From Campylobacterales bacterium (GTDB taxonomy: Bacteria > Campylobacterota > Campylobacteria > Campylobacterales > Sulfurovaceae), in assembly GCA_014763895.1 (NCBI GenBank), contig JACXUM010000002.1, positions 1 to 64,000 on the forward strand: a stretch of DNA of 64,000 bases, given 5' to 3'. Each line of letters opens with the position of its first letter. The stretch's first letter is position 1. The notes under the pieces were generated by a model, which worked only from the letters and a program-made list of their open reading frames with translations, searched no databases and had not been told where the DNA came from. The position numbers and the translations under genes were made by a program. Below are positions 1 to 64,000 of this stretch, piece by piece.

Positions 1-87
1 TGAGACCGTTCAGAATTTTGTGTCAGTAACCCGATAGTTGTTCTAATAATAGCATAAAATATCCTTCTCAATGACGCTTGAGCAAGT

Positions 88-1734
88 TTAACTATTTTCT
101 TCTAAAAACTGTTTAGCTTGAGCAATGGCTCGTGGGTATGTTTTATGCATATTTACCTCTCCTATAAGCTCAACCACTTTGTGTGTTTTTAACTCTTTAA
201 AAACTTCATCATTAGTTCCTGAAGTTAGAACTTTTACGCCACTATCCTTTAGAATTTTAATAGTCTCTTTAAAATTATGCAAAGCTGTGGAATCAATAAA
301 ACTCACATATCTCATTCTTATTACCAATATTTTAGATTGACGGCCTATATTATTAAGCTGCTGTGCATACTGTTTGGCTGAAGCAAAGAATAATGGTCCT
401 CCAATTTCATATACAGATATCCCTTTTGGTAACTTATCGTAATTATCAATATCATCTTCATCATCGCTTTTTACAAGTTTTCTGTCGTCAACATTTGCCA
501 TTCTTTGCATAAAAAGTAAAGAAGCCAATACTATACCTATTTGTATAGCGAATGTTAAATCTACCACTACTGTTAAAACAAATGTTGTAAGCATGATTAC
601 ATAATCATAGGGTGATCCTTTTAATATGGATATGAAAGATTTGTATTCACTCATATTAAATGAAACGACTATCAATATTCCAGCTAATATTGACATCGGT
701 ATAAGCTTTGCAAACTCTATAAAAAAGAGCATAATCAAAAGGAGTACCAAAGAGTGGACCATACCCGATATCGGGGTTCTTCCACCATTTTTTACATTAG
801 TAGCCGTTCTTGCTATGGCGCCAGTTGCAGGTATCCCGCCAAAAAAAGGAGTCACAATATTTGCAATCCCCTGTGCTACCAGTTCCGTATTTGAACGATG
901 ATTCCCTCCTATCATTCCATCAGCCACAACAGCTGAAAGCAAAGATTCCACCCCGCCTAAAATGGCAATAGTAAGTGCTGGTGCCAAATATATGCTTAAT
1001 TCACTCAATTGAAAATTTGGTATAACAAAAGAGATATCACTGTTAATTGAACTAAAGAAAGTTCCAATTGTAGTTACAGGAAGGTGAAAAATTTGAACTA
1101 CTATTGTTAAAAGTAGAATGGCCACAAACGAACCAGGCACTTTATTGCTGATATGTTTAAAATATACGGTTATCAATATTGTCGCAGCTGTTATGGATAA
1201 GGCATACATGTTTATCTCGTTCAAATGATGAAAATATATTATCCACTTTTCAAAGAACTCAGATGGAATCTTATCGATATTTAAACCCAATGCATCTTTG
1301 ATTTGTGTTGAAAAGATGACTAAGGCAATACCACTTGTAAAGCCTACAATAAGAGGTTCTGGGAAATAGCGTAATAGATTACCTAATCTTAATACTCCAA
1401 ATAAAACTAAAATTATCCCGGCCATTATCGTCGATATTAATAAGCCATTAACTCCATATTGTGTAACAATCCCAAATACTATTACTATAAAAGCGCCTGT
1501 TGGGCCACCGATCTGTACTCTACTTCCCCCAAGAGCCGAGATGATAATACCCGCTACAACCGCCGTAATGATGCCTTTTTCAGGTGAAACACCACTTGCA
1601 ACGGCAAAAGCTATGGCAAGAGGCAATGCAACAATCCCCACGATCATACCGGCTACAACATCAGAAAATATCTGTTTTTTTGAAATGCCATCTTTTAGTA
1701 GCGTAAATAGTTTTGGTTTAAAAATAGTATTCAT
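88..1734 (-). CDS. SulP family anion/sulfate permease with C-terminal STAS domain
   Basis: 548-aa ORF; multi-TM SulP motifs (VAGMIVGIVALPLAIAFAVASG, GGSRVQIGGPTGAF) and a C-terminal STAS-like region (ILVIRMRYVSFIDSTALHNF). Confidence 0.93.
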   Translation of the reverse strand: MNTIFKPKLFTLLKDGISKKQIFSDVVAGMIVGIVALPLAIAFAVASGVSPEKGIITAVVAGIIISALGGSRVQIGGPTGAFIVIVFGIVTQYGVNGLLISTIMAGIILVLFGVLRLGNLLRYFPEPLIVGFTSGIALVIFSTQIKDALGLNIDKIPSEFFEKWIIYFHHLNEINMYALSITAATILITVYFKHISNKVPGSFVAILLLTIVVQIFHLPVTTIGTFFSSINSDISFVIPNFQLSELSIYLAPALTIAILGGVESLLSAVVADGMIGGNHRSNTELVAQGIANIVTPFFGGIPATGAIARTATNVKNGGRTPISGMVHSLVLLLIMLFFIEFAKLIPMSILAGILIVVSFNMSEYKSFISILKGSPYDYVIMLTTFVLTVVVDLTFAIQIGIVLASLLFMQRMANVDDRKLVKSDDEDDIDNYDKLPKGISVYEIGGPLFFASAKQYAQQLNNIGRQSKILVIRMRYVSFIDSTALHNFKETIKILKDSGVKVLTSGTNDEVFKELKTHKVVELIGEVNMHKTYPRAIAQAKQFLEENS

Positions 1735-1876
1735 ATAACTATCTAACCTTTATAAAAAATATTGACATTATATAACTGTATTGATATAGAATTGGCATAA
1801 TATGTCTGAAATCATAGAATAATATTATTTCTCCAGACCCCAAAAGGTCTGGTAAGGGAGATTTGATATGGCAGTA

Positions 1877-2599
1877 TCATAGCTCTAGAGCTTCATCAAG
1901 CCTACCTTCAAAAAAGATAGCAAGTTGGGAGACCGTAAGGCTCCAGTTCTGCATCGGCATCGTCCATTTCTTCTGGGCATTCTGAATTCCCACATAAAGC
2001 AGCTTTAAAAGGCTGTTCTCATTGGGAAATGCCCCTTTGGTCTTGGTCAGTTTCCGAAACTGTCTGTGCACAGATTCTATGATATTGGTCGTATAAATGA
2101 TACGTCTGATATCCTCTGGATATTTGAAATAGTGAGAGAGGTTCTCCCACTTGTTTCTCCATGACTGTATCACAATGGGATATTTGCCTCCCCATTTCTC
2201 TTCAAGTCTGTCCAGTTCAAGTTCGGCAGACTCTTTGGATACTGCCTGATAGACCAGTTTGAGATCTTTCATGAATTCCTTCTGGTTCTTGGAAGCGACA
2301 TATTTGAGCGAGTTTCTTATCTGATGAACGATACAGAGTTGTACTTCTGTGTTTGGATAGATAGCATTGATCGCTTCAGGGAATCCTTTAAGCCCATCCA
2401 CCGATGCGATGAGTATATCTTCTATACCACGATTGTGCAGATCGGTCAGTACCTGAAGCCAGAAGTTCGCTCCTTCACTTTCTGAAAGGTAGAGACCCAG
2501 TATCTCTTTTATTCCATCAAGCCTGACACCAAGGATGGTATAGATGGCTTTGGATACATATTTGCCATCTTCTTTGATCTTATAATGGATCGCATCGAG
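1877..2599 (-). pseudogene. IS256-family (mutator-type) transposase, 5'-truncated remnant
   Basis: The reading frame continues upstream of the listed ORF: LDAIHYKIKEDGKYVSKAIYTILGVRLDGIKEILGLYLSESEGANFWLQVLTDLHNRGIEDILIASVDGLKGFPEAI...VHQIRNSLKYV...TTNIIESVHRQFRKLTKTKGAF. An in-frame TAG lies immediately before LDAI, so the N-terminal part is missing. Confidence 0.9.
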
Positions 2600-3461
2600 C
2601 TATAAAAAACTCTTTACTCCATATATCCAATACTCTGTTATCTGAGATGAAGACTTCCACATCTCTTTTGGCAGCGTTGATATCAAGATCTTCAATACGT
2701 TTTTTCAATATATCCTGTATAAATGCCTGATCGATTGTTTCCGGTAAAATAAGTTCCTGTTTCTCTTGCCAGTTACAGCTTTGCCTTAATCTTGCAGTAA
2801 GATGCTTGAGATCCAGTTCATATCCGTGAGAAATATACCATATCAAGTCGTACCAGTCTCTTCCCTTTGGTCTGCTGACCCAGCTTCTGCAAAGAATGGC
2901 ATGCATTTTACCTGCAAATAGAGAAGGCAGTGTCATTGTATGAACAGTAAATGGAGATGGAGTTAACAGCGTTTTTTTCTCACTTTTAAAATCAAGTGGC
3001 GGATGTGTGTCCACTTCCAGTTTGATCTTGACGAGTCTGCCCTGCCCGAATTTTTGGATGATATCCTGTGGAGCTTCGATGTTGAGCAAGTGCTGCTCTG
3101 TATTGCCTTTTAGAAAAGCCGATTTTATGGCTCCCGTATTGTTTTTTAACTGAATGTGTACATCAAATCCGAATGATCGCAGAGTTTCCACAAGCACATC
3201 TTCATACTTGCCAAGGTCAAAGTCAGGATTGGTTTCCACCAACGAGAAGTCGAGATCTTCAGAAAATCTATCCAAACCATAAAGGATACGCAGAGCCGTT
3301 CCACCGTAAAAAAGTGCATGCTCAAAGAATCCTCCGCGGGATAGGCCAAGAAGTACGATTTCCTGAAGTATCTCACGCAGCGCTTCATAGGTTTTTTCAG
3401 CGCTTGAGAGATCATATTTTTCAAGCATCTTGGCTATGGCAGGGTGTATCGGTTTAGGCAC
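2580..3461 (-). CDS. AbiEii/AbiGii-type nucleotidyltransferase toxin (type IV TA), C-terminus fused out of frame to IS256 sequence
   Basis: FYGGTALRILYGLDRFSEDLDFSL nucleotidyltransferase motif; C-terminal KLEVDTHPP and FAGKMHAILCRSWVSRPKGRDWYDLIWY typical of AbiEii; follows an AbiEi-like gene. Confidence 0.9.
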   Translation of the reverse strand: MPKPIHPAIAKMLEKYDLSSAEKTYEALREILQEIVLLGLSRGGFFEHALFYGGTALRILYGLDRFSEDLDFSLVETNPDFDLGKYEDVLVETLRSFGFDVHIQLKNNTGAIKSAFLKGNTEQHLLNIEAPQDIIQKFGQGRLVKIKLEVDTHPPLDFKSEKKTLLTPSPFTVHTMTLPSLFAGKMHAILCRSWVSRPKGRDWYDLIWYISHGYELDLKHLTARLRQSCNWQEKQELILPETIDQAFIQDILKKRIEDLDINAAKRDVEVFISDNRVLDIWSKEFFIARCDPL

Positions 3462-4104
3462 TTTGTTTCCTTTTTGCGATCAGTTTGGCAAGGTTTGTCA
3501 GGTTGGATGAACGGTATGCTTGGGCGATCTGTGAGAGAAGTGTTTCATCGAGGGAAACGATTTCTTCCCATTCTATACGCAGATCATGCTCCAAATACTC
3601 AGACAGCTTCTCCTGTGAAAGCTTTCCGATCCCTCTGTCTGCACGTATCTTGTCACACAGCGCCTTTTCAGGAGTTGCGATCAGCTTGCCCCCGTTATGG
3701 TTGTCATAAAGCCAGTCTATACCCAATGCATAAGCTTGCAGGGGTACAGGTTTGTAGGTAAAACGTCCGATCGGTGTATCAAAACTCTTCTTGCCATGCA
3801 GCGTAGCAGAGGTCACTTCATAGACTCTTTCAGGTATCAGTCCATAGTAAGAGAGAGCATATTCATATGAAACGTAAGAAGGGGCATAGAGCATATTGGC
3901 TGCGGTGATCAGATCAACAGGTTCTTTCCGGTACTCTTCTCCAAAGGCATATATCCCCTTTTTTAAACGTATAAGCTCCCCATTTTTAACCATGTAGGAT
4001 ATCTTGGCATTGACATTGCTCACCCAGCCGGACAATAGCGTCTCAAGCCTCTCATGGGTAAACACCGACGTTGTGATCTCTTTTCTTAATTGCATAATAT
4101 TCAT
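3454..4104 (-). CDS. AbiEi-type antitoxin / transcriptional regulator (type IV TA)
   Basis: N-terminal winged-helix region (INAKISYMVKNGELIRLKKGIYAF), APSYVSYEYALSYYGLIPE, ATPEKALCDKI; overlaps the AbiEii start; likely start is the internal Met (MNIMQLRKE). Confidence 0.88.
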   Translation of the reverse strand: MNIMQLRKEITTSVFTHERLETLLSGWVSNVNAKISYMVKNGELIRLKKGIYAFGEEYRKEPVDLITAANMLYAPSYVSYEYALSYYGLIPERVYEVTSATLHGKKSFDTPIGRFTYKPVPLQAYALGIDWLYDNHNGGKLIATPEKALCDKIRADRGIGKLSQEKLSEYLEHDLRIEWEEIVSLDETLLSQIAQAYRSSNLTNLAKLIAKRKQSA

Positions 4105-4241
4105 ACCAAATATTGTATCATAGATATATCTAAAATAGTACAGATAATACAAATTATTTGTTTTATATATTAATAAATAGGCATTTTATATTATTCGTTT
4201 GTCAATCTATCGCTGTTTTACTATCCCAAAAAGGATAGAAG

Positions 4242-4559
4242 ATGAAACACTACCCGAATACAGAGCAAGTAAAATGGATGATCGGTTTAGCCACATACTT
4301 ATGTGCCATCAAGAACTATATTCATTCAAAACCCATAAATACAGAGTCAAATATTAAAGTAAGGCTCGTCGTCAACACCTACGGCATACTGATACTTGAC
4401 GGTATGATCGAAGGGAAACGACATAGGTTCTCTACCCAAAAACGGGCAACGCTCTGGAATATACTGAGATATACCTGTAAAAGTCATTATCAAAGTTTTT
4501 TGGATTTGACATGGCACAAAAAGGGAAAAGAACGGAATCATGAAATAAAGAATGATTAA
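4242..4559 (+). CDS. hypothetical protein, 105 aa, no recognised family
   Basis: ORF only; lies in the degraded island between the AbiE pair and the RHS fragment. Confidence 0.4.
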   Translation: MKHYPNTEQVKWMIGLATYLCAIKNYIHSKPINTESNIKVRLVVNTYGILILDGMIEGKRHRFSTQKRATLWNILRYTCKSHYQSFLDLTWHKKGKERNHEIKND

Positions 4560-4576
4560 AGTGTGAGAATAGATAA

Positions 4577-4963
4577 TATGAACATATCGAGTACACTGAC
4601 GGAAGCTATGATGAGAAACAGCTCATTTACGCCAACGGCAAAGTAGTAGCGATCAACACCGACCACTACGAAGCCCATGACGCCACACTAGCAACCCCAA
4701 GCATCCGCTACCTCCACTATGATGCATTAGGAAGCGTAGACACCATCACCGACAATAAAGGAACGGTACTTGAAAGACGTCCCTACAAACCGTTCGGAGA
4801 AGAACTGGAGGTCTATAAAGACCCCGATGCAGGCTTTACGACCAACAGAGGGTTCACAGGCCATGAGCATATCGAAGGGACCAGGCTCATCCATAGTGAG
4901 AAGCGTTTAGCTTCGAACGCAAAGCTGTATGATCCGATGATTCGATATAGGGTAGGTGGTTAA
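4577..4963 (+). pseudogene. RHS-repeat-associated core domain fragment
   Basis: Open frame without a start, absent from the ORF list: YEHIEYTDGSYDEKQLIYANGKVVAINTDHYEAHDATLATPSIRYLHYDALGSVDTITDNKGTVLERRPYKPFGEELEVYKDPDAGFTTNRGFTGHEHIEGTRLIHSEKRLASNAKLYDPMIRYRVGG*; YLHYDALGSV, PFGE and GFTGHEHI...YDP are RHS-core hallmarks. Confidence 0.88.
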
Positions 4964-5151
4964 TGCTTGAAATTGGGCTGTATCTACGGGTATAGCCAAT
5001 GAGATAGAGATAGGAACAAGCACATTGTAAAAGTCTGTACTACCGAACTCTAACTATATAAAGTGTAGAATTAGCCCATTTATATCGTATTTTTTGAACA
5101 AAATATGATTAAGTTTATCGGATATTGAATATCACAAAAAGGGAAAAGAGA

Positions 5152-6015
5152 ATGTTGTACTATTATGCGTATAGCGGACATAAGATCGGTTTGGACAGAG
5201 TCAAACGTGCAGCGGCATTGTTAAAACAATTTCAGGCGCAAGGGATCGAGACGAGATTATTGGTCAATGATTTTCGGGCAGGATTGGCGGCTAAAGAGTT
5301 TGGGGTCAGGGATTCTGTGACGATCGAAACGATACAGGATATCGATGCGATGGCCCAGATAGGAGATAGCATTATCATCGATTCTCCGGAAGATGATCAT
5401 GGAAGACTGCAGAAATACTGTGTTGAATATAAGGCGGTGTTCCGTTTTGCCCAGAATAAAGAGGATGAGTCCTGTTATGGGGAAACCATGCTCAAGATGA
5501 ATTGTGAAGATGACGCCTGTCTGCCTTCGGTGATTATTGATGATATCTATTTCGAACCGGCCCCCAAAGAGGAGCGAACGCTGTTTTTTTTAGGGGATGC
5601 CGATTATGACAAAGTGCTTCTTTCACAAAAAGCTTTTTTTGCGGACAATCCCATGGAATTGCTTTTAGGGCACTATTTTTTTGTCAAATATGAAGATGAA
5701 CTATCCCGGATGTTTACCAAGCTGCATGAGGCAGAAGAGTATACCGATCTGATCCGAAGTTCAAGCCATATTGTAACTGCATCTGCACAAACAGCATTGG
5801 AAGCCAAAGCAAGCGGAGCGGATGTGGTTTTTATCAGACTTGATACAAGCGATCCAGAATTATCGGAGTATTTAACTCTTAAAAACATCAGCATAATTGA
5901 TGGTTTTGACATTCAAGCCTATCAAAAAATTCAAGAGGCGAATACCCAGAAAGCCGATTTGCCACAAAATGGTTCTGCTATCGCAAAAAAAATTATAAAT
6001 ACGATAAGTTTTTAA
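5152..6015 (+). CDS. conserved hypothetical protein, possible glycosyltransferase-B/PseG-like fold
   Basis: ~287-aa ORF beginning MLYYYAYSGHKIGLDRVKRAAALLKQF, with ITASAQTALEAKASGADVVFIR-like C-terminal motif (TASAQTALEAKASGADVVFI); just upstream of petABC. Confidence 0.6.
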   Translation: MLYYYAYSGHKIGLDRVKRAAALLKQFQAQGIETRLLVNDFRAGLAAKEFGVRDSVTIETIQDIDAMAQIGDSIIIDSPEDDHGRLQKYCVEYKAVFRFAQNKEDESCYGETMLKMNCEDDACLPSVIIDDIYFEPAPKEERTLFFLGDADYDKVLLSQKAFFADNPMELLLGHYFFVKYEDELSRMFTKLHEAEEYTDLIRSSSHIVTASAQTALEAKASGADVVFIRLDTSDPELSEYLTLKNISIIDGFDIQAYQKIQEANTQKADLPQNGSAIAKKIINTISF

Positions 6016-6064
6016 TAACAATACGCTTATAATAGGAAATTCAAAATTTTATAAAGGAAGAAGT

Positions 6065-6601
6065 ATGGGAAAAAACGTACGAGGTCGTAGAGACTTTATG
6101 GGTATGGCTCTTGGCGGTTTTACTGCATTGGGTGGACTTGGTGCACTCTATGCAATGAAACGCAGCTGGGATCCATTGCCAAGCGTTGCAGCTGCCGGGT
6201 TTACTACTATTGATCTGAGTGCTGCACAGGAGAATGTGCTGAATGTTGAGAAGTGGAGAGGGAAACCGATTTTTGTTTTAAAACAGTCAAAAGAGATGGT
6301 AAGCAAAGCATCGGAAGCAAGTCAAAAAAGATTGATTCAGGTGGGTGACGCATACTATATGGTCGCTGTGGGATTATGTACACATCTTGGTTGTATCCCT
6401 GGATATGATGCAGGTAATCAGAGCTTTTTATGTGCATGTCACGGAGGTACTTATGATAGTACAGCAGATGTGACAAAAGCACCGCCTCCAAGAGGTTTGG
6501 ATATTCCTCCGTTTAAAATTGACGGTATGAAGCTTGTACTGGGCGAAAAAGGGCCAGAGTATGAGAAAATGTTGGCCGATGGCATAACGATGCCGGTATA
6601 A
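6065..6601 (+). CDS. petA: ubiquinol-cytochrome c reductase iron-sulfur (Rieske) subunit
   Basis: CTHLGCIP and CACHGGTYD Rieske cluster motifs; N-terminal RRDFMG (Tat-like) plus hydrophobic segment. Confidence 0.97.
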   Translation: MGKNVRGRRDFMGMALGGFTALGGLGALYAMKRSWDPLPSVAAAGFTTIDLSAAQENVLNVEKWRGKPIFVLKQSKEMVSKASEASQKRLIQVGDAYYMVAVGLCTHLGCIPGYDAGNQSFLCACHGGTYDSTADVTKAPPPRGLDIPPFKIDGMKLVLGEKGPEYEKMLADGITMPV

Positions 6602-6611
6602 GGAGGAATAA

Positions 6612-7832
6612 ATGGCACATTTTGATGAAAAAGCAAAACCGTTTAGCCATCAATGGTTAAATGATAGACTGGCAGTAGATACACTTAAACGTGTATTATC
6701 GACTGAATATTGGATTCCAAAAAATATCAACTTTCTATGGGCAATGGGTATGGTACTTGCTGCTACATTCGGATTGTTGTTGATTTCAGGAATTTTCCTA
6801 TTGATGTATTATCAGCCAAATGTCAATACGGCATTTGACAGTGTAAACTATACGATCATGACTGAAGTAGGTTACGGATGGCTCTGGAGACATATCCATG
6901 GTGTCGGCGCATCGATCGTATTTTTGATCATTTACATTCATATGTTTACAGGTATCTATTACGGTTCATATAAAAAAGGTAGAGAGTTGATCTGGATCTC
7001 CGGTATGCTTCTGTTTGTACTCTTTTCAGCAGAAGCATTCTCGGGGTATATGCTGCCATGGGGACAGATGAGTTACTGGGCGGGTATGGTTATTACAAAC
7101 CTATTCTCAGGCGGTTCTCTTCATGCTGATTTCTTGGTGGAATGGATCAGAGGTGACTATGTTCCGGGACAAGCATTCCTTAATAGATTCTTTATGCTTC
7201 ATGTGCTTCTTTTGCCATTGGCGATTATCGGGGTGATCGTACTGCATTTTGGTACGCTTCGTATTCCTCACGTAAATAACCAAACGGGTGAGGCAATTGA
7301 CTTTGAAGAGGCAGCAGAGCTTTATAAAGCAGGTAAGAAAAAAGAGTCTAAAGTAATTCCTTTCAACCCTGTATTCTTGAGTAAAGACGTATTTGTGATG
7401 GGTGTTTATTTCATTCTGTTCTTCTATTTGGTGTTCTATCATTTTGAATTCGCGATGGACCCGGTAAACTTTGATCCGGCAGATGGATTGAAAACACCGG
7501 CACATATCTATCCAGAATGGTACTTCTTGTGGAGTTATGAGATCCTTAGACCGTTCCCGACAGATCCTGGCCTTATCGCATTTGGATTTGCACAAGTGAT
7601 CTTCTTCTTGCTTCCGTTCCTTGACAGAAGCCCGAACGTGGCCCCGGCAGGCAGAAGAGGGATGTTCAATCTTTGGTTCTGGTTGATGCTTGTGGATATG
7701 ATCGTATTGACATTTATGGGTAAATTGCCTCCAGAGGGTATTTGGAGTACTATCGGGTTGGTTGCGGCGATAACATTTATCGGCCTATGGGTAGCATTAC
7801 CAATTATTACTAAATTAGAGAAAAAGCTGTAA
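6612..7832 (+). CDS. petB: cytochrome b of bc1 complex
   Basis: GYMLPWGQMSYW, HIHGVGASIVFLIIYIHMF, PEWYFLWSYEILRPFP. Confidence 0.97.
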   Translation: MAHFDEKAKPFSHQWLNDRLAVDTLKRVLSTEYWIPKNINFLWAMGMVLAATFGLLLISGIFLLMYYQPNVNTAFDSVNYTIMTEVGYGWLWRHIHGVGASIVFLIIYIHMFTGIYYGSYKKGRELIWISGMLLFVLFSAEAFSGYMLPWGQMSYWAGMVITNLFSGGSLHADFLVEWIRGDYVPGQAFLNRFFMLHVLLLPLAIIGVIVLHFGTLRIPHVNNQTGEAIDFEEAAELYKAGKKKESKVIPFNPVFLSKDVFVMGVYFILFFYLVFYHFEFAMDPVNFDPADGLKTPAHIYPEWYFLWSYEILRPFPTDPGLIAFGFAQVIFFLLPFLDRSPNVAPAGRRGMFNLWFWLMLVDMIVLTFMGKLPPEGIWSTIGLVAAITFIGLWVALPIITKLEKKL

Positions 7833-7842
7833 GGAGTAGAGG

Positions 7843-8811
7843 ATGAGAGAATTAAAAATATTTGCAATTGTTGCAGCCTTTACACTTATTCTTTATTGGG
7901 GTGTTGAGCCTTTTGCACACTCTCAAATGCATAAGCATGTTGAGGGGAACAACCTGGTTTATAATGGTAAAGTTGACATGGAAGAGTGTGCAGCTGACAA
8001 GAAAGAAAGTAAAAAAGCATTCTGGGATGATGTACAGAAGATAGCAGATCTTAAAGGTGATCCTGTTGCAGGTGAAGGAACCTATGCTATGTGTATGGGT
8101 TGCCACATGGAAGGTGCTGTGAATATGGGTGGAGTTACGCCTCCAAGCCTTGAGCATGCCGGTGCGATTTATGATAAAAATTTCCTTATCGCTTTGATCA
8201 AAGATCCTGCGATTGCTACAAATGTAGACCATACGTATCCAAATGGTACGATGCTTCACCCAATGGGCAGTATTTCGACTATGGTAACTCAACCTCAGGA
8301 TATCGCAAACGTTGTTGCTTATCTACAGACAAAAAAAGCGGGTGAAGTAACGCCAAAAGAAGCATTTACCGAGGCGTGTGGACGTTGTCACGCAAACCGT
8401 TATGGCGGTTTGACTCAATTGGGTGAAATTCCTAAAACAAAGTCAAATATCAAAACAGGAAAAGATCTCGATAGAATGAAGTATGATCAAAAAGTGGCAG
8501 AAGAACAAGCTTCATTGGCTGAATACCTTGGTAAGCTTCCACCGGATCTTTCTATTATCTATAGAGCCAGAAGCGAACACTTCTTGCACACGTTTATCGA
8601 AGATCCTCAATCTCAGTTACCGGGTACGGCTATGCCAAGAACCGGTCTTAATGAAGAGGGTATGGAGAAAGTACTTGCTTACCTTGAAGAGACAGGTGAT
8701 TCAAGCAAGCAGCAGCGTGAGGCTGTAGGACCGTATGTACTAATCTTCTTTATCGTCTTTACATTCCTCGCATTGCTTTGGAAAAAATATCAGTGGAGAG
8801 ATGTTCATTAA
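7843..8811 (+). CDS. petC: diheme cytochrome c subunit of bc1 complex
   Basis: Two CxxCH sites (CMGCH, CGRCH), C-terminal TM anchor; third gene of petABC. Confidence 0.94.
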   Translation: MRELKIFAIVAAFTLILYWGVEPFAHSQMHKHVEGNNLVYNGKVDMEECAADKKESKKAFWDDVQKIADLKGDPVAGEGTYAMCMGCHMEGAVNMGGVTPPSLEHAGAIYDKNFLIALIKDPAIATNVDHTYPNGTMLHPMGSISTMVTQPQDIANVVAYLQTKKAGEVTPKEAFTEACGRCHANRYGGLTQLGEIPKTKSNIKTGKDLDRMKYDQKVAEEQASLAEYLGKLPPDLSIIYRARSEHFLHTFIEDPQSQLPGTAMPRTGLNEEGMEKVLAYLEETGDSSKQQREAVGPYVLIFFIVFTFLALLWKKYQWRDVH

Positions 8812-8827
8812 GAACATTCTTCACACT

Positions 8828-8860
8828 AAGAAGGTGTAGAGCTTTTCTACATCTTCTTTT
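8828..8860 (+). terminator. rho-independent terminator after petC
   Basis: AAGAAGGTGTAGA-gctt-TTCTACATCTTCTTTTT stem-loop with T-tract. Confidence 0.85.
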
Positions 8861-8944
8861 TGCAAACTGCTATTTTTTTAACCTTACCTCATTTTTATCT
8901 ACATTTTGATACTCTAAGCAAAAATTTAATGATACGGAATTAGT

Positions 8945-9922
8945 ATGCTTATAGATGGACATGGCAGAACAGTCAATTATCTGAGAATCTCAGTTACGGA
9001 AAGATGTAATTTCCGCTGTCAGTACTGTATGCCTGAAAAACCTTTTTCATGGGTACCTAAAGAGAACCTGCTTACTTTTGAAGAGCTTTTTTTATTTGTC
9101 AAAGTAGCGATCGATGAAGGTGTGACCAAGATCCGTCTGACGGGCGGAGAACCACTGCTTAGAGAAGATCTGGACACCTTTATCAAGATGATCCATGATT
9201 ATAAGCCGGATATTGATCTGGCACTTACGACTAACGGCTATCTGCTTCCTGAGGCTGCCCAGAGGCTTAAAGATGCAGGCCTTAAACGGCTGAATATTTC
9301 ACTGGATTCACTTAAAAAGGATGTCGCTGCGAAGATAGCAGGAAAAGATGTGCTTGATCAGGTCCTAAAAGGGATAGACAAAGCCCTTGAAGTGGGACTG
9401 AAAGTAAAGATCAATATGGTGCCCCTCAAAGGAATCAACGATAGCGAGATATTGGATATTTTGGATTACTGTAAAGAGCGCAATATCAAGGTAAGGTTTA
9501 TCGAGTATATGGAAAACCGTCATGCCGATGCAGCTCTCAAAGGGATGCACGGTAAAGAGATCTTAGCAAAGATCAAAGAAAGACATACGATCAGGGCTCT
9601 GGGCAGGGAAGGTGCGAGCCCTTCGTTTAATTATGTGATGGAGGATGGAACGGAGTTTGGTCTGATCGATCCGCATAAGCATGATTTCTGCGAAAGCTGT
9701 AATCGTATCCGTTTGACAGCTGAAGGATTCTTGATCCCTTGTCTTTATTTTGATGAAGCGATGAGTATCGCTGCATCGGTGAGGTCTGGGGATATCGAAG
9801 GGGCGGCACAGGTACTTACCCAGGTTCTAAAAGACAAGCCTAAAGAGAACCGGTGGAACGAAGCAGAGAGCGGCAAAGAGCATGAGACATCCAATCGGGC
9901 TTTTTATGAGACGGGAGGTTGA
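8945..9922 (+). CDS. moaA: GTP 3',8-cyclase (molybdenum cofactor biosynthesis protein A)
   Basis: [13 protein letters not shown] radical SAM motif, TGGEPLLR, C-terminal [13 protein letters not shown]. Confidence 0.97.
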
Positions 9923-9925
9923 TCC

Positions 9926-10684
9926 TTGTTTTATTTGACCGAACAATTTTTCTCTATCCAGGGTGAAGGAAAATATGCAGGCGTACCCTCTTACTTTTTA
10001 CGAACAGCCGGATGTAATCTCAGCTGTCCCGGTTTTGGTGCAAAGTATGAAATAGGCGGTGAGATACGGTATGGATGCGATACCTATTTTGCCGTAGATA
10101 GCAGTTTTGTAAAATCGTGGCAGAAGATCGAAAAGAGCATTGACCTGATCGGTCAGCTTGAAAGTGAATTTGCAAAGATAGGATATCTACCCCATGTAGT
10201 CATTACGGGCGGTGAGCCTTTGATGTACCATAAAGACCCTGTTTTTTATGAGGTGATATCCTGGCTTGTCTCCAAAAATATCCAGGTGACGTTTGAAACA
10301 AACGGTACGATAGAGATCGATTTTGAAACCTATCCTTTGTATAAGCAGTGTACTTTTTCACTCTCGATCAAACTCAGCAATAGCGGTGAACCAAAGCAAA
10401 AACGCATTCATCTTGAGGCATTGAAAGCGATTGCTTCGCAAGCACAAGAGGTTTTTTTAAAATTTACGATCGATACGGCATTGGTTGAGACAACAGCATT
10501 GAATGAGATCAATGAGATCAGAACGATTCTGCCGAAACTGGATGTCTACTGTATGCCTGTAGGTGAGAGCAGGGATACGATCTGGAAAAACGACAGATCC
10601 GTTTTTTATTTTTGTATGGCGCATAACTTCCGGTACAGTGACAGATTGCATATCCGTGTTTTTGATACGACCCAAGGCGTATAG
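9926..10684 (+). CDS. queE: 7-carboxy-7-deazaguanine synthase-like radical SAM protein
   Basis: EQFFSIQGEGKYAGVPSYFLRTAGCNLSC, VVITGGEPLMY, FETNGT; adjacent to queD. Confidence 0.88.
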   Translation: MFYLTEQFFSIQGEGKYAGVPSYFLRTAGCNLSCPGFGAKYEIGGEIRYGCDTYFAVDSSFVKSWQKIEKSIDLIGQLESEFAKIGYLPHVVITGGEPLMYHKDPVFYEVISWLVSKNIQVTFETNGTIEIDFETYPLYKQCTFSLSIKLSNSGEPKQKRIHLEALKAIASQAQEVFLKFTIDTALVETTALNEINEIRTILPKLDVYCMPVGESRDTIWKNDRSVFYFCMAHNFRYSDRLHIRVFDTTQGV

Positions 10685-10758
10685 TAATATAGATCTCAAC
10701 TCATTTTTAGGTCGGTGTGTTAAAATCAGATAGAGTGACTCCGATTAAGGATGGAAAA

Positions 10759-11340
10759 ATGTTAATACGAAAATTGTTTAAATTTGAAAATGCACATATC
10801 GTGCGTAACTGTAGTACACGAAGATGCAGTGAAAATATCCATGGGCACTCTTATAAAGTCGAAGTACTGCTTGAATCAAATTATCTTGATGATGGCCAGA
10901 TGGTATATGATTTTGGTCTGACCAAACGGTATATCAAAGAGCTGATCGATTCGTTCGATCATGCGATCACTTTATGGTCAAAAGATGACAGGGAGTACCT
11001 TGCCTCGATGAAACATTACAGCAACCGATGGGTAGAACTTCCGGTCTCTCCTTCGGCGGAACAGTTCTCACGAGTGATCTATCTAATGGTTGAACGTGTG
11101 CTGGAATGTACGAAAATGATGAATGGCGAAAGGGATGTGAGACTGAACAGTGTCATTGTTCATGAAACGGATACTGGCTATGCACAGGGGTTTAGGGAAG
11201 ATGCGCATAGCGAACTGATGGGGAAGATCCTTCTTGAAGAGATCGTTTTCTCTCCCCAAGTCAAACAGGAGTGGAGTGATCCGGATCTTTGGGAAAAATT
11301 GCTTTCACATGCATTTATAGAGAACCCAAAGAAAGTGTAG
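10759..11340 (+). CDS. queD: 6-carboxytetrahydropterin synthase (QueD/PTPS family)
   Basis: KFENAHIVRNCSTRRCSENIHGHSYKVEV, MVYDFG, DSFDHAITLW, VHETDTGYA. Confidence 0.92.
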   Translation: MLIRKLFKFENAHIVRNCSTRRCSENIHGHSYKVEVLLESNYLDDGQMVYDFGLTKRYIKELIDSFDHAITLWSKDDREYLASMKHYSNRWVELPVSPSAEQFSRVIYLMVERVLECTKMMNGERDVRLNSVIVHETDTGYAQGFREDAHSELMGKILLEEIVFSPQVKQEWSDPDLWEKLLSHAFIENPKKV

Positions 11341-11373
11341 TATAATATTTTAACATTTAACAAAGGGTAAAAA

Positions 11374-11940
11374 ATGAAAAAAATGATTTTGCTTTCACTC
11401 GTAACGGCAGCCATGTTGGTGACGGGGTGTGGAGAAGAGACAAAAAAGGCAGCAGAAGCAACTGCAGCCTCTGAAAAGACAGTAATGCCAGCAGAAGAGA
11501 AAGTTAAAGAGGTGTCGCAAGAGAGTATGAATCAGTCTACCGGATCGATGAATGACGAAGACTCTGTAAAGGAAGATGAAAATATCACAGATATGAATGC
11601 AACAGGCGTAGATGACAATATGACTGAAACGATACAAGATGCGCCTGAAACGAATGATACTGTTGCAGCAACTCCCGCTCAGGAAGTAACGGCCGTTGAA
11701 GCGCCTGCAGCATATGCAAAATGTGCAGGATGTCACGGTATGGATGGAAAAACCAAAGCACTTGGGAAATCAGAGATCATTGCAGGGCAAGCGGAAGCTG
11801 ATCTGATCGCGAAGATCAATGAGTACAAAGCGGGCTCAAGAAATGTTGCCGGAATGGGTACATTGATGCAGGGACAGGTTGCAATGCTAAGCGATGAGGA
11901 TATCCAGGCGATCGCAGCGTATATTTCAAATCTGAAATAA
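11374..11940 (+). CDS. lipoprotein c-type cytochrome
   Basis: Lipobox-like AAMLVTGCGEE, acidic linker, CAGCHGMDG heme site, C-terminal IAAYISNLK. Confidence 0.9.
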   Translation: MKKMILLSLVTAAMLVTGCGEETKKAAEATAASEKTVMPAEEKVKEVSQESMNQSTGSMNDEDSVKEDENITDMNATGVDDNMTETIQDAPETNDTVAATPAQEVTAVEAPAAYAKCAGCHGMDGKTKALGKSEIIAGQAEADLIAKINEYKAGSRNVAGMGTLMQGQVAMLSDEDIQAIAAYISNLK

Positions 11941-11970
11941 TGATCGATTTCTCTTTCGAGAAGTTGATCA
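11941..11970. terminator. 30-bp near-perfect hairpin between convergent cytochrome and moeA genes
   Basis: TGATCGATTTCTC-TTTC-GAGAAGTTGATCA; all 13 positions pair when two G-U wobbles are allowed. Confidence 0.5.
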
Positions 11971-13185
11971 AACAGTAAAGAAATCTTCTTGTTGGGTTCG
12001 TCCCATATTTGAAGTAATTGGGATGATCTTTACTTCTTCTCCTTTGGAAAGTGTGCTTAGCGAAGGCAGAGTAACCATAAACGCATTTGCATGGAAAAGA
12101 GGGGAGATCATACCCGGCAGCTGTTTGGTGATAGGATCAAATGCCGTTCCGTCAAATTTTCCCAGTTTTACCGTATATTTGTTCCCACGAATTTGAAAAT
12201 CTTGCGCTATATGAGTACGGATCGTACCGTGATAATAATCGTTTGCACCACTCATTTTGGCTATCAGGGGACGTACAAAAAGTTCATAATTGACCATTGA
12301 AGCCAGAGGATTTCCGGGCAAGTTGACAATGGCACATTTCCCGATCTTTCCGTAAGTTGTAGGTTTCCCGGGTTTGATGTCGATTTGCGTAAAATAGGCT
12401 TGCATGCCAAGATTGGAAAAGGCTTCTTTGGTAAAGTCTCTATCTCCCATACTGACTCCGCCGCTGGTAAGGATGATATCTGCATCCAAAGCTGATCTGA
12501 TCAATGTTTCCAGTGATTCCATTGTATCGCTGCTGTTGCCTATATAGCGGACTTCACATCCAAGCTCCTGAGACCTGGCAAGGAACATCGGGGTATTGGA
12601 GTTGTAGAGTTGATGGGGAGCGATCTTCTCAAAATGAGGTTTGAGTTCATCTCCGGTTCCAAATACGGCGACTCTGATTTTTCGGTAGACGGATATATGG
12701 GTAACCCCTTGGCTGGCAAGCATGGCGATCGCGTAAGCAGTAACTTTTTGACCTTTGCAAAGGTAGCATGTTCCGCTTTTGATATCCTCACCCGCTTTGC
12801 GGATATTGGTATGAAGTTTGATCCCCCCAGGAAGAGTGACTCGGTCGTTTACCACCGTTACATTTTCGACCGGAACGATCGCTTCGCACCCTTTTGGGAT
12901 AGGTGCACCGGTCATGATCTTGATCGCCTTGCCTTTTTCCAGGATCATATCGCCCCTATCCCCTGCATAGATGATCTCTTGACAGTGCACGGTAGATCCT
13001 GCATCTGCACATTTGATGGCATAGCCGTCCATTGCAGAGTTGTCAAATCTGGGAAGATCAAATTGTGCGATACACTCTTGCGCTACAATGCGACCCAATG
13101 TAAGCTCGACAGGAAGAAGCTCAGAACTGACCGGAGAGGTATTTTGATAGATCATATCCAATGCTTCTGTAATGGAAACAGCCAT
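11968..13185 (-). CDS. moeA: molybdopterin molybdenumtransferase
   Basis: FDLPRFDNSAMDGYAI, GAPIPKGCEAIVPVE, SGGVSMGDRDF, KPGKPTTYG, NLPGNPLASM. Confidence 0.97.
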   Translation of the reverse strand: MAVSITEALDMIYQNTSPVSSELLPVELTLGRIVAQECIAQFDLPRFDNSAMDGYAIKCADAGSTVHCQEIIYAGDRGDMILEKGKAIKIMTGAPIPKGCEAIVPVENVTVVNDRVTLPGGIKLHTNIRKAGEDIKSGTCYLCKGQKVTAYAIAMLASQGVTHISVYRKIRVAVFGTGDELKPHFEKIAPHQLYNSNTPMFLARSQELGCEVRYIGNSSDTMESLETLIRSALDADIILTSGGVSMGDRDFTKEAFSNLGMQAYFTQIDIKPGKPTTYGKIGKCAIVNLPGNPLASMVNYELFVRPLIAKMSGANDYYHGTIRTHIAQDFQIRGNKYTVKLGKFDGTAFDPITKQLPGMISPLFHANAFMVTLPSLSTLSKGEEVKIIPITSNMGRTQQEDFFTV

Positions 13186-13265
13186 AACTACCCTTTGTTG
13201 ATAAATTGGGTAGATTATAACAAAATTGAGTATAATTCAAGACATTCATACAAGGATAGACGATA

Positions 13266-13691
13266 ATGTTAGACGAAATTTTACTTTCCCATTCACTTTT
13301 GGTTAAACTTTTTTTGGGATTTTTGGTCGGAGGATTGGTCATGCTGCTCATTGGCAGTAAAGACCCTTTGAAATTAAAAAGAACGAGTTTCATCTATACA
13401 TTGATTTTTCAAGGGATCATTACGATGATTGCATTTGCAGGGCTTGTTGCTATGGTCGTAGGAAAATTCGGTATGGGTTTGGACATTATATTGATGGTCC
13501 TCATCTGGGGTGTATTGATGTACATCGAGATCAGAAGACATAAACTGATCAAATTTGCAAATCTTCAAAATGAAGAGACCTATCGTATGCTTAAAGTGCT
13601 TTTTGTCAAAATTATCACGATACAGATCGCATTGGTCACGGCGATGGTCGTTTTCAAGATCCTGCAGGCCAAAGGCGTGATCTCATTTTAA
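13266..13691 (+). CDS. hypothetical integral membrane protein
   Basis: 141-aa ORF with about four hydrophobic segments. Confidence 0.7.
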   Translation: MLDEILLSHSLLVKLFLGFLVGGLVMLLIGSKDPLKLKRTSFIYTLIFQGIITMIAFAGLVAMVVGKFGMGLDIILMVLIWGVLMYIEIRRHKLIKFANLQNEETYRMLKVLFVKIITIQIALVTAMVVFKILQAKGVISF

Positions 13692-13709
13692 GGTTCAGGG
13701 AGCATATCG

Positions 13710-14378
13710 ATGCAGTATCTTTATCATATTAATGCAGGTACCCCTCATTTAAGCCTTGAGGGAGAGAATCATCGTTATATTTTTAAAGTACGCAGGCATA
13801 AGGCCGGTGATACCCTTTATGCCCGCAATCTTCAGGATGGTTTGATCCATCGTTACCGTATTGCAATGATCGATAAAAAACGCGTAGATCTGGTGCTGGA
13901 AGAGAGCAGGGCTTTGGAGATCAAAGCCGAAAGATCCTTGCATATCGGGTGGTGTGTTATCGATCCTAAAAATATAGAAAAACATATCACATCACTGAAT
14001 GAAATGGGTGTTGAGAAGATCACGTTTATCTATTGTGCCCGTTCCCAGAAAGATTTCAAGATCGATCTTGTGCGTTTGAAAAAGATCCTGCTGAACTCTT
14101 CACAGCAATCAGGAAGAAGTACAATGATGGAGCTGGAGAGTGCCAAAGATCTCAAAAGCTTTTTGGCCCAGCATCCTCAGAGTTATCTTTTGAATTTTTC
14201 TGATACTGCTTTAACAAAAGAGACTCCGGTAGATACGATCATAGTGGGATGTGAAGGCGGGTTTAACCAGGATGAGATCGCTCTGTTTGCTTCTGAGAAG
14301 ATCGTTGGGTTTGATACACCTTTGGTGCTTAAAAGCGAAAGTGCGGCGTGCGCAGTAGCTGCAAAAATACTACTCTAA
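13710..14378 (+). CDS. rsmE: 16S rRNA (uracil(1498)-N(3))-methyltransferase
   Basis: HRYIFKVRRHKAGD, KNIEKHITSLNEMGVEKITF, VGCEGGFNQDEIAL. Confidence 0.93.
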   Translation: MQYLYHINAGTPHLSLEGENHRYIFKVRRHKAGDTLYARNLQDGLIHRYRIAMIDKKRVDLVLEESRALEIKAERSLHIGWCVIDPKNIEKHITSLNEMGVEKITFIYCARSQKDFKIDLVRLKKILLNSSQQSGRSTMMELESAKDLKSFLAQHPQSYLLNFSDTALTKETPVDTIIVGCEGGFNQDEIALFASEKIVGFDTPLVLKSESAACAVAAKILL

Positions 14379-14391
14379 ATAAGGAAATTTT

Positions 14392-15129
14392 TTGAACTTA
14401 CAAAGTTTTTTATGGGAATACGGAGAAAAAGTTCCCGGATACGATATCAGAGTTATCAATGAAAGAGAAGCAAGAGCTGCAGCGGGGATCCTTGGAATGC
14501 TGGGGATGATTGTCATCTTTGTCGGTATAGGATTTAACCACATCATAGTAGCAAGAGTCTATCTGGCATTTTTATTTCTTGATTTTACGGCAAGAATCAT
14601 AAGTCCGAACTATTCGCCCTCTTTACTTTTGGGAAAATTTGTTGTACAAAACCAAAAACCGGAGTATGTAGGCGGATTACAAAAACGCTTTGCATGGACA
14701 CTAGGTTGGCTGATCTCCATTCCTATGGTCTGGTGGTTTGTGATACACTGGGATATCACTTTTTACAAAGTTCTGATCTGTGTGCTTTGTCTTGTACTGA
14801 CATTTTTAGAAAGCGCTTTTTCTATATGTGTAGGGTGTATGATATACAAAGTGCTCACGAAAGTGGATCCGGTACATTGCCCGGGAGGTGCATGTGAAAT
14901 ACGCAGAAAAGAGCCTATCCAGATGTTTAACCCGGTACAAAAAGTGATCACGGCTTTAACCATCATCGGGCTTTTTTCGGGTACTTACCTATTTCTTGCC
15001 TATGAAAAGCCTCAAACATTCTTCGGTGAGTTTCTCCATGAAGCCATTTTGACAAAAGCTCAACTTCAGAAAGAGAAAGATGAAGAGTACCAAAGAGAGG
15101 TGGAAAAAGAGTTTGGAGATGACGAATAG
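14392..15129 (+). CDS. DUF4395-like membrane protein
   Basis: ORF with hydrophobic segments; FLDFTARIISPNYSPSLLLGKFVVQNQKPEYVGGLQKRFAWTLGW resembles DUF4395 proteins. Confidence 0.75.
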   Translation: MNLQSFLWEYGEKVPGYDIRVINEREARAAAGILGMLGMIVIFVGIGFNHIIVARVYLAFLFLDFTARIISPNYSPSLLLGKFVVQNQKPEYVGGLQKRFAWTLGWLISIPMVWWFVIHWDITFYKVLICVLCLVLTFLESAFSICVGCMIYKVLTKVDPVHCPGGACEIRRKEPIQMFNPVQKVITALTIIGLFSGTYLFLAYEKPQTFFGEFLHEAILTKAQLQKEKDEEYQREVEKEFGDDE

Positions 15130-15188
15130 GTCGTATGTTGCTATAGACATCCTAAATAGTGATTTAGATTTGTTTAAATCTTTTTGGG

Positions 15189-15194
15189 TATAAT
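15189..15194 (+). promoter_or_regulatory. -10 element (TATAAT) of putative rpmE promoter
   Basis: tttttgggTATAATtcc upstream of the leader. Confidence 0.55.
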
Positions 15195-15204
15195 TCCACT
15201 CTAA

Positions 15205-15330
15205 TTTCCTCGCAGTATGCGAGAGAGCTGTCTCGCCAAGGGCGTTGCAGCGTCCCCTGCCACAAAGCAGCGGAAGGGTGCATCTATATGCATCGGAACA
15301 GGCTGGTTACCTGTCATATAAATAAAACTA
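15205..15330 (+). promoter_or_regulatory. structured 5' leader upstream of rpmE
   Basis: Consecutive hairpins CTCGCA-gta-TGCGAG, CTGC-cacaaa-GCAG, TGCAT-ctat-ATGCA, ACAGG-ctggtta-CCTGT. Confidence 0.45.
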
Positions 15331-15342
15331 CAAGGGTAAACA

Positions 15343-15543
15343 ATGAGAAAAGAGATCCATCCAGATTATATGGAGTGTCAAGTAACATGTGCATGTGGAA
15401 ACACATTTAAAGTAAAATCTGACAAAGCAGAGATGAGTATCGATATCTGCAGCGAGTGTCATCCATTCTTTACAGGTTCTGAAAAAATCGTTGATGCAAC
15501 AGGACGTGTTGATAAATTTAAGAAAAAATATAACCTTGGTTAA
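15343..15543 (+). CDS. rpmE: 50S ribosomal protein L31
   Basis: [26 protein letters not shown]...[10 protein letters not shown]. Confidence 0.98.
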
Positions 15544-15643
15544 TCTGCCAAATTTGGCTGCCTAGGTCATTTTTTTAACACTTGCATCCAAAATGGGTGC
15601 AAGGCATTGAATTTGGTCTTTCCAGGTTCAAGGAGAACTTTTT

Positions 15644-16456
15644 ATGCTGACTTTTGTTCCTACTCCTATCGGAAATCCCCAAGATATCACTATACGCGCT
15701 ATCAAAACATTTGAAAAAGCAGAGATTTTTCTATGCGAAGATACCAGAGAGACCAAGCATTTGCTGCGTTTGCTGGAAGAACGTTTTGAGATGGCCTATC
15801 CGCAGGCTGAATTTTTCAGTTTCAACGAACATAACGGTCCAGAACGCCTTACACAGCTTGGCAGTGTTCTGGGTTCAAGGGAGGTCGTCTATGTCAGTGA
15901 TGCAGGGATGCCCGTGATCTCAGATCCGGGACAGATCCTCGTGGCGTATTGCCAAGAGAACCAAATTCCTTATGATGTGCTGCCAGGAGCGAGCGCGGCA
16001 CCGACAGCTTATGCGGCCAGCGGTTTTGAAGAGGGAAAATTTCTCTTTTTCGGCTTTTTGCCGCATAAAGGCAGCGACAGGGCATCGGCGTTGAGTGAAG
16101 CTCTGCATAACGGATATAACACCGTTTTGTACGAGTCACCGCATCGGCTGGAAAAACTTTTGGGTGAGATCGCATCGCTGGATGGGGAGAGGGAGCTTTT
16201 TTTGGCAAAAGAGATCAGCAAAAAGTTCCAGACCTATTTTAGCGGTACGTCAAAAGAACTGGATTTGGCTTTTAGGCAGATCAACATAAAAGGCGAATGG
16301 GTAGTCATCATAAAAGGCAAAAAAGCAGAAGAGAAAAGCCTCTCGTTTGATGAGGTCCTGACGTTGGATATGCCTCCAAAACCCAAAGCAAAACTACTGG
16401 CAAAACTGAGTGATAAAAGCGTCAAAGAATGGTATGAAATACTGATGAAAAAATAA
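15644..16456 (+). CDS. rsmI: 16S rRNA (cytidine(1402)-2'-O)-methyltransferase
   Basis: VPTPIGNPQDITIRA, CEDTRETKHLL, VSDAGMPVISDPG, VLPGASAAPTAYAASGF. Confidence 0.96.
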   Translation: MLTFVPTPIGNPQDITIRAIKTFEKAEIFLCEDTRETKHLLRLLEERFEMAYPQAEFFSFNEHNGPERLTQLGSVLGSREVVYVSDAGMPVISDPGQILVAYCQENQIPYDVLPGASAAPTAYAASGFEEGKFLFFGFLPHKGSDRASALSEALHNGYNTVLYESPHRLEKLLGEIASLDGERELFLAKEISKKFQTYFSGTSKELDLAFRQINIKGEWVVIIKGKKAEEKSLSFDEVLTLDMPPKPKAKLLAKLSDKSVKEWYEILMKK

Positions 16457-16493
16457 ATCCTTCATACAGCTAAAGTTCGATAAAATTCTCTTT

Positions 16494-17180
16494 ATGATAA
16501 TTTACGGAAAACAAGTCTGTCTCTATGCATTAGAGCATCACCCAGAATCGGTACAAACGGTCTATCTTGCGAAAAAAGGGCTCCTTTCAAAAAGCCTTTT
16601 TGATGCCAATAAATCCAAGATAAAATTTTTGGAAGAGAAATGGGCTCAGTCTATGAGCAAGGGCGGGAATCACCAAGGTATTTTGCTTGAAATTGATGAG
16701 ATAGAGCAAAGTACATTATCCCAGATTAAAAAAAATGATTTTATCGTGGTGCTGGATGGTCTGACGGATACGGGAAATATTGGTGCGATTATCAGAAGCG
16801 CTTATGCACTGGGCGCTGAAGCTGTGATCGCTGCGGGAGTGAAGCAGCTGAATCTATCGGCGATCGCACGTACCAGTTCAGGAGCTTTGCTGGATATGCC
16901 TTTTATGATCGTGCCGAATATCTTGGATCTTTTCAATGAGCTTGGACAGGTTGGATTTATACTCTATGGAGCATCCATGGAAGGCGAAGAAGTACAAAAT
17001 GCTACATTTGAAACAAAGAGGGTTTTAGTGCTTGGCAGCGAGGGAGAAGGTCTTTCTAAAAAAGCAAGATCAAAAATAAACCATACTATTTCGATCAAAA
17101 TGAAGCATGCATTCGACTCACTCAATGTCAGTGCAGCAGCTGCAATATTAATACACAGGATGAGCTATGCAGTTAAATGA
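16494..17180 (+). CDS. rlmB: 23S rRNA (guanosine(2251)-2'-O)-methyltransferase, TrmH/RlmB family
   Basis: LDGLTDTGNIGAIIRSAYALGAEAVI, VLGSEGEGLSKKARSK, SLNVSAAAAILIHRM. Confidence 0.93.
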   Translation: MIIYGKQVCLYALEHHPESVQTVYLAKKGLLSKSLFDANKSKIKFLEEKWAQSMSKGGNHQGILLEIDEIEQSTLSQIKKNDFIVVLDGLTDTGNIGAIIRSAYALGAEAVIAAGVKQLNLSAIARTSSGALLDMPFMIVPNILDLFNELGQVGFILYGASMEGEEVQNATFETKRVLVLGSEGEGLSKKARSKINHTISIKMKHAFDSLNVSAAAAILIHRMSYAVK

Positions 17181-18048
17181 GATTCTTGAAGAGAATACGC
17201 TTAAAGCCATTAGTAAGAAGACCAATATCTCACAGGATAACCTTGAAGCGCTTTTTGCCGGTGATTTCAGCCATTTGCAAAAAACTAAGGCTTTTGGATT
17301 TCTCTCGATACTGGAGAGGGAATATCATACCGATGTAAGCAAGCTTAGGGAACAGGCAACAGAATACTATGCCCAGCATAAAGAAGAAGAGGGGCGAATG
17401 ATCGTGCATCTATCCGAAGTTCCAAGCAAGCCCTCAAAGTCTAAATGGTTCTTGTTTGCTGTGGCGGCGCTTTTTATCTATGCCTCATGGTATTTTTTTA
17501 CCCAGTTTGATAAAGCTCATCTAACTGGAATTCTGCCGTTTTCAGAGAAGAAAATGGGGAGTGAGAGCATGGTACAAGAGATCAACGTAAGTGAAGAGTT
17601 GAGTATTGAAAAGACAATTGCAGCCACTCAGGAAGAGCAGAATGTATCCCAACAGGGATTGAGTGAGGATATCGAAAGCAATCAGACCCAAACAGAAGAA
17701 GCCAATGTGTCACAGAACAGTGAGGCCAATAGCACTGCTGAAGCGGTACTTGGTGAAAATCAAACTTTACAGACCGCTATCGTTCCGCTAAAACAGCTTT
17801 GGTTTGGGATTATCGATATGCAGACAGGTGAAAGAAAGAATTATCTGATAGCAGAAAAATACCCTTTGGCAACAGATGATAAAAGCTGGCTTATAGCCAC
17901 AAGTCCAGCGGCTTTTTCTTTGGTTGGAGATAAAACCGAGATGAAGTTCAATGATGCCAAAAGACATTATTTCAAAATTGACAAAGATGGTATCCAGCAG
18001 CTTACAAAAAATGAGTATGTAGCTATGGGCGGATGGAAAAAATGGTAA
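17167..18048 (+). CDS. bitopic membrane protein with HTH-like N-terminus (RodZ-like layout)
   Basis: N-terminal ISKKTNISQDNLEALFAGDFSHLQKTKAFGFLSILEREY, single TM WFLFAVAALFIYASWYFF, E/N/Q/S-rich linker, C-terminal domain. Confidence 0.6.
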   Translation: MQLNEILEENTLKAISKKTNISQDNLEALFAGDFSHLQKTKAFGFLSILEREYHTDVSKLREQATEYYAQHKEEEGRMIVHLSEVPSKPSKSKWFLFAVAALFIYASWYFFTQFDKAHLTGILPFSEKKMGSESMVQEINVSEELSIEKTIAATQEEQNVSQQGLSEDIESNQTQTEEANVSQNSEANSTAEAVLGENQTLQTAIVPLKQLWFGIIDMQTGERKNYLIAEKYPLATDDKSWLIATSPAAFSLVGDKTEMKFNDAKRHYFKIDKDGIQQLTKNEYVAMGGWKKW

Positions 18049-18078
18049 AATTACAAATTTTAGAAGAGAGAAGAAAGC

Positions 18079-19311
18079 ATGTTTGACGAAATACAATTTG
18101 AAAAAATAAACCGATTGCCTAAATATATTTTTGCGCAGATCAATGAGTTGAAGATGAATGCCAGAAGAGCCGGAGAGGATATCATCGACTTTTCAATGGG
18201 AAATCCTGATGGAAGAACACCGCAGCCGATCGTTGATAAATTGTGTGAAACAGCCAACCGTGACAAAACACACGGCTACAGTGCAAGTAAGGGGATATAT
18301 AAGCTCCGCCTTGCAATGGCAAAATGGTATAAACGCAAATACAATGTAGACCTTGACCCTGAAGCTGAAATAGTTGCAACCATGGGAAGTAAAGAGGGAT
18401 ATGTTCACCTTGTCCAGGCTATCAGCAATCCGGGGGATGTAGCTATCGTTCCGGATCCGACCTATCCTATCCATTCGCAGGCGTTTATACTTGCCGGGGC
18501 AAATGTCGAGAAGATGGAACTTGTTTTTGATGAGAAAACGTTTGCCGTGGATGAGGACAGGTTTATGAAAGATATAGAAGATGCATTGGAAAATTCGGTC
18601 CCAAAAGCAAAATTTCTTGTACTCAACTTCCCGCATAACCCGACCACGGCAACCGTGACACCGGAATTTTACAAACGTATCGTTGCTTTGGCAAAAGAGA
18701 AGCGTTTTTACATTATTTCCGATATTGCATATGCCGATTTGGCATTTGATGGCTACAAAACGCCTTCTATTTTGGAGGTTGAAGGTGCCAAGGATGTGGC
18801 AGTTGAGTCTTATACTCTTTCTAAAAGTTTCAGTATGGCGGGATGGCGTGTCGGGTTTATCGTAGGAAACCGTAAACTGGTCGGTGCCTTGCAGAGTATC
18901 AAGTCATGGCTGGATTACGGGATGTTTACACCGATCCAGGTCGCTGCAACGGTTGCACTTGATGAGTATAGCCATATCCCCGAAGAAGAAGTTCTCCCAC
19001 GCTATCAGCACAGAAGGGATGTAGCGATCGAAGCGTTTACCCAAGCAGGCTGGCCGCTTGAGAAACCAAATGCAAGTATGTTTATCTGGGCTAAGATACC
19101 TGAGATCGCGCGTGATATGGGAAGTTTGGAGTTCTCCAAGCAGTTATTGGTCAAGGCCGGTGTTGCGGTAAGCCCCGGGATCGGTTTTGGAAAATACGGG
19201 GATGAGTATGTACGTATCGCTTTGATCGAAAATGAAAAACGTATCAGACAGGCAGCCAGAAACATCAAAAAGTTCCTGAAATCTCTCGAAGAGGAAAAGA
19301 AGAATGGTTAA
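18079..19311 (+). CDS. PLP-dependent class I/II aminotransferase (AlaC / LL-DAP aminotransferase-like)
   Basis: DFSMGNPDGRTPQPIVDKL, HGYSASKGIYKLRLAMAKWYKRKY, SYTLSKSFSMAGWRVGF. Confidence 0.93.
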   Translation: MFDEIQFEKINRLPKYIFAQINELKMNARRAGEDIIDFSMGNPDGRTPQPIVDKLCETANRDKTHGYSASKGIYKLRLAMAKWYKRKYNVDLDPEAEIVATMGSKEGYVHLVQAISNPGDVAIVPDPTYPIHSQAFILAGANVEKMELVFDEKTFAVDEDRFMKDIEDALENSVPKAKFLVLNFPHNPTTATVTPEFYKRIVALAKEKRFYIISDIAYADLAFDGYKTPSILEVEGAKDVAVESYTLSKSFSMAGWRVGFIVGNRKLVGALQSIKSWLDYGMFTPIQVAATVALDEYSHIPEEEVLPRYQHRRDVAIEAFTQAGWPLEKPNASMFIWAKIPEIARDMGSLEFSKQLLVKAGVAVSPGIGFGKYGDEYVRIALIENEKRIRQAARNIKKFLKSLEEEKKNG

Positions 19312-20569
19312 AATAGGTATCTTGGGTGTAGGAACGGTAGGTGCTAGTGTCGCCAGAATACTCCAGGAGAACGCAGATATCATTGAAGCGAGGGCAGGTA
19401 AAAAGATCGTTGTCAAATCGGGTGTAGTGAAAGATCTTTCCAAAGACCGCGGCGTATCGATCAAACTCAGCGACGACCCCAATGATGTCATTGATGATCC
19501 CGAGATTGATATTGTTATAGAATTGATGGGGGGTGTGGATGAGGCCTATACACTGGTCAAAAAAGCGCTTGAACAAAAAAAGGCAGTTGTCACAGCCAAT
19601 AAAGCTTTGCTTGCTTACCACCGTTATGAACTTCAGGAACTTGCCGGGGATATTCCATTCATGTATGAAGCGAGTACGGCAGGTGGTATACCGATTATCG
19701 GAGCGTTGAGAAGCGGCCTTTCGGCAAACCACATCAATGCCATTCAAGGGATCATGAACGGGACTTGCAACTATATGCTGACCAAAATGATCCATGAAGG
19801 TGCGGACTACCAGGAAATACTCAAAGAAGCACAGGATCTAGGATATGCCGAAGCTGATCCGACCTTTGATGTGGGCGGTTTTGATGCTTCACACAAACTT
19901 CTTATTCTTGCAAGTATAGCTTATGGTCTGGATGCAAAGCCCGAAGATATCCTCATCGAAGGGATCGAAAATATTACTCCGACCGATGTCGCCTTTGCCA
20001 AGGATTTTGAATATGCGATCAAATTGCTTGGAATCGCGAAGAAAGTTGGTAATAAAGTAGAGTTGCGCGTTCATCCAACAATGATCCCGCAAGAGAGCAT
20101 GCTTGCCAAAGTAGACGGTGTGATGAATGCTGTGATGGTCAACGGAGACTGTGTCGGCGAGACGATGTACTATGGCCCCGGTGCAGGCGGTAATGCAACC
20201 GCATCAGCGGTGATCGCTGATATCGTGGATATCGTAAGAGGTAATAGCGGCCCGATGCTTGGCTATAAAAAACCACTCGAAAGTGGATTGACGCTATTGC
20301 CAAAAGAAGAGATACGTTCGCACTATTACCTGCGGATGAGCGTCGACGATAAAAAAGGGGTACTTGCTGAGGTGACCCGGCTTTTCAGCGAGTTGGATAT
20401 CTCTATCGAAGCGATGATGCAAAAGCCTGATATCGACAAAGATGCCTGTGTCGAACTTCTTTTTGTAATCCATGAGTGTGAAGAGAAAACGATACAGCAA
20501 GCGATTGTAGAGCTTGAAAAACTGGATGTGATCCACGGTAAAGTAGGAATGATAAGGATAGAACAGTAA
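19304..20569 (+). CDS. hom: homoserine dehydrogenase
   Basis: GVGTVGASVARIL, VTANKALLAYH, GIMNGTCNYMLTKM, DPTFDVGGFDASHKL, C-terminal ACT domain. Confidence 0.97.
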   Translation: MVKIGILGVGTVGASVARILQENADIIEARAGKKIVVKSGVVKDLSKDRGVSIKLSDDPNDVIDDPEIDIVIELMGGVDEAYTLVKKALEQKKAVVTANKALLAYHRYELQELAGDIPFMYEASTAGGIPIIGALRSGLSANHINAIQGIMNGTCNYMLTKMIHEGADYQEILKEAQDLGYAEADPTFDVGGFDASHKLLILASIAYGLDAKPEDILIEGIENITPTDVAFAKDFEYAIKLLGIAKKVGNKVELRVHPTMIPQESMLAKVDGVMNAVMVNGDCVGETMYYGPGAGGNATASAVIADIVDIVRGNSGPMLGYKKPLESGLTLLPKEEIRSHYYLRMSVDDKKGVLAEVTRLFSELDISIEAMMQKPDIDKDACVELLFVIHECEEKTIQQAIVELEKLDVIHGKVGMIRIEQ

Positions 20570-21066
20570 TGGCAAAAGACCACTATTTCGATATCACGGC
20601 TAAACTGGATATGATGGAGCTCAAAAATGCTGTCGTCATGGCTGAAAAAGAGGTGATAACCCGGTTTGACTTTAAAGGTGTGGTAGCTGAGTTCAATCTC
20701 AATGAAAAAGCCAAAACGTTGAGCTTGAGCAGTTCAAGTGAGCAAAAGATCGATGCACTCAAAGATATTTTGATCAACAAACTGGTTAAAAGAGGCATTT
20801 CCGGCAAATCACTTGAAGAGGTTAAAACCGAAGGGATCAGCGGGGGCAACGTCAAAGTGGTCTACCGTATCGTTGACAGTATCGACAAAGAGGAAGCCAA
20901 AAAGATCGTTAAGGCGATCAAAGATATGAAGATTAAAGTGACACCTTCCATCCAGGGTGATGAAGTACGTGTCAGCGGAAAGAAGATCGATGAACTGCAA
21001 GCGGTTATGCAGGAAGTCAAAAAGTTGGATCTCAAAGCGCCGTTGGTTTTTGGAAACTTCAAATAG
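20569..21066 (+). CDS. YajQ family cyclic-di-GMP/nucleotide-binding protein
   Basis: FDITAKLDMMELKNAVVMAEKEVITRFDFKGV, RVSGKKIDELQAVM. Confidence 0.95.
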   Translation: MAKDHYFDITAKLDMMELKNAVVMAEKEVITRFDFKGVVAEFNLNEKAKTLSLSSSSEQKIDALKDILINKLVKRGISGKSLEEVKTEGISGGNVKVVYRIVDSIDKEEAKKIVKAIKDMKIKVTPSIQGDEVRVSGKKIDELQAVMQEVKKLDLKAPLVFGNFK

Positions 21067-21085
21067 TTTTTTTAAATGTTTTTCT

Positions 21086-21205
21086 CTTCATTTTTTTAGA
21101 AAAAACGAAGCAAAACTAGCAAATGCGGTTTTCAAAGCAAAAGTTTCTTTAGAAAAAATCGTCATTCCTCTTGAACTGCTTTGCTTTCAAGGTCGTTTGG
21201 GATGA
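21086..21205 (+). repeat. dispersed intergenic repeat, copy A
   Basis: CTTC-ATTTTTTTAGAAAAAAC-GAAG hairpin, then AAGCAAAAGTTTCTTTAGAAAAAATCGTCAT...GCTTTGCTTTCAAGGTCGTTTG, matching copy B at 63435-63522. Confidence 0.7.
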
Positions 21206-21225
21206 TAGTTTTCTTATTTATTGAG

Positions 21226-21255
21226 TTAAAGAGTGCGTACTTATGCACTCTTTTA
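21226..21255. terminator. bidirectional terminator between yajQ and the convergent small ORF
   Basis: TAAAGAGTGC-gtacttat-GCACTCTTTTA stem-loop with T/A flanks. Confidence 0.7.
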
Positions 21256-21260
21256 AAGAT

Positions 21261-21503
21261 TTACGAACAGTGTCCGCCACCGCAGCATCCTGAATGTTGC
21301 TGTCTCATATCCACAGCGATATGAAAGTTCTCACCTTCTTCTCTCAGTTCAAACGCATGTTTTTGGCAGAACTTGTCATTCATATGATTGACCATTAGTT
21401 TTGCCTGAAGCAATGCATCATCTTTTGAATCAAATGTTTTGTTATTTTCGTATGCAGATCTTTGGAAACATCCGCACTCTTTTTCTACGATAATTGTAGC
21501 CAT
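21261..21503 (-). CDS. small protein with Cys/His/Gly-rich C-terminus
   Basis: 80-aa ORF ending AVDMRQQHSGCCGGGHCS; upstream purine-rich RBS. Confidence 0.7.
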   Translation of the reverse strand: MATIIVEKECGCFQRSAYENNKTFDSKDDALLQAKLMVNHMNDKFCQKHAFELREEGENFHIAVDMRQQHSGCCGGGHCS

Positions 21504-21661
21504 GGGTAATCCTTTCTAAATTATTTTAAGGTTTCGCATCATAGCAAAGTTTGCTGAAATTATATTTAAGATAAAATCTGTCCTATTAAATGGTTAATTT
21601 TAAGTGAAACTAGGTTAAAAGTAAACAATAGTTTTTTAGTTTGATTGCATAAGGGCCTTCG

Positions 21662-23773
21662 ATGACAAAAAAAGTGGATGCAAAAGAGATAGAGAGTGTA
21701 TGTACCTACTGTGGTGTAGGGTGTGACATCACCGGTGTGGTAGAGAACAACAAAATCGTTGAGATCTATGCGCAAAAAGACGGAGTGGTTTCTGAGGGAA
21801 ATCTCTGTATCAAGGGAAAATACGGATATGACTTTGTTGATGCCAAAGACCGTATACGAGAACCTCGTATCAAAAAGACGTTTTTGGACAAGAATCCTGC
21901 CATCAAAAGTGCAGTGACAGACAAACTGAGCGAACTTGACAGTGAGTATATGACCTGTGATGTAGATACGGCTACGACAATAGCGAGCATGAAGCTTGAT
22001 GAGATCAGAAAGACCTACGGCGGCGACAGTTTTTGTGCGATTGGAGGAGCGAGAACCTCATGTGAGAGCGCGTATGCTTTCCAGAAGTTTTGCCGTGAAA
22101 CGATGGAGTCCCCGCATGTTGACAACTGTGCAAGGGTCTGTCACTCGCCAAGCCTAAAGGGAATGAGGGCAACGATCGGCGAGGGAGCGGCAACCAACCC
22201 TTATAACGATATCTATGAGACGGAGTTCATGGTCGTGATCGGCTCCAATACGATGGAGGCGCATCCCATCATCTCCAACCGTATCGTCGATGTGGCAAGA
22301 CAGCATAACAACCTAGCCGTGATCGATGTACGTGAGACAAAATTGGCAAAATTGGCAAAACATAACTGTATCATCCCGTTTGAGTCCAACCTGCTTATTC
22401 TTAACATGATGGCGTATGTGGTCATCAATGAAGAGTTGTATGATGAAGGTTTCATCAAGAACCGCACCAAAGGGTTTGAGGAGTTCAAAGAGAAGATCCT
22501 GGGCGATCCGTATGCAAATCCTGCGTTTTTCAAAAATATTGAAGGGTATGAATATCTTGCAAAGATGATCCCGAACATCGCCAGGGAGTATGCAGTCAAA
22601 AAATCAATGATCTTCTGGGGGCTTGGGATCACCGAACATCTGGACGGATCGTATGCGGTTATGGCGATCACCCATTTGGCTTTAATGACAGGGAACGTAG
22701 GGAAAACGGGAGCAGGGCTGATGCCGCTGAGAGGTCAGAACAATGTTCAAGGTGCATGCGATATGGGGTGTCTGCCTTATTTCGCACCTGATTACCAGCA
22801 GCCAAAAGTAGAAGGTCTGATGACGCCTCAGCTGATCGATGCGATGATCGAAGGGAAGATCAAAGCACTATTGAACATGGGGGAGGATATTACACATATC
22901 CATCCAAATCTCAACAAGATAGACAAAGCGATCGATAAACTCGAATTCATCATGGTTCAGGAACTCTTTATGACCGATATCGCCAAAAGGGCCGATGTGG
23001 TGATCGGAGTGAAAAGCGCTTATGAAAAGACGGGCGTTTATGTCAATGCAATGAGAAGATTGCATCTCTCTCAGCCGCTTGTACAAAGCGACCTACCAGA
23101 TGACTGGGAGCTTCTGACACAGATGGCAGGGAAGCTGGGGGACAGTAAAAACTTTAGCTTCAAAAGCAGTGAAGATGTCTGGAACGAAGTACGCCAGGTA
23201 GCGCCAAGAAGATTTTCAGGGGCAGCTTACTACCGGTTGGAGCGTCACAGAAAAAGAGGGATGCAGTGGCCGATCTACCATGAAGACACCCCGATCCTGC
23301 ATTTGCTGGATTTTAGAACCGAAGATGGTCTAGGCAAATATGTCTATAAACAGTATGAGCCAAGAGGAATGGTACAGGAGATACTCGATAAAAGCTTCTA
23401 TAAAGGAGGAAATGAGGGGTATTATCTTACAACGGGAAGGACATTGGCGCATTATAATAATGCTGCTCAGACCAAGAGAAGCCAGAAGCTTGAGAGCAAA
23501 TATGACGAAGACGTGTTGCTGGCAAATATAGAAGATGAAGAAAGATTCGGTGATAAAGTGATCTTGAAAAGTGAGTATGGAGAGAGTGAAGCCCTCAGTG
23601 TCCGTTATACGGACAAGGTGAAACCAAGAACGCTCTTTTGCACCTTTCACCATGCCAAAAGCCGTATCAATGCGCTTTTCGGTGACGAATGTGATGAACT
23701 GATCCTCACCGCTCGTTTTAAATCGGTCAAGGTCGATGTAATCCCGGTAGGTGATGAGGTAGCCTGCAGCTGA
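21662..23773 (+). CDS. molybdopterin-dependent oxidoreductase, formate dehydrogenase alpha-like (Cys-type)
   Basis: CTYCGVGCDITGVVENNKIV...NLCIKGKYGYDFV 4Fe-4S motif; NCARVCHSPSLKGMRATIGEGAATNPY; MTGNVGKTGAGLMPLRGQNNVQGACDMGCLP. Confidence 0.93.
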   Translation: MTKKVDAKEIESVCTYCGVGCDITGVVENNKIVEIYAQKDGVVSEGNLCIKGKYGYDFVDAKDRIREPRIKKTFLDKNPAIKSAVTDKLSELDSEYMTCDVDTATTIASMKLDEIRKTYGGDSFCAIGGARTSCESAYAFQKFCRETMESPHVDNCARVCHSPSLKGMRATIGEGAATNPYNDIYETEFMVVIGSNTMEAHPIISNRIVDVARQHNNLAVIDVRETKLAKLAKHNCIIPFESNLLILNMMAYVVINEELYDEGFIKNRTKGFEEFKEKILGDPYANPAFFKNIEGYEYLAKMIPNIAREYAVKKSMIFWGLGITEHLDGSYAVMAITHLALMTGNVGKTGAGLMPLRGQNNVQGACDMGCLPYFAPDYQQPKVEGLMTPQLIDAMIEGKIKALLNMGEDITHIHPNLNKIDKAIDKLEFIMVQELFMTDIAKRADVVIGVKSAYEKTGVYVNAMRRLHLSQPLVQSDLPDDWELLTQMAGKLGDSKNFSFKSSEDVWNEVRQVAPRRFSGAAYYRLERHRKRGMQWPIYHEDTPILHLLDFRTEDGLGKYVYKQYEPRGMVQEILDKSFYKGGNEGYYLTTGRTLAHYNNAAQTKRSQKLESKYDEDVLLANIEDEERFGDKVILKSEYGESEALSVRYTDKVKPRTLFCTFHHAKSRINALFGDECDELILTARFKSVKVDVIPVGDEVACS

Positions 23774-24120
23774 TGCGTACCTCTCCCAAGATCTACGGTG
23801 ACAAAAGCGAGACAGAGGCTACGCGCTTTTTGGAGGAGAGAGGTTTTGTCATCATAGAACGCAACTTTTTTGCCAAGAAACTGGGCGAGATCGACATCAT
23901 CGCCAAGCAAGATAATGTTCTGCACTTCATAGAGGTCAAAAGTGCCAAAGCGGATTTTGATCCGGTCTACAACTTTACACCTTCCAAACTCAAAAAAGTA
24001 ATCAATTCGGCTCAGTACTACTTAAAAACAAAATCCTTAGATTTGCCGTTTTGTATCGATGCCCTTATCATACGTAAAGATAAAATAGAGTTTTTGGAAA
24101 ATGTAACGATGGGAATGTAA
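23773..24120 (+). CDS. YraN/UPF0102 family endonuclease-like protein
   Basis: KSETEATRFLEERGFVIIERNFFAKKLGEIDIIAKQDNVLHFIEVKS. Confidence 0.93.
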   Translation: MRTSPKIYGDKSETEATRFLEERGFVIIERNFFAKKLGEIDIIAKQDNVLHFIEVKSAKADFDPVYNFTPSKLKKVINSAQYYLKTKSLDLPFCIDALIIRKDKIEFLENVTMGM

Positions 24121-24141
24121 AAAAACTTCAATTTCCTGCTG

Positions 24142-25287
24142 CTATCGTTGAAGCAATTTTGTGTGCGATTGCCAAAATGATAGGAAAGATTTTGAAATGG
24201 AAAATGTTTGAGAATACTCTAAACAGTTTTTGGTAAGTTGTTGAAGTATTTGAGGATTATGAAGACAGTATTCAAAAAGATCAGCCCATTCTTGGTGATT
24301 TTGAATACTATTGATAAATCCAACCTGTTTACTGCTTCGATTTACAATTGTCTGAGGACCTCCTATATTGCTTACCAAGACAGGTAGCCCGCTTGCTATA
24401 GCTTCAAAAACAACTTGTCCTAAGGTATCTGTCGTAGATGGAAATGCAAAAATATCGCTGCTTGTATAGATGGTTGCAAGTTCTTGATTGATTTTTCTCC
24501 CCAGGAATTTGATATTTAAATTTGGATAGTTTTTTTGATATTTGGTGATATTGCCTTCTCCCACAATGATGAGGTAGGGTGAATGCTTTTCATGTTTTGT
24601 ATAGAAGATTTTCCATGCTTCAAATAAAAAATCCAAATTTTTTTCATTGGTTACGCGGCCTACATATAAAAACTTCATTCTGTCTTGTTGGATATGATAT
24701 TGGGACCAAATGTCCATATTTTTATATTTTGGATGGAAATTTTGAATATTGATTCCAGGATGAATAGTATGAACTTCTCTATGATAAATATCTTGTTGGA
24801 TGATCTTGATATATTCATTGGAACGTGACAAGAGGAAACGAAAATCTTTATAGAACCACCGAAGATATGTTTGGGTAATTTTTTTTAACATATTCAGTTT
24901 TGTGTTTTTGTAAACATACATAGGAAAATCTGTATGGTAGGTCCCAACAAGTGGAATGTTATATTTTTTCGCTATTAACCGTCCGTATAAACCGGCAACC
25001 CCAGGCGTAGAGATATGCATAATGTCCGGATTTAAAGTTAAGATTTTTTCTTTTATCTGCGTATAAGACGGAACGACGAAATCCAATTCTTTATAAAACG
25101 GCATTTCCATCTTCCAGACCGGTTGTAAGATAAAACTGTTTGGATGTTGTTTACATCGATGTTTCGCTGTTACAGTAATAACATATAATTGTTTGTTTTG
25201 TAAGGTTGCTTCATCCAACATATCATTCAGAAATCTTGATACACCGTTGAGGTCGCAAAAGGTATCTGTCACTATGCATACTTTCAT
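24142..25287 (-). CDS. glycosyltransferase family 4 (GT-B) protein
   Basis: VTDTFCDLNGVSRFL, GTYHTDFPMYVYK, FLYVGRVTNEKNLDFLFEA, SSDIFAFPSTTDTLGQVVFEAIASGLPVLVSNIGGPQTIV. Confidence 0.93.
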   Translation of the reverse strand: MKVCIVTDTFCDLNGVSRFLNDMLDEATLQNKQLYVITVTAKHRCKQHPNSFILQPVWKMEMPFYKELDFVVPSYTQIKEKILTLNPDIMHISTPGVAGLYGRLIAKKYNIPLVGTYHTDFPMYVYKNTKLNMLKKITQTYLRWFYKDFRFLLSRSNEYIKIIQQDIYHREVHTIHPGINIQNFHPKYKNMDIWSQYHIQQDRMKFLYVGRVTNEKNLDFLFEAWKIFYTKHEKHSPYLIIVGEGNITKYQKNYPNLNIKFLGRKINQELATIYTSSDIFAFPSTTDTLGQVVFEAIASGLPVLVSNIGGPQTIVNRSSKQVGFINSIQNHQEWADLFEYCLHNPQILQQLTKNCLEYSQTFSISKSFLSFWQSHTKLLQR

Positions 25288-25470
25288 AATGATATACTAT
25301 GAAAGTATGTTATCACTTTGGTAACATGTTGTATCTACTAAAAATAGTTTTTTTATGAGCGCATCAAATGTCCGAGTGGCTAAATAGCATAAGATGCCTT
25401 CGGGAGAGGTGATTGTAGATCTTTGGTTTTGTGATATAATTTCTAAAAATGATATCCCAAAGGCGGGCTT

Positions 25471-26253
25471 ATGAGACTCTCGGATGAGCAGTTAGAACAA
25501 TTTGACAGAGACGGTTTTATCGTTTTACGCGATTTTGCCCCTAAAGAACAGTGTGAAGCGATACTGGATGTGGCAAAAACCCATCTTAAATACCGCATCG
25601 AGCCTTTGGAGACAGAAACAGGTTATGATCAAAAAGACAAAGCCTATCGTACGGACGTAGCAGATTATCGCAGCCTGTTTCAGGAGGAATTGGCCCCTGT
25701 AAGGCGATTGAGACAGGTATATGAGCGGGATATCCTCTTCAAAGAGTGGATGGAAGATGCCAAGATACGACCGATACTTGAGCAGATTTTGAGAGACAAG
25801 GTTGTCCTGACACTGGCACATCACAACTCTATCATGACCAAAATGCCGCATGTAAGCACACAGACCAGATGGCATCAGGACAGGCGGTATTGGCGCTATA
25901 CGGACAATAATCTCGTAAGTGTCTGGCTGGCTTTGGGAGAAGAATACAGCGATAACGGCGTGCTTGAATTCATGCCGGGAAGTCACCGTATGCATTTTGA
26001 TGCGGACCAGTTTGACGAAAAAGAGTATTTCAGGGAAGACAGTCCCAAAAATAGTGCACTGATACAATCCAAAGTCTCAACCAGACTGCAGAGAGGGGAT
26101 GTCGTTATCTTCCATTCTCTTTTGCTTCACAGGGCCAATAAAAACGATACCGATGAGCCAAAGATCGCTTTTGTCTATACAGTCAAAGGGTCACGTACCA
26201 AAGCGATAGAGAACACAAGGTCCTCTGCGTATTCTGAAGTAGCATTGGATTGA
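25471..26253 (+). CDS. phytanoyl-CoA dioxygenase (PhyH) family protein
   Basis: FDRDGFIVLRDFAPKEQCEAIL, RWHQDRRYWRYTDNNLVSVWLAL, LEFMPGSH, VIFHSLLLHRANKN. Confidence 0.9.
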   Translation: MRLSDEQLEQFDRDGFIVLRDFAPKEQCEAILDVAKTHLKYRIEPLETETGYDQKDKAYRTDVADYRSLFQEELAPVRRLRQVYERDILFKEWMEDAKIRPILEQILRDKVVLTLAHHNSIMTKMPHVSTQTRWHQDRRYWRYTDNNLVSVWLALGEEYSDNGVLEFMPGSHRMHFDADQFDEKEYFREDSPKNSALIQSKVSTRLQRGDVVIFHSLLLHRANKNDTDEPKIAFVYTVKGSRTKAIENTRSSAYSEVALD

Positions 26254-26301
26254 CAAAACGACACAATGACGGTAAGAGTCTAACAGAAGTACAAAAAAGG
26301 G

Positions 26302-26330
26302 TTGACAAAATAAAAAAGATAAGTTATAAC
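26302..26330 (+). promoter_or_regulatory. sigma70-type promoter upstream of trxA
   Basis: TTGACA (26302-26307), 17-bp spacer, TATAAC (26325-26330); a second TATAAT lies nearer the gene. Confidence 0.6.
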
Positions 26331-26391
26331 AATGACTCATTAACGTACATTAGTGTATAATAAATATTATCAATCATGAAAGGATATAAAT

Positions 26392-26709
26392 ATGGGTAAA
26401 TATGTAGAATTGACATCAGCAAACTTTGATGCAACAGTAGCTGAAGGTGTAACAATGGTAGATTTTTGGGCTCCATGGTGCGGACCTTGTAGAATGATCG
26501 CTCCGGTTATCGAAGAGCTTGCCGCAGATTTCGAAGGTAAAGCGACTATCGCAAAAGTAAATACGGATGAAGAGCAGGAATTGGCTATCAAATACGGAAT
26601 CAGATCAATCCCTGCAATTCTTTTCTTTAAAAACGGTGAAGTAGTGGATCAAATGATAGGTGCAGCTTCTAAAGATGCATTTGCTGAAAAATTGAACGCT
26701 CAACTTTAA
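26392..26709 (+). CDS. trxA: thioredoxin
   Basis: VDFWAPWCGPCRMIAPVIEELA, IRSIPAILFFKNGE. Confidence 0.98.
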   Translation: MGKYVELTSANFDATVAEGVTMVDFWAPWCGPCRMIAPVIEELAADFEGKATIAKVNTDEEQELAIKYGIRSIPAILFFKNGEVVDQMIGAASKDAFAEKLNAQL

Positions 26710-26747
26710 TAAAGCATTTGGCACAATGTGCCAGGTCTTCATCCAAC

Positions 26748-26797
26748 ACCGGGTTTGCCGCTTGAGGAAGCCCGGTAAATGGGTTGTTTTTAATTAC
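26748..26797 (+). terminator. probable terminator after trxA
   Basis: ACCGGGTTT-gccgcttgagg-AAGCCCGGT stem, downstream TTGTTTTTAATT; preceded by a second hairpin TGGCAC-aat-GTGCCA. Confidence 0.55.
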
Positions 26798-26904
26798 ATT
26801 CGTATCTACATTTAGATAAAATCTCTTAAAATCTTTAGTCAAGTATTTACACTATATTAAGTAATTATTTGATTAAATATTTTAAACCCTCAAAAGGAAT
26901 TGAA

Positions 26905-27843
26905 ATGCTTGATTGTGCGATTATCGGCGGGGGGCCGGCCGGTCTTACAGCCGGTTTGTATGCAACACGCGGCGGGCTTAAAAATGTAACGCTTTTTGAA
27001 ATGGGAATGCCCGGAGGGCAGATCACGCAAAGTTCGGAGATCGAGAACTATCCTGGATATTTTGAACATGGTAAAACAGGTATGGATTTTATGGATACTT
27101 GGCAGGAGCAGTGTTTCCATTTCGGGCTTAAACATGAGATGAAAAAAGTCCAAAAAGTCCAAAAAGCGGATGAGCATTTTGTGGTTACGTTTGAAAACGG
27201 TGAGAGTACGCTTTCAAGGACTGTCGTTGTATGTACCGGAAGTACGCCAAAAAGAGCCGGATTCAAGGGGGAAAATGAATTCTTCGGGAAAGGTGTCAGT
27301 ACTTGTGCGACCTGTGACGGATTCTTTTACAAGAACAGACCGGTTGCAGTCCTTGGAGGCGGGGATACGGCACTTGAAGAAGCGTATTATCTTTCCAACA
27401 TCTGTTCTGAAGTCTTTGTGATCCATCGGCGTGATCATTTCAGGGCGGCTCCTTCAACTGTGGACAGGGCACAAAGAAAAGAGAATATCCATTTTGTACT
27501 GGAAAGTACGGTTGAAGAAGTCATGGGTGATGCCATGGGAGTAACCGGTGTCAAGATAAAGGATAAAAGCGGAGAACTCTCTACTCTGGAGGTACCAGGT
27601 CTCTTTGTTTTTGTTGGACAGAATGTCAATAACGATGTTTTAAAAACAAATGATGGGTCTTTTATCTGTGATGTGAATGAGGCGGGTCAGGTTATAGTGG
27701 ATTTGAGCATGAGAACTTCGTTGGAAGGTCTTTTTGCTGCAGGTGACATACGTATAGAGGCACCTAAACAAGTAGTATGTGCAGCCGGTGACGGTGCGAC
27801 GGCTGCATTGGGAGCGATTTCATATATTCAGGAGCAAGCATAA
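26905..27843 (+). CDS. trxB: thioredoxin reductase
   Basis: [57 protein letters not shown]. Confidence 0.97.
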
Positions 27844-27844
27844 T

Positions 27845-28627
27845 ATGACAGGAACAGGCAAGGCAAGAGTTGGTATTCTCGGAAGTACGGGGCGGGTCGG
27901 CAATCTGCTGATCGATAATTTGGCAAATGACCCTGAGCTGACTTTGGGTGCAGTACATGTTTTTGATGAAACAAACAGAACATTTGCGGCTGATGTAGTC
28001 GTGACAAACAGCATGAAGGTATTGTTGGAGAATTGTGATGTCGTGATCGATTTCTCTGCCCCGGAAGCAACGCAAGAACTTTGTGAGAGGGCATTGGAGC
28101 ATCCAAAACCTTTGGTTATTGCGACAACAGGATTTAATACCCATCAGCAAAATCTCCTAAGAGAAGCATCCAAAGAGATGCCGATTCTTTATGCATCCAA
28201 TATGTCAGCAGGCATTGCTTTGTTAAAACAGCTGGTAGAAAAGGCCTCTGCTACCTTGAGAGATTTTGATATCGAGATCGTAGAGCAGCACCATAGGCAT
28301 AAAGTCGATGCTCCAAGCGGAACTGCACTGACACTGGGTGAATTCGCGGCAAAAGGCAGAGGTTTGGATCTTGAAAAAGTGCGTATTTCAGGACGTGACG
28401 GGCAGATCGGTGCAAGAACAAAAGATGAAATCGCGGTAATGGCACTACGCGGGGGAGATGTCGTAGGACGTCACACTGTGGGGTTTTATAACGACGGAGA
28501 ATTTTTGGAGCTTCATCACACTGCAACCAGCAGAGAAACTTTTTCTAAGGGTGCGATCCGTGCGGCTAAATGGCTAGTCAAGCAAGAGAGCGGTTTTTAC
28601 TCTATCAATGATTGTTTAGGAATATAA
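27845..28627 (+). CDS. dapB: 4-hydroxy-tetrahydrodipicolinate reductase
   Basis: VGILGSTGRVGNLLIDNL, VVIDFSAPEAT, VEQHHRHKVDAPSGTAL. Confidence 0.97.
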   Translation: MTGTGKARVGILGSTGRVGNLLIDNLANDPELTLGAVHVFDETNRTFAADVVVTNSMKVLLENCDVVIDFSAPEATQELCERALEHPKPLVIATTGFNTHQQNLLREASKEMPILYASNMSAGIALLKQLVEKASATLRDFDIEIVEQHHRHKVDAPSGTALTLGEFAAKGRGLDLEKVRISGRDGQIGARTKDEIAVMALRGGDVVGRHTVGFYNDGEFLELHHTATSRETFSKGAIRAAKWLVKQESGFYSINDCLGI

Positions 28628-28628
28628 T

Positions 28629-29999
28629 ATGTGTGCAATAGTAGGTGTATATGGTGCAAAAAATGCGGCAAAGATAGCGTATTATGCGCTTTTCGCGATG
28701 CAGCATCGTGGGCAGGAGTCAACAGGAATCTCAACAGCTGACGGGGACAGGATCCACCTGATCAAAAAAAGAGGTTTGGTAACCGAGGTTTTTGATGAGC
28801 CGTCTTTTGAATTGTTGAGGGGAAATTGTGCGATTGGACATAACCGTTATTCGACAGCCGGAGCTGATTCGGTACTTGATGCACAGCCGGTATTTGCCAG
28901 GTATAAGCTTGGGGAGATATCGGTTGCACATAACGGAAATTTAGTCAACAAATATGAAGTGCGTAACCGTCTGATCGATAACGGTGCGATTTTCCAGACC
29001 GGTATGGATACAGAGAATATCGTCCATCTGATAGCAAAAAGCCAAAAAGATGCTTTGGTTGACCGTATTAAAGATATGTTGACAAAGATCGAAGGTGCGT
29101 ATTGTCTGGCAATCCAGAGCCGTTCAAAAATGTTCGTGATCCGAGATCGTTTTGGTATTCGTCCACTGAGCCTTGGAAGACTCAAAGACGGTGGATGGAT
29201 CATAGCGAGCGAGACCTGTGCATTTGATCTTGTCGGTGCAGAGTTTATCCGCGATGTGAGACCGGGAGAGATGTTGATTTTTGAAGAAGGTCAGGAACCT
29301 CAAAGTGAACAGATCTTTGAGCCGGATTTCCACCCGTGCGCATTTGAATATATCTATTTTGCAAGACCAGACTCGATCATCGACGGGAAAAATGTCTACC
29401 AGGCAAGACTTCAGATGGGACGTATGCTTGCAAAAGAATCGCCGGCTGAGGTTGACTTGGTATTACCAGTACCAGATAGCGGTGTGGCCGCTGCAAGAGG
29501 TTATGCTGAAGGTCTTGGAGTTCCTTTTGAAATGGGGATTGTTCGAAACCACTATGTGGGACGTACATTTATCGAGCCGACACAGGAGATCAGAGACCTG
29601 AAAGTCAAGCTCAAGCTCTCTCCTATCAGACATCTCATTGAAGGAAAATGTATTGCGATTATTGATGATTCATTGGTTAGAGGGACTACTTCAAAACAGA
29701 TCGTAAAAATGCTTTTGGAAGCAGGAGCTAAAGAGGTTCACATGCGTATTGCGGCACCTGAGATCAAGTATCCTTGCCGTTATGGTATCGATACTCCTAC
29801 GATGGAAGAGTTGATCTCATCTAGCCATAGTGTGGAAGAGATCGCCCAGATGATCGGTGCTACATCGCTTGGATTCCTCTCGGTAGAGGGGCTTGTTGAA
29901 GCTTTGGGGAGTGAGAGAACCTATTCATTGGTCAGTTTTGATGGGAACTATTTTGCTGGCGGCAATGCAAATAGTTTCGGCTGTGCGGATGATTGTTAA
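28629..29999 (+). CDS. purF: amidophosphoribosyltransferase
   Basis: MCAIVGVYG, MQHRGQESTGIS, GHNRYSTAG, IIDDSLVRGTTSKQIV. Confidence 0.98.
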   Translation: MCAIVGVYGAKNAAKIAYYALFAMQHRGQESTGISTADGDRIHLIKKRGLVTEVFDEPSFELLRGNCAIGHNRYSTAGADSVLDAQPVFARYKLGEISVAHNGNLVNKYEVRNRLIDNGAIFQTGMDTENIVHLIAKSQKDALVDRIKDMLTKIEGAYCLAIQSRSKMFVIRDRFGIRPLSLGRLKDGGWIIASETCAFDLVGAEFIRDVRPGEMLIFEEGQEPQSEQIFEPDFHPCAFEYIYFARPDSIIDGKNVYQARLQMGRMLAKESPAEVDLVLPVPDSGVAAARGYAEGLGVPFEMGIVRNHYVGRTFIEPTQEIRDLKVKLKLSPIRHLIEGKCIAIIDDSLVRGTTSKQIVKMLLEAGAKEVHMRIAAPEIKYPCRYGIDTPTMEELISSSHSVEEIAQMIGATSLGFLSVEGLVEALGSERTYSLVSFDGNYFAGGNANSFGCADDC

Positions 30000-30008
30000 G
30001 GGTTAATT

Positions 30009-30965
30009 TTGGAACAACTCAATACGTTTGGCAGATATCTCAAAAAAAAATTTAAGACCAAGGTGTGCAAGATACCTTTGGGCTTGAGTGGGTTTACCTG
30101 TCCAAATATTGACGGGACAGTTGCCAAAGGCGGCTGTACTTTTTGCTTAAACGACTCTTTCAGCCCGAATCTTTCTCAGAATGCGGGCAAGATATTCCTC
30201 AACCTTAAAAGCACCTCCAATCCCATTTTGGATAAACAGCTCCAAGAAATGGATGAACAGATCACAAGAACCCGAGAAATGATGCGCACCAAATGGGGGA
30301 TTAAGAAGTTTTTAGTCTATTTTCAGGCTTTTACCAATACCTATGCCCCTTTTGAAACGCTTAAAACACTCTATGACAAAGCATTAAGTTACGAAGATGT
30401 CGTTGGGCTCAGCATCGGAACGAGAAGTGACAGTGTTACGCCCGAAGTATTGGATTATCTGGTAGAACTGAGCAAAACCAAAGAAATATGGATCGAATAC
30501 GGTATACAATCGATCTATAATGAAACCCTGGAACGTATAAACCGCGGGCATGATGCTCTGAATGTTGAACAGGCTATCAAGGAAGCAAAGGGAAGGGGGT
30601 TGAATGTCTGCGGGCATTTGATCTTCGGATTGCCGGGTGAAACACAGGAGATGATGCTCAATTCTGCCAAAGCTGCCTACGAATGGGGGATTGATTCGGT
30701 CAAATATCATCCATTATATGTGGTCAAGCATACCCTGCTTGCCAATGAATACCTACAAGGGGAATTTGAACCGATCAGCAAGGAAGAGTATATCGATACA
30801 TTGATCAAAGCGATCAGGCTCAAACCTGACTATGTAAGTATCCAACGGATCACTGCAGGGATCGATGATGATACGCTTTTGGCACCCCAGTGGTGCAGTC
30901 TTCCAAAGAATAAGATGCTGGTCTATATCAACGAAGCCCTCCGTAAAGAGGGATGGGTCTATTAG
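30009..30965 (+). CDS. TIGR01212/YhcC-type radical SAM protein
   Basis: FTCPNIDGTVAKGGCTFC, YFQAFTNTYAP, GLSIGTRSDSV, CGHLIFGLPGE. Confidence 0.92.
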   Translation: MEQLNTFGRYLKKKFKTKVCKIPLGLSGFTCPNIDGTVAKGGCTFCLNDSFSPNLSQNAGKIFLNLKSTSNPILDKQLQEMDEQITRTREMMRTKWGIKKFLVYFQAFTNTYAPFETLKTLYDKALSYEDVVGLSIGTRSDSVTPEVLDYLVELSKTKEIWIEYGIQSIYNETLERINRGHDALNVEQAIKEAKGRGLNVCGHLIFGLPGETQEMMLNSAKAAYEWGIDSVKYHPLYVVKHTLLANEYLQGEFEPISKEEYIDTLIKAIRLKPDYVSIQRITAGIDDDTLLAPQWCSLPKNKMLVYINEALRKEGWVY

Positions 30966-31633
30966 ATCACTGGGGCAGAGGCTTTTGGTAGAGCCTGATT
31001 GTTTCTGTCAGGTATTTTTGAAGTGTTATTTTCAGGCTGTTTGACAGGCTGAACTGTAGCATTGCTCTCAGTTTGTGCAGGTTGGATGGCTGAGGTATTT
31101 TTGGAGGATATTTTGGGAATCGAGATAATCAAATACTCTTCATCCTCTTTTGTGTCCATAGCCGCTGTATCTGCATCAAACGGAAGTGAAAAACTTTGTA
31201 TCGTAGAGCTGTTTGCATAGCTTACCATCTGGCCGTATTGGTTTTTTTTCTCGCTGTTTCGTGTTTGCGTGATCTGAATGGTTAAGCGGTGGTTTTTAGT
31301 GGTAATGTTGACATTCGAATCTTTTGGCCGCATGATGCTGATCTCATAATGGGTTCCTTTATCTTTCAATTGGGATGAAGTTACTGTAGCATGTCTCATG
31401 ATCGGGTGCTTGGGTATACTGTGCAATGAGGCATTATAAAAATCCTTGTCAAACTCTTCAAACATTCTGTCCATCTCTTCCTGCATATGCTGCATTCGTT
31501 GAACCTGGCGTTCAAAGAGGGTGTCGGTATCCATTTGCTGAATAGAAGGTTGGGTATTGGTTTGTGCAGTAAGCAAAGAAGTGGCAAAAATGGATGAAGT
31601 GATCAACACAGGGATCATTTTTGTAAATTTCAT
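30962..31633 (-). CDS. Hsp20/alpha-crystallin-like protein with predicted signal peptide
   Basis: MKFTKMIPVLITSSIFATSLLTAQ signal-like N-terminus; TSSQLKDKGTHYEISIMRPKDSNVNITTKNHRLTIQITQ...FSLPFDADTAAM...LIISIPK alpha-crystallin-like pattern. Confidence 0.72.
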   Translation of the reverse strand: MKFTKMIPVLITSSIFATSLLTAQTNTQPSIQQMDTDTLFERQVQRMQHMQEEMDRMFEEFDKDFYNASLHSIPKHPIMRHATVTSSQLKDKGTHYEISIMRPKDSNVNITTKNHRLTIQITQTRNSEKKNQYGQMVSYANSSTIQSFSLPFDADTAAMDTKEDEEYLIISIPKISSKNTSAIQPAQTESNATVQPVKQPENNTSKIPDRNNQALPKASAPVI

Positions 31634-31726
31634 ACAATTCTCCTTCAATGATTTTGGTCTTTGGACCATTAGGTATATTGTAAAAAATCAAGGTTAATTG
31701 AAATTTAATGGAGGCAAATAGAAAAA

Positions 31727-32392
31727 TTATTTTTTTCTATTCTCTTTCTCCGTGATCCCGCTCATGCCAAAACGTCTGGCGAGTTCCTGTTTGACCCGGT
31801 CAGGCGAGATCTCACGATATCCCAGGCCTACCAGCGCATGATAGAGCAGATCGGCACTTTCATAGATGACCTGCTCATCACCCTCTCCGGCAATCGCGAC
31901 ACAGACCTCGTCGGCTTCTTCACGGATCTTGGAGAGCATCAATTCTTTATCGTTTAGAAGTTTTTTCGTCCAGGACTTGGTCTCTTCGCTGCTGTTTTTG
32001 CGTTCCAGGATCGTGTGGTAAAGTGTATCAACAACGCCATAGATGGCATCAGTATCTACTGCTTGATCCAAAATGACTTTATCTTGTACTACAGAAGTGA
32101 AAAAACAGCTTTTGCGGCCCGTATGACAGGCTACACCGTTTTGCTTGACCTTTAAAATAATGGTATCCGCATCGCAGTCAAGCAGGATATCTTTGATCTC
32201 CTGAGTATGGTTCGAACTTTCGCCTTTTTTCCAGATACGCTGTTTGCTTCTGCTAAAATAGTGTGCATATCCAGTAGCAAGCGTCAGTTCATAGGCTTCC
32301 TGATTCATATAGGCAAGCATGAGAACGTCATTGGTTTCATAATCTTGGGCGATAGCAGGGATAAGTGGATTTTTTTGCCAGTCAATGTGCAT
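31727..32392 (-). CDS. hisI: bifunctional phosphoribosyl-AMP cyclohydrolase / phosphoribosyl-ATP pyrophosphatase
   Basis: DVLMLAYMNQEAYELTL, YFSRSKQRIWKKGE, CHTGRKSCFF; HisE region KIREEADEVCVA, ESADLLYHALV. Confidence 0.96.
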   Translation of the reverse strand: MHIDWQKNPLIPAIAQDYETNDVLMLAYMNQEAYELTLATGYAHYFSRSKQRIWKKGESSNHTQEIKDILLDCDADTIILKVKQNGVACHTGRKSCFFTSVVQDKVILDQAVDTDAIYGVVDTLYHTILERKNSSEETKSWTKKLLNDKELMLSKIREEADEVCVAIAGEGDEQVIYESADLLYHALVGLGYREISPDRVKQELARRFGMSGITEKENRKK

Positions 32393-32467
32393 AATGTTTC
32401 TCCATCAAAGGAGCATTTGGTTAGGAGTGACCGATCAAAGTCGAATCATCACAACCAAATACTAAAT

Positions 32468-33592
32468 TTATTTTTGAGTACTTAAGGTTTTTTCTTTGCT
32501 TTTGGCATCTACCCAGATATTTGGTACAGAACCGCCAGGTGTCAGGAAGATCTGTGCATCTTTATTGACCTGCAATGCTTCATTGAACTTAGCTTGTGTT
32601 TTGATCTGTTCAAGCTGAAGCAGTTCAGGAGTCAGGGAATCTGAGATCAGTTTATTTGCCTTTGCCTGTTCTTCAGCCTCGATACGGATCTTGTCAGCCT
32701 GACCTTGTGCCTCGATACGATTTCTTTCGGCTTCCCCGCGTGCAATCTCAGCCTGTCTTTGTGCTTCCTGTTTTGCTTTCTCTTTTTGCTGTTCTGCGAT
32801 CGTTACATCCTGTTTGGCGATCTGTACGCGTTCGATCTGATCTTTGATCTTTGCAGGAAGATCGATGTTTCTAAGCTCCACCGAAGAGAGGATAACAGGC
32901 TGTCCTTCGACTGCATTGACCCTTTCACCGATTTTCGTTCCTATGGCCGAAGCGATCTCGTTTCGCATTTCAGGAAGCTGCTCAGCCGTATATTGGCCGA
33001 TGACGTCGCGCACGACTTCACGTACCTTTGAGTTGATGATCTTCTCTTCCCAGCTCGCACCCCATTTTTCGATCGTCATCGGTGCAGTTTCGGCTTTGAG
33101 GCGGTACTGCACCGCAAGATCGATATTGACCGTCAAACCGCGCTTATCCAGAACCTGGATGGCAGGGTTTCTTTTCAGCCCGCCTTCGAATGTTTCACCG
33201 GAGATCGATCCCTTTGCATAATTGTCACCGACCATGCTGGTTTCTGTTGTGCTATAGGTGATCAGCCTGATACGGGTATTGACAGGAATAATCTTTTGAA
33301 ATACCGGGATATAAAAATGCAACCCAGCTTCAAGCGGCTGTGATTCAAATTTACCGGTGGTAACTTTGATCCCCACTTCCCCTGAGTTAATGATCGTAAA
33401 CGGTTTAAGAACAAAAAGAGCAAAACCTACAGCAAGCAATACCAATAGCCATGAAGCACCTTTCCCCATATTGCCAAGAGGATTTTCAAAACCACCTCCC
33501 TGGCTGCCTCCATAGTTGTTTTGAGAGTTGTCAGTGTTCATACCACTGCTGGGTCTTTTTTTCTTAAAATAGTCGTTCATGTCTGCCGGCAC
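32468..33592 (-). CDS. prohibitin/SPFH-domain membrane protein
   Basis: TM after an N/G/Q-rich N-terminus, GEVGIKVTTGKFESQPLEAGLHFYIPVFQ, Q/E/A-rich coiled coil AKQEAQRQAEIARGEAERNRIEAQGQADKIRIEAEEQA. Confidence 0.92.
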   Translation of the reverse strand: MPADMNDYFKKKRPSSGMNTDNSQNNYGGSQGGGFENPLGNMGKGASWLLVLLAVGFALFVLKPFTIINSGEVGIKVTTGKFESQPLEAGLHFYIPVFQKIIPVNTRIRLITYSTTETSMVGDNYAKGSISGETFEGGLKRNPAIQVLDKRGLTVNIDLAVQYRLKAETAPMTIEKWGASWEEKIINSKVREVVRDVIGQYTAEQLPEMRNEIASAIGTKIGERVNAVEGQPVILSSVELRNIDLPAKIKDQIERVQIAKQDVTIAEQQKEKAKQEAQRQAEIARGEAERNRIEAQGQADKIRIEAEEQAKANKLISDSLTPELLQLEQIKTQAKFNEALQVNKDAQIFLTPGGSVPNIWVDAKSKEKTLSTQK

Positions 33593-33612
33593 GTCATTTT
33601 CCTTTCAATCGA

Positions 33613-34533
33613 TTAGTTAATATATGTCAAATGTTTGATATATTTTTCGTTTCTGCCGCTTACGGCATCAAAGTATGCACTCTGAAGTTTTTCCGTGATC
33701 GGACCTCTTGAGCCGCAGCCGATGATACGTGCATCTACTTCACGGATCGGCGTTACTTCTGCAGCCGTTCCGGTAAAGAACGCTTCATCTGCAATATAGA
33801 TCTCTTCTCGTGTGATACGTCTTCTAACCACTTTGATACCCATATCTTCAGCGAGGTCTATAACCGTTTGCTGTGTAATAGACTCAAGTGTGTTGTCGTT
33901 CGGCGGAGAGATTAAGACCCCGTCACGTACCACGAAGAAACACGCACCGCTGGCTTCAGCGATATATCCCTGGTCATCTCTGAGCAATGCCTCATCATAC
34001 CCAGCTTCAACAGCTTCGTATTTTGCCATTTGGCTGTTAAGATAATTGGCTACGGCTTTTGCTTTACCCATACCTGAAGTGTTCGGTGTTCGCGTGAAAG
34101 AGGAGATCTTAACCCTTACACCTTTTTTGAGGCCTTCTTCGCCAAGGTATGCACCCCATTTCCATGCAGAGATCGAGACATTGACCGGTGCATCTTTATG
34201 ATAAAGTCCCATAACACCGTATCCAAGATAGACAAGCGGTCTAATATAGGCACCCTCAGAAAGTTCATTCTCCTGTAACAATTTTACTTGTGCTTCATTG
34301 AGTTCTTCCAAGGTAAAAGGGACATCCATCAATGTCATTTTTGCCGAGTTCAAGAGTCTTTGCGTATGTTCTTTGAGTTTAAAGATCGCACATCTTCCGT
34401 CTACCGTTTGATAGGCTTTTGTACCTTCGATCGCACCATTTCCGTAATGCAATGTATGGGTAAGGACATGCACCTTGGCATCATTCCAAGGAACCATTTC
34501 ACCATCCATCCAAATATATTTGGCTTCATTCAT
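33613..34533 (-). CDS. ilvE: branched-chain amino acid aminotransferase
   Basis: IWMDGEMVPWNDAKVHVLTHTLHYGNGAIEGTKAY, YDEALLRDDQGYIAEASGACFFVV, EAFFTGTAAEVTPI. Confidence 0.97.
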   Translation of the reverse strand: MNEAKYIWMDGEMVPWNDAKVHVLTHTLHYGNGAIEGTKAYQTVDGRCAIFKLKEHTQRLLNSAKMTLMDVPFTLEELNEAQVKLLQENELSEGAYIRPLVYLGYGVMGLYHKDAPVNVSISAWKWGAYLGEEGLKKGVRVKISSFTRTPNTSGMGKAKAVANYLNSQMAKYEAVEAGYDEALLRDDQGYIAEASGACFFVVRDGVLISPPNDNTLESITQQTVIDLAEDMGIKVVRRRITREEIYIADEAFFTGTAAEVTPIREVDARIIGCGSRGPITEKLQSAYFDAVSGRNEKYIKHLTYIN

Positions 34534-34633
34534 GTTTCTCTACTCCAGATATGCCCTGCGGGCAGTCAAAATTGATGGGCTATTTTAACTAAATTTTTGT
34601 TAGAATCCATTTATTATCGCTAAAAGGTTGACG

Positions 34634-36082
34634 ATGTTTGGAATATTTGAAAGTAAAGAGAAAGCGGTTATAGCAAAAATCTTTTTTGGATCATCCCAAG
34701 AGAGCAGAGAGACCCTTAAAGAGAGAAAGAGCCCTTATGACGGTTCAGTGGTCAGTAAGGCGCCCATTTGCACTGTGGAAGATGTTCAAAAGGCTTTAAC
34801 GATAGCTAAAAACACAGCCAAAGAAGCAGCAAAAGTTCCATTGTCTCAGCGTATTATGTGGTTGGAGGATGTTGCCGATAAACTGGCCGAGCACCGTGAA
34901 GCCTTTGCCTTAATGCTGGCAAAAGAGGTCGCAAAGCCGATCACTTTTTCGCGTATCGAAGTAGACAGGTGCATTGAGACGGTAAAATTGACAGCGATGG
35001 AACTTGCGGCGTTGCACGGAGAGACGATCCCAACCGATGTGATGCCAAGCGGAAAACGTACCATGGCGTTTTTTCGCCGTGACCCCGTAGGAGTCGTTGC
35101 GTGTATCACCCCTTTTAATTTTCCTTTGAACCTGGTTGCGCACAAGATTGCACCAGCACTTGGTGCAGGAAACTGTGTGGTTCTCAAACCAACCCCTGAA
35201 GCACCGATGAGTGCCTATATGTTCGCTAAACTGTTTGTTGAATCCAATTATGCTACCAAAGATGCGCTCAGCGTGGTATATGGGGATGCAGAAGTGGGTT
35301 CTGCACTGGTATCCAGCGATATCCCCCGTGTGATCAGTTTCACCGGTTCGGTTTCTGTTGGGAACATTATTACCAAGCAGGCGGGAATTAAAAAAGTGAG
35401 CCTGGAGCTGGGTGGAAATGCAGCGACCTATATCGATAAGAGTGCCGATCTTGTCTGGGCCGCTGCAAGGTGTGCCTATGGAGCATTTTATAACTCAGGG
35501 CAGGTCTGTATCTCCTTGCAGCGTATCTATGTGAATGCATCGGTGTATGAGGAGTTTGCTACATTGCTTGCCAATGAAACTAAGAAACTTAAAGTAGGGT
35601 CTCCGTATGAAGATGGGACCTTTATGGGGCCTTTGATCGATGAAGATGCAAAACACAGGGCCAAGGCGTGGGTGGCTTCTGCCAAAAACGAAGGGGCTAA
35701 AGTGATCGCAGGCGGAGATGAAATAGACGGTATCTTTCCCCCGACGGTGATGGCGGATGTAAGCGATGATATGAAGATCATTTGTGAAGAGGTATTTGCG
35801 CCGATTGTCAGTTTGGTGAGTGTACCTGATTATGAGAGTGCGATTGAAAAGATGAATGATTCTCCATTTGGGTTACAGTTCTCTATCTTTACCAATGATC
35901 TCAAACTGACACGCCAGTTCATCGATGATGCCCAGTGCGGCGGGGTGGTGATCAATGATATCCCTACACTACGATTTGATGTCCAGCCATATGGAGGATC
36001 CAAGCTCTCTGGTGTGGGCAGAGAAGGCCCTAGGTGGGCGCTTGAAGAATTCACAGAGATCAAATCGGTTGTGATCTGTTAG
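34634..36082 (+). CDS. NAD(P)-dependent aldehyde dehydrogenase
   Basis: FNFPLNLVAHKIAPALGAGNCVVLKP, SFTGSVSVGN, LELGGNAATYID, NSGQVCISLQR. Confidence 0.95.
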   Translation: MFGIFESKEKAVIAKIFFGSSQESRETLKERKSPYDGSVVSKAPICTVEDVQKALTIAKNTAKEAAKVPLSQRIMWLEDVADKLAEHREAFALMLAKEVAKPITFSRIEVDRCIETVKLTAMELAALHGETIPTDVMPSGKRTMAFFRRDPVGVVACITPFNFPLNLVAHKIAPALGAGNCVVLKPTPEAPMSAYMFAKLFVESNYATKDALSVVYGDAEVGSALVSSDIPRVISFTGSVSVGNIITKQAGIKKVSLELGGNAATYIDKSADLVWAAARCAYGAFYNSGQVCISLQRIYVNASVYEEFATLLANETKKLKVGSPYEDGTFMGPLIDEDAKHRAKAWVASAKNEGAKVIAGGDEIDGIFPPTVMADVSDDMKIICEEVFAPIVSLVSVPDYESAIEKMNDSPFGLQFSIFTNDLKLTRQFIDDAQCGGVVINDIPTLRFDVQPYGGSKLSGVGREGPRWALEEFTEIKSVVIC

Positions 36083-36110
36083 AAATTAAAACAATATAAG
36101 GAAATAATCA

Positions 36111-36590
36111 ATGGAATATATGTTTGAAGCAGGGTTTTTCGGTACGAGAGCGCCGTTTTTTATGGATGTGGTCACTTTAATCGTGGCCTTATTGCCGTTA
36201 TTGGTGGCTACGGCTATTTTATTTGCGAAGCGTGAAAAGTATGCATTGCACGCGTTTGCGCAAACGGTGATATTTGTCGTTTCGGTGATCGTGGTAGGGT
36301 ATTTTGAATACGGCGTACGCTTGGGTGGCGGATATAATGCCTTCATTCAAGATGTGAATGTTTCGCATACGTATGCTTTGTGGGTATTGATCATCCATAT
36401 TCTGATCGCGGTGGTGACGCTGCTTATCTGGATCTGGACTTTGCGGACAGCGCGTAATGACTATCAAAGAAAAACACTGCCGGGGATGAATAGAGCATAT
36501 CACAAGAAAATGGGTATCCGTACTTTTATTGGGATTGTGTTGACCTCTTTAACCGGTATATGGGTCTATCTGCTTCTTTTTCTGTTTTAG
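36111..36590 (+). CDS. DUF420-like membrane protein
   Basis: 159-aa, four hydrophobic segments with conserved His positions (HTYALWVLIIHILIA; NRAYHKKMG). Confidence 0.7.
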   Translation: MEYMFEAGFFGTRAPFFMDVVTLIVALLPLLVATAILFAKREKYALHAFAQTVIFVVSVIVVGYFEYGVRLGGGYNAFIQDVNVSHTYALWVLIIHILIAVVTLLIWIWTLRTARNDYQRKTLPGMNRAYHKKMGIRTFIGIVLTSLTGIWVYLLLFLF

Positions 36591-36599
36591 AATACAGTG

Positions 36600-37055
36600 A
36601 TGAAAGTAGCGATCTCAGCCTGTCTGGTAGGCTGTAAATGCCGTTATGACGGTACTGACAATCATGATATCCGTCTGGTTGCAAAGCTGGAGAGCTGTGA
36701 ATTGATCCATTTTTGTCCAGAGGATCATGCCTTTGGAACACCGCGCCCCACGATGAATCTGGTAGAAACATCACAAGGCATCCGGGCACTTTCCAACTTG
36801 ACCGGTGCAAATCTTTCAGCCCCAATTGAAGACTATGCCAAAACTTTTTTTGATATGCATCCCGACATCGATCTTTTTATTGGTAAGGACAGGAGTCCAA
36901 GCTGTGGCGTATGTTCTGCAAAACTGTATGATCAAGACAAGAATTTGTTAAGCACCAAAGAGGCTGGTCTGATGGCAAAAGAGGCCCTAAAAAGAGGGAT
37001 ACACTGTTTGGATGCAGAGGACTTCGTCTCACCCATTTTATTTCATAAGGCATAA
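36600..37055 (+). CDS. DUF523 family protein
   Basis: KVAISACLVGCKCRYDGTDN, FCPEDHAFGTPRPTMNL, KDRSPSCGV. Confidence 0.92.
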   Translation: MKVAISACLVGCKCRYDGTDNHDIRLVAKLESCELIHFCPEDHAFGTPRPTMNLVETSQGIRALSNLTGANLSAPIEDYAKTFFDMHPDIDLFIGKDRSPSCGVCSAKLYDQDKNLLSTKEAGLMAKEALKRGIHCLDAEDFVSPILFHKA

Positions 37056-37057
37056 GC

Positions 37058-38500
37058 ATGAGAATTTTTTTATTGGTTTTGATCGTAAGCTGTCAGGTAT
37101 TTGCACAGGGATTGATACACGAAGACATCACCAAACAGGCGATCGTGAAGATCTATACCGTATCTAAGGTGCCTAACTATCAGGAACCGTGGAATAGCAC
37201 GATGCAGCGATCGACCGGTTCGGGGACGATCATCACAGGCAATCGTATTTTGACCAATGCCCATGTCGTGGCCAATCAGACTTTTTTGGAAGTGCAGCGA
37301 TACGGCGAGAGAAAAAGATATATCGCAAAGGTGTTGAGCGTTTCGCATCAGGCGGATCTGGCACTGTTAAGCGTTGAGGACAGCCGTTTTTTCGAAGGAG
37401 TCAAACCGGTGGAATTGGGTGAACTTCCACAGGTAGAACAGCAGATCGTCGTATACGGGTATCCGATGGGGGGCGATACCCTCAGTGCAACGATCGGTGT
37501 TGTTTCAAGGATAGAACACCAAGTCTATGCACACAGCGGCGAGTCTTTTTTGGCTATTCAGGTGGATGCCGCGGTCAATCCAGGAAATAGCGGGGGCCCA
37601 GCTTTGTCCGATGGCAAGATTGTCGGGGTTGTTATGCAGGTGATCAGCAAGTCTCAAAATATTGGTTATTTGGTGCCGGTAAGCATGGTTAGACATTTTA
37701 TTGAAGATATGGAAGATGGACACTATGACGGGTTTGCCGATTTAGGGGTCATTACCCAGAATCTTGAGAATCCAAGCCTCAGGCGATACTATCATCTGGA
37801 TGAGAATGTAACGGGAAAACTGGTGGATACTATCGTCTATAACTCAACCCTAAAAAATGTGATCCGGCCCGGCGACATTCTCACCGCCGTTGACGACCAT
37901 CAGATAGAAGATGACGGAACGGTCGCTTTCAGGGATGATGAATATACCTCATTTCATTATTTTATCGATCAGCATCAGATGGGGGATCGTGTCAAACTGG
38001 ATATCCTGAGAGATCAAAAGAAGCTGCAGGTGGAGGCGATACTCAAACAAACGGCAGACGATATCCTGCTTGTCGATACGATACAGTATGATACGATGCC
38101 GAGGTATTTTATCTATGGGGGGTATGTGTTCTCTCCGCTTAGCCGGAACTTGCTTCTTTCTACGAATGTCAACCGGGTGCAGCTGAATTGTTATGCTACC
38201 CAATGGGCTACGGAGAAGAAAAAAGAGGTTGTGGTGCTCTTGAAAGTATTGGCTTCAGATATCAGCCGAGGCAATTACGGTTTTGCGATGTGGCCGATAG
38301 AGAAGATCAACGGCGAGACCTTTGACAGTTTCCAAACATTTTATGAAAAGATGCAGTCGTTCAAAGGGCAATATATCGTTCTGGAAGATGAGGAAGGCGC
38401 CAAGCTGGTGATCGATAAACAAGAGGCATTGGACAAACAGAATGAGATTTTACAAAAATACAATATCGAGTTTGGCAGGTCTGTCGACTTGAGGCAATAA
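37058..38500 (+). CDS. exported trypsin-like serine protease with PDZ region (Deg/HtrA, Deg9-like)
   Basis: Signal-like N-terminus; catalytic H (RILTNAHVV), D (ADLALLSV), S (NPGNSGGPAL); PDZ-like RPGDILTAVDDHQIEDDGTVAFRDDE. Confidence 0.93.
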   Translation: MRIFLLVLIVSCQVFAQGLIHEDITKQAIVKIYTVSKVPNYQEPWNSTMQRSTGSGTIITGNRILTNAHVVANQTFLEVQRYGERKRYIAKVLSVSHQADLALLSVEDSRFFEGVKPVELGELPQVEQQIVVYGYPMGGDTLSATIGVVSRIEHQVYAHSGESFLAIQVDAAVNPGNSGGPALSDGKIVGVVMQVISKSQNIGYLVPVSMVRHFIEDMEDGHYDGFADLGVITQNLENPSLRRYYHLDENVTGKLVDTIVYNSTLKNVIRPGDILTAVDDHQIEDDGTVAFRDDEYTSFHYFIDQHQMGDRVKLDILRDQKKLQVEAILKQTADDILLVDTIQYDTMPRYFIYGGYVFSPLSRNLLLSTNVNRVQLNCYATQWATEKKKEVVVLLKVLASDISRGNYGFAMWPIEKINGETFDSFQTFYEKMQSFKGQYIVLEDEEGAKLVIDKQEALDKQNEILQKYNIEFGRSVDLRQ

Positions 38501-38647
38501 GCGTACTGGCTCTATTGATTTATATTTTTTAAGTGTTTGATTACGCTTTCATCTTTTGGAGTACGTTCATTTGCCTGAAGAGATTTATGGATAATAAAAA
38601 AGTTTTAACCTTATTCTAAAGGGTCTTTGCAAAACTAGTGACTTCTA

Positions 38648-38899
38648 TCAATAGATCTCTTTCCTATGGGCAACCCTGATCACAGTAATCACAAGCAGAT
38701 TATTTTCCTTTAGATAGACGATCCTATAATCACCTGCTCTTTTTCTAAACTTTCCTTTGTGTTTGCCTTGAAGTCCTTTATCACTAGAAAATTTTCCATT
38801 TTGAAGATCAATGATCTTTGAAGCTATTAACTCTTGAGCTGTTTTTGGCAATTTCAAAAACTCTTTTTCAGCACTGGGTTCAAAAGCAACCTTATACAC
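38648..38899 (-). CDS. RelE/ParE family toxin
   Basis: YKVAFEPSAEKEFLKLPKTAQELIASKIIDLQ...LQGKHKGKFRKRAGDYRIVYLKENNLLVITVIRVAHRKEIY; GTG start overlaps the antitoxin stop. Confidence 0.93.
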   Translation of the reverse strand: MYKVAFEPSAEKEFLKLPKTAQELIASKIIDLQNGKFSSDKGLQGKHKGKFRKRAGDYRIVYLKENNLLVITVIRVAHRKEIY

Positions 38900-39122
38900 C
38901 AATACCAGCCTTTGCAAATACATCTTCAAGTGACACCACGGTGGTTTTTCCACTCTTTAGATCATCTATTCTCTTATCTGCAACCATTTCATCAAGCTTA
39001 TCAAAATAAAGCTCTATGGACTTTTCTATAAGGCTCGTACGAGTTTTATCCAGCTCTTGTGCATATCCGTCTAAACTTTCAATCATCTCTTTTTCAAGAC
39101 GAATATTTATTGCTTGTTTCAT
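38892..39122 (-). CDS. ribbon-helix-helix antitoxin
   Basis: NIRLEKEMIESLDGYAQELDKTRTSLIEKSIELYFDKLDE, coupled to RelE-like gene. Confidence 0.88.
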   Translation of the reverse strand: MKQAINIRLEKEMIESLDGYAQELDKTRTSLIEKSIELYFDKLDEMVADKRIDDLKSGKTTVVSLEDVFAKAGIGV

Positions 39123-39142
39123 AACATATCCTTCATCTCATT

Positions 39143-39182
39143 TTGTATATACAATTGTAGTGCATCATAGATAATGTGTCAA
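39143..39182 (-). promoter_or_regulatory. TA promoter with overlapping palindromic operator
   Basis: On - strand: TTGACA (39182-39177), 17-bp spacer, TACAAT (39159-39154); adjacent perfect palindrome TTGTATATACAA (39143-39154). Confidence 0.65.
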
Positions 39183-39235
39183 GAGTTTAAGTCACTAATT
39201 TTGCGAAGAGCCCTTTAAAATTGCTATTAATTGTA

Positions 39236-39273
39236 GAAAAAAAGATAATCACACGGCCAAAAAACCGTGTGTG
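39236..39273 (-). terminator. rho-independent terminator downstream of outer-membrane protein gene
   Basis: On - strand CACACGG-ttttttgg-CCGTGTG stem followed by attatcTTTTTTTCT. Confidence 0.8.
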
Positions 39274-39284
39274 AATTTTATATA

Positions 39285-39952
39285 TTAGAAGCGGTAACTC
39301 AAACCTACCATCAGCATGTGAGCATTGTATTCGATTTTCCCTGTATCAGGGTCATTGCTAGGATCTAGCTCCCATGTGTCATCTCCATAATCGGTATAGC
39401 GGTATTGGATACGTGCATGAAGATTTTCATTGATTTTCTTTTCTAACCCTGCTCCGATCGTCCATCCGGTAAGCGTATCATCATAGTGATCCTCGCTGCC
39501 CCAGCTTGTCCACCCATCACTTTTCCTGCTCGTAATCTTAGAGAAGCATCCCAATCTTGTTCAACTTTAGCTCCCCATTCTCCATCATCCTCTATGATAA
39601 TAGTATCATCCGCTGATAAGAAGTTGTATTCCCCTTCTACACCAATGAGGAAATCATTGTCAAGTTTCCAATTATAGCCTGCAAAGATACCACCTGCGAA
39701 TCCATCTACATCAAAACCGTTAAGAGTAAATACTCTATCATCATCTTCTGGATCCGCCCAATAAGCACTTGTATCTGCATTTCCTCAATTATATCCGGCT
39801 TGTAGTCCTACGTAAGGCCCGCTCCAGGAATCTACCGCAGGGACTTCTACTTCTACCGCAGGTTCAACAGGAGCGATATCGCCACCTGCCATTGCAAATG
39901 TTCCACTTGCGAGCATTCCTGAAACGACCATTGAAAAATTAAACTTTTTCAT
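39285..39952 (-). pseudogene. OmpA-like/opacity-type outer-membrane beta-barrel protein, disrupted
   Basis: Signal MKKFNFSMVVSGMLASGTFAMAG, WSGPYVGLQAGYN then in-frame TGA (39787-39785), GGIFAGYNWKLDNDFLIGVEGEYNF, then a frame change near 39,530-39,555, then GWTIGAGLEKKINENLHARIQYRYTDYGDD...MLMVGLSYRF. Confidence 0.82.
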
Positions 39953-40067
39953 TGTATTCTCCTTACTTTTTGAATTATTTATAAAATTATAAATAATAAT
40001 TATAGATAGGACTTACGGATCACTTTAGGTTTGTAAAGTTGGAGTTTAAAAGCAAAAGAAGCGGTAC

Positions 40068-40268
40068 TTAATTTTCTTTTTTAAACTGTTTGAGCCACTC
40101 TTTGTCTTCGGTGTTTAGTTTGTTGACTTTTTCGAGAAGTCTCTGCTTGATATGTTCAAGGTCCTTGATCTCCAGATAAGCCAAAAGGGAAGGGTTTATT
40201 GTAGGTTCTTGTTTCCCGTATGCCATCAATGATTCTATCTCTTGCAATAAAGTTTCTTTTGTATTCAT
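40068..40268 (-). CDS. hypothetical small protein
   Basis: 66-aa ORF with plausible start and upstream RBS. Confidence 0.5.
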   Translation of the reverse strand: MNTKETLLQEIESLMAYGKQEPTINPSLLAYLEIKDLEHIKQRLLEKVNKLNTEDKEWLKQFKKEN

Positions 40269-40309
40269 TGTGTTATACTACCAAAATAATGAGAAAAAAA
40301 GGATAGGGT

Positions 40310-40777
40310 ATGTTGGAAGTTGGGTCTTGGGTATCAGATTTTTGTTTGCCGAACCAGGATGAGGAAGAGATCTGCCTAAGGGATATCAAAGGGCGATGGA
40401 TTGTACTCTATTTCTATCCCAAGGACAATACCCCAGGATGTACGACAGAAGCGTGTGATTTTACTGCGGCATTGCCTGACTTTGAAGGGCTTGAAGCCAT
40501 CGTGTTGGGTGTCAGTCCCGATTCGCCTGCAAAACATAGGAATTTTATTGAAAAAAAAGCGCTGAAGATTACATTGCTCTCAGATGAAGACAAATCACTT
40601 TGCCATGCATTCGGTGTCTGGCAGCTCAAAAAGTTTATGGGAAAAGAGTATATGGGTGTGGTCAGAAGCACTTTCATCATCAACCCTGAAGGCAAAGTTG
40701 CTGCGGTCTGGAACAATGTTAAGGTTAAGGGTCACATTGATGAGGTAAAAAACAAGCTTTCAGCGTTAAAAGCATAA
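40310..40777 (+). CDS. bcp: thioredoxin-dependent peroxiredoxin (BCP-type)
   Basis: IVLYFYPKDNTPGCTTEACDF, GVSPDSPAKHRNFIEK, RSTFIINPEGKV. Confidence 0.96.
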   Translation: MLEVGSWVSDFCLPNQDEEEICLRDIKGRWIVLYFYPKDNTPGCTTEACDFTAALPDFEGLEAIVLGVSPDSPAKHRNFIEKKALKITLLSDEDKSLCHAFGVWQLKKFMGKEYMGVVRSTFIINPEGKVAAVWNNVKVKGHIDEVKNKLSALKA

Positions 40778-40808
40778 TCAAGATAGATAATTTAGTAAGG
40801 AGACTGAA

Positions 40809-41042
40809 ATGATCGGACGTAATGGATTCCAGGAAAGGAGGGGTTCTTCTTTTATAAAGCCGTTGATTTTCTTGTTGATAGAAGCTGGTGGGCTTGCTTT
40901 GGTCTGTTGGCTAGTTCATCTATTTTTTCATATTGTATTGATTACCGTGTTTGCTTCTTTTGGTGCGATCTATTTTTTTATGATCTCTTCTTTGCCTCGT
41001 TACTGGAGAGTGCTAAAACGACAAAAATACTACAAGCATTAA
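40809..41042 (+). CDS. hypothetical membrane protein
   Basis: 77-aa ORF with two hydrophobic segments. Confidence 0.6.
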   Translation: MIGRNGFQERRGSSFIKPLIFLLIEAGGLALVCWLVHLFFHIVLITVFASFGAIYFFMISSLPRYWRVLKRQKYYKH

Positions 41043-41112
41043 GTTACAAGCACTCATACTGATTCTCACTCCTTTATAAAATCGGTTTATATTCGTTTAA
41101 TGACTATTTGGA

Positions 41113-41118
41113 TATAAT
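41113..41118 (+). promoter_or_regulatory. -10 element (TATAAT) of putative rpsB-tsf promoter
   Basis: gactatttggaTATAATcccg; same tract-plus-TATAAT layout as rpmE. Confidence 0.5.
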
Positions 41119-41124
41119 CCCGTT

Positions 41125-41290
41125 CCTTATTTCTGTAAGAAGCAGAGATAGGAAATACTCATGTAGTTATTCCTTGAAAGGTTGCGTTTCTCATGAATTG
41201 GTGAGCTGGCGTTAAGGACTACAGAGGGTTAAACCTAAGGCGATTTGGTTCGTCAAAACATACATTAAAATTATACCAAGGAGAACAAAA
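41125..41290 (+). promoter_or_regulatory. long structured leader upstream of rpsB
   Basis: ~165-nt non-coding leader with hairpins TCTG-taagaag-CAGA, CTCA-tgaattgg-TGAG and palindromic GGTTAAACC. Confidence 0.35.
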
Positions 41291-42085
41291 ATGGTAACAA
41301 TGAAAGACTTACTCGAATGTGGTGTGCACTTCGGGCATCAAACAAGAAGATGGAATCCAAAAATGAAGAAATTCATTTTCGGTGCAAGAAAAAATATCTA
41401 TATTATTGACCTTCAAAAGACGCTTAGATATTTCAAATATACATACAATGTAGTAAGAGATGCTGCGGCTGAAGGTAAAACAGTACTTTTCGTAGGTACA
41501 AAAAAACAAGCCAGAGGGGCGATCAAAGAGTATGCTGACAAATGCGGTATGCCTTACGTTTCTACAAGATGGCTTGGCGGTATGTTGACAAACTATCCAA
41601 CAATGAAAAAATCTATCAGAAAACTTGAGATTATCGAGCAGATGGAAGAGAATGGTCAAATCAATCTTTTGACTAAAAAAGAAGCTTTGATGCTTAGAAG
41701 AACAAAAGAGAAACTTAACTCATACCTTGAAGGTTTCAGACATATGAAAAAGCTTCCTGATATGATGTTCGTTGTAGATACAGTAAAAGAGCACATCGCA
41801 GTTGCTGAAGCAAGAAGACTCGGTATGAAAGTAGTTGCTCCGCTTGATACAAACTGTGATCCGGATATGGTTGATTATCCTATTCCTGGTAACGATGATG
41901 CGATCAGATCGATCGAACTTTTCTGTAAAGAGATGGCGGAAGCGATTAATGAGGGTAAGGCAATCTATGCAGAGGCACACGGACAAGAAGTAGAAACAGC
42001 TGCTTCAAATGAAGAGATTGCTGAAATGATCGCAGAAGAAGCTGCTGAAGACGTAATCGAAGATGAAGTAAAAGCGGAGGCGTAA
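41291..42085 (+). CDS. rpsB: 30S ribosomal protein S2
   Basis: [41 protein letters not shown]. Confidence 0.98.
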
Positions 42086-42089
42086 GAGC

Positions 42090-43151
42090 ATGGCAAACTT
42101 TGGACCAAAAGAGATCAAACTACTTAGAGAGATGACTGATGCAGGTATGATGGACTGCAAAAAAGCATTGACTGAAGCAGACGGAGATATGGAAAAGGCA
42201 AAAGAGTGGTTGAGAGACCAAGGTCTTGGCGCCGCTGCTAAAAAAGCTGGAAAGGTTGCTGCTGAAGGTGCGATCGGTGTTAAAGTTGAAGGTCATAAAG
42301 CATTGATCGTAGAGATCAACTCTCAAACAGACTTCGTGGCACAGAACGAAAAATTCAAAAACGTGATGAAAGACGTGCTTGATCATGCATTTGCAAACGA
42401 ATTGAAAAGTGCAGAAGAGATCAATGCATCCACTTTCAACGGTCAGCCTTTCAGTGATTATCTTTCATTGCAGATCGCTACGATCGGTGAGAATCTTGTT
42501 GTAAGAAGATCTGCTTTCATCGAAGGTGATGAGACAACAGCGGTAAACGGATATGTCCATGCCAACAACCAAGTTGGTGTAATCATCGCTGCAAAATGTG
42601 ACAGCGCTAAAACAGCAGAAGCTATGACTCCGGCACTTAGAGATGTTGCAATGCATGCTGCTGCGATGAGACCAAGTACTCTAAGCTATAAAGATTTTGA
42701 TCCTAAATATGTGGCTGAAGAGACTCAAGGAAGAATCATTGCGATCGAAAAAGAAAATGAAGAGCTTGCAAGACTTGGTAAAACATTGAAAAATGTTCCA
42801 AAATATATCTCTATGATGCAATTGACGGATGAGATTATGGCAGAAGCAGAAGCAATGCTTAAAGAAGAATTGAAAGCTGAAGGTAAACCTGAGCAGATCT
42901 GGGACAAAATCCTTCCAGGTAAAATCGCTAGATTTATCTCTGATAACACGACTTTGGACCAAGAGCAGTGTCTACTTGACCAAAAATTCGTTATGGATGA
43001 CAGCAAAACAGTTGCTGAGTATATTCAGGATAAAGCAAAAGCAGCAGGCGGTACTTGTGAAGTTGTGACATTTGTCAGACTTGAAGTAGGTGAAGGTGTC
43101 GAAGTCGTAGAAGAAGATTTCGCTGCTGAAGTTGCAAAACAAATGGCATAA
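42090..43151 (+). CDS. tsf: elongation factor Ts
   Basis: LREMTDAGMMDCKKALTEADGDMEKAKEWLRDQG, EINSQTDFVAQNEKF. Confidence 0.98.
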   Translation: MANFGPKEIKLLREMTDAGMMDCKKALTEADGDMEKAKEWLRDQGLGAAAKKAGKVAAEGAIGVKVEGHKALIVEINSQTDFVAQNEKFKNVMKDVLDHAFANELKSAEEINASTFNGQPFSDYLSLQIATIGENLVVRRSAFIEGDETTAVNGYVHANNQVGVIIAAKCDSAKTAEAMTPALRDVAMHAAAMRPSTLSYKDFDPKYVAEETQGRIIAIEKENEELARLGKTLKNVPKYISMMQLTDEIMAEAEAMLKEELKAEGKPEQIWDKILPGKIARFISDNTTLDQEQCLLDQKFVMDDSKTVAEYIQDKAKAAGGTCEVVTFVRLEVGEGVEVVEEDFAAEVAKQMA

Positions 43152-43158
43152 GCCTTTT

Positions 43159-43197
43159 TAGAGAAAGGGAATTCCTTTTCTCTATCTTTCTTTTTTC
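43159..43197 (+). terminator. rho-independent terminator after tsf
   Basis: TAGAGAAAGGGAATTCCTTTTCTCTA near-palindrome followed by TCTTTCTTTTTTC. Confidence 0.8.
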
Positions 43198-43260
43198 TTT
43201 TCCAAATAATCCAATTACCTTTTTTATGTTATGATACGCCAAACAGATGAAAGGCGATCT

Positions 43261-43914
43261 ATGTCAACACCCCTTTTAGAGGCTACGGATATTTCCCATA
43301 CTTTTGATTATCCGCTTTTTTCACATATAGACTTTACTTTGTATCCAAAAGAGAGTATAGCTATTGTAGGAAGAAGCGGGAGCGGTAAATCGACCCTTTT
43401 ACATATTTTTTCGACTTTTTTAAAGCCTCTTGAAGGAGAGGTAAAACTTTTGGACCACAGGCTTTTGGGTTTGAGCGAAGATGAGATTGAGACACTGCGC
43501 CGTTATGATATAGGGATTATTTTTCAGTTTCATTATCTTTTCAAGGGGATGAGCGCACTAGAAAATATCTCAGTTGCGACGATGCTCTCGGGAGAGAAAG
43601 TTGATGAGAAGATATTGAAAAAATTGCAGATAGACCATTTGATGAGCCACAAAACCTCCGAACTTTCCGGAGGGGAGCAGCAGAGGGTATCCATCGCCAG
43701 GGTACTGAGTAAAAAGCCGCGCATTATCTTTGCGGATGAGCCGACCGGCAATTTGGATAAAGAGACTGCTGATCTTGTAATGGATGTATTGCTTGATTAT
43801 ATCCGGGAGACTGAATCGGGTCTGGTGCTGGTGACACACGATCCGCAGATGGCGCAGATGTGTGATAGGATTTATGCTCTGGAAAACAGACAGTTGGAGG
43901 TCAAAAAAGGATGA
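43261..43914 (+). CDS. ABC transporter ATP-binding protein (LolD/FtsE-like)
   Basis: VGRSGSGKSTLLHIFSTFLKPLEG, LSGGEQQRVSIARVLSKKPRIIFADEPTGNLD. Confidence 0.95.
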   Translation: MSTPLLEATDISHTFDYPLFSHIDFTLYPKESIAIVGRSGSGKSTLLHIFSTFLKPLEGEVKLLDHRLLGLSEDEIETLRRYDIGIIFQFHYLFKGMSALENISVATMLSGEKVDEKILKKLQIDHLMSHKTSELSGGEQQRVSIARVLSKKPRIIFADEPTGNLDKETADLVMDVLLDYIRETESGLVLVTHDPQMAQMCDRIYALENRQLEVKKG

Positions 43915-44057
43915 GAATCGATCTGATGTCTGTTATTTACAATACATCAATGATCATTTTGGCGTTTGTTACCGCTTTGGTCGTGACCAAAACACTCATG
44001 AAATGGATTAAGCGAACTGATCAGAAAAAAGAAAATAATGAAGAGAGCGGCGAATGA
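43911..44057 (+). CDS. 48-aa single-TM small protein, translationally coupled to the ABC ATPase
   Basis: ATGA overlap (43911-43914); MRIDLMSVIYNTSMIILAFVTALVVTKTLMKWIKRTDQKKENNEESGE*; absent from ORF list. Confidence 0.6.
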   Translation: MRIDLMSVIYNTSMIILAFVTALVVTKTLMKWIKRTDQKKENNEESGE

Positions 44058-44058
44058 C

Positions 44059-45153
44059 CTATTTCGCCTGAGCGATTAAAACACCCTCCAGGATCTTGTC
44101 TATATCTCCATCAAGGATTGCTTCCACATTGGTAAATGCCTGGTTGCTACGGTTGTCCTTGACCTGCTGATATGGGGCTAAAACATAAGAGCGTATCTGA
44201 TGCCCCCAGCCTATCTCTGATTTCTCTATTCCGTCAACTTCTGCCTGTTTTTTTGTCATTTCATACTCGTAGAGACGTGAAACGAGCATCTTCATAGCTG
44301 AAGACCTGTTTTTATGCTGACTTCTGTCGTTCTGACATTGTACGACAATACCGGTAGGAATATGTGTGATACGGATAGCCGATTCGGTTTTGTTGACATG
44401 TTGACCACCCGCTCCGGATGCACGGTAAGTGTCTACTCGGATATCTTTATCTTCAATGTCGATATCGATATTGTCATCGATCTCTGGGGATACCATCACA
44501 GAAGTAAAAGAAGTATGGCGTTTGGCATTGGCATCAAACGGTGAGATACGTACCAGACGGTGGATACCGTTTTCGACCTTTAGATAACCATAGGCATTTT
44601 CTCCTTTGATGATGAACGAAGCATCTTTGATGCCTGCCTCTTCTCCGGCTTGATAATCCAGCACTTCGACACTGAAACCATGTCGTTCGGCCCAGCGCAG
44701 GTACATACGGTAAAGCATGCTTGCCCAGTCCTGCGATTCCGTACCTCCTGCACCAGGATGGATCGAAATGATAGCATTATTTCCATCATGCGGACCGCTG
44801 AGCATCATTTGTATTTCAAGGGCTTGAATGTTCTCTTGTAGATTTGGTGCATCTTCATAGAGCATCTCCATGGTCTCTTCATCATTTTCCATTTTAGCCA
44901 GTTCGAAATATTCTATTGCATCATTGAGCGCATTACGGGCATTCATATAGGTTTTAAGAATCCGTTCTGCTTTTGTTTTCTCCTGGGATACTTTTCCTGC
45001 AGTTGGGGCATCGTTCCAAAATTCCGGGTTTTGCTGGAGATCATCTATCTCTTTGAGTCTTGCCTCAAGTTTTTCTGGTTTGACGATATTTTTGATGTTT
45101 TCCATCTTTTTTGCCAGAGATTTGAGCAATTCGCCGTATTCGTATGCATCCAT
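44059..45153 (-). CDS. prfB: peptide chain release factor 2
   Basis: [57 protein letters not shown]. Confidence 0.97.
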
Positions 45154-45321
45154 TAAAAAAATCCTTTTGTAAATTCTAAATTAAAAACTGGGAAAACCAT
45201 TGCATCTCATTTTATAGAAAATAAAGTTTTTGTTTGTTGCTGATAGATTTTCAATTTAAATTGTATTGTCTATAATTTTGCTATTATTTTACCAAAAATA
45301 TAGTGAAAGTTGAGGGTAGGA

Positions 45322-46146
45322 ATGATCATTGCAAGGACGATTGATACCTTTAAGGAAGCCAAAAAAATATTGACAGGAAGTATCGGTTTTGTGCCGACCA
45401 TGGGAGCATTGCATAAAGGACATCTTTCCTTGATCCAGCAGGCCTGTCAAGAGAATGATCATGTCATCGTTTCGATTTTTGTTAATCCGACGCAATTTTT
45501 GGAAGGCGAGGACCTGGAAAGTTATCCGCGCAGGGAAGAAGCCGACAAAAAGATCTGTGAACTTGCTGGAGTAGATATTCTTTTCATGCCTACAGTCGAA
45601 CAGATGTACGAAAAAGATGAGCTTCACATCGGAGCACCGGCAATACGAGGTTATGTGCTTGAAGGGCAGAAGCGTCCGGGGCATTTTGATGGGATGCTGC
45701 AGATTGTGATGAAGCTGCTGAATCTTTCAGGGGCAACCAGAGCGTATTTTGGAAAAAAAGATGCCCAACAGCTTGCTTTGATAACCCAAATGGTAAAGAA
45801 TTATTTTATGGATGTGGAGATCATTCCTTGTGACATTGTCAGGGATGAGAGCGGTTTGGCGCTCAGCAGCCGTAATGCTTATCTCAGTGAGGAGGAAAAA
45901 CAGCGGGCATTATCACTCTCAAGATCGCTTAAACGTGCGACTAAACGTATTATGTCTGGAGAATTGGATAGCAAGACTCTCAAGCAGGAGATGGCCGAAG
46001 TGCTTAAAGAAACTGATAAGATCGAATATATTGCTATTGTTGACAGGACATTTAATGAACTTCAAAAAGTAGAGATCGGCAATACGATGATACTTATCGC
46101 TGCCTGGGTTGGAAAACCCAGGTTGATCGACAATATCTGGATCTAG
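45322..46146 (+). CDS. panC: pantoate--beta-alanine ligase
   Basis: [59 protein letters not shown]. Confidence 0.97.
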
Positions 46147-48284
46147 AACATATTTTTGAACTGTTCGTGGGAAGATTTCTTGTTTGCCGGCTGGTTGTAG
46201 AATGGTTGCATAGGTTTGTTCTGTCGAGGGGATTGGATCTGTTGTGCAGGTTTTGTCTGTTTGGGCGGTTGTAGAGGTTCATATGGTTTTGGCGGTGTAG
46301 AAGTTTTCTTTTTGGGATTGAAAAGCTCATTTACGCTGTTGTTCTTGTTAGCCGGCGTGGCAGCAGGTTTGGGTAGATTTTGCTGAATAGATCTATCTTG
46401 TTTAACAGCAGTCGCCGGTATCTGTTTTACTGGTTCAGTTGTGAGTTGTGCTTGTAGATTTTCTTCTTCATCTGTTTGAGGTGTATCCGGTTTGAGGTAC
46501 TCTTGGTCTACAAGAATATCTACGATATTGTGGAAAGTCGGAACAGCTGAGAGAGATGCAAAATAATGAAGGTATTTTTTGGCGCGTATGACTAAAACAC
46601 CAACTGTATATTTATGCCCTTCTTTGTCATTGACAAATCCGTAAAAGCTGCTATGGTATTCACGTACATAATGGCCGTTTTTAGCGATGTGTGCAGTCCC
46701 TGTTTTCCCTCCCACCTCTAGTCCAGGGTACTGCGCTTTAACCCCTGTACCGCGCTTAACCACTTCAAGCAGGATGTCATGGATCTGGTTCGCTGCTTTG
46801 GGATTGATAGCCTCGAGGTTTCCTGAGATGGGTTTTGGAGGGTTATAATGATTGCCATTTGCATCTTCCAGATAGTCCACGATACGTGGTGTTACGGCAA
46901 TACCGTCATTGTTAAAGGCACTGTAAGCTTTAAAGAGTTGGGCGAATGTAACCATCATTCCGTACCCATAAGAGCTATTTGCTCTATGCAGTTCATTATT
47001 TAGCAGATTGAGCGGTTTGATTTGTCCTGGTAAGTCTCTCGAAAGATCTATCCCGGTAGGACGGGAGAGTCCAAATCCAAGCAGGCCTTCTCTAAACTCT
47101 TTACCCGTGAGTTTCCATGAGATCTGGGAGATACCAACGTTGGATGAATGTACAATGATATCGGTGACACTGAGGGAGGGAAATTTGTCATCGTCGGTGA
47201 TCCAGTGTCTTTTTCCTATCCGGAGTTTCCCGTTATAGGTGTTGAATATGGTAGTTGGGGTTACGAGATTGTGATTGAGTGCGATGGCCAGAGAGATAGG
47301 TTTGAGTACTGATCCTGCCTCGTAAGGATATTCGCTGAATTTCGGGTTGAGTGCGGCGATGTCGTTCTGTGTGATATGTGCCGGGTTGAAACGTTCCGAA
47401 CTTGCAAGGGAGAGTACTTTTCCGGTTTTACTTTCCATTACTGCTACAATGATCTCCTCAGCTTCTATTTTCTCTTTCATCGAATCAAGCATTAATTCAA
47501 CCCTTCTTTGGAGGGATAAAGGAATATTGAGATGGACATTCAACCCATCAACGCGGTGTATCTTCATGCTGTTCTTGTCATGGATCACGGCACCCAGTAC
47601 GTCTCGCTTTCCTCTGAAATACCCATTTTTCTTGGAAGTAATATGTTTTTCATAGACTCTCTCCAGCCCTTTTTTACCCTCCGGTCTGACGTATCCGTCT
47701 TCTGTTTTTTCACCCACATAACCCAAAATAGGAGTCATAATATTTTCTAAAGGAAAACGTCTCTGTTCGCCGTTTTCGATGATATCCAAGCCATAAAGTA
47801 CCTGAATACCGTTTCGGTTTTTGATCGAGCGGAAGACACCGAGCTGTCTAAGTTTGTGCGCAAGTGATTTGAGCTGCATGGCCGATTTGGTATGGAGGGT
47901 TTTGGAGAGGACAATATTCCCTTTTTTCTCTCTACCCTTGGAATCTTTGAATTTTTTTTCTATTTCAACTTCCGGGATATTGCTATAGATACTGAAAAGC
48001 CTGATAAAAAGGGTTTTTTTGTCCGGATTGATACTTTCTCCGCGTATAACTGCCTGATAGGTTTTTTGTGAATAGCTTAAAGTGTAACCGTCTGCTGAGA
48101 TGATTGCTCCTCGGAGCGACCTGTCATGAATCGTGCTATCATGGCTTGGGATGCGCCTAGGGGAAGTGATAGTGGTGAGAATGGAAATTAAAAAAATACC
48201 GGTTGTTACAGTCAGCAGTAAAAAGAGCAGGAGTATCTTTAAACTCCGTTGTTGAATGGCTTGGTTGTTGATCTCTTTTTGCAT
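46143..48284 (-). CDS. penicillin-binding protein 2 / FtsI-type transpeptidase with long P/Q-rich C-terminal tail
   Basis: [40 protein letters not shown]; tail [30 protein letters not shown]. Confidence 0.92.
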
Positions 48285-48373
48285 TGATGCCCCACTTGAT
48301 GGTGTAATTTTATTAAAATCTATCTATAAATTCGATAAAATAAGCCTCTATTAAAAAAGAAAGTGATGTACGG

Positions 48374-49555
48374 ATGATCGATAAACCCCTTTTGGCAGCG
48401 GTAATAGCTTTGTTGACACTCTCTTTGGTCATGAGTTATTCACTTTCGGTTTATACCGTATTGCATTTTCATTATGAAGACTTTCATTTTTTCATCAGGC
48501 AGGGCATTGCTGTAATGATGGGACTGATTTTTATGGTGATTTTCAGCCGACTTGATCCTGATAAATGGTTCGTTCCGGTGGGTTTGATTCTGTTCGCTTT
48601 TTTCTTTTTCTTAATGATCGTGATGCAGTTTTTGCCGCATTCTTTGGTCAATGCCGTCGGAGGAGCAAAAAGATGGATCCATCTGGGTCCTATCTCTATT
48701 GCCCCTGTGGAGTTTTTCAAGGTAGGTTTTGTCTTTTTCCTTGCATGGAGTTTTTCACGAAAACTGTTGGATAAAAATAAGATGAATTTTTTTGAAGAGA
48801 TCAAAACCTTTTCCCCTTATCTTGGCGTTTTTTTCATTGCCGTACTTTTGATCGCTATTTTGCAAAAAGACCTGGGGCAGGTAGCGGTTTTAGGTGCTAC
48901 ACTTTTGATCCTTTTTTTATTTGCAGGAAGCAGCTGGAAATTCTTTTTTACCCTGGTAGGTAGCGCATTTGTTGCATTGATAGGGCTTATTTTTATTGCA
49001 CCGCACCGTATGGCAAGGATCAAAAGCTGGTGGGGAACCGTACAGGACAAGGTGCTTTCGCTTTTCCCGTTTGAATCGATGCAGAATCTCCGTGTGGAAG
49101 CAGGGAAAGAGCCTTATCAGATATCCAATTCCCTCAATGCCATCCATAACGGGGGACTCTGGGGTCAGGGGCTTGGGAACGGGCAGTTCAAACTGGGATA
49201 TCTCAGTGAAGTGCATACCGACTTTATCTTGGCCGGTATCACTGAAGAGTTGGGATTTATAGGGATCAGTTTGGTTGCAATGACAATCCTTTTTATCGTG
49301 TACCGTATCTTTAAGATTGCCTCGAAAGTGCAAAATCCCGTTTATTATCTTTTCTCAGTCGGGGTTGGCCTGCTGATCGCTTTTGCTTTTATCATTAACA
49401 GTTACGGGATCGCAGGTATCACTCCTATCAAAGGGATCGCTGTTCCATTTTTGAGCTACGGGGGTTCTCATATCATGGCCTCCTGTATCGCGATCGGGAT
49501 GCTGTTGATGATTTCTAAAAAAGTGCCAAGAAAAGAAGATGGCAGTATGCTATAA
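48374..49555 (+). CDS. ftsW: FtsW/RodA/SpoVE family peptidoglycan polymerase
   Basis: GGAKRWIHLGPISIAPVEFFKVGFVFFLAW, ILQKDLGQVAVL, GQGLGNGQFKLGYLSEVHTDFILAGITEELGFIG, PFLSYGGSHIMA. Confidence 0.93.
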   Translation: MIDKPLLAAVIALLTLSLVMSYSLSVYTVLHFHYEDFHFFIRQGIAVMMGLIFMVIFSRLDPDKWFVPVGLILFAFFFFLMIVMQFLPHSLVNAVGGAKRWIHLGPISIAPVEFFKVGFVFFLAWSFSRKLLDKNKMNFFEEIKTFSPYLGVFFIAVLLIAILQKDLGQVAVLGATLLILFLFAGSSWKFFFTLVGSAFVALIGLIFIAPHRMARIKSWWGTVQDKVLSLFPFESMQNLRVEAGKEPYQISNSLNAIHNGGLWGQGLGNGQFKLGYLSEVHTDFILAGITEELGFIGISLVAMTILFIVYRIFKIASKVQNPVYYLFSVGVGLLIAFAFIINSYGIAGITPIKGIAVPFLSYGGSHIMASCIAIGMLLMISKKVPRKEDGSML

Positions 49556-49572
49556 AAAGACAGGGAATAAAG

Positions 49573-50592
49573 ATGAGTATCGTAATGACAGGCGGAGGTA
49601 CCGGCGGGCATCTTGCCATCATCAGGGCAGTCAAGGAGTGCTTGAATGACCAGAGACTGATCTATATCGGATCGACCAAAGGGCAGGATAGGCAGTGGTT
49701 TGAACATGATGAAGCCTTTTTAAAAAAGTATTTTTTGCAAACCCAAGGAGTGGTCAATCAAGGATTATTGGGAAAAGTAAAGTCCTTGTGGATGTTGGTC
49801 AAAGCGACACTGAGAGCAAAGAGACTGCTCAAAGAGCATGAGGCAAAAGTTGTATTTTCTGTCGGTGGGTTTTCTTCTGCCCCGACGGCATTTGCCGCCA
49901 AACTGCTGGGTATTCCTCTGGTGATCCATGAACAAAATGCTGCATTGGGTTCTTTGAATAAAGTGCTCAAACCTTATGCTGCATCGTTTATATCTTCCTA
50001 TCTTGAGGAGAGCCCTATTAAGGCTTATCCTGTAAAAGAGATATTTTTTGAAAATGCCCGTATTCGTAATACGGTACAATGTGTACTCTTTTTAGGCGGA
50101 TCCCAGGGAGCCAAAGCGATCAATACCCTTGCACTCAAAATAGCGTCTGAGCTTCAAAAAAGAGGTATCAAGATCATTCACCAGGCGGGTGAAAAAAATG
50201 TGGATGAGGTCAAAAAAGCCTATGAAGGGTTGGGAATTGAAGCGGAAGTATTCGGCTTTACAACGAAATTGGCGGATTATATGAAAGAGGCAGATTTTGC
50301 CATAGCAAGAGCCGGGGCTTCGACACTATGGGAGCTTGCAGCTACTGGGTTACCTGCACTTTTCATCCCTTATCCCTATGCAGCAAGTGACCATCAGTAC
50401 TACAATGCGATATTTTTAGTAGAACAGCATCTGGCCTGGTTGATGAGAGAAGATGAGATCAGCGAAGAAAAAGCGATCGCTTTGATGGATGAAGACATGG
50501 AGGCAAAAAGCCGAGGTTTGATTGAGAGCATTGAAAAAGACGGAAGCAGGCAGATTGCAGAATTATTAAAAGGGTATGTAAGCATCAAATAA
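49573..50592 (+). CDS. murG: UDP-N-acetylglucosamine--N-acetylmuramyl-(pentapeptide) pyrophosphoryl-undecaprenol GlcNAc transferase
   Basis: MTGGGTGGHLAIIRAVKE, GGFSSAPTAFAAKLLGIPLVIHEQNA, ARAGASTLWELAATGLPALFIPYPYAASDHQYYNA. Confidence 0.97.
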   Translation: MSIVMTGGGTGGHLAIIRAVKECLNDQRLIYIGSTKGQDRQWFEHDEAFLKKYFLQTQGVVNQGLLGKVKSLWMLVKATLRAKRLLKEHEAKVVFSVGGFSSAPTAFAAKLLGIPLVIHEQNAALGSLNKVLKPYAASFISSYLEESPIKAYPVKEIFFENARIRNTVQCVLFLGGSQGAKAINTLALKIASELQKRGIKIIHQAGEKNVDEVKKAYEGLGIEAEVFGFTTKLADYMKEADFAIARAGASTLWELAATGLPALFIPYPYAASDHQYYNAIFLVEQHLAWLMREDEISEEKAIALMDEDMEAKSRGLIESIEKDGSRQIAELLKGYVSIK

Positions 50593-50663
50593 CTTTTTTT
50601 GACATTTAAGACTTTTATGCTTTTTTAATTTGAAAAGTTATAGTAAAAAAGGGCGGGTCATAA

Positions 50664-51047
50664 ATGAAAAAAAGTTTTTTAATGAGCGGGTTAAGCATTT
50701 TCGTGATGGCAGTTGCCGGGTGTGGTGGCGGAGGTTCTAGTAATCCTCCGGCAACAGTTGATATCAGTAATTTGGATAATGGTTATTCAATCGAGTACCA
50801 AAAAATAGGGATTAATACACCGAGTGGTGTAATGCAATTTTGTGGAAGTGATTATATTATGACTGGGTATATCGAGAGCAATGGGACTTTTGAGATCGAT
50901 AGTAACCTTATCGTCTTTCATGATACAGATGATTTTCAATTACTGACGACGGGAGAATTGGTAGAAGATGAGAACTATGAGTTTAGTGGAATTAGTGACG
51001 ATCCTACGATTCAAATTACGCATATAGAAGAAATTGATTGTATTTAA
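50664..51047 (+). CDS. hypothetical lipoprotein
   Basis: Signal with lipobox-like VMAVAGCGGGGSSNPPA. Confidence 0.7.
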   Translation: MKKSFLMSGLSIFVMAVAGCGGGGSSNPPATVDISNLDNGYSIEYQKIGINTPSGVMQFCGSDYIMTGYIESNGTFEIDSNLIVFHDTDDFQLLTTGELVEDENYEFSGISDDPTIQITHIEEIDCI

Positions 51048-51212
51048 AGGTTTTTCTCTAAATCTATGAAGTGAAGGGGATGAAAAATGGAAGTGGATAA
51101 AGGTTGCTTTTAAGCCCCTTAGAATGAACATTTCCCTCTTTTAACTCCAGTTTACCTTTCGATAACCACATTTTGGGTAAAATATCTCCATTTTATCAGA
51201 GGATATTTTTCA

Positions 51213-53771
51213 ATGGATATTAGAAAAGCATATTTAGACTTTTTTCAAAGCAAAGGGCATCAACTTGTAGAGAGTTCCCCACTCGTTCCTGATGATGCAA
51301 CCCTGCTTTTTACGAATGCTGGGATGGTACAGTTTAAGAACATCTTTACAGGCAATGCACCTATCCCAAATCCCCCAAGAGCGACTTCTTCCCAAACATG
51401 TATCCGTGCAGGCGGGAAGCATAATGACCTTGACAATGTCGGGTATACTGCCAGACACCATACCTTTTTTGAAATGCTTGGGAATTTTTCTTTCGGTGAT
51501 TATTTTAAAGAAGAGGCGATCGCTTATGCATGGGAATTTGTAACCGGTAAGAACTATCTTGCCCTCCCGATAGAAAAGATCTGGGTAACCGTACATGAGA
51601 CCGATGATGAAGCCTTTGATATCTGGAAAAACTATGTCAAAGAAGAGCGTATCATGCGCTTTGGGGATAAGGATAACTTCTGGCAGATGGGCGATACAGG
51701 TCCTTGCGGTCCGTGTTCGGAGATCTTCTATGACCAGGGAGAGGAACATTTTAACTCTCCTGAAGATGTGATGGGTGGAGACGGTGATAGATTTTTGGAG
51801 ATATGGAACCTTGTATTTATGCAGTACGAAAGAGATGAGAACGGTACCCTTCATCCGCTTCCAAAACCGAGTATCGATACGGGTATGGGGCTTGAAAGGG
51901 TTGTTGCGATCAAAGAAGGGGAGTTCAACAACTACCACTCTTCGCTCTTTAGACCTTTGCTTGATGCGGTCAGCAAGCTGGTTGGCAGACCTTACAGCTA
52001 TGAAGCATCGGATTCGGCAAGTTACCGTGTTATTGCAGATCACCTGCGTTCAACAGCTTTCTTACTGGCACAGGGAGTGAACTTTGATAAAGTAGGTCGT
52101 GGGTACGTCCTTCGCCGTATCATGAGACGTGCAATCAGACACGGCTATCTGCTTGGAATGCGTGAGCCGTTCATGTACAAACTTGTCGATACACTGGTGG
52201 ATGTGATGGGAGATCATTATATCTATCTTGAAACAAGGGCTGAAGCGATCAAAACCGCGATGAAATTTGAAGAAGAGAGTTTCTTTGATACGATTGAGGC
52301 TGGGATCAGACTCTTTAACGAAGAGCTTGAAAATACGACAGATGTCTTTAACGGTGAAGTAGCTTTCAAGCTTTATGATACGTACGGGTTCCCGCTGGAT
52401 CTGACAGAGGATATGCTTAGAGAAAAGGGTATCCGTCTTGATATCGAAGCATTTGATGCAAAGATGGAAGCTCAGAAAGCACAGTCCAAGGCGGCGTGGA
52501 AAGGCAGCGGGGATGCTGCGATGAGCGGGGATTTTAAAACACTCAAAGAGACATTCGGGCTCAATACCTTTGTAGGGTATGAGACAACACAGCAAAAAAC
52601 AAAAGTATTGGCTCTTTTGGATGAGGAGTTTAACCAGGTAGAAAGTCTGGATGGGAAAGGATGGGCATTGCTTGAGCAGACGCCTTTCTATGCTGAGTCT
52701 GGAGGACAGAGTGGAGATAGAGGGGAACTTGTCGGTAAGGCAAAGGTGCTTGATACGAAGAAATTTTTAGATATGAATCTTTCCGAAGTCAAAGGAAAAC
52801 TGAAAGTTGGTGACGAGGTAGAAGCGGCAGTAGACCAGTCCCGAACACAAATTACCAAGCATCACTCCGCAACACACTTGCTACATGCAGCACTTCGTGA
52901 AATTCTTGGAGACCATATCACCCAGGCAGGTTCATTGGTTGAAGCGAACAGACTGCGCTTTGACTTCTCTCATCCTAAAGCGATGCGTGTTGAAGAGATC
53001 GAAGCAGTGGAGGCCTGGGTCAATGACAAGATAGACAGGGATATTCCTGCGCAAACAAAAGTGATGCCGATCGAGGAAGCTAAAAATGCCGGAGCGATGG
53101 CACTGTTTGGCGAAAAGTACGGCGATGAGGTACGTGTGGTAAGTATGGGGAATGCCTCTTTAGAACTTTGTGGAGGAACACACGTGGCCTCTACGGCGCA
53201 GATAGGGCTTTTTATGATCACAAAAGAGAGCGGGGTAAGTGCCGGAGTACGCCGTATCGAAGCGATCTGCGGTGCTGAAGCGATCAGGGTGGTCAAAGGG
53301 CTTAGAGGGGAGCTTTCACGGATCAAAGAGGAAGTGAAAAACCAAAACCCGATTGCTGGTATCGCAAAGCTCAAAGAGCAGGTCAAAACACTCAAAAATG
53401 AACTCGCTTCTGCGATGAGCGTACAGCAAAAAGAGCTCAAAGCCGTTGAAGTAAACGGAGTCCATGTGATCGTTGAAGAGGTTGAGAGCGGTGATATCAA
53501 GACGATGATTGATGAGATCAAGAACAGATATGAAAGTATTGCAGTAATGTTGTTCATGAAAAAAGACGATAAAGTGATGTTTGCAGCTGGCAGCAAAGGA
53601 AATGCGATCAAAGCAGGAGACTGGATCAAAACCATTGCACCTATCGTAGGCGGCGGCGGTGGCGGACGTCCTGATTTTGCACAGGCAGGGGGGAAAGACC
53701 CAAATAAGATAGAAGAGGCTATCGAAGAGGCTAAAGTCTATTTGGCTCAGATCCTGGAGGGCGGAAACTAG
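51213..53771 (+). CDS. alaS: alanyl-tRNA synthetase
   Basis: [84 protein letters not shown]. Confidence 0.99.
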
Positions 53772-53772
53772 G

Positions 53773-54306
53773 ATGAAAACCGAATTGACAGGATTTTTCG
53801 GTGCATTTGCACATGAGATTGTTTTTTTGCATGTATTCAGCGCATTTATCTGGGTTGGAGGCATGATCGCGATTCGTTTGGCCGTGCATCCAAACCTTCA
53901 GCTTATCGAGGATCCAAAAGTAAGGCTCGGACGTACCTTGGCAATCACGGGGAGATTTTTCAATATTGTGATACCGTTTATCATAACTATTATTGTGACA
54001 GCTGTGTTGATGGCAGTCGGTTTGGGTTTTAGAAATGCCGCTGTTGATGAAAATGGCCATATTATTTCCGAAGCAGCGATGTATATTTATAATATCGTCC
54101 ATGTCAAAGAGGGCATCTGGCTGATCATGGCAATGAACTTTACCTGGATGTACCTCAAAAGAAGAAAAGCACAAAAACTCTTTGATGAGGGTAAACTTTC
54201 TGATGCCAAAGTCGCATTGTCCTTGATCCCAAAGCTATTGCTGCCGATTAATATCGCATTGGGCGTTGTGGCAATATGGTTAGGTATTACTCTTAGAGGA
54301 TTTTAA
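53773..54306 (+). CDS. hypothetical multi-TM protein (CopD-like)
   Basis: Hydrophobic ORF; FLHVFSAFIWVGGMIAIRLAVHPNL. Confidence 0.75.
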   Translation: MKTELTGFFGAFAHEIVFLHVFSAFIWVGGMIAIRLAVHPNLQLIEDPKVRLGRTLAITGRFFNIVIPFIITIIVTAVLMAVGLGFRNAAVDENGHIISEAAMYIYNIVHVKEGIWLIMAMNFTWMYLKRRKAQKLFDEGKLSDAKVALSLIPKLLLPINIALGVVAIWLGITLRGF

Positions 54307-54308
54307 AT

Positions 54309-54884
54309 ATGAAAAAAAAGGAACAAATCTGTTTGTGTTCCTCTTCACCCTCGCGTGCTTTATTGCTTGAGAAATTCGGTGTGGATTTCATCCAGAAATC
54401 TCCTGATTTTGATGAAGATCTTATTGCAACAAATGAGGCTAAAAATTTTGTTTATACAGCCAGTAAAGGCAAATTGGAGGCAGGAGTAAAGGAATTTGGT
54501 CTTGATACCCCTCTGTTGTGTGCCGATACCGTTATTGCTGCAAGTGACGGTACGATCCTGCGTAAAGCAAAAGATATCGACGATGCCAGGCGAATTTTGA
54601 AGATTCAAAGCGGTTCGACGATTGCCATTATCTCTTCTGTGCATTTTAGATCTAAAAAATTACTTTTTACGGATATTTCCGCGACCTATTACCAGTTTGC
54701 TCCGTTTGATGAAAATGAACTTGAATCTTACCTTCAAAGCGGTCTTTGGGAAGGTAAGGCAGGTGGGTGCATGGTGGAGGGATTCTGCAGAAAATATATT
54801 CGAAGCGTCAAAGGGCTTGAGAGTACGGCAATGGGACTGCAGGTTGAAAAGTTGCTGCCTTGGATCGGTGAATTGAATGTATGA
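54309..54884 (+). CDS. maf: Maf-type nucleoside triphosphate pyrophosphatase
   Basis: LCSSSPSRALLLEKFGVDF, LLCADTVIAASDGTILRKAKDIDDARRIL. Confidence 0.94.
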   Translation: MKKKEQICLCSSSPSRALLLEKFGVDFIQKSPDFDEDLIATNEAKNFVYTASKGKLEAGVKEFGLDTPLLCADTVIAASDGTILRKAKDIDDARRILKIQSGSTIAIISSVHFRSKKLLFTDISATYYQFAPFDENELESYLQSGLWEGKAGGCMVEGFCRKYIRSVKGLESTAMGLQVEKLLPWIGELNV

Positions 54885-55968
54885 ACATGAACTTCTTGCA
54901 TTGAAAAAAGCAGGACGCTTCAGGGAACGGCATCTTTTTGAGCGTTCTTTGATCGATCTGGCAAGCAATGACTATCTGGGGCTTGCGAACAAAAGAAAAC
55001 AGCTCAAAAAAGCATTAAGCATATTGGACAGCTATGATATCTTTGCCCCTAAAGCCAGTATGTTGGTTAACGGATATCATGAAGTCCATCAGGCATTTGA
55101 AACATTGCTTTGTGGGATCAATGGGTTTGAAGCGGGTATTACAGTTGGATCTGGATTTTTGGCAAACCTTTCGCTGATCGAGTCTTTGGTACGTAAACAG
55201 GATAGGCTGTTTATGGATGAGGAGTACCATGCAAGCGGTATGATCGCAACGGGACTTTTAGGCGACCGGGTCATTTTTTTCAAACATAACGATGCAGCAG
55301 ATCTAAAAGAAAAGATAGCACAGTATGGAAAAAAGAGGAATATTATTGCGATAGAGGGTATCTATTCGATGAGCGGCGAGGTTTGCCATCAAGAGTTTTT
55401 TGATATCGCAGATGACTATGAAGCGCTCTTGATCGTCGATGAAGCGCACAGTTCCGGTGTTTTGGGTGAAAATCTTTTAGGTGTGTTTGAACATTATGGT
55501 ATCGATATTAAACCGCACTATATCAAGATGGGTACTTTGGGTAAAGCCTATGGAAGTTACGGTGCCTATATCCTTGCTTCCAGAGAGATTGTCTCTTTTT
55601 TGGAAAACCGGGCTAAACCGATCATCTATTCGACCGCACCTTCTGTAATTGACACGGCTCTGGCATTGGTCAATGTACAACATATTCAGAACAATGCACA
55701 AAAATACCGTCACCGTATCGATAAACGTCAAAAGGTTGTTAAAGAGATATTGGATATGGAGTTGCAAGGTCTGATCCTGCCGATCCCTATGCCAAGCAAT
55801 CAAGAGGCGCTTAGGATGCAAAAGCAATTGATGGAACAGGGTTTTTTGGTTGGAGCTATCAGGCAGCCTACCGTAAAACATCCTATCTTGAGGGTAATCC
55901 CAAGAATAGGAGTCAGTATAAAAGATCTCAAACGGGTATTAAAGTTCATTAACGCCAAAACGTTATAA
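54877..55968 (+). CDS. PLP-dependent alpha-oxoamine synthase family protein (BioF-like)
   Basis: IDLASNDYLGLANKRK, EGIYSMSGEVCHQEFFDIADDYEALLIVDEAHSSGVLG, KMGTLGKAYGSYGAYI. Confidence 0.92.
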   Translation: MYEHELLALKKAGRFRERHLFERSLIDLASNDYLGLANKRKQLKKALSILDSYDIFAPKASMLVNGYHEVHQAFETLLCGINGFEAGITVGSGFLANLSLIESLVRKQDRLFMDEEYHASGMIATGLLGDRVIFFKHNDAADLKEKIAQYGKKRNIIAIEGIYSMSGEVCHQEFFDIADDYEALLIVDEAHSSGVLGENLLGVFEHYGIDIKPHYIKMGTLGKAYGSYGAYILASREIVSFLENRAKPIIYSTAPSVIDTALALVNVQHIQNNAQKYRHRIDKRQKVVKEILDMELQGLILPIPMPSNQEALRMQKQLMEQGFLVGAIRQPTVKHPILRVIPRIGVSIKDLKRVLKFINAKTL

Positions 55969-55993
55969 TTGGTATTTAAAATAAAGGATCAAG

Positions 55994-58111
55994 GTGTTTA
56001 GTTATTTAATTAAAGGTTCTGTTATCCTTATCATGTTATTTGGGGTTGCATTGGTTGCAGCCTTCATCTATGCTTATGAAGAGGTGACATTGGATGCAGA
56101 TAGACTCATCAATTATAAACCGGAAACTTCCAGTGTTATTTTGGATAGGAACGGAAATCAATTAGCCTATGTGTTTAAAAAAGAGCACCGTCTTTTTGCA
56201 CGTTATGATGAGATCCCTGGGGTATTGATCGAGGGTCTTGTAGCAATGGAAGATACCCGTTTCTTTGAGCACAGCGGGGTAAACCCAGATGCCATATTTA
56301 GGGCGATTATCAAGGATATTCAGGCTGGAAAATTTGTGGAAGGCGGGAGTACGATCACCCAGCAGCTTATCAAAAATAAAATCCTTTCCAATGAAAAAAA
56401 ACTTGCACGTAAGATCAGGGAGGCAATTCTTGCTTTGAAAATTGAGCATGAACTCAGTAAAGAACAGATTCTTGAGCGCTATCTCAATGAAATATCCTAC
56501 GGCAATAACTATTTTGGTGTTAAAACGGCTGCAAAGGGATATTTTCACAAAGAGTTGAACGAACTCACCCTGAAAGAGTGTGCGATGCTGATAGGAATAC
56601 CGAATGCTCCAAGCTACTATAACCCTATTCGTCATTATAAGCGTGCGCTTGACCGGGCCAATAATGTATTGTACCGCATGAAAAGCATCGGATGGATCAC
56701 ACAAAGGGATTATCTCAAAGCGGCTAAAGAATCTCCAGAAGTCTATAAAACCTCTTTGACGCAGAATATCGCTCCGTATATCGTGGATGAGGTATTAAGA
56801 CGTTTTGATGGTAAATTGGGTGATATCCGTACCGGCGGATACCAAATCTATACAACGATAGATATGCAACAGCAAAAAATCGCTGAAGATGCAGTTGCGT
56901 ATGCTTATAAAAAACTTTTGAAACGTTACAATGAAAAAGCAGAGACTTCTACGCTTAACGGTGGACTGGTTTCGGTTGAGAGCAGCACAGGTGATATCCT
57001 CTCGATGGTCGGAGGGGTGGATTATGCCAAGTCCGCCTTTAACCGTATTACGCAGTCAAAACGTCAGCCTGGTTCATCATTTAAGCCCTTTATTTATCAA
57101 ACGGCACTTGACATGGGGTACAACCCGGCTACTCCGTTGACAGATCTAGCACGAACATTTCAGTATTATTCCAACGGAAAATTGAAGATCTGGTCACCTA
57201 AAAACTATGAAAGGGATTTTAAAGGGTTCATTCCTTTAAGGGAAGCATTGGTACATTCCCGAAACCTTGCTACGATCAATCTTGTAGCAGATATTGGTGT
57301 AAGTACCATCCGGAAGCGATTGGCGTACTTGGATGTGCCTCATATCCCTAATGATATGTCGCTAGCTTTGGGCAATCTTGGACTAAGTCCTCTTAAAATG
57401 GCACAGATCTTTTCGGTATTTGCAAACCAAGGCCATATGATAGAACCCAGACTTGTCAGTAAGATCATCTCCAAAGAAGGGGCAGTGATCTATGAAACCC
57501 GTCCGAAAGAGATAGAAGGGTTTACAACTCCGGAGCAGGCCTATCTGATGACCGATATCCTCAAAGATGTTATCAGGAGAGGGACCGGGATAAATGCAGC
57601 GGTTCCAGGTTTAGAACTTGCCGGTAAAACCGGTACAACCAATGATGGCGTGGATGCATGGTTCTGCGGCTATTCTCCTACGATAGAAACCATTTCATGG
57701 TTTGGAAGGGATAACAATAAGCCTATCGGCAAAAGTGCAACAGGAGGTGCGATCGCTGCGCCGGCATTTTCATACTATTATCAAAAACTTTTGGAGTCAG
57801 ATCCTACTATGAAGCGTACATTTGATATCCCAAAAGGTGTTTTCATGGGAGAATACAACGGTAAAATGGAGCTTTATACCAAAGACTCTCCGCTTCCTGC
57901 GGTGAAACATGAACCGGTTGACGAATATGGCCAGATGTTGAATGAAAATAATGAAACATCGCAAGTAGTCGATACAGAGGAGGATATGGGAATGGCCCAA
58001 ACGCTTCCTGTCGAGGGAGAAGAACCTAATACTCAGGAAGATGATGCATTGCATCCTAAAAAAAGCGTTCCGACAACGCCTGCATCTCACGATAGTGGAA
58101 CGCTGTTTTAA
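55994..58111 (+). CDS. class A penicillin-binding protein 1A
   Basis: AMEDTRFFEHSGVNPDAIFRAI, EGGSTITQQLIKN, KRQPGSSFKPFIYQTAL, LAGKTGTTNDGVDAWFCGYSP. Confidence 0.97.
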   Translation: MFSYLIKGSVILIMLFGVALVAAFIYAYEEVTLDADRLINYKPETSSVILDRNGNQLAYVFKKEHRLFARYDEIPGVLIEGLVAMEDTRFFEHSGVNPDAIFRAIIKDIQAGKFVEGGSTITQQLIKNKILSNEKKLARKIREAILALKIEHELSKEQILERYLNEISYGNNYFGVKTAAKGYFHKELNELTLKECAMLIGIPNAPSYYNPIRHYKRALDRANNVLYRMKSIGWITQRDYLKAAKESPEVYKTSLTQNIAPYIVDEVLRRFDGKLGDIRTGGYQIYTTIDMQQQKIAEDAVAYAYKKLLKRYNEKAETSTLNGGLVSVESSTGDILSMVGGVDYAKSAFNRITQSKRQPGSSFKPFIYQTALDMGYNPATPLTDLARTFQYYSNGKLKIWSPKNYERDFKGFIPLREALVHSRNLATINLVADIGVSTIRKRLAYLDVPHIPNDMSLALGNLGLSPLKMAQIFSVFANQGHMIEPRLVSKIISKEGAVIYETRPKEIEGFTTPEQAYLMTDILKDVIRRGTGINAAVPGLELAGKTGTTNDGVDAWFCGYSPTIETISWFGRDNNKPIGKSATGGAIAAPAFSYYYQKLLESDPTMKRTFDIPKGVFMGEYNGKMELYTKDSPLPAVKHEPVDEYGQMLNENNETSQVVDTEEDMGMAQTLPVEGEEPNTQEDDALHPKKSVPTTPASHDSGTLF

Positions 58112-58162
58112 TTGATTTAGGTAAGAAAAAGATCTTTCAGGCAAGAAGCCTGAAAGTAGGTT

Positions 58163-59593
58163 TTAGCAAGAGAATACTGTAGAGAAGTCGAATGCAGTTG
58201 GTCTTGCTTCATCCGGCCATACTTGTCTTTCGAACATATAGTGTTGATATGTTGTAATGAACTCTTCAGTAAATACCGGGCTAAGGAACGCATGGTCTTC
58301 GATAAGAGCCTCAAGTGCTTCTCTTAGGGTATGCGGCATTTGAGGGATTTTTTTCTCTCTGATCTCATCAAGGTTCAGTTCGAATAGATCCTCATCCATT
58401 GGCCCTACCGGAATATATTTGTTTTTGATACCATCGATTCCGGCCATGAGCAATGCTGCAAAACAAAGGTATGGGCAAGATGCTGAATCCGGGAATCTTG
58501 TTTCGATTCTCGTAGCCATTTCGCCTGCACCATAAGGGATACGACATGCAGCCGATCTGTTTTGCATAGAGTAAGTCAAGATGGATGGAGCTTCAAATCC
58601 AGGGATCAATCTTCGGTAAGAGTTTGAACTTGGGTTTGTGATAGCTGCAACTGCTTTCGCGTGTTTGAAGATACCGCCAAGGTAGTGAAGCGCTGTTTCA
58701 CTTAGGTTTGCGTATTCACCTTGTTTATAGAAAAGGTTTTTACCGTCTTTCCAGATTGATTGGTGTACATGTTGACCGTTTCCGTTGTCTCCGTAAAGTG
58801 GTTTTGGCATGAACGTTGCAGTTTTACCGTTTAGGTGTGCTACCATTTTAACTACGTATTTATATTTTTGTACGTTATCCGCTGCTTCGATCAAAGTCCC
58901 GAATTTGATACCGATTTCACCTTGCCCCTGAGCAACTTCGTGGTGGCCAAGAACTACTTCAAGTCCTACTTCTTCAAGGATCTGCATCATTTCAGCTCTT
59001 AGGTCAACCATTGTATCGATAGGCATAACCGGGAAGTAACCACCTTTCGTGCCAGCTCTGTGACCTATGTTTCCTGTTTCACCATAGCCCGTAGACGCAT
59101 TCCATGAACCTTCTTCTGAGTCTACTCTGTAACCTGCCTGGTTGACACCATCCCAGATACGCACATCATCGAATACAAAGAATTCATTTTCAGGACCGAA
59201 ATAAGCTACATCACCGATATTTGCTTCTGCAAGGTATTCAAGAGCTCTTTTAGCGATGGCTCTTGGACATTTTTCATACATTTGGCCTTTGTAAATGTCA
59301 TAAACATCACAGATAACGATCACGGTACTGTCTGCTGTGAATGGATCCATGAAAGCAGTTTCAATATCCGGTTTCAAAAGCATGTCTGATTTGTTGATCG
59401 GCTGCCAAGCTTCGATAGAACTACCGTCAAATGGAAGACCAGCATCAAGCATGCTGTCGCTTACCGCACTTCTTCTATACGTGACATGGTGCCACATTCC
59501 TTTGATGTCTGTAAATCTAAAATCTACAAATTCTACTTCATTTTCTTCACAGAACTTGTTAAATTCTGCAATGTTGTTTACGAATTTACCCAT
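58163..59593 (-). CDS. glnA: type I glutamine synthetase
   Basis: [62 protein letters not shown]. Confidence 0.98.
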
Positions 59594-59718
59594 GCGGATT
59601 TCCTCCAAAATTAAATTTATCCATATATTATAGCCATTCTAAAATAAGAGATAGTGAAGTTGGTTGCCTAAAAAATAGTCATTTATTTCTTTCTCACAAA
59701 AAATGTAAAAATTAGTGC

Positions 59719-60498
59719 TTAAAAAACGATCAATTCCCTGTCACGTTGTTCAAATGTCATGGCTTTGGTATAGCCTACTTCTTTGGCCAATATAATCATC
59801 TCTTCATATCCAAATCCAACCTGTTCAACCGAATGGGCATCTGAAGCAAAGGTGATAGGGATATCAAGTTCATAAGCTTCTTCCAAAAGTGCGCGGGAAG
59901 GATAGATTTCGCCGACAGGTTTGCGTAAACCGGCAGCATTGAGTTCTAGAACCATATTGGATGCTTTAATTGCTTTAAGGGCGTCTTTAGCCAAGAGACG
60001 GGTATCGATCGATGGCATAAATTTAAACACCTTGATAAGGTCCAAATGGCCGACGATATCGAATTTGCCGGTTTTAGCCATCATTTCGGTGGCTTCAAAA
60101 TAGGCTTTCCATATCTCATCGATATTGCGGTCCTTATATCCGCCTATAAACTCGGGATTGTCAAATCCCCATTTGTCGATGAAATGTACCGAACCGATAA
60201 GATAATCCACTTTTGCATTTAAAACCCGCTCATCCATATAACCCGGAAGGTAGTCTACTTCATAGCCCAAAAGGATACGGATATCATTTTTATAGCGTTC
60301 TTTGGCCTCGAGAACCTCTTGCGTGTAGGCTTCCATCTCTTCAAATGCAAGACGGTATTTCTGGTCAAAATCCATAGGGGCATGCTCTGAAAAACCGTAA
60401 ACATCAATTTCCAGCTCTATCGCTCTTTGGATAAATTCGTCAATGGTTCCTTCTGCATGGTTGCATCGTGTAGTATGATTGTGTATATCTATTCTCAT
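59719..60498 (-). CDS. PHP-family histidinol-phosphatase (HisJ-like)
   Basis: MRIDIHNHTTRCNHAEGTIDEFIQRAIELEIDVYGFSEHAPM, GSVHFIDKWGFD, FASDAHSVEQVG. Confidence 0.93.
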   Translation of the reverse strand: MRIDIHNHTTRCNHAEGTIDEFIQRAIELEIDVYGFSEHAPMDFDQKYRLAFEEMEAYTQEVLEAKERYKNDIRILLGYEVDYLPGYMDERVLNAKVDYLIGSVHFIDKWGFDNPEFIGGYKDRNIDEIWKAYFEATEMMAKTGKFDIVGHLDLIKVFKFMPSIDTRLLAKDALKAIKASNMVLELNAAGLRKPVGEIYPSRALLEEAYELDIPITFASDAHSVEQVGFGYEEMIILAKEVGYTKAMTFEQRDRELIVF

Positions 60499-60619
60499 TC
60501 TGTCTTATCTAATCTTTTACTTTGTTTTGTATTTATTCTATCATAAAATCTATGTTTTACCACTAATAGGGTAAAATAAGTGCTTAAACTATCTGACTTG
60601 TATTCAGAACAGGAAAAAT

Positions 60620-61966
60620 ATGACACATCAAAAAAAAGTAGAACTTCTAGCACCTGCCGGCAATCTTGAGAAGATGAAGATCGCCCTCAATTACGGTGCA
60701 GACGCCGTGTACGGCGGGACCAGCACATTTTCTTTGCGTATCCGTTCGGGCAAAGAATTTGATATGGATTCTTTCAAAGAAGGGATCGATTATGCCCACG
60801 AGAGAGGCAAAAAGGTCTATTGTACCATTAACAGTTTTCCCTTTAACTCACAATTGAAATTGTATGAAAGCCATATAGCCAAGATGGCGGAATTGAAGCC
60901 GGATGCACTTATCGTTTCAAGTCCCGGTGTAGTCAAGATGGCAAAGAAGATCGCCCCCGATATTCCATTGCATCTCTCTACGCAGGCCAATGTGATGAAT
61001 GCCCTTGATGCACAGGTCTATTATGATATGGGGGTAACGCGTATCATTGCTGCAAGGGAGATCAGTTTGAAGGATTGCGAAGCGATCAAATCGGTGATCC
61101 CTGATCTGGAAATAGAAGTGTTTGTACACGGTTCGATGTGTTTTGCCTACAGCGGACGCTGTCTAATCTCTGCACTCCAGACAGGACGTGTACCAAATAG
61201 GGGAAGTTGTGCCAATGACTGCCGTTTTCCTTATGAGATCTATGCGTATAATCCTGAGACAAACACGACTTTCAGGCTTGAAGAGGAGAGTGGAGTCGGT
61301 ACCTATATCATGAACGCCAAAGATATGAACCTTGCTTCCCATATTGATGAGATACTCTCTTCAGGGGTGATTGATTCTCTCAAGATTGAAGGACGGACAA
61401 AATCTCCTTATTATGCGGGTGTGGTTACCAAAGCATATCGTCATGCCATTGATGATTTCTATGCAGGAAAATTTGATGCAGCGAAGTATCAAGCCCAATT
61501 GAATACGACACAAAACCGGGGGTTTACAGACGCCTATCTAGTATCCCGTCCTTTTGAGAAAAGCGACACGCAGGCATTGGGGTTCTCCATCCAATACGGA
61601 ACGCACCAAGTAGCAGGATTGGTTGGCGAAGACGGCAAGACATGGCGCTGTAAAGACAAGACCTGCATAGGTGACCGTGTAGAGATCGTGTTGCCAGTCG
61701 GTGCGGAGGTTGAATGTATCGAAAATGAATATGGCAGAATCGATGAGGAAGGCGGAGCATATTGGCTGACATTCAAAAAGATCGTTTCGGCTTCAGGCAA
61801 AGAATTTGAATGTATCCACAGCGGGGATCTGAATGACATTATTCTTCCGGTTGCCTTGCCAGGATATACCATTTTAAGGCGAGAGATAGATGAGGCTCTG
61901 ATGAAGAAAGGTCTTACCGAAGACTCAACTCCCATGCATATGCAACCAAAAAATCAACTAAACTAA
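60620..61966 (+). CDS. peptidase U32 family protein (YegQ/TrhP-like)
   Basis: VELLAPAGNLEKMKIALNYGADAVYGG, EVFVHGSMCFAYSGRCLIS, NRGSCANDCRFPY, LKIEGRTKSPYYAG. Confidence 0.95.
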   Translation: MTHQKKVELLAPAGNLEKMKIALNYGADAVYGGTSTFSLRIRSGKEFDMDSFKEGIDYAHERGKKVYCTINSFPFNSQLKLYESHIAKMAELKPDALIVSSPGVVKMAKKIAPDIPLHLSTQANVMNALDAQVYYDMGVTRIIAAREISLKDCEAIKSVIPDLEIEVFVHGSMCFAYSGRCLISALQTGRVPNRGSCANDCRFPYEIYAYNPETNTTFRLEEESGVGTYIMNAKDMNLASHIDEILSSGVIDSLKIEGRTKSPYYAGVVTKAYRHAIDDFYAGKFDAAKYQAQLNTTQNRGFTDAYLVSRPFEKSDTQALGFSIQYGTHQVAGLVGEDGKTWRCKDKTCIGDRVEIVLPVGAEVECIENEYGRIDEEGGAYWLTFKKIVSASGKEFECIHSGDLNDIILPVALPGYTILRREIDEALMKKGLTEDSTPMHMQPKNQLN

Positions 61967-61975
61967 AAAAGGAGT

Positions 61976-62476
61976 ATGAAAATGAAATTCGTATCGATTG
62001 TTATCGGAAGTAAAAGTGACTATGATGTGATGAAAGAGTGTGCCCAGACACTACAAAAGTTTGGGGTACCCTATGAGCTGATCATTTCTTCGGCACATAG
62101 AAGCCCAAAAAGAACCAAGAATTATATCAAAGAGGCTGAAGCCAAAGGTGCGCAGGTGTTTATCGCAGCAGCAGGTATGGCAGCTCATTTGGCGGGCGCT
62201 TTGGCTGCAACGACCATCAAACCGGTACTTGGTGTTCCGATGGCAAGCGGTGAACTCAGAGGGGAAGATGCGTTGCTTAGTACCGTGATGATGCCCGGCG
62301 GGATGCCGGTAGGAACCGTTGCTATCGGGAAGGCAGGAGCGGTTAATGCTGCATATCTGGCGATTCAGATCATGGCACTGGAAGATGATGAATTACGTGT
62401 GAAATTACAAGAAGACAGAATCAGCAAGGCGAAAAAAGTGGAACTCGACTCCTCTGAGATCGAAGTAAGACTTTAG
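61976..62476 (+). CDS. purE: 5-(carboxyamino)imidazole ribonucleotide mutase
   Basis: VIGSKSDYDVMKECAQTLQKFGVPYELIISSAHRSPKR, AAAGMAAHLAGALAATTIKPVLGVPM. Confidence 0.97.
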   Translation: MKMKFVSIVIGSKSDYDVMKECAQTLQKFGVPYELIISSAHRSPKRTKNYIKEAEAKGAQVFIAAAGMAAHLAGALAATTIKPVLGVPMASGELRGEDALLSTVMMPGGMPVGTVAIGKAGAVNAAYLAIQIMALEDDELRVKLQEDRISKAKKVELDSSEIEVRL

Positions 62477-62500
62477 GATTGAAAAGTGTCAGGAATATTG

Positions 62501-63394
62501 ATGAATAAAAATGCAATCACATTCAGCGAGCTGCTGCTAAAACTGCAACAGTTCTGGGCCCAGCAGGGATGCAATATTGTGCAGCCTTATGATATCCCGG
62601 CTGGTGCCGGTACTTTCCACCCTGCAACGCTTTTGCGAAGTTTGGACAGCAAACCGTGGAGTACAGCATATGTGGCTCCTAGCAGAAGGCCGACCGACGG
62701 GCGTTACGGTGAGAACCCTAATCGTTTGGGAGCTTACTATCAGTTTCAGGTTTTGATCAAGCCAAGCCCGGACAATATCCAGGAACTTTATCTCAAATCT
62801 CTTGAGTACCTTGGGTTGAATCTGGCTGAGCATGATATCCGTTTTGTTGAAGATAACTGGGAATCTCCAACACTTGGTGCATGGGGACTTGGATGGGAAG
62901 TATGGCTGGATGGCATGGAAGTAACGCAATTTACCTATTTTCAACAAGTAGGCGGTATTTCCTGTGATCCTGTGGCAGTAGAGATAACCTACGGAACTGA
63001 GAGGCTCGCTATGTATCTACAAGGGGTTGAATCGGTATTTGATATCGTTTGGAATAGAAACGGTGATGAAGTTACGACTTATGCGGATGTGCACAAAGAG
63101 AGCGAATACGAATTCAGTAAATACCATTTTGAAGTGGCAAGTGTCGAAAAGCTTTTTGCGCATTTTGAAGATGCGAGTGCGGAATGCAGGCTCTGCCTTG
63201 AAAAAAGATTGCCTCTTGCGGCCTATGATCAGTGTATGATGGCATCGCATGCATTTAACATCTTGGATGCAAGAAAAGCTGTTTCACAGGCACAGAGACA
63301 GAACTACATCTTAAAGGTGCGTGAACTTGCGATCGGTTGTGCCCAGTTGTACAAAGATCAGGAACAAGAACGTAACCAAAGGGTAAGAGGCTAA
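62501..63394 (+). CDS. glyQ: glycyl-tRNA synthetase alpha subunit
   Basis: [59 protein letters not shown]. Confidence 0.99.
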
Positions 63395-63434
63395 AACATT
63401 CCTTTTGAATCTGAGGATGTGGCTTTCTCTTTTG

Positions 63435-63522
63435 TTTCTTTTTTTAAAAAAAAGAAGCAAAAGTTTCTTTAAAAAAATCGTCATAACTTTCGAATCGCTT
63501 TGCTTTCAGAGTCGTTCGTTAC
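63435..63522 (+). repeat. dispersed intergenic repeat, copy B
   Basis: TTTCTTTTTTTAAAAAAAAGAAGCAAAAGTTTCTTTAAAAAAATCGTCAT...CGCTTTGCTTTCAGAGTCGTT; matches copy A at 21086-21205. Confidence 0.7.
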
Positions 63523-63562
63523 GACGGTCACACAGCATGTGACTTAATGAAAAAGGAATAGA

Positions 63563-64000
63563 ATGAAACTCCAAGAAGTGTATACCTTTCTTGACCAGAT
63601 AAGTCCTTTTGCGCTTCAGGAAAAATGGGACAATTCAGGGTTGATCATAGGTGATATGAACAGAGAGGTTTCACAGGTCGTTGTTTCATTGGATATTGAT
63701 GAGACAATGATTGAACAAACGCCGGAGGGATCACTTTTCATCATACACCATCCGTTGATATTTGGAAAACTTTCCAAACTGGACTTTTCAGTTTATCCTT
63801 CAAATCTGATTGAAAAGTTGATCTTGAAAAAACACTCCCTTATAGCGATGCATACCAATTTTGACCAAACCCATCTTAATAAATATGTGTTCGAAAAGAT
63901 TTTGGGTTTGACACTCGTAGAACAAGATCCCTTTGTGTGTGTTGCAAAAGGAGAATGGGGATATGAAGAACTTTTGGCATTAGTCAAAGAAAAGCTGTCA
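63563..64000 (+). CDS. Nif3-like dinuclear metal centre hexameric protein (truncated by window end)
   Basis: MKLQEVYTFLDQISPFALQEKWDNSGLIIGDMNREVSQVVVSLDIDETMIEQ...IIHHPLIFGKLSKLD...AMHTNFDQ. Confidence 0.9.
   Translation, partial: MKLQEVYTFLDQISPFALQEKWDNSGLIIGDMNREVSQVVVSLDIDETMIEQTPEGSLFIIHHPLIFGKLSKLDFSVYPSNLIEKLILKKHSLIAMHTNFDQTHLNKYVFEKILGLTLVEQDPFVCVAKGEWGYEELLALVKEKLS

Follow-up and report, generated by a model that had tools for sequence, protein, structure and literature searches.

How toxin-antitoxin (TA) pairs that are scattered over bacterial chromosomes spread is often unknown. A TA operon enclosed by inverted repeats in a Sulfurovum-group genome, within the 64,000-bp stretch of DNA analysed here (the window), raises the question of whether such a pair can itself be a mobile element and which enzyme would move it. 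The unit spans positions 38621–39212 (592 bp) and is free of a transposase gene. It is bounded by the left terminal inverted repeat GGGTCTTTGCAAAACTAGTGACTT (38621–38644, plus strand) and the right repeat GGCTCTTCGCAAAATTAGTGACTT, as read on the minus strand (39189–39212). In an ungapped alignment, the left repeat and the reverse complement of the right one (39212–39189) agree at 21 of 24 positions, the ends forming a 24-bp imperfect inverted repeat with three mismatches. The initial annotation had placed the repeats correctly, at 38618–38644 and 39189–39216, but the agreement of about 25 of 28 that it gave becomes 21 of 24 when no gaps are allowed, and its edges (38618–39216, 599 bp) were too wide, the true element lying 3 bp inside them. 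The outer AAA and the gap are assigned to the flanks because the ends of a second copy, in genome G064, and of a phage-borne relative, both described below, directly abut target duplications. Among arm pairs with at least 21 of 24 matches and an outer spacing of 300–1499 bp, that of the cassette stands alone in the 64-kb window, and three base shuffles of the window yielded no pair of that quality. A 21-base core pattern, searched with up to three mismatches, matches just the two cassette ends in the window, with a chance expectation of 0 matches in 100 shuffles. The spacing is as originally described, with the toxin stop codon 3 bp from the left repeat and the −35 box about 6 bp from the right one, and the unit consists of repeats, toxin, antitoxin and promoter alone; no transposase lies inside and nothing else would fit. 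The window genome (G000) holds a single copy.

Both genes of the cargo are encoded on the minus strand. The toxin gene (38648–38905) starts with GTG and codes for an 85-aa protein of the RelE/ParE fold, and the antitoxin gene (38892–39122), which it overlaps by 14 bp, codes for a 76-aa ribbon-helix-helix (RHH), RelB-like protein. The toxin matches the ParE_toxin profile PF05016 at 1.1e-8, above the cut-off, and the RelE_StbE model at 1.2e-5, just under the cut-off of that model; the solved structures most closely related to it are those of a toxin-like protein and of RelE chains. The antitoxin falls 0.4 bit below the cut-off of RHH_1 and reaches 2.2e-9 against a RelB-like model, yet this is also below the model cut-off. 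These matches agree with the RelE/RHH pair first proposed for the locus, the toxin having a RelE/ParE fold (PF05016) and the antitoxin RHH and RelB-like features, and the adjacency of toxin and RHH antitoxin in a single operon is that of a type II RelE/ParE-RHH system. A sigma-70-like promoter, TTGACA-17-TACAAT (39154–39182, minus strand; −35 box at 39182–39177), is predicted by consensus match only and scores 11 of 12. Beside its −10 box lies the palindrome TTGTATATACAA (39144–39155), which is invariant across the copies in the window, G064 and a third genome, G020, and which, judged from its sequence, may act as the RHH operator. Among the same three copies, pN/pS is 0–0.07 for the antitoxin and 0.05–0.35 for the toxin, values indicating that the TA pair is under coding constraint, as expected of working genes. 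Since TA homologues elsewhere in the genus (66–73% DNA identity) lack the cassette ends, a single capture of the pair between ends of the ISL3 type is probable. No relatives of the toxin were found in IMG/VR. The G020 pair (G020:C29; L048:4772–5318) is 92% identical, has no repeats and sits beside a tRNA-Arg gene; its left junction resembles a repeat that is mostly missing.

Evidence of movement comes from the second full copy, on contig C144 of G064. This cassette is exactly 592 bp long, about 94% identical to the window unit without indels, and lies at an unrelated locus, between what we take, from their protein sequences, to be an L,D-transpeptidase gene and pdxH. A perfect 8-bp duplication (TATTTTTT/TATTTTTT) stands directly against both of its ends, a full match that is seen in just 3 of 20449 flank 8-mer pairs. 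Searches with the joined flanks found the locus uninterrupted and cassette-free in G020 and G077, which provides the pair of occupied and empty sites that the initial annotation had named as support for its reading. At the window locus, the cassette lies between a trypsin-like protease gene and an OMP gene; in G007 and G070 both flanking genes are retained, about 100 bp apart, without a cassette between them, and in G010 and G033 the OMP gene and the cassette are both missing. The intergenic stretches of the empty sites are too diverged for the pre-insertion 8-mer to be read. The window flanks themselves, ATTCTAAA (38613–38620) and CTTTAAAA (39213–39220), match at 5 of 8 positions, in keeping with the earlier remark that no clear target-site duplication is visible; as 4.2% of flank 8-mer pairs reach at least 5 of 8, the window duplication has either decayed or never existed. 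Movement is thus indicated in G064 by a duplication together with empty sites, and for the window copy by empty sites only. These two are the full cassette copies known, one per genome. The OMP-like gene adjoining the window cassette (39285–39960) appears broken, its longest ORF being 89 aa, and G007 and G070 hold sequence similar to it.

Ends of the same type also enclose other cargo. A 9.6-kb phage contig in IMG/VR (IMGVR_UViG_3300033146_004786; L095) carries a 1525-bp element at 4921–6445 with the ends GGGTATTCGTAAAATAAGTGACT / GGCTCTTCGTAAAATTAGTGACT and, directly beside them, the 8-bp duplication AATTTTAT/AATTTTAT; the search for copies with different cargo that had been suggested for this locus was therefore successful. 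Its main ORF encodes a PAPS-reductase-like protein with a C-terminal DNA-binding region of the ISL3 transposase type (a zinc ribbon and an HTH; domains Zn_ribbon_ISL3 and HTH_Tnp_ISL3, transpos_ISL3 at 2.5e-14), a part that corresponds to the N-terminal domain of an ISL3 transposase and shares 47% identity with plasmid-borne ISL3 transposases. No related contig with an empty site was found for this element, and IMG/VR held no relatives of its cargo. That the ends are shared with phage-borne cargo suggests a simple phage-host route for such genes. A further unit with cassette-type ends, 1358 bp long and without a clear duplication, was found in G073 (C47; L064:628–1985) and contains two ORFs without firm family. 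About 550 bp past this unit, outside its repeats, a second PAPS-reductase/ISL3-domain gene (L064:2533–3900) lies in a phage-like region.

The suggestion in the initial annotation that the ends recall ISL3 termini holds when real ISL3 elements are compared: the tip and the duplication length fit them, and the inner half differs. An autonomous ISL3 insertion sequence of 1319 bp from the same genus (G065:C69; L050:961–2279) has the ends GGCTCTTCGTCGAAATGAGTGGGTA and an 8-bp AT-rich duplication, ATATTTAT, and the tip GGCTCTTCG is common to the cassette, this element and ISAtc2 (ends GGCTCTTCGACATTTT). On its left side, L095 has an end (GGGTATTCG) similar to those of a Vibrio harveyi ISL3 element (GGGTATGCGGATTAAATG, duplication 8/8) and the Enterococcus fosB3 element (GGGTAATCGGATTTTAGTG, duplication 8/8), and the right ends of L095 and the window cassette (GGCTCTTCG) resemble the G065 element and ISAtc2 (GGCTCTTCGACATTTTGAGTGGGTA, duplication 7/8). 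Overall, the cassette and G065 ends agree at 13 of 24 positions, a match equalled by 421 of 200000 random 24-mers, and they diverge past the first nine bases, the inner half being particular to the present set of elements. ISL3-like elements are known to generate 8-bp duplications (PMC5559704, PMC12554700); AT-rich ones of this length are present at the G064 copy (TATTTTTT), L095 (AATTTTAT) and the G065 element (ATATTTAT), the window copy having its 5-of-8 match. By sequence comparison, the cassette ends are assigned to the ISL3 type on three grounds: the tip, the length of the duplication and the presence of an ISL3 domain in the phage-borne relative.

No ISL3 transposase (PF01610) is encoded in the window genome, and hence the cassette is not itself an insertion sequence but has ISL3-type ends only. 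The end expected on a complete cognate element is GGCTCTTCGYAAAAYTARTSACTT. An insertion sequence with the same ends, which the initial annotation had named as possible support, did not turn up: no transposase gene associated with the full 24-bp end was found in 78 genomes of the genus, 175 of the family and 397 of the phylum, at up to three mismatches, GTDB representatives and IMG/VR scanned for exact matches gave none either, BLAST searches against PLSDB and INPHARED were likewise negative, and plasmid and phage records probed with a 30-base end gave chance matches only. Where the scan of 397 phylum genomes gave pattern matches beyond the genus, these fall within coding genes, with two in atpA, and were deemed chance; the extra matches of the family scan that were checked outside G015 and G064 likewise sit inside ORFs. 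For the ISL3 copies of G020 and G054, considered as a source of the ends, no matching ends were found.

We regard it as very probable that the unit is a non-autonomous ISL3-type mobile insertion cassette, the whole cargo of which is a type II TA operon. We propose that an ISL3-family transposase would be supplied in trans by an insertion sequence, plasmid or phage that transiently enters the cell, and that this enzyme would recognise the ends and place the unit into AT-rich sites; the cassette is thus probably mobilised by an enzyme borrowed from an ISL3-type element. By analogy with known TA addiction, the TA pair may aid retention of the cassette, penalising its loss and possibly offsetting the absence of a transposase of its own. 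A variant compatible with this explanation, unlikely on balance but worth serious consideration, is that the cassette is a relic that transposed in the past and is reached by no transposase now. The window target repeat of just 5 of 8, the three differences between the two ends and the absence of an ISL3 gene from the window genome would all fit such a relic, against which stand a unit length identical to that in G064 and ends that keep most of the shared positions.

The mover could instead belong to another family that makes duplications of about 8 bp, such as IS256, IS1595 or IS6. Transposases of IS256 and IS1595 are commoner in the genus than those of ISL3, and the window genome holds an intact IS256 copy. 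However, this attribution is improbable, given that the tip GGCTCTTCG is common to ISL3 elements, that the phage relative has an ISL3 DNA-binding domain and that the IS256 and IS1595 copies inspected have ends unlike those of the cassette; on the last ground these copies were rejected as the source of the ends. The intact IS256 transposase gene lies at G000:C39:27473–28579, and an IS256-type fragment with two stops is found in the window at 1961–2725. IS1595-type transposases of about 340–360 aa occur in Sulfurovum (L065–L069), and in at least three of these loci (L066, L068 and L069) the transposase gene is directly followed by a 154-aa ORF that is encoded on the other strand.

Another reading takes the TA operon for an ordinary chromosomal one and the repeats for its terminator or a long RNA hairpin, and the two arms are indeed able to pair within a full-length single strand. 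Yet the operon promoter lies on the inner side of the right repeat, so that the transcript would not contain that arm, a terminator scan found nothing at the repeats, homologous TA operons have no repeats, and ends of the same type enclose different cargo beside 8-bp duplications. The initial annotation had itself named a conserved hairpin, or repeats occurring nowhere else with no empty site in any related genome, as grounds for abandoning the mobile element. The hairpin is contradicted by the existence of a second location and of target duplications, and we consider it very improbable. Movement by site-specific recombination, as for Acinetobacter dif modules, is hardly credible: inverted sites on a 28-bp scale that flank a TA pair lacking a recombinase do resemble the dif arrangement, but such recombination yields no target duplications, whereas the G064 and L095 elements show perfect 8-bp ones, and the insertion sites are unrelated and AT-rich.

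The preferred reading, a mobile insertion cassette moved in trans, draws together kinds of element that are already known, namely the mobile insertion cassette and TA genes on transposons. Mobile insertion cassettes have IS-type ends and passenger genes but no transposase, and are presumed to be moved in trans (PMC3129680, PMC4133298). The unit described here shares these features, having inverted ends related to an IS family, intact passengers and no transposase, and differs from the known examples in its ISL3-type ends and in a TA operon as the entire cargo, a combination that was not found in the limited literature searched. The description as a MITE-like non-autonomous element stands as far as non-autonomy is concerned, but the unit is filled by intact cargo genes, which makes a mobile insertion cassette a better fit than a MITE. 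MITEs, which likewise have inverted ends and no transposase, are 50–500 bp long, mostly relic sequence and multicopy (PMC10969869, PMC4133298), whereas this cassette is single-copy in its genome and filled by two genes. The ISL3-like fosB transposons of Enterococcus have 25-bp GGGT..CG ends, 8-bp AT-rich duplications and cargo between the ends, as here, but differ in that an ISL3 transposase gene of their own follows the cargo. TA genes also ride on Tn3-family transposons (PMC7157771), and TIMEs are transposase-less elements mobilised in trans (PMC4133298); these systems resemble the cassette in transposon-borne TA genes and in the mobilisation in trans proposed for it, respectively, but the Tn3 systems have 38-bp ends, 5–6-bp duplications and TA genes within an element that has transposition genes. 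Acinetobacter pdif modules are comparable as small TA or resistance units between inverted sites with no recombinase of their own, but XerC/XerD move them by acting at specific sites, and no target duplication results.

As a selfish mobile TA element, a TA pair with nothing but transposon ends is close to the minimum that seems plausible, and with the cassette one can ask directly whether addiction by itself favours the persistence of an element that has no transposase. Tentatively, and with considerable doubt, we suggest that transposase-less cassettes sharing one ISL3 end type may circulate in Sulfurovum and its phages, carrying mostly conflict genes (TA pairs, the PAPS-reductase-like protein with its ISL3 DNA-binding domain and perhaps Rhs toxin genes), with addiction replacing the transposase for persistence.

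One-sided copies of the end sequence, possible element ends, were also observed, at G061:C28:24119, G033:C7:323, G064:C68:8247 and G015:C59:815. Those in G061, G033 and G064:C68 lie just upstream of large genes for Rhs/YD-repeat or Ig-like proteins, and additional leader sequence is common to the copies in G033, G064:C68 and G015.
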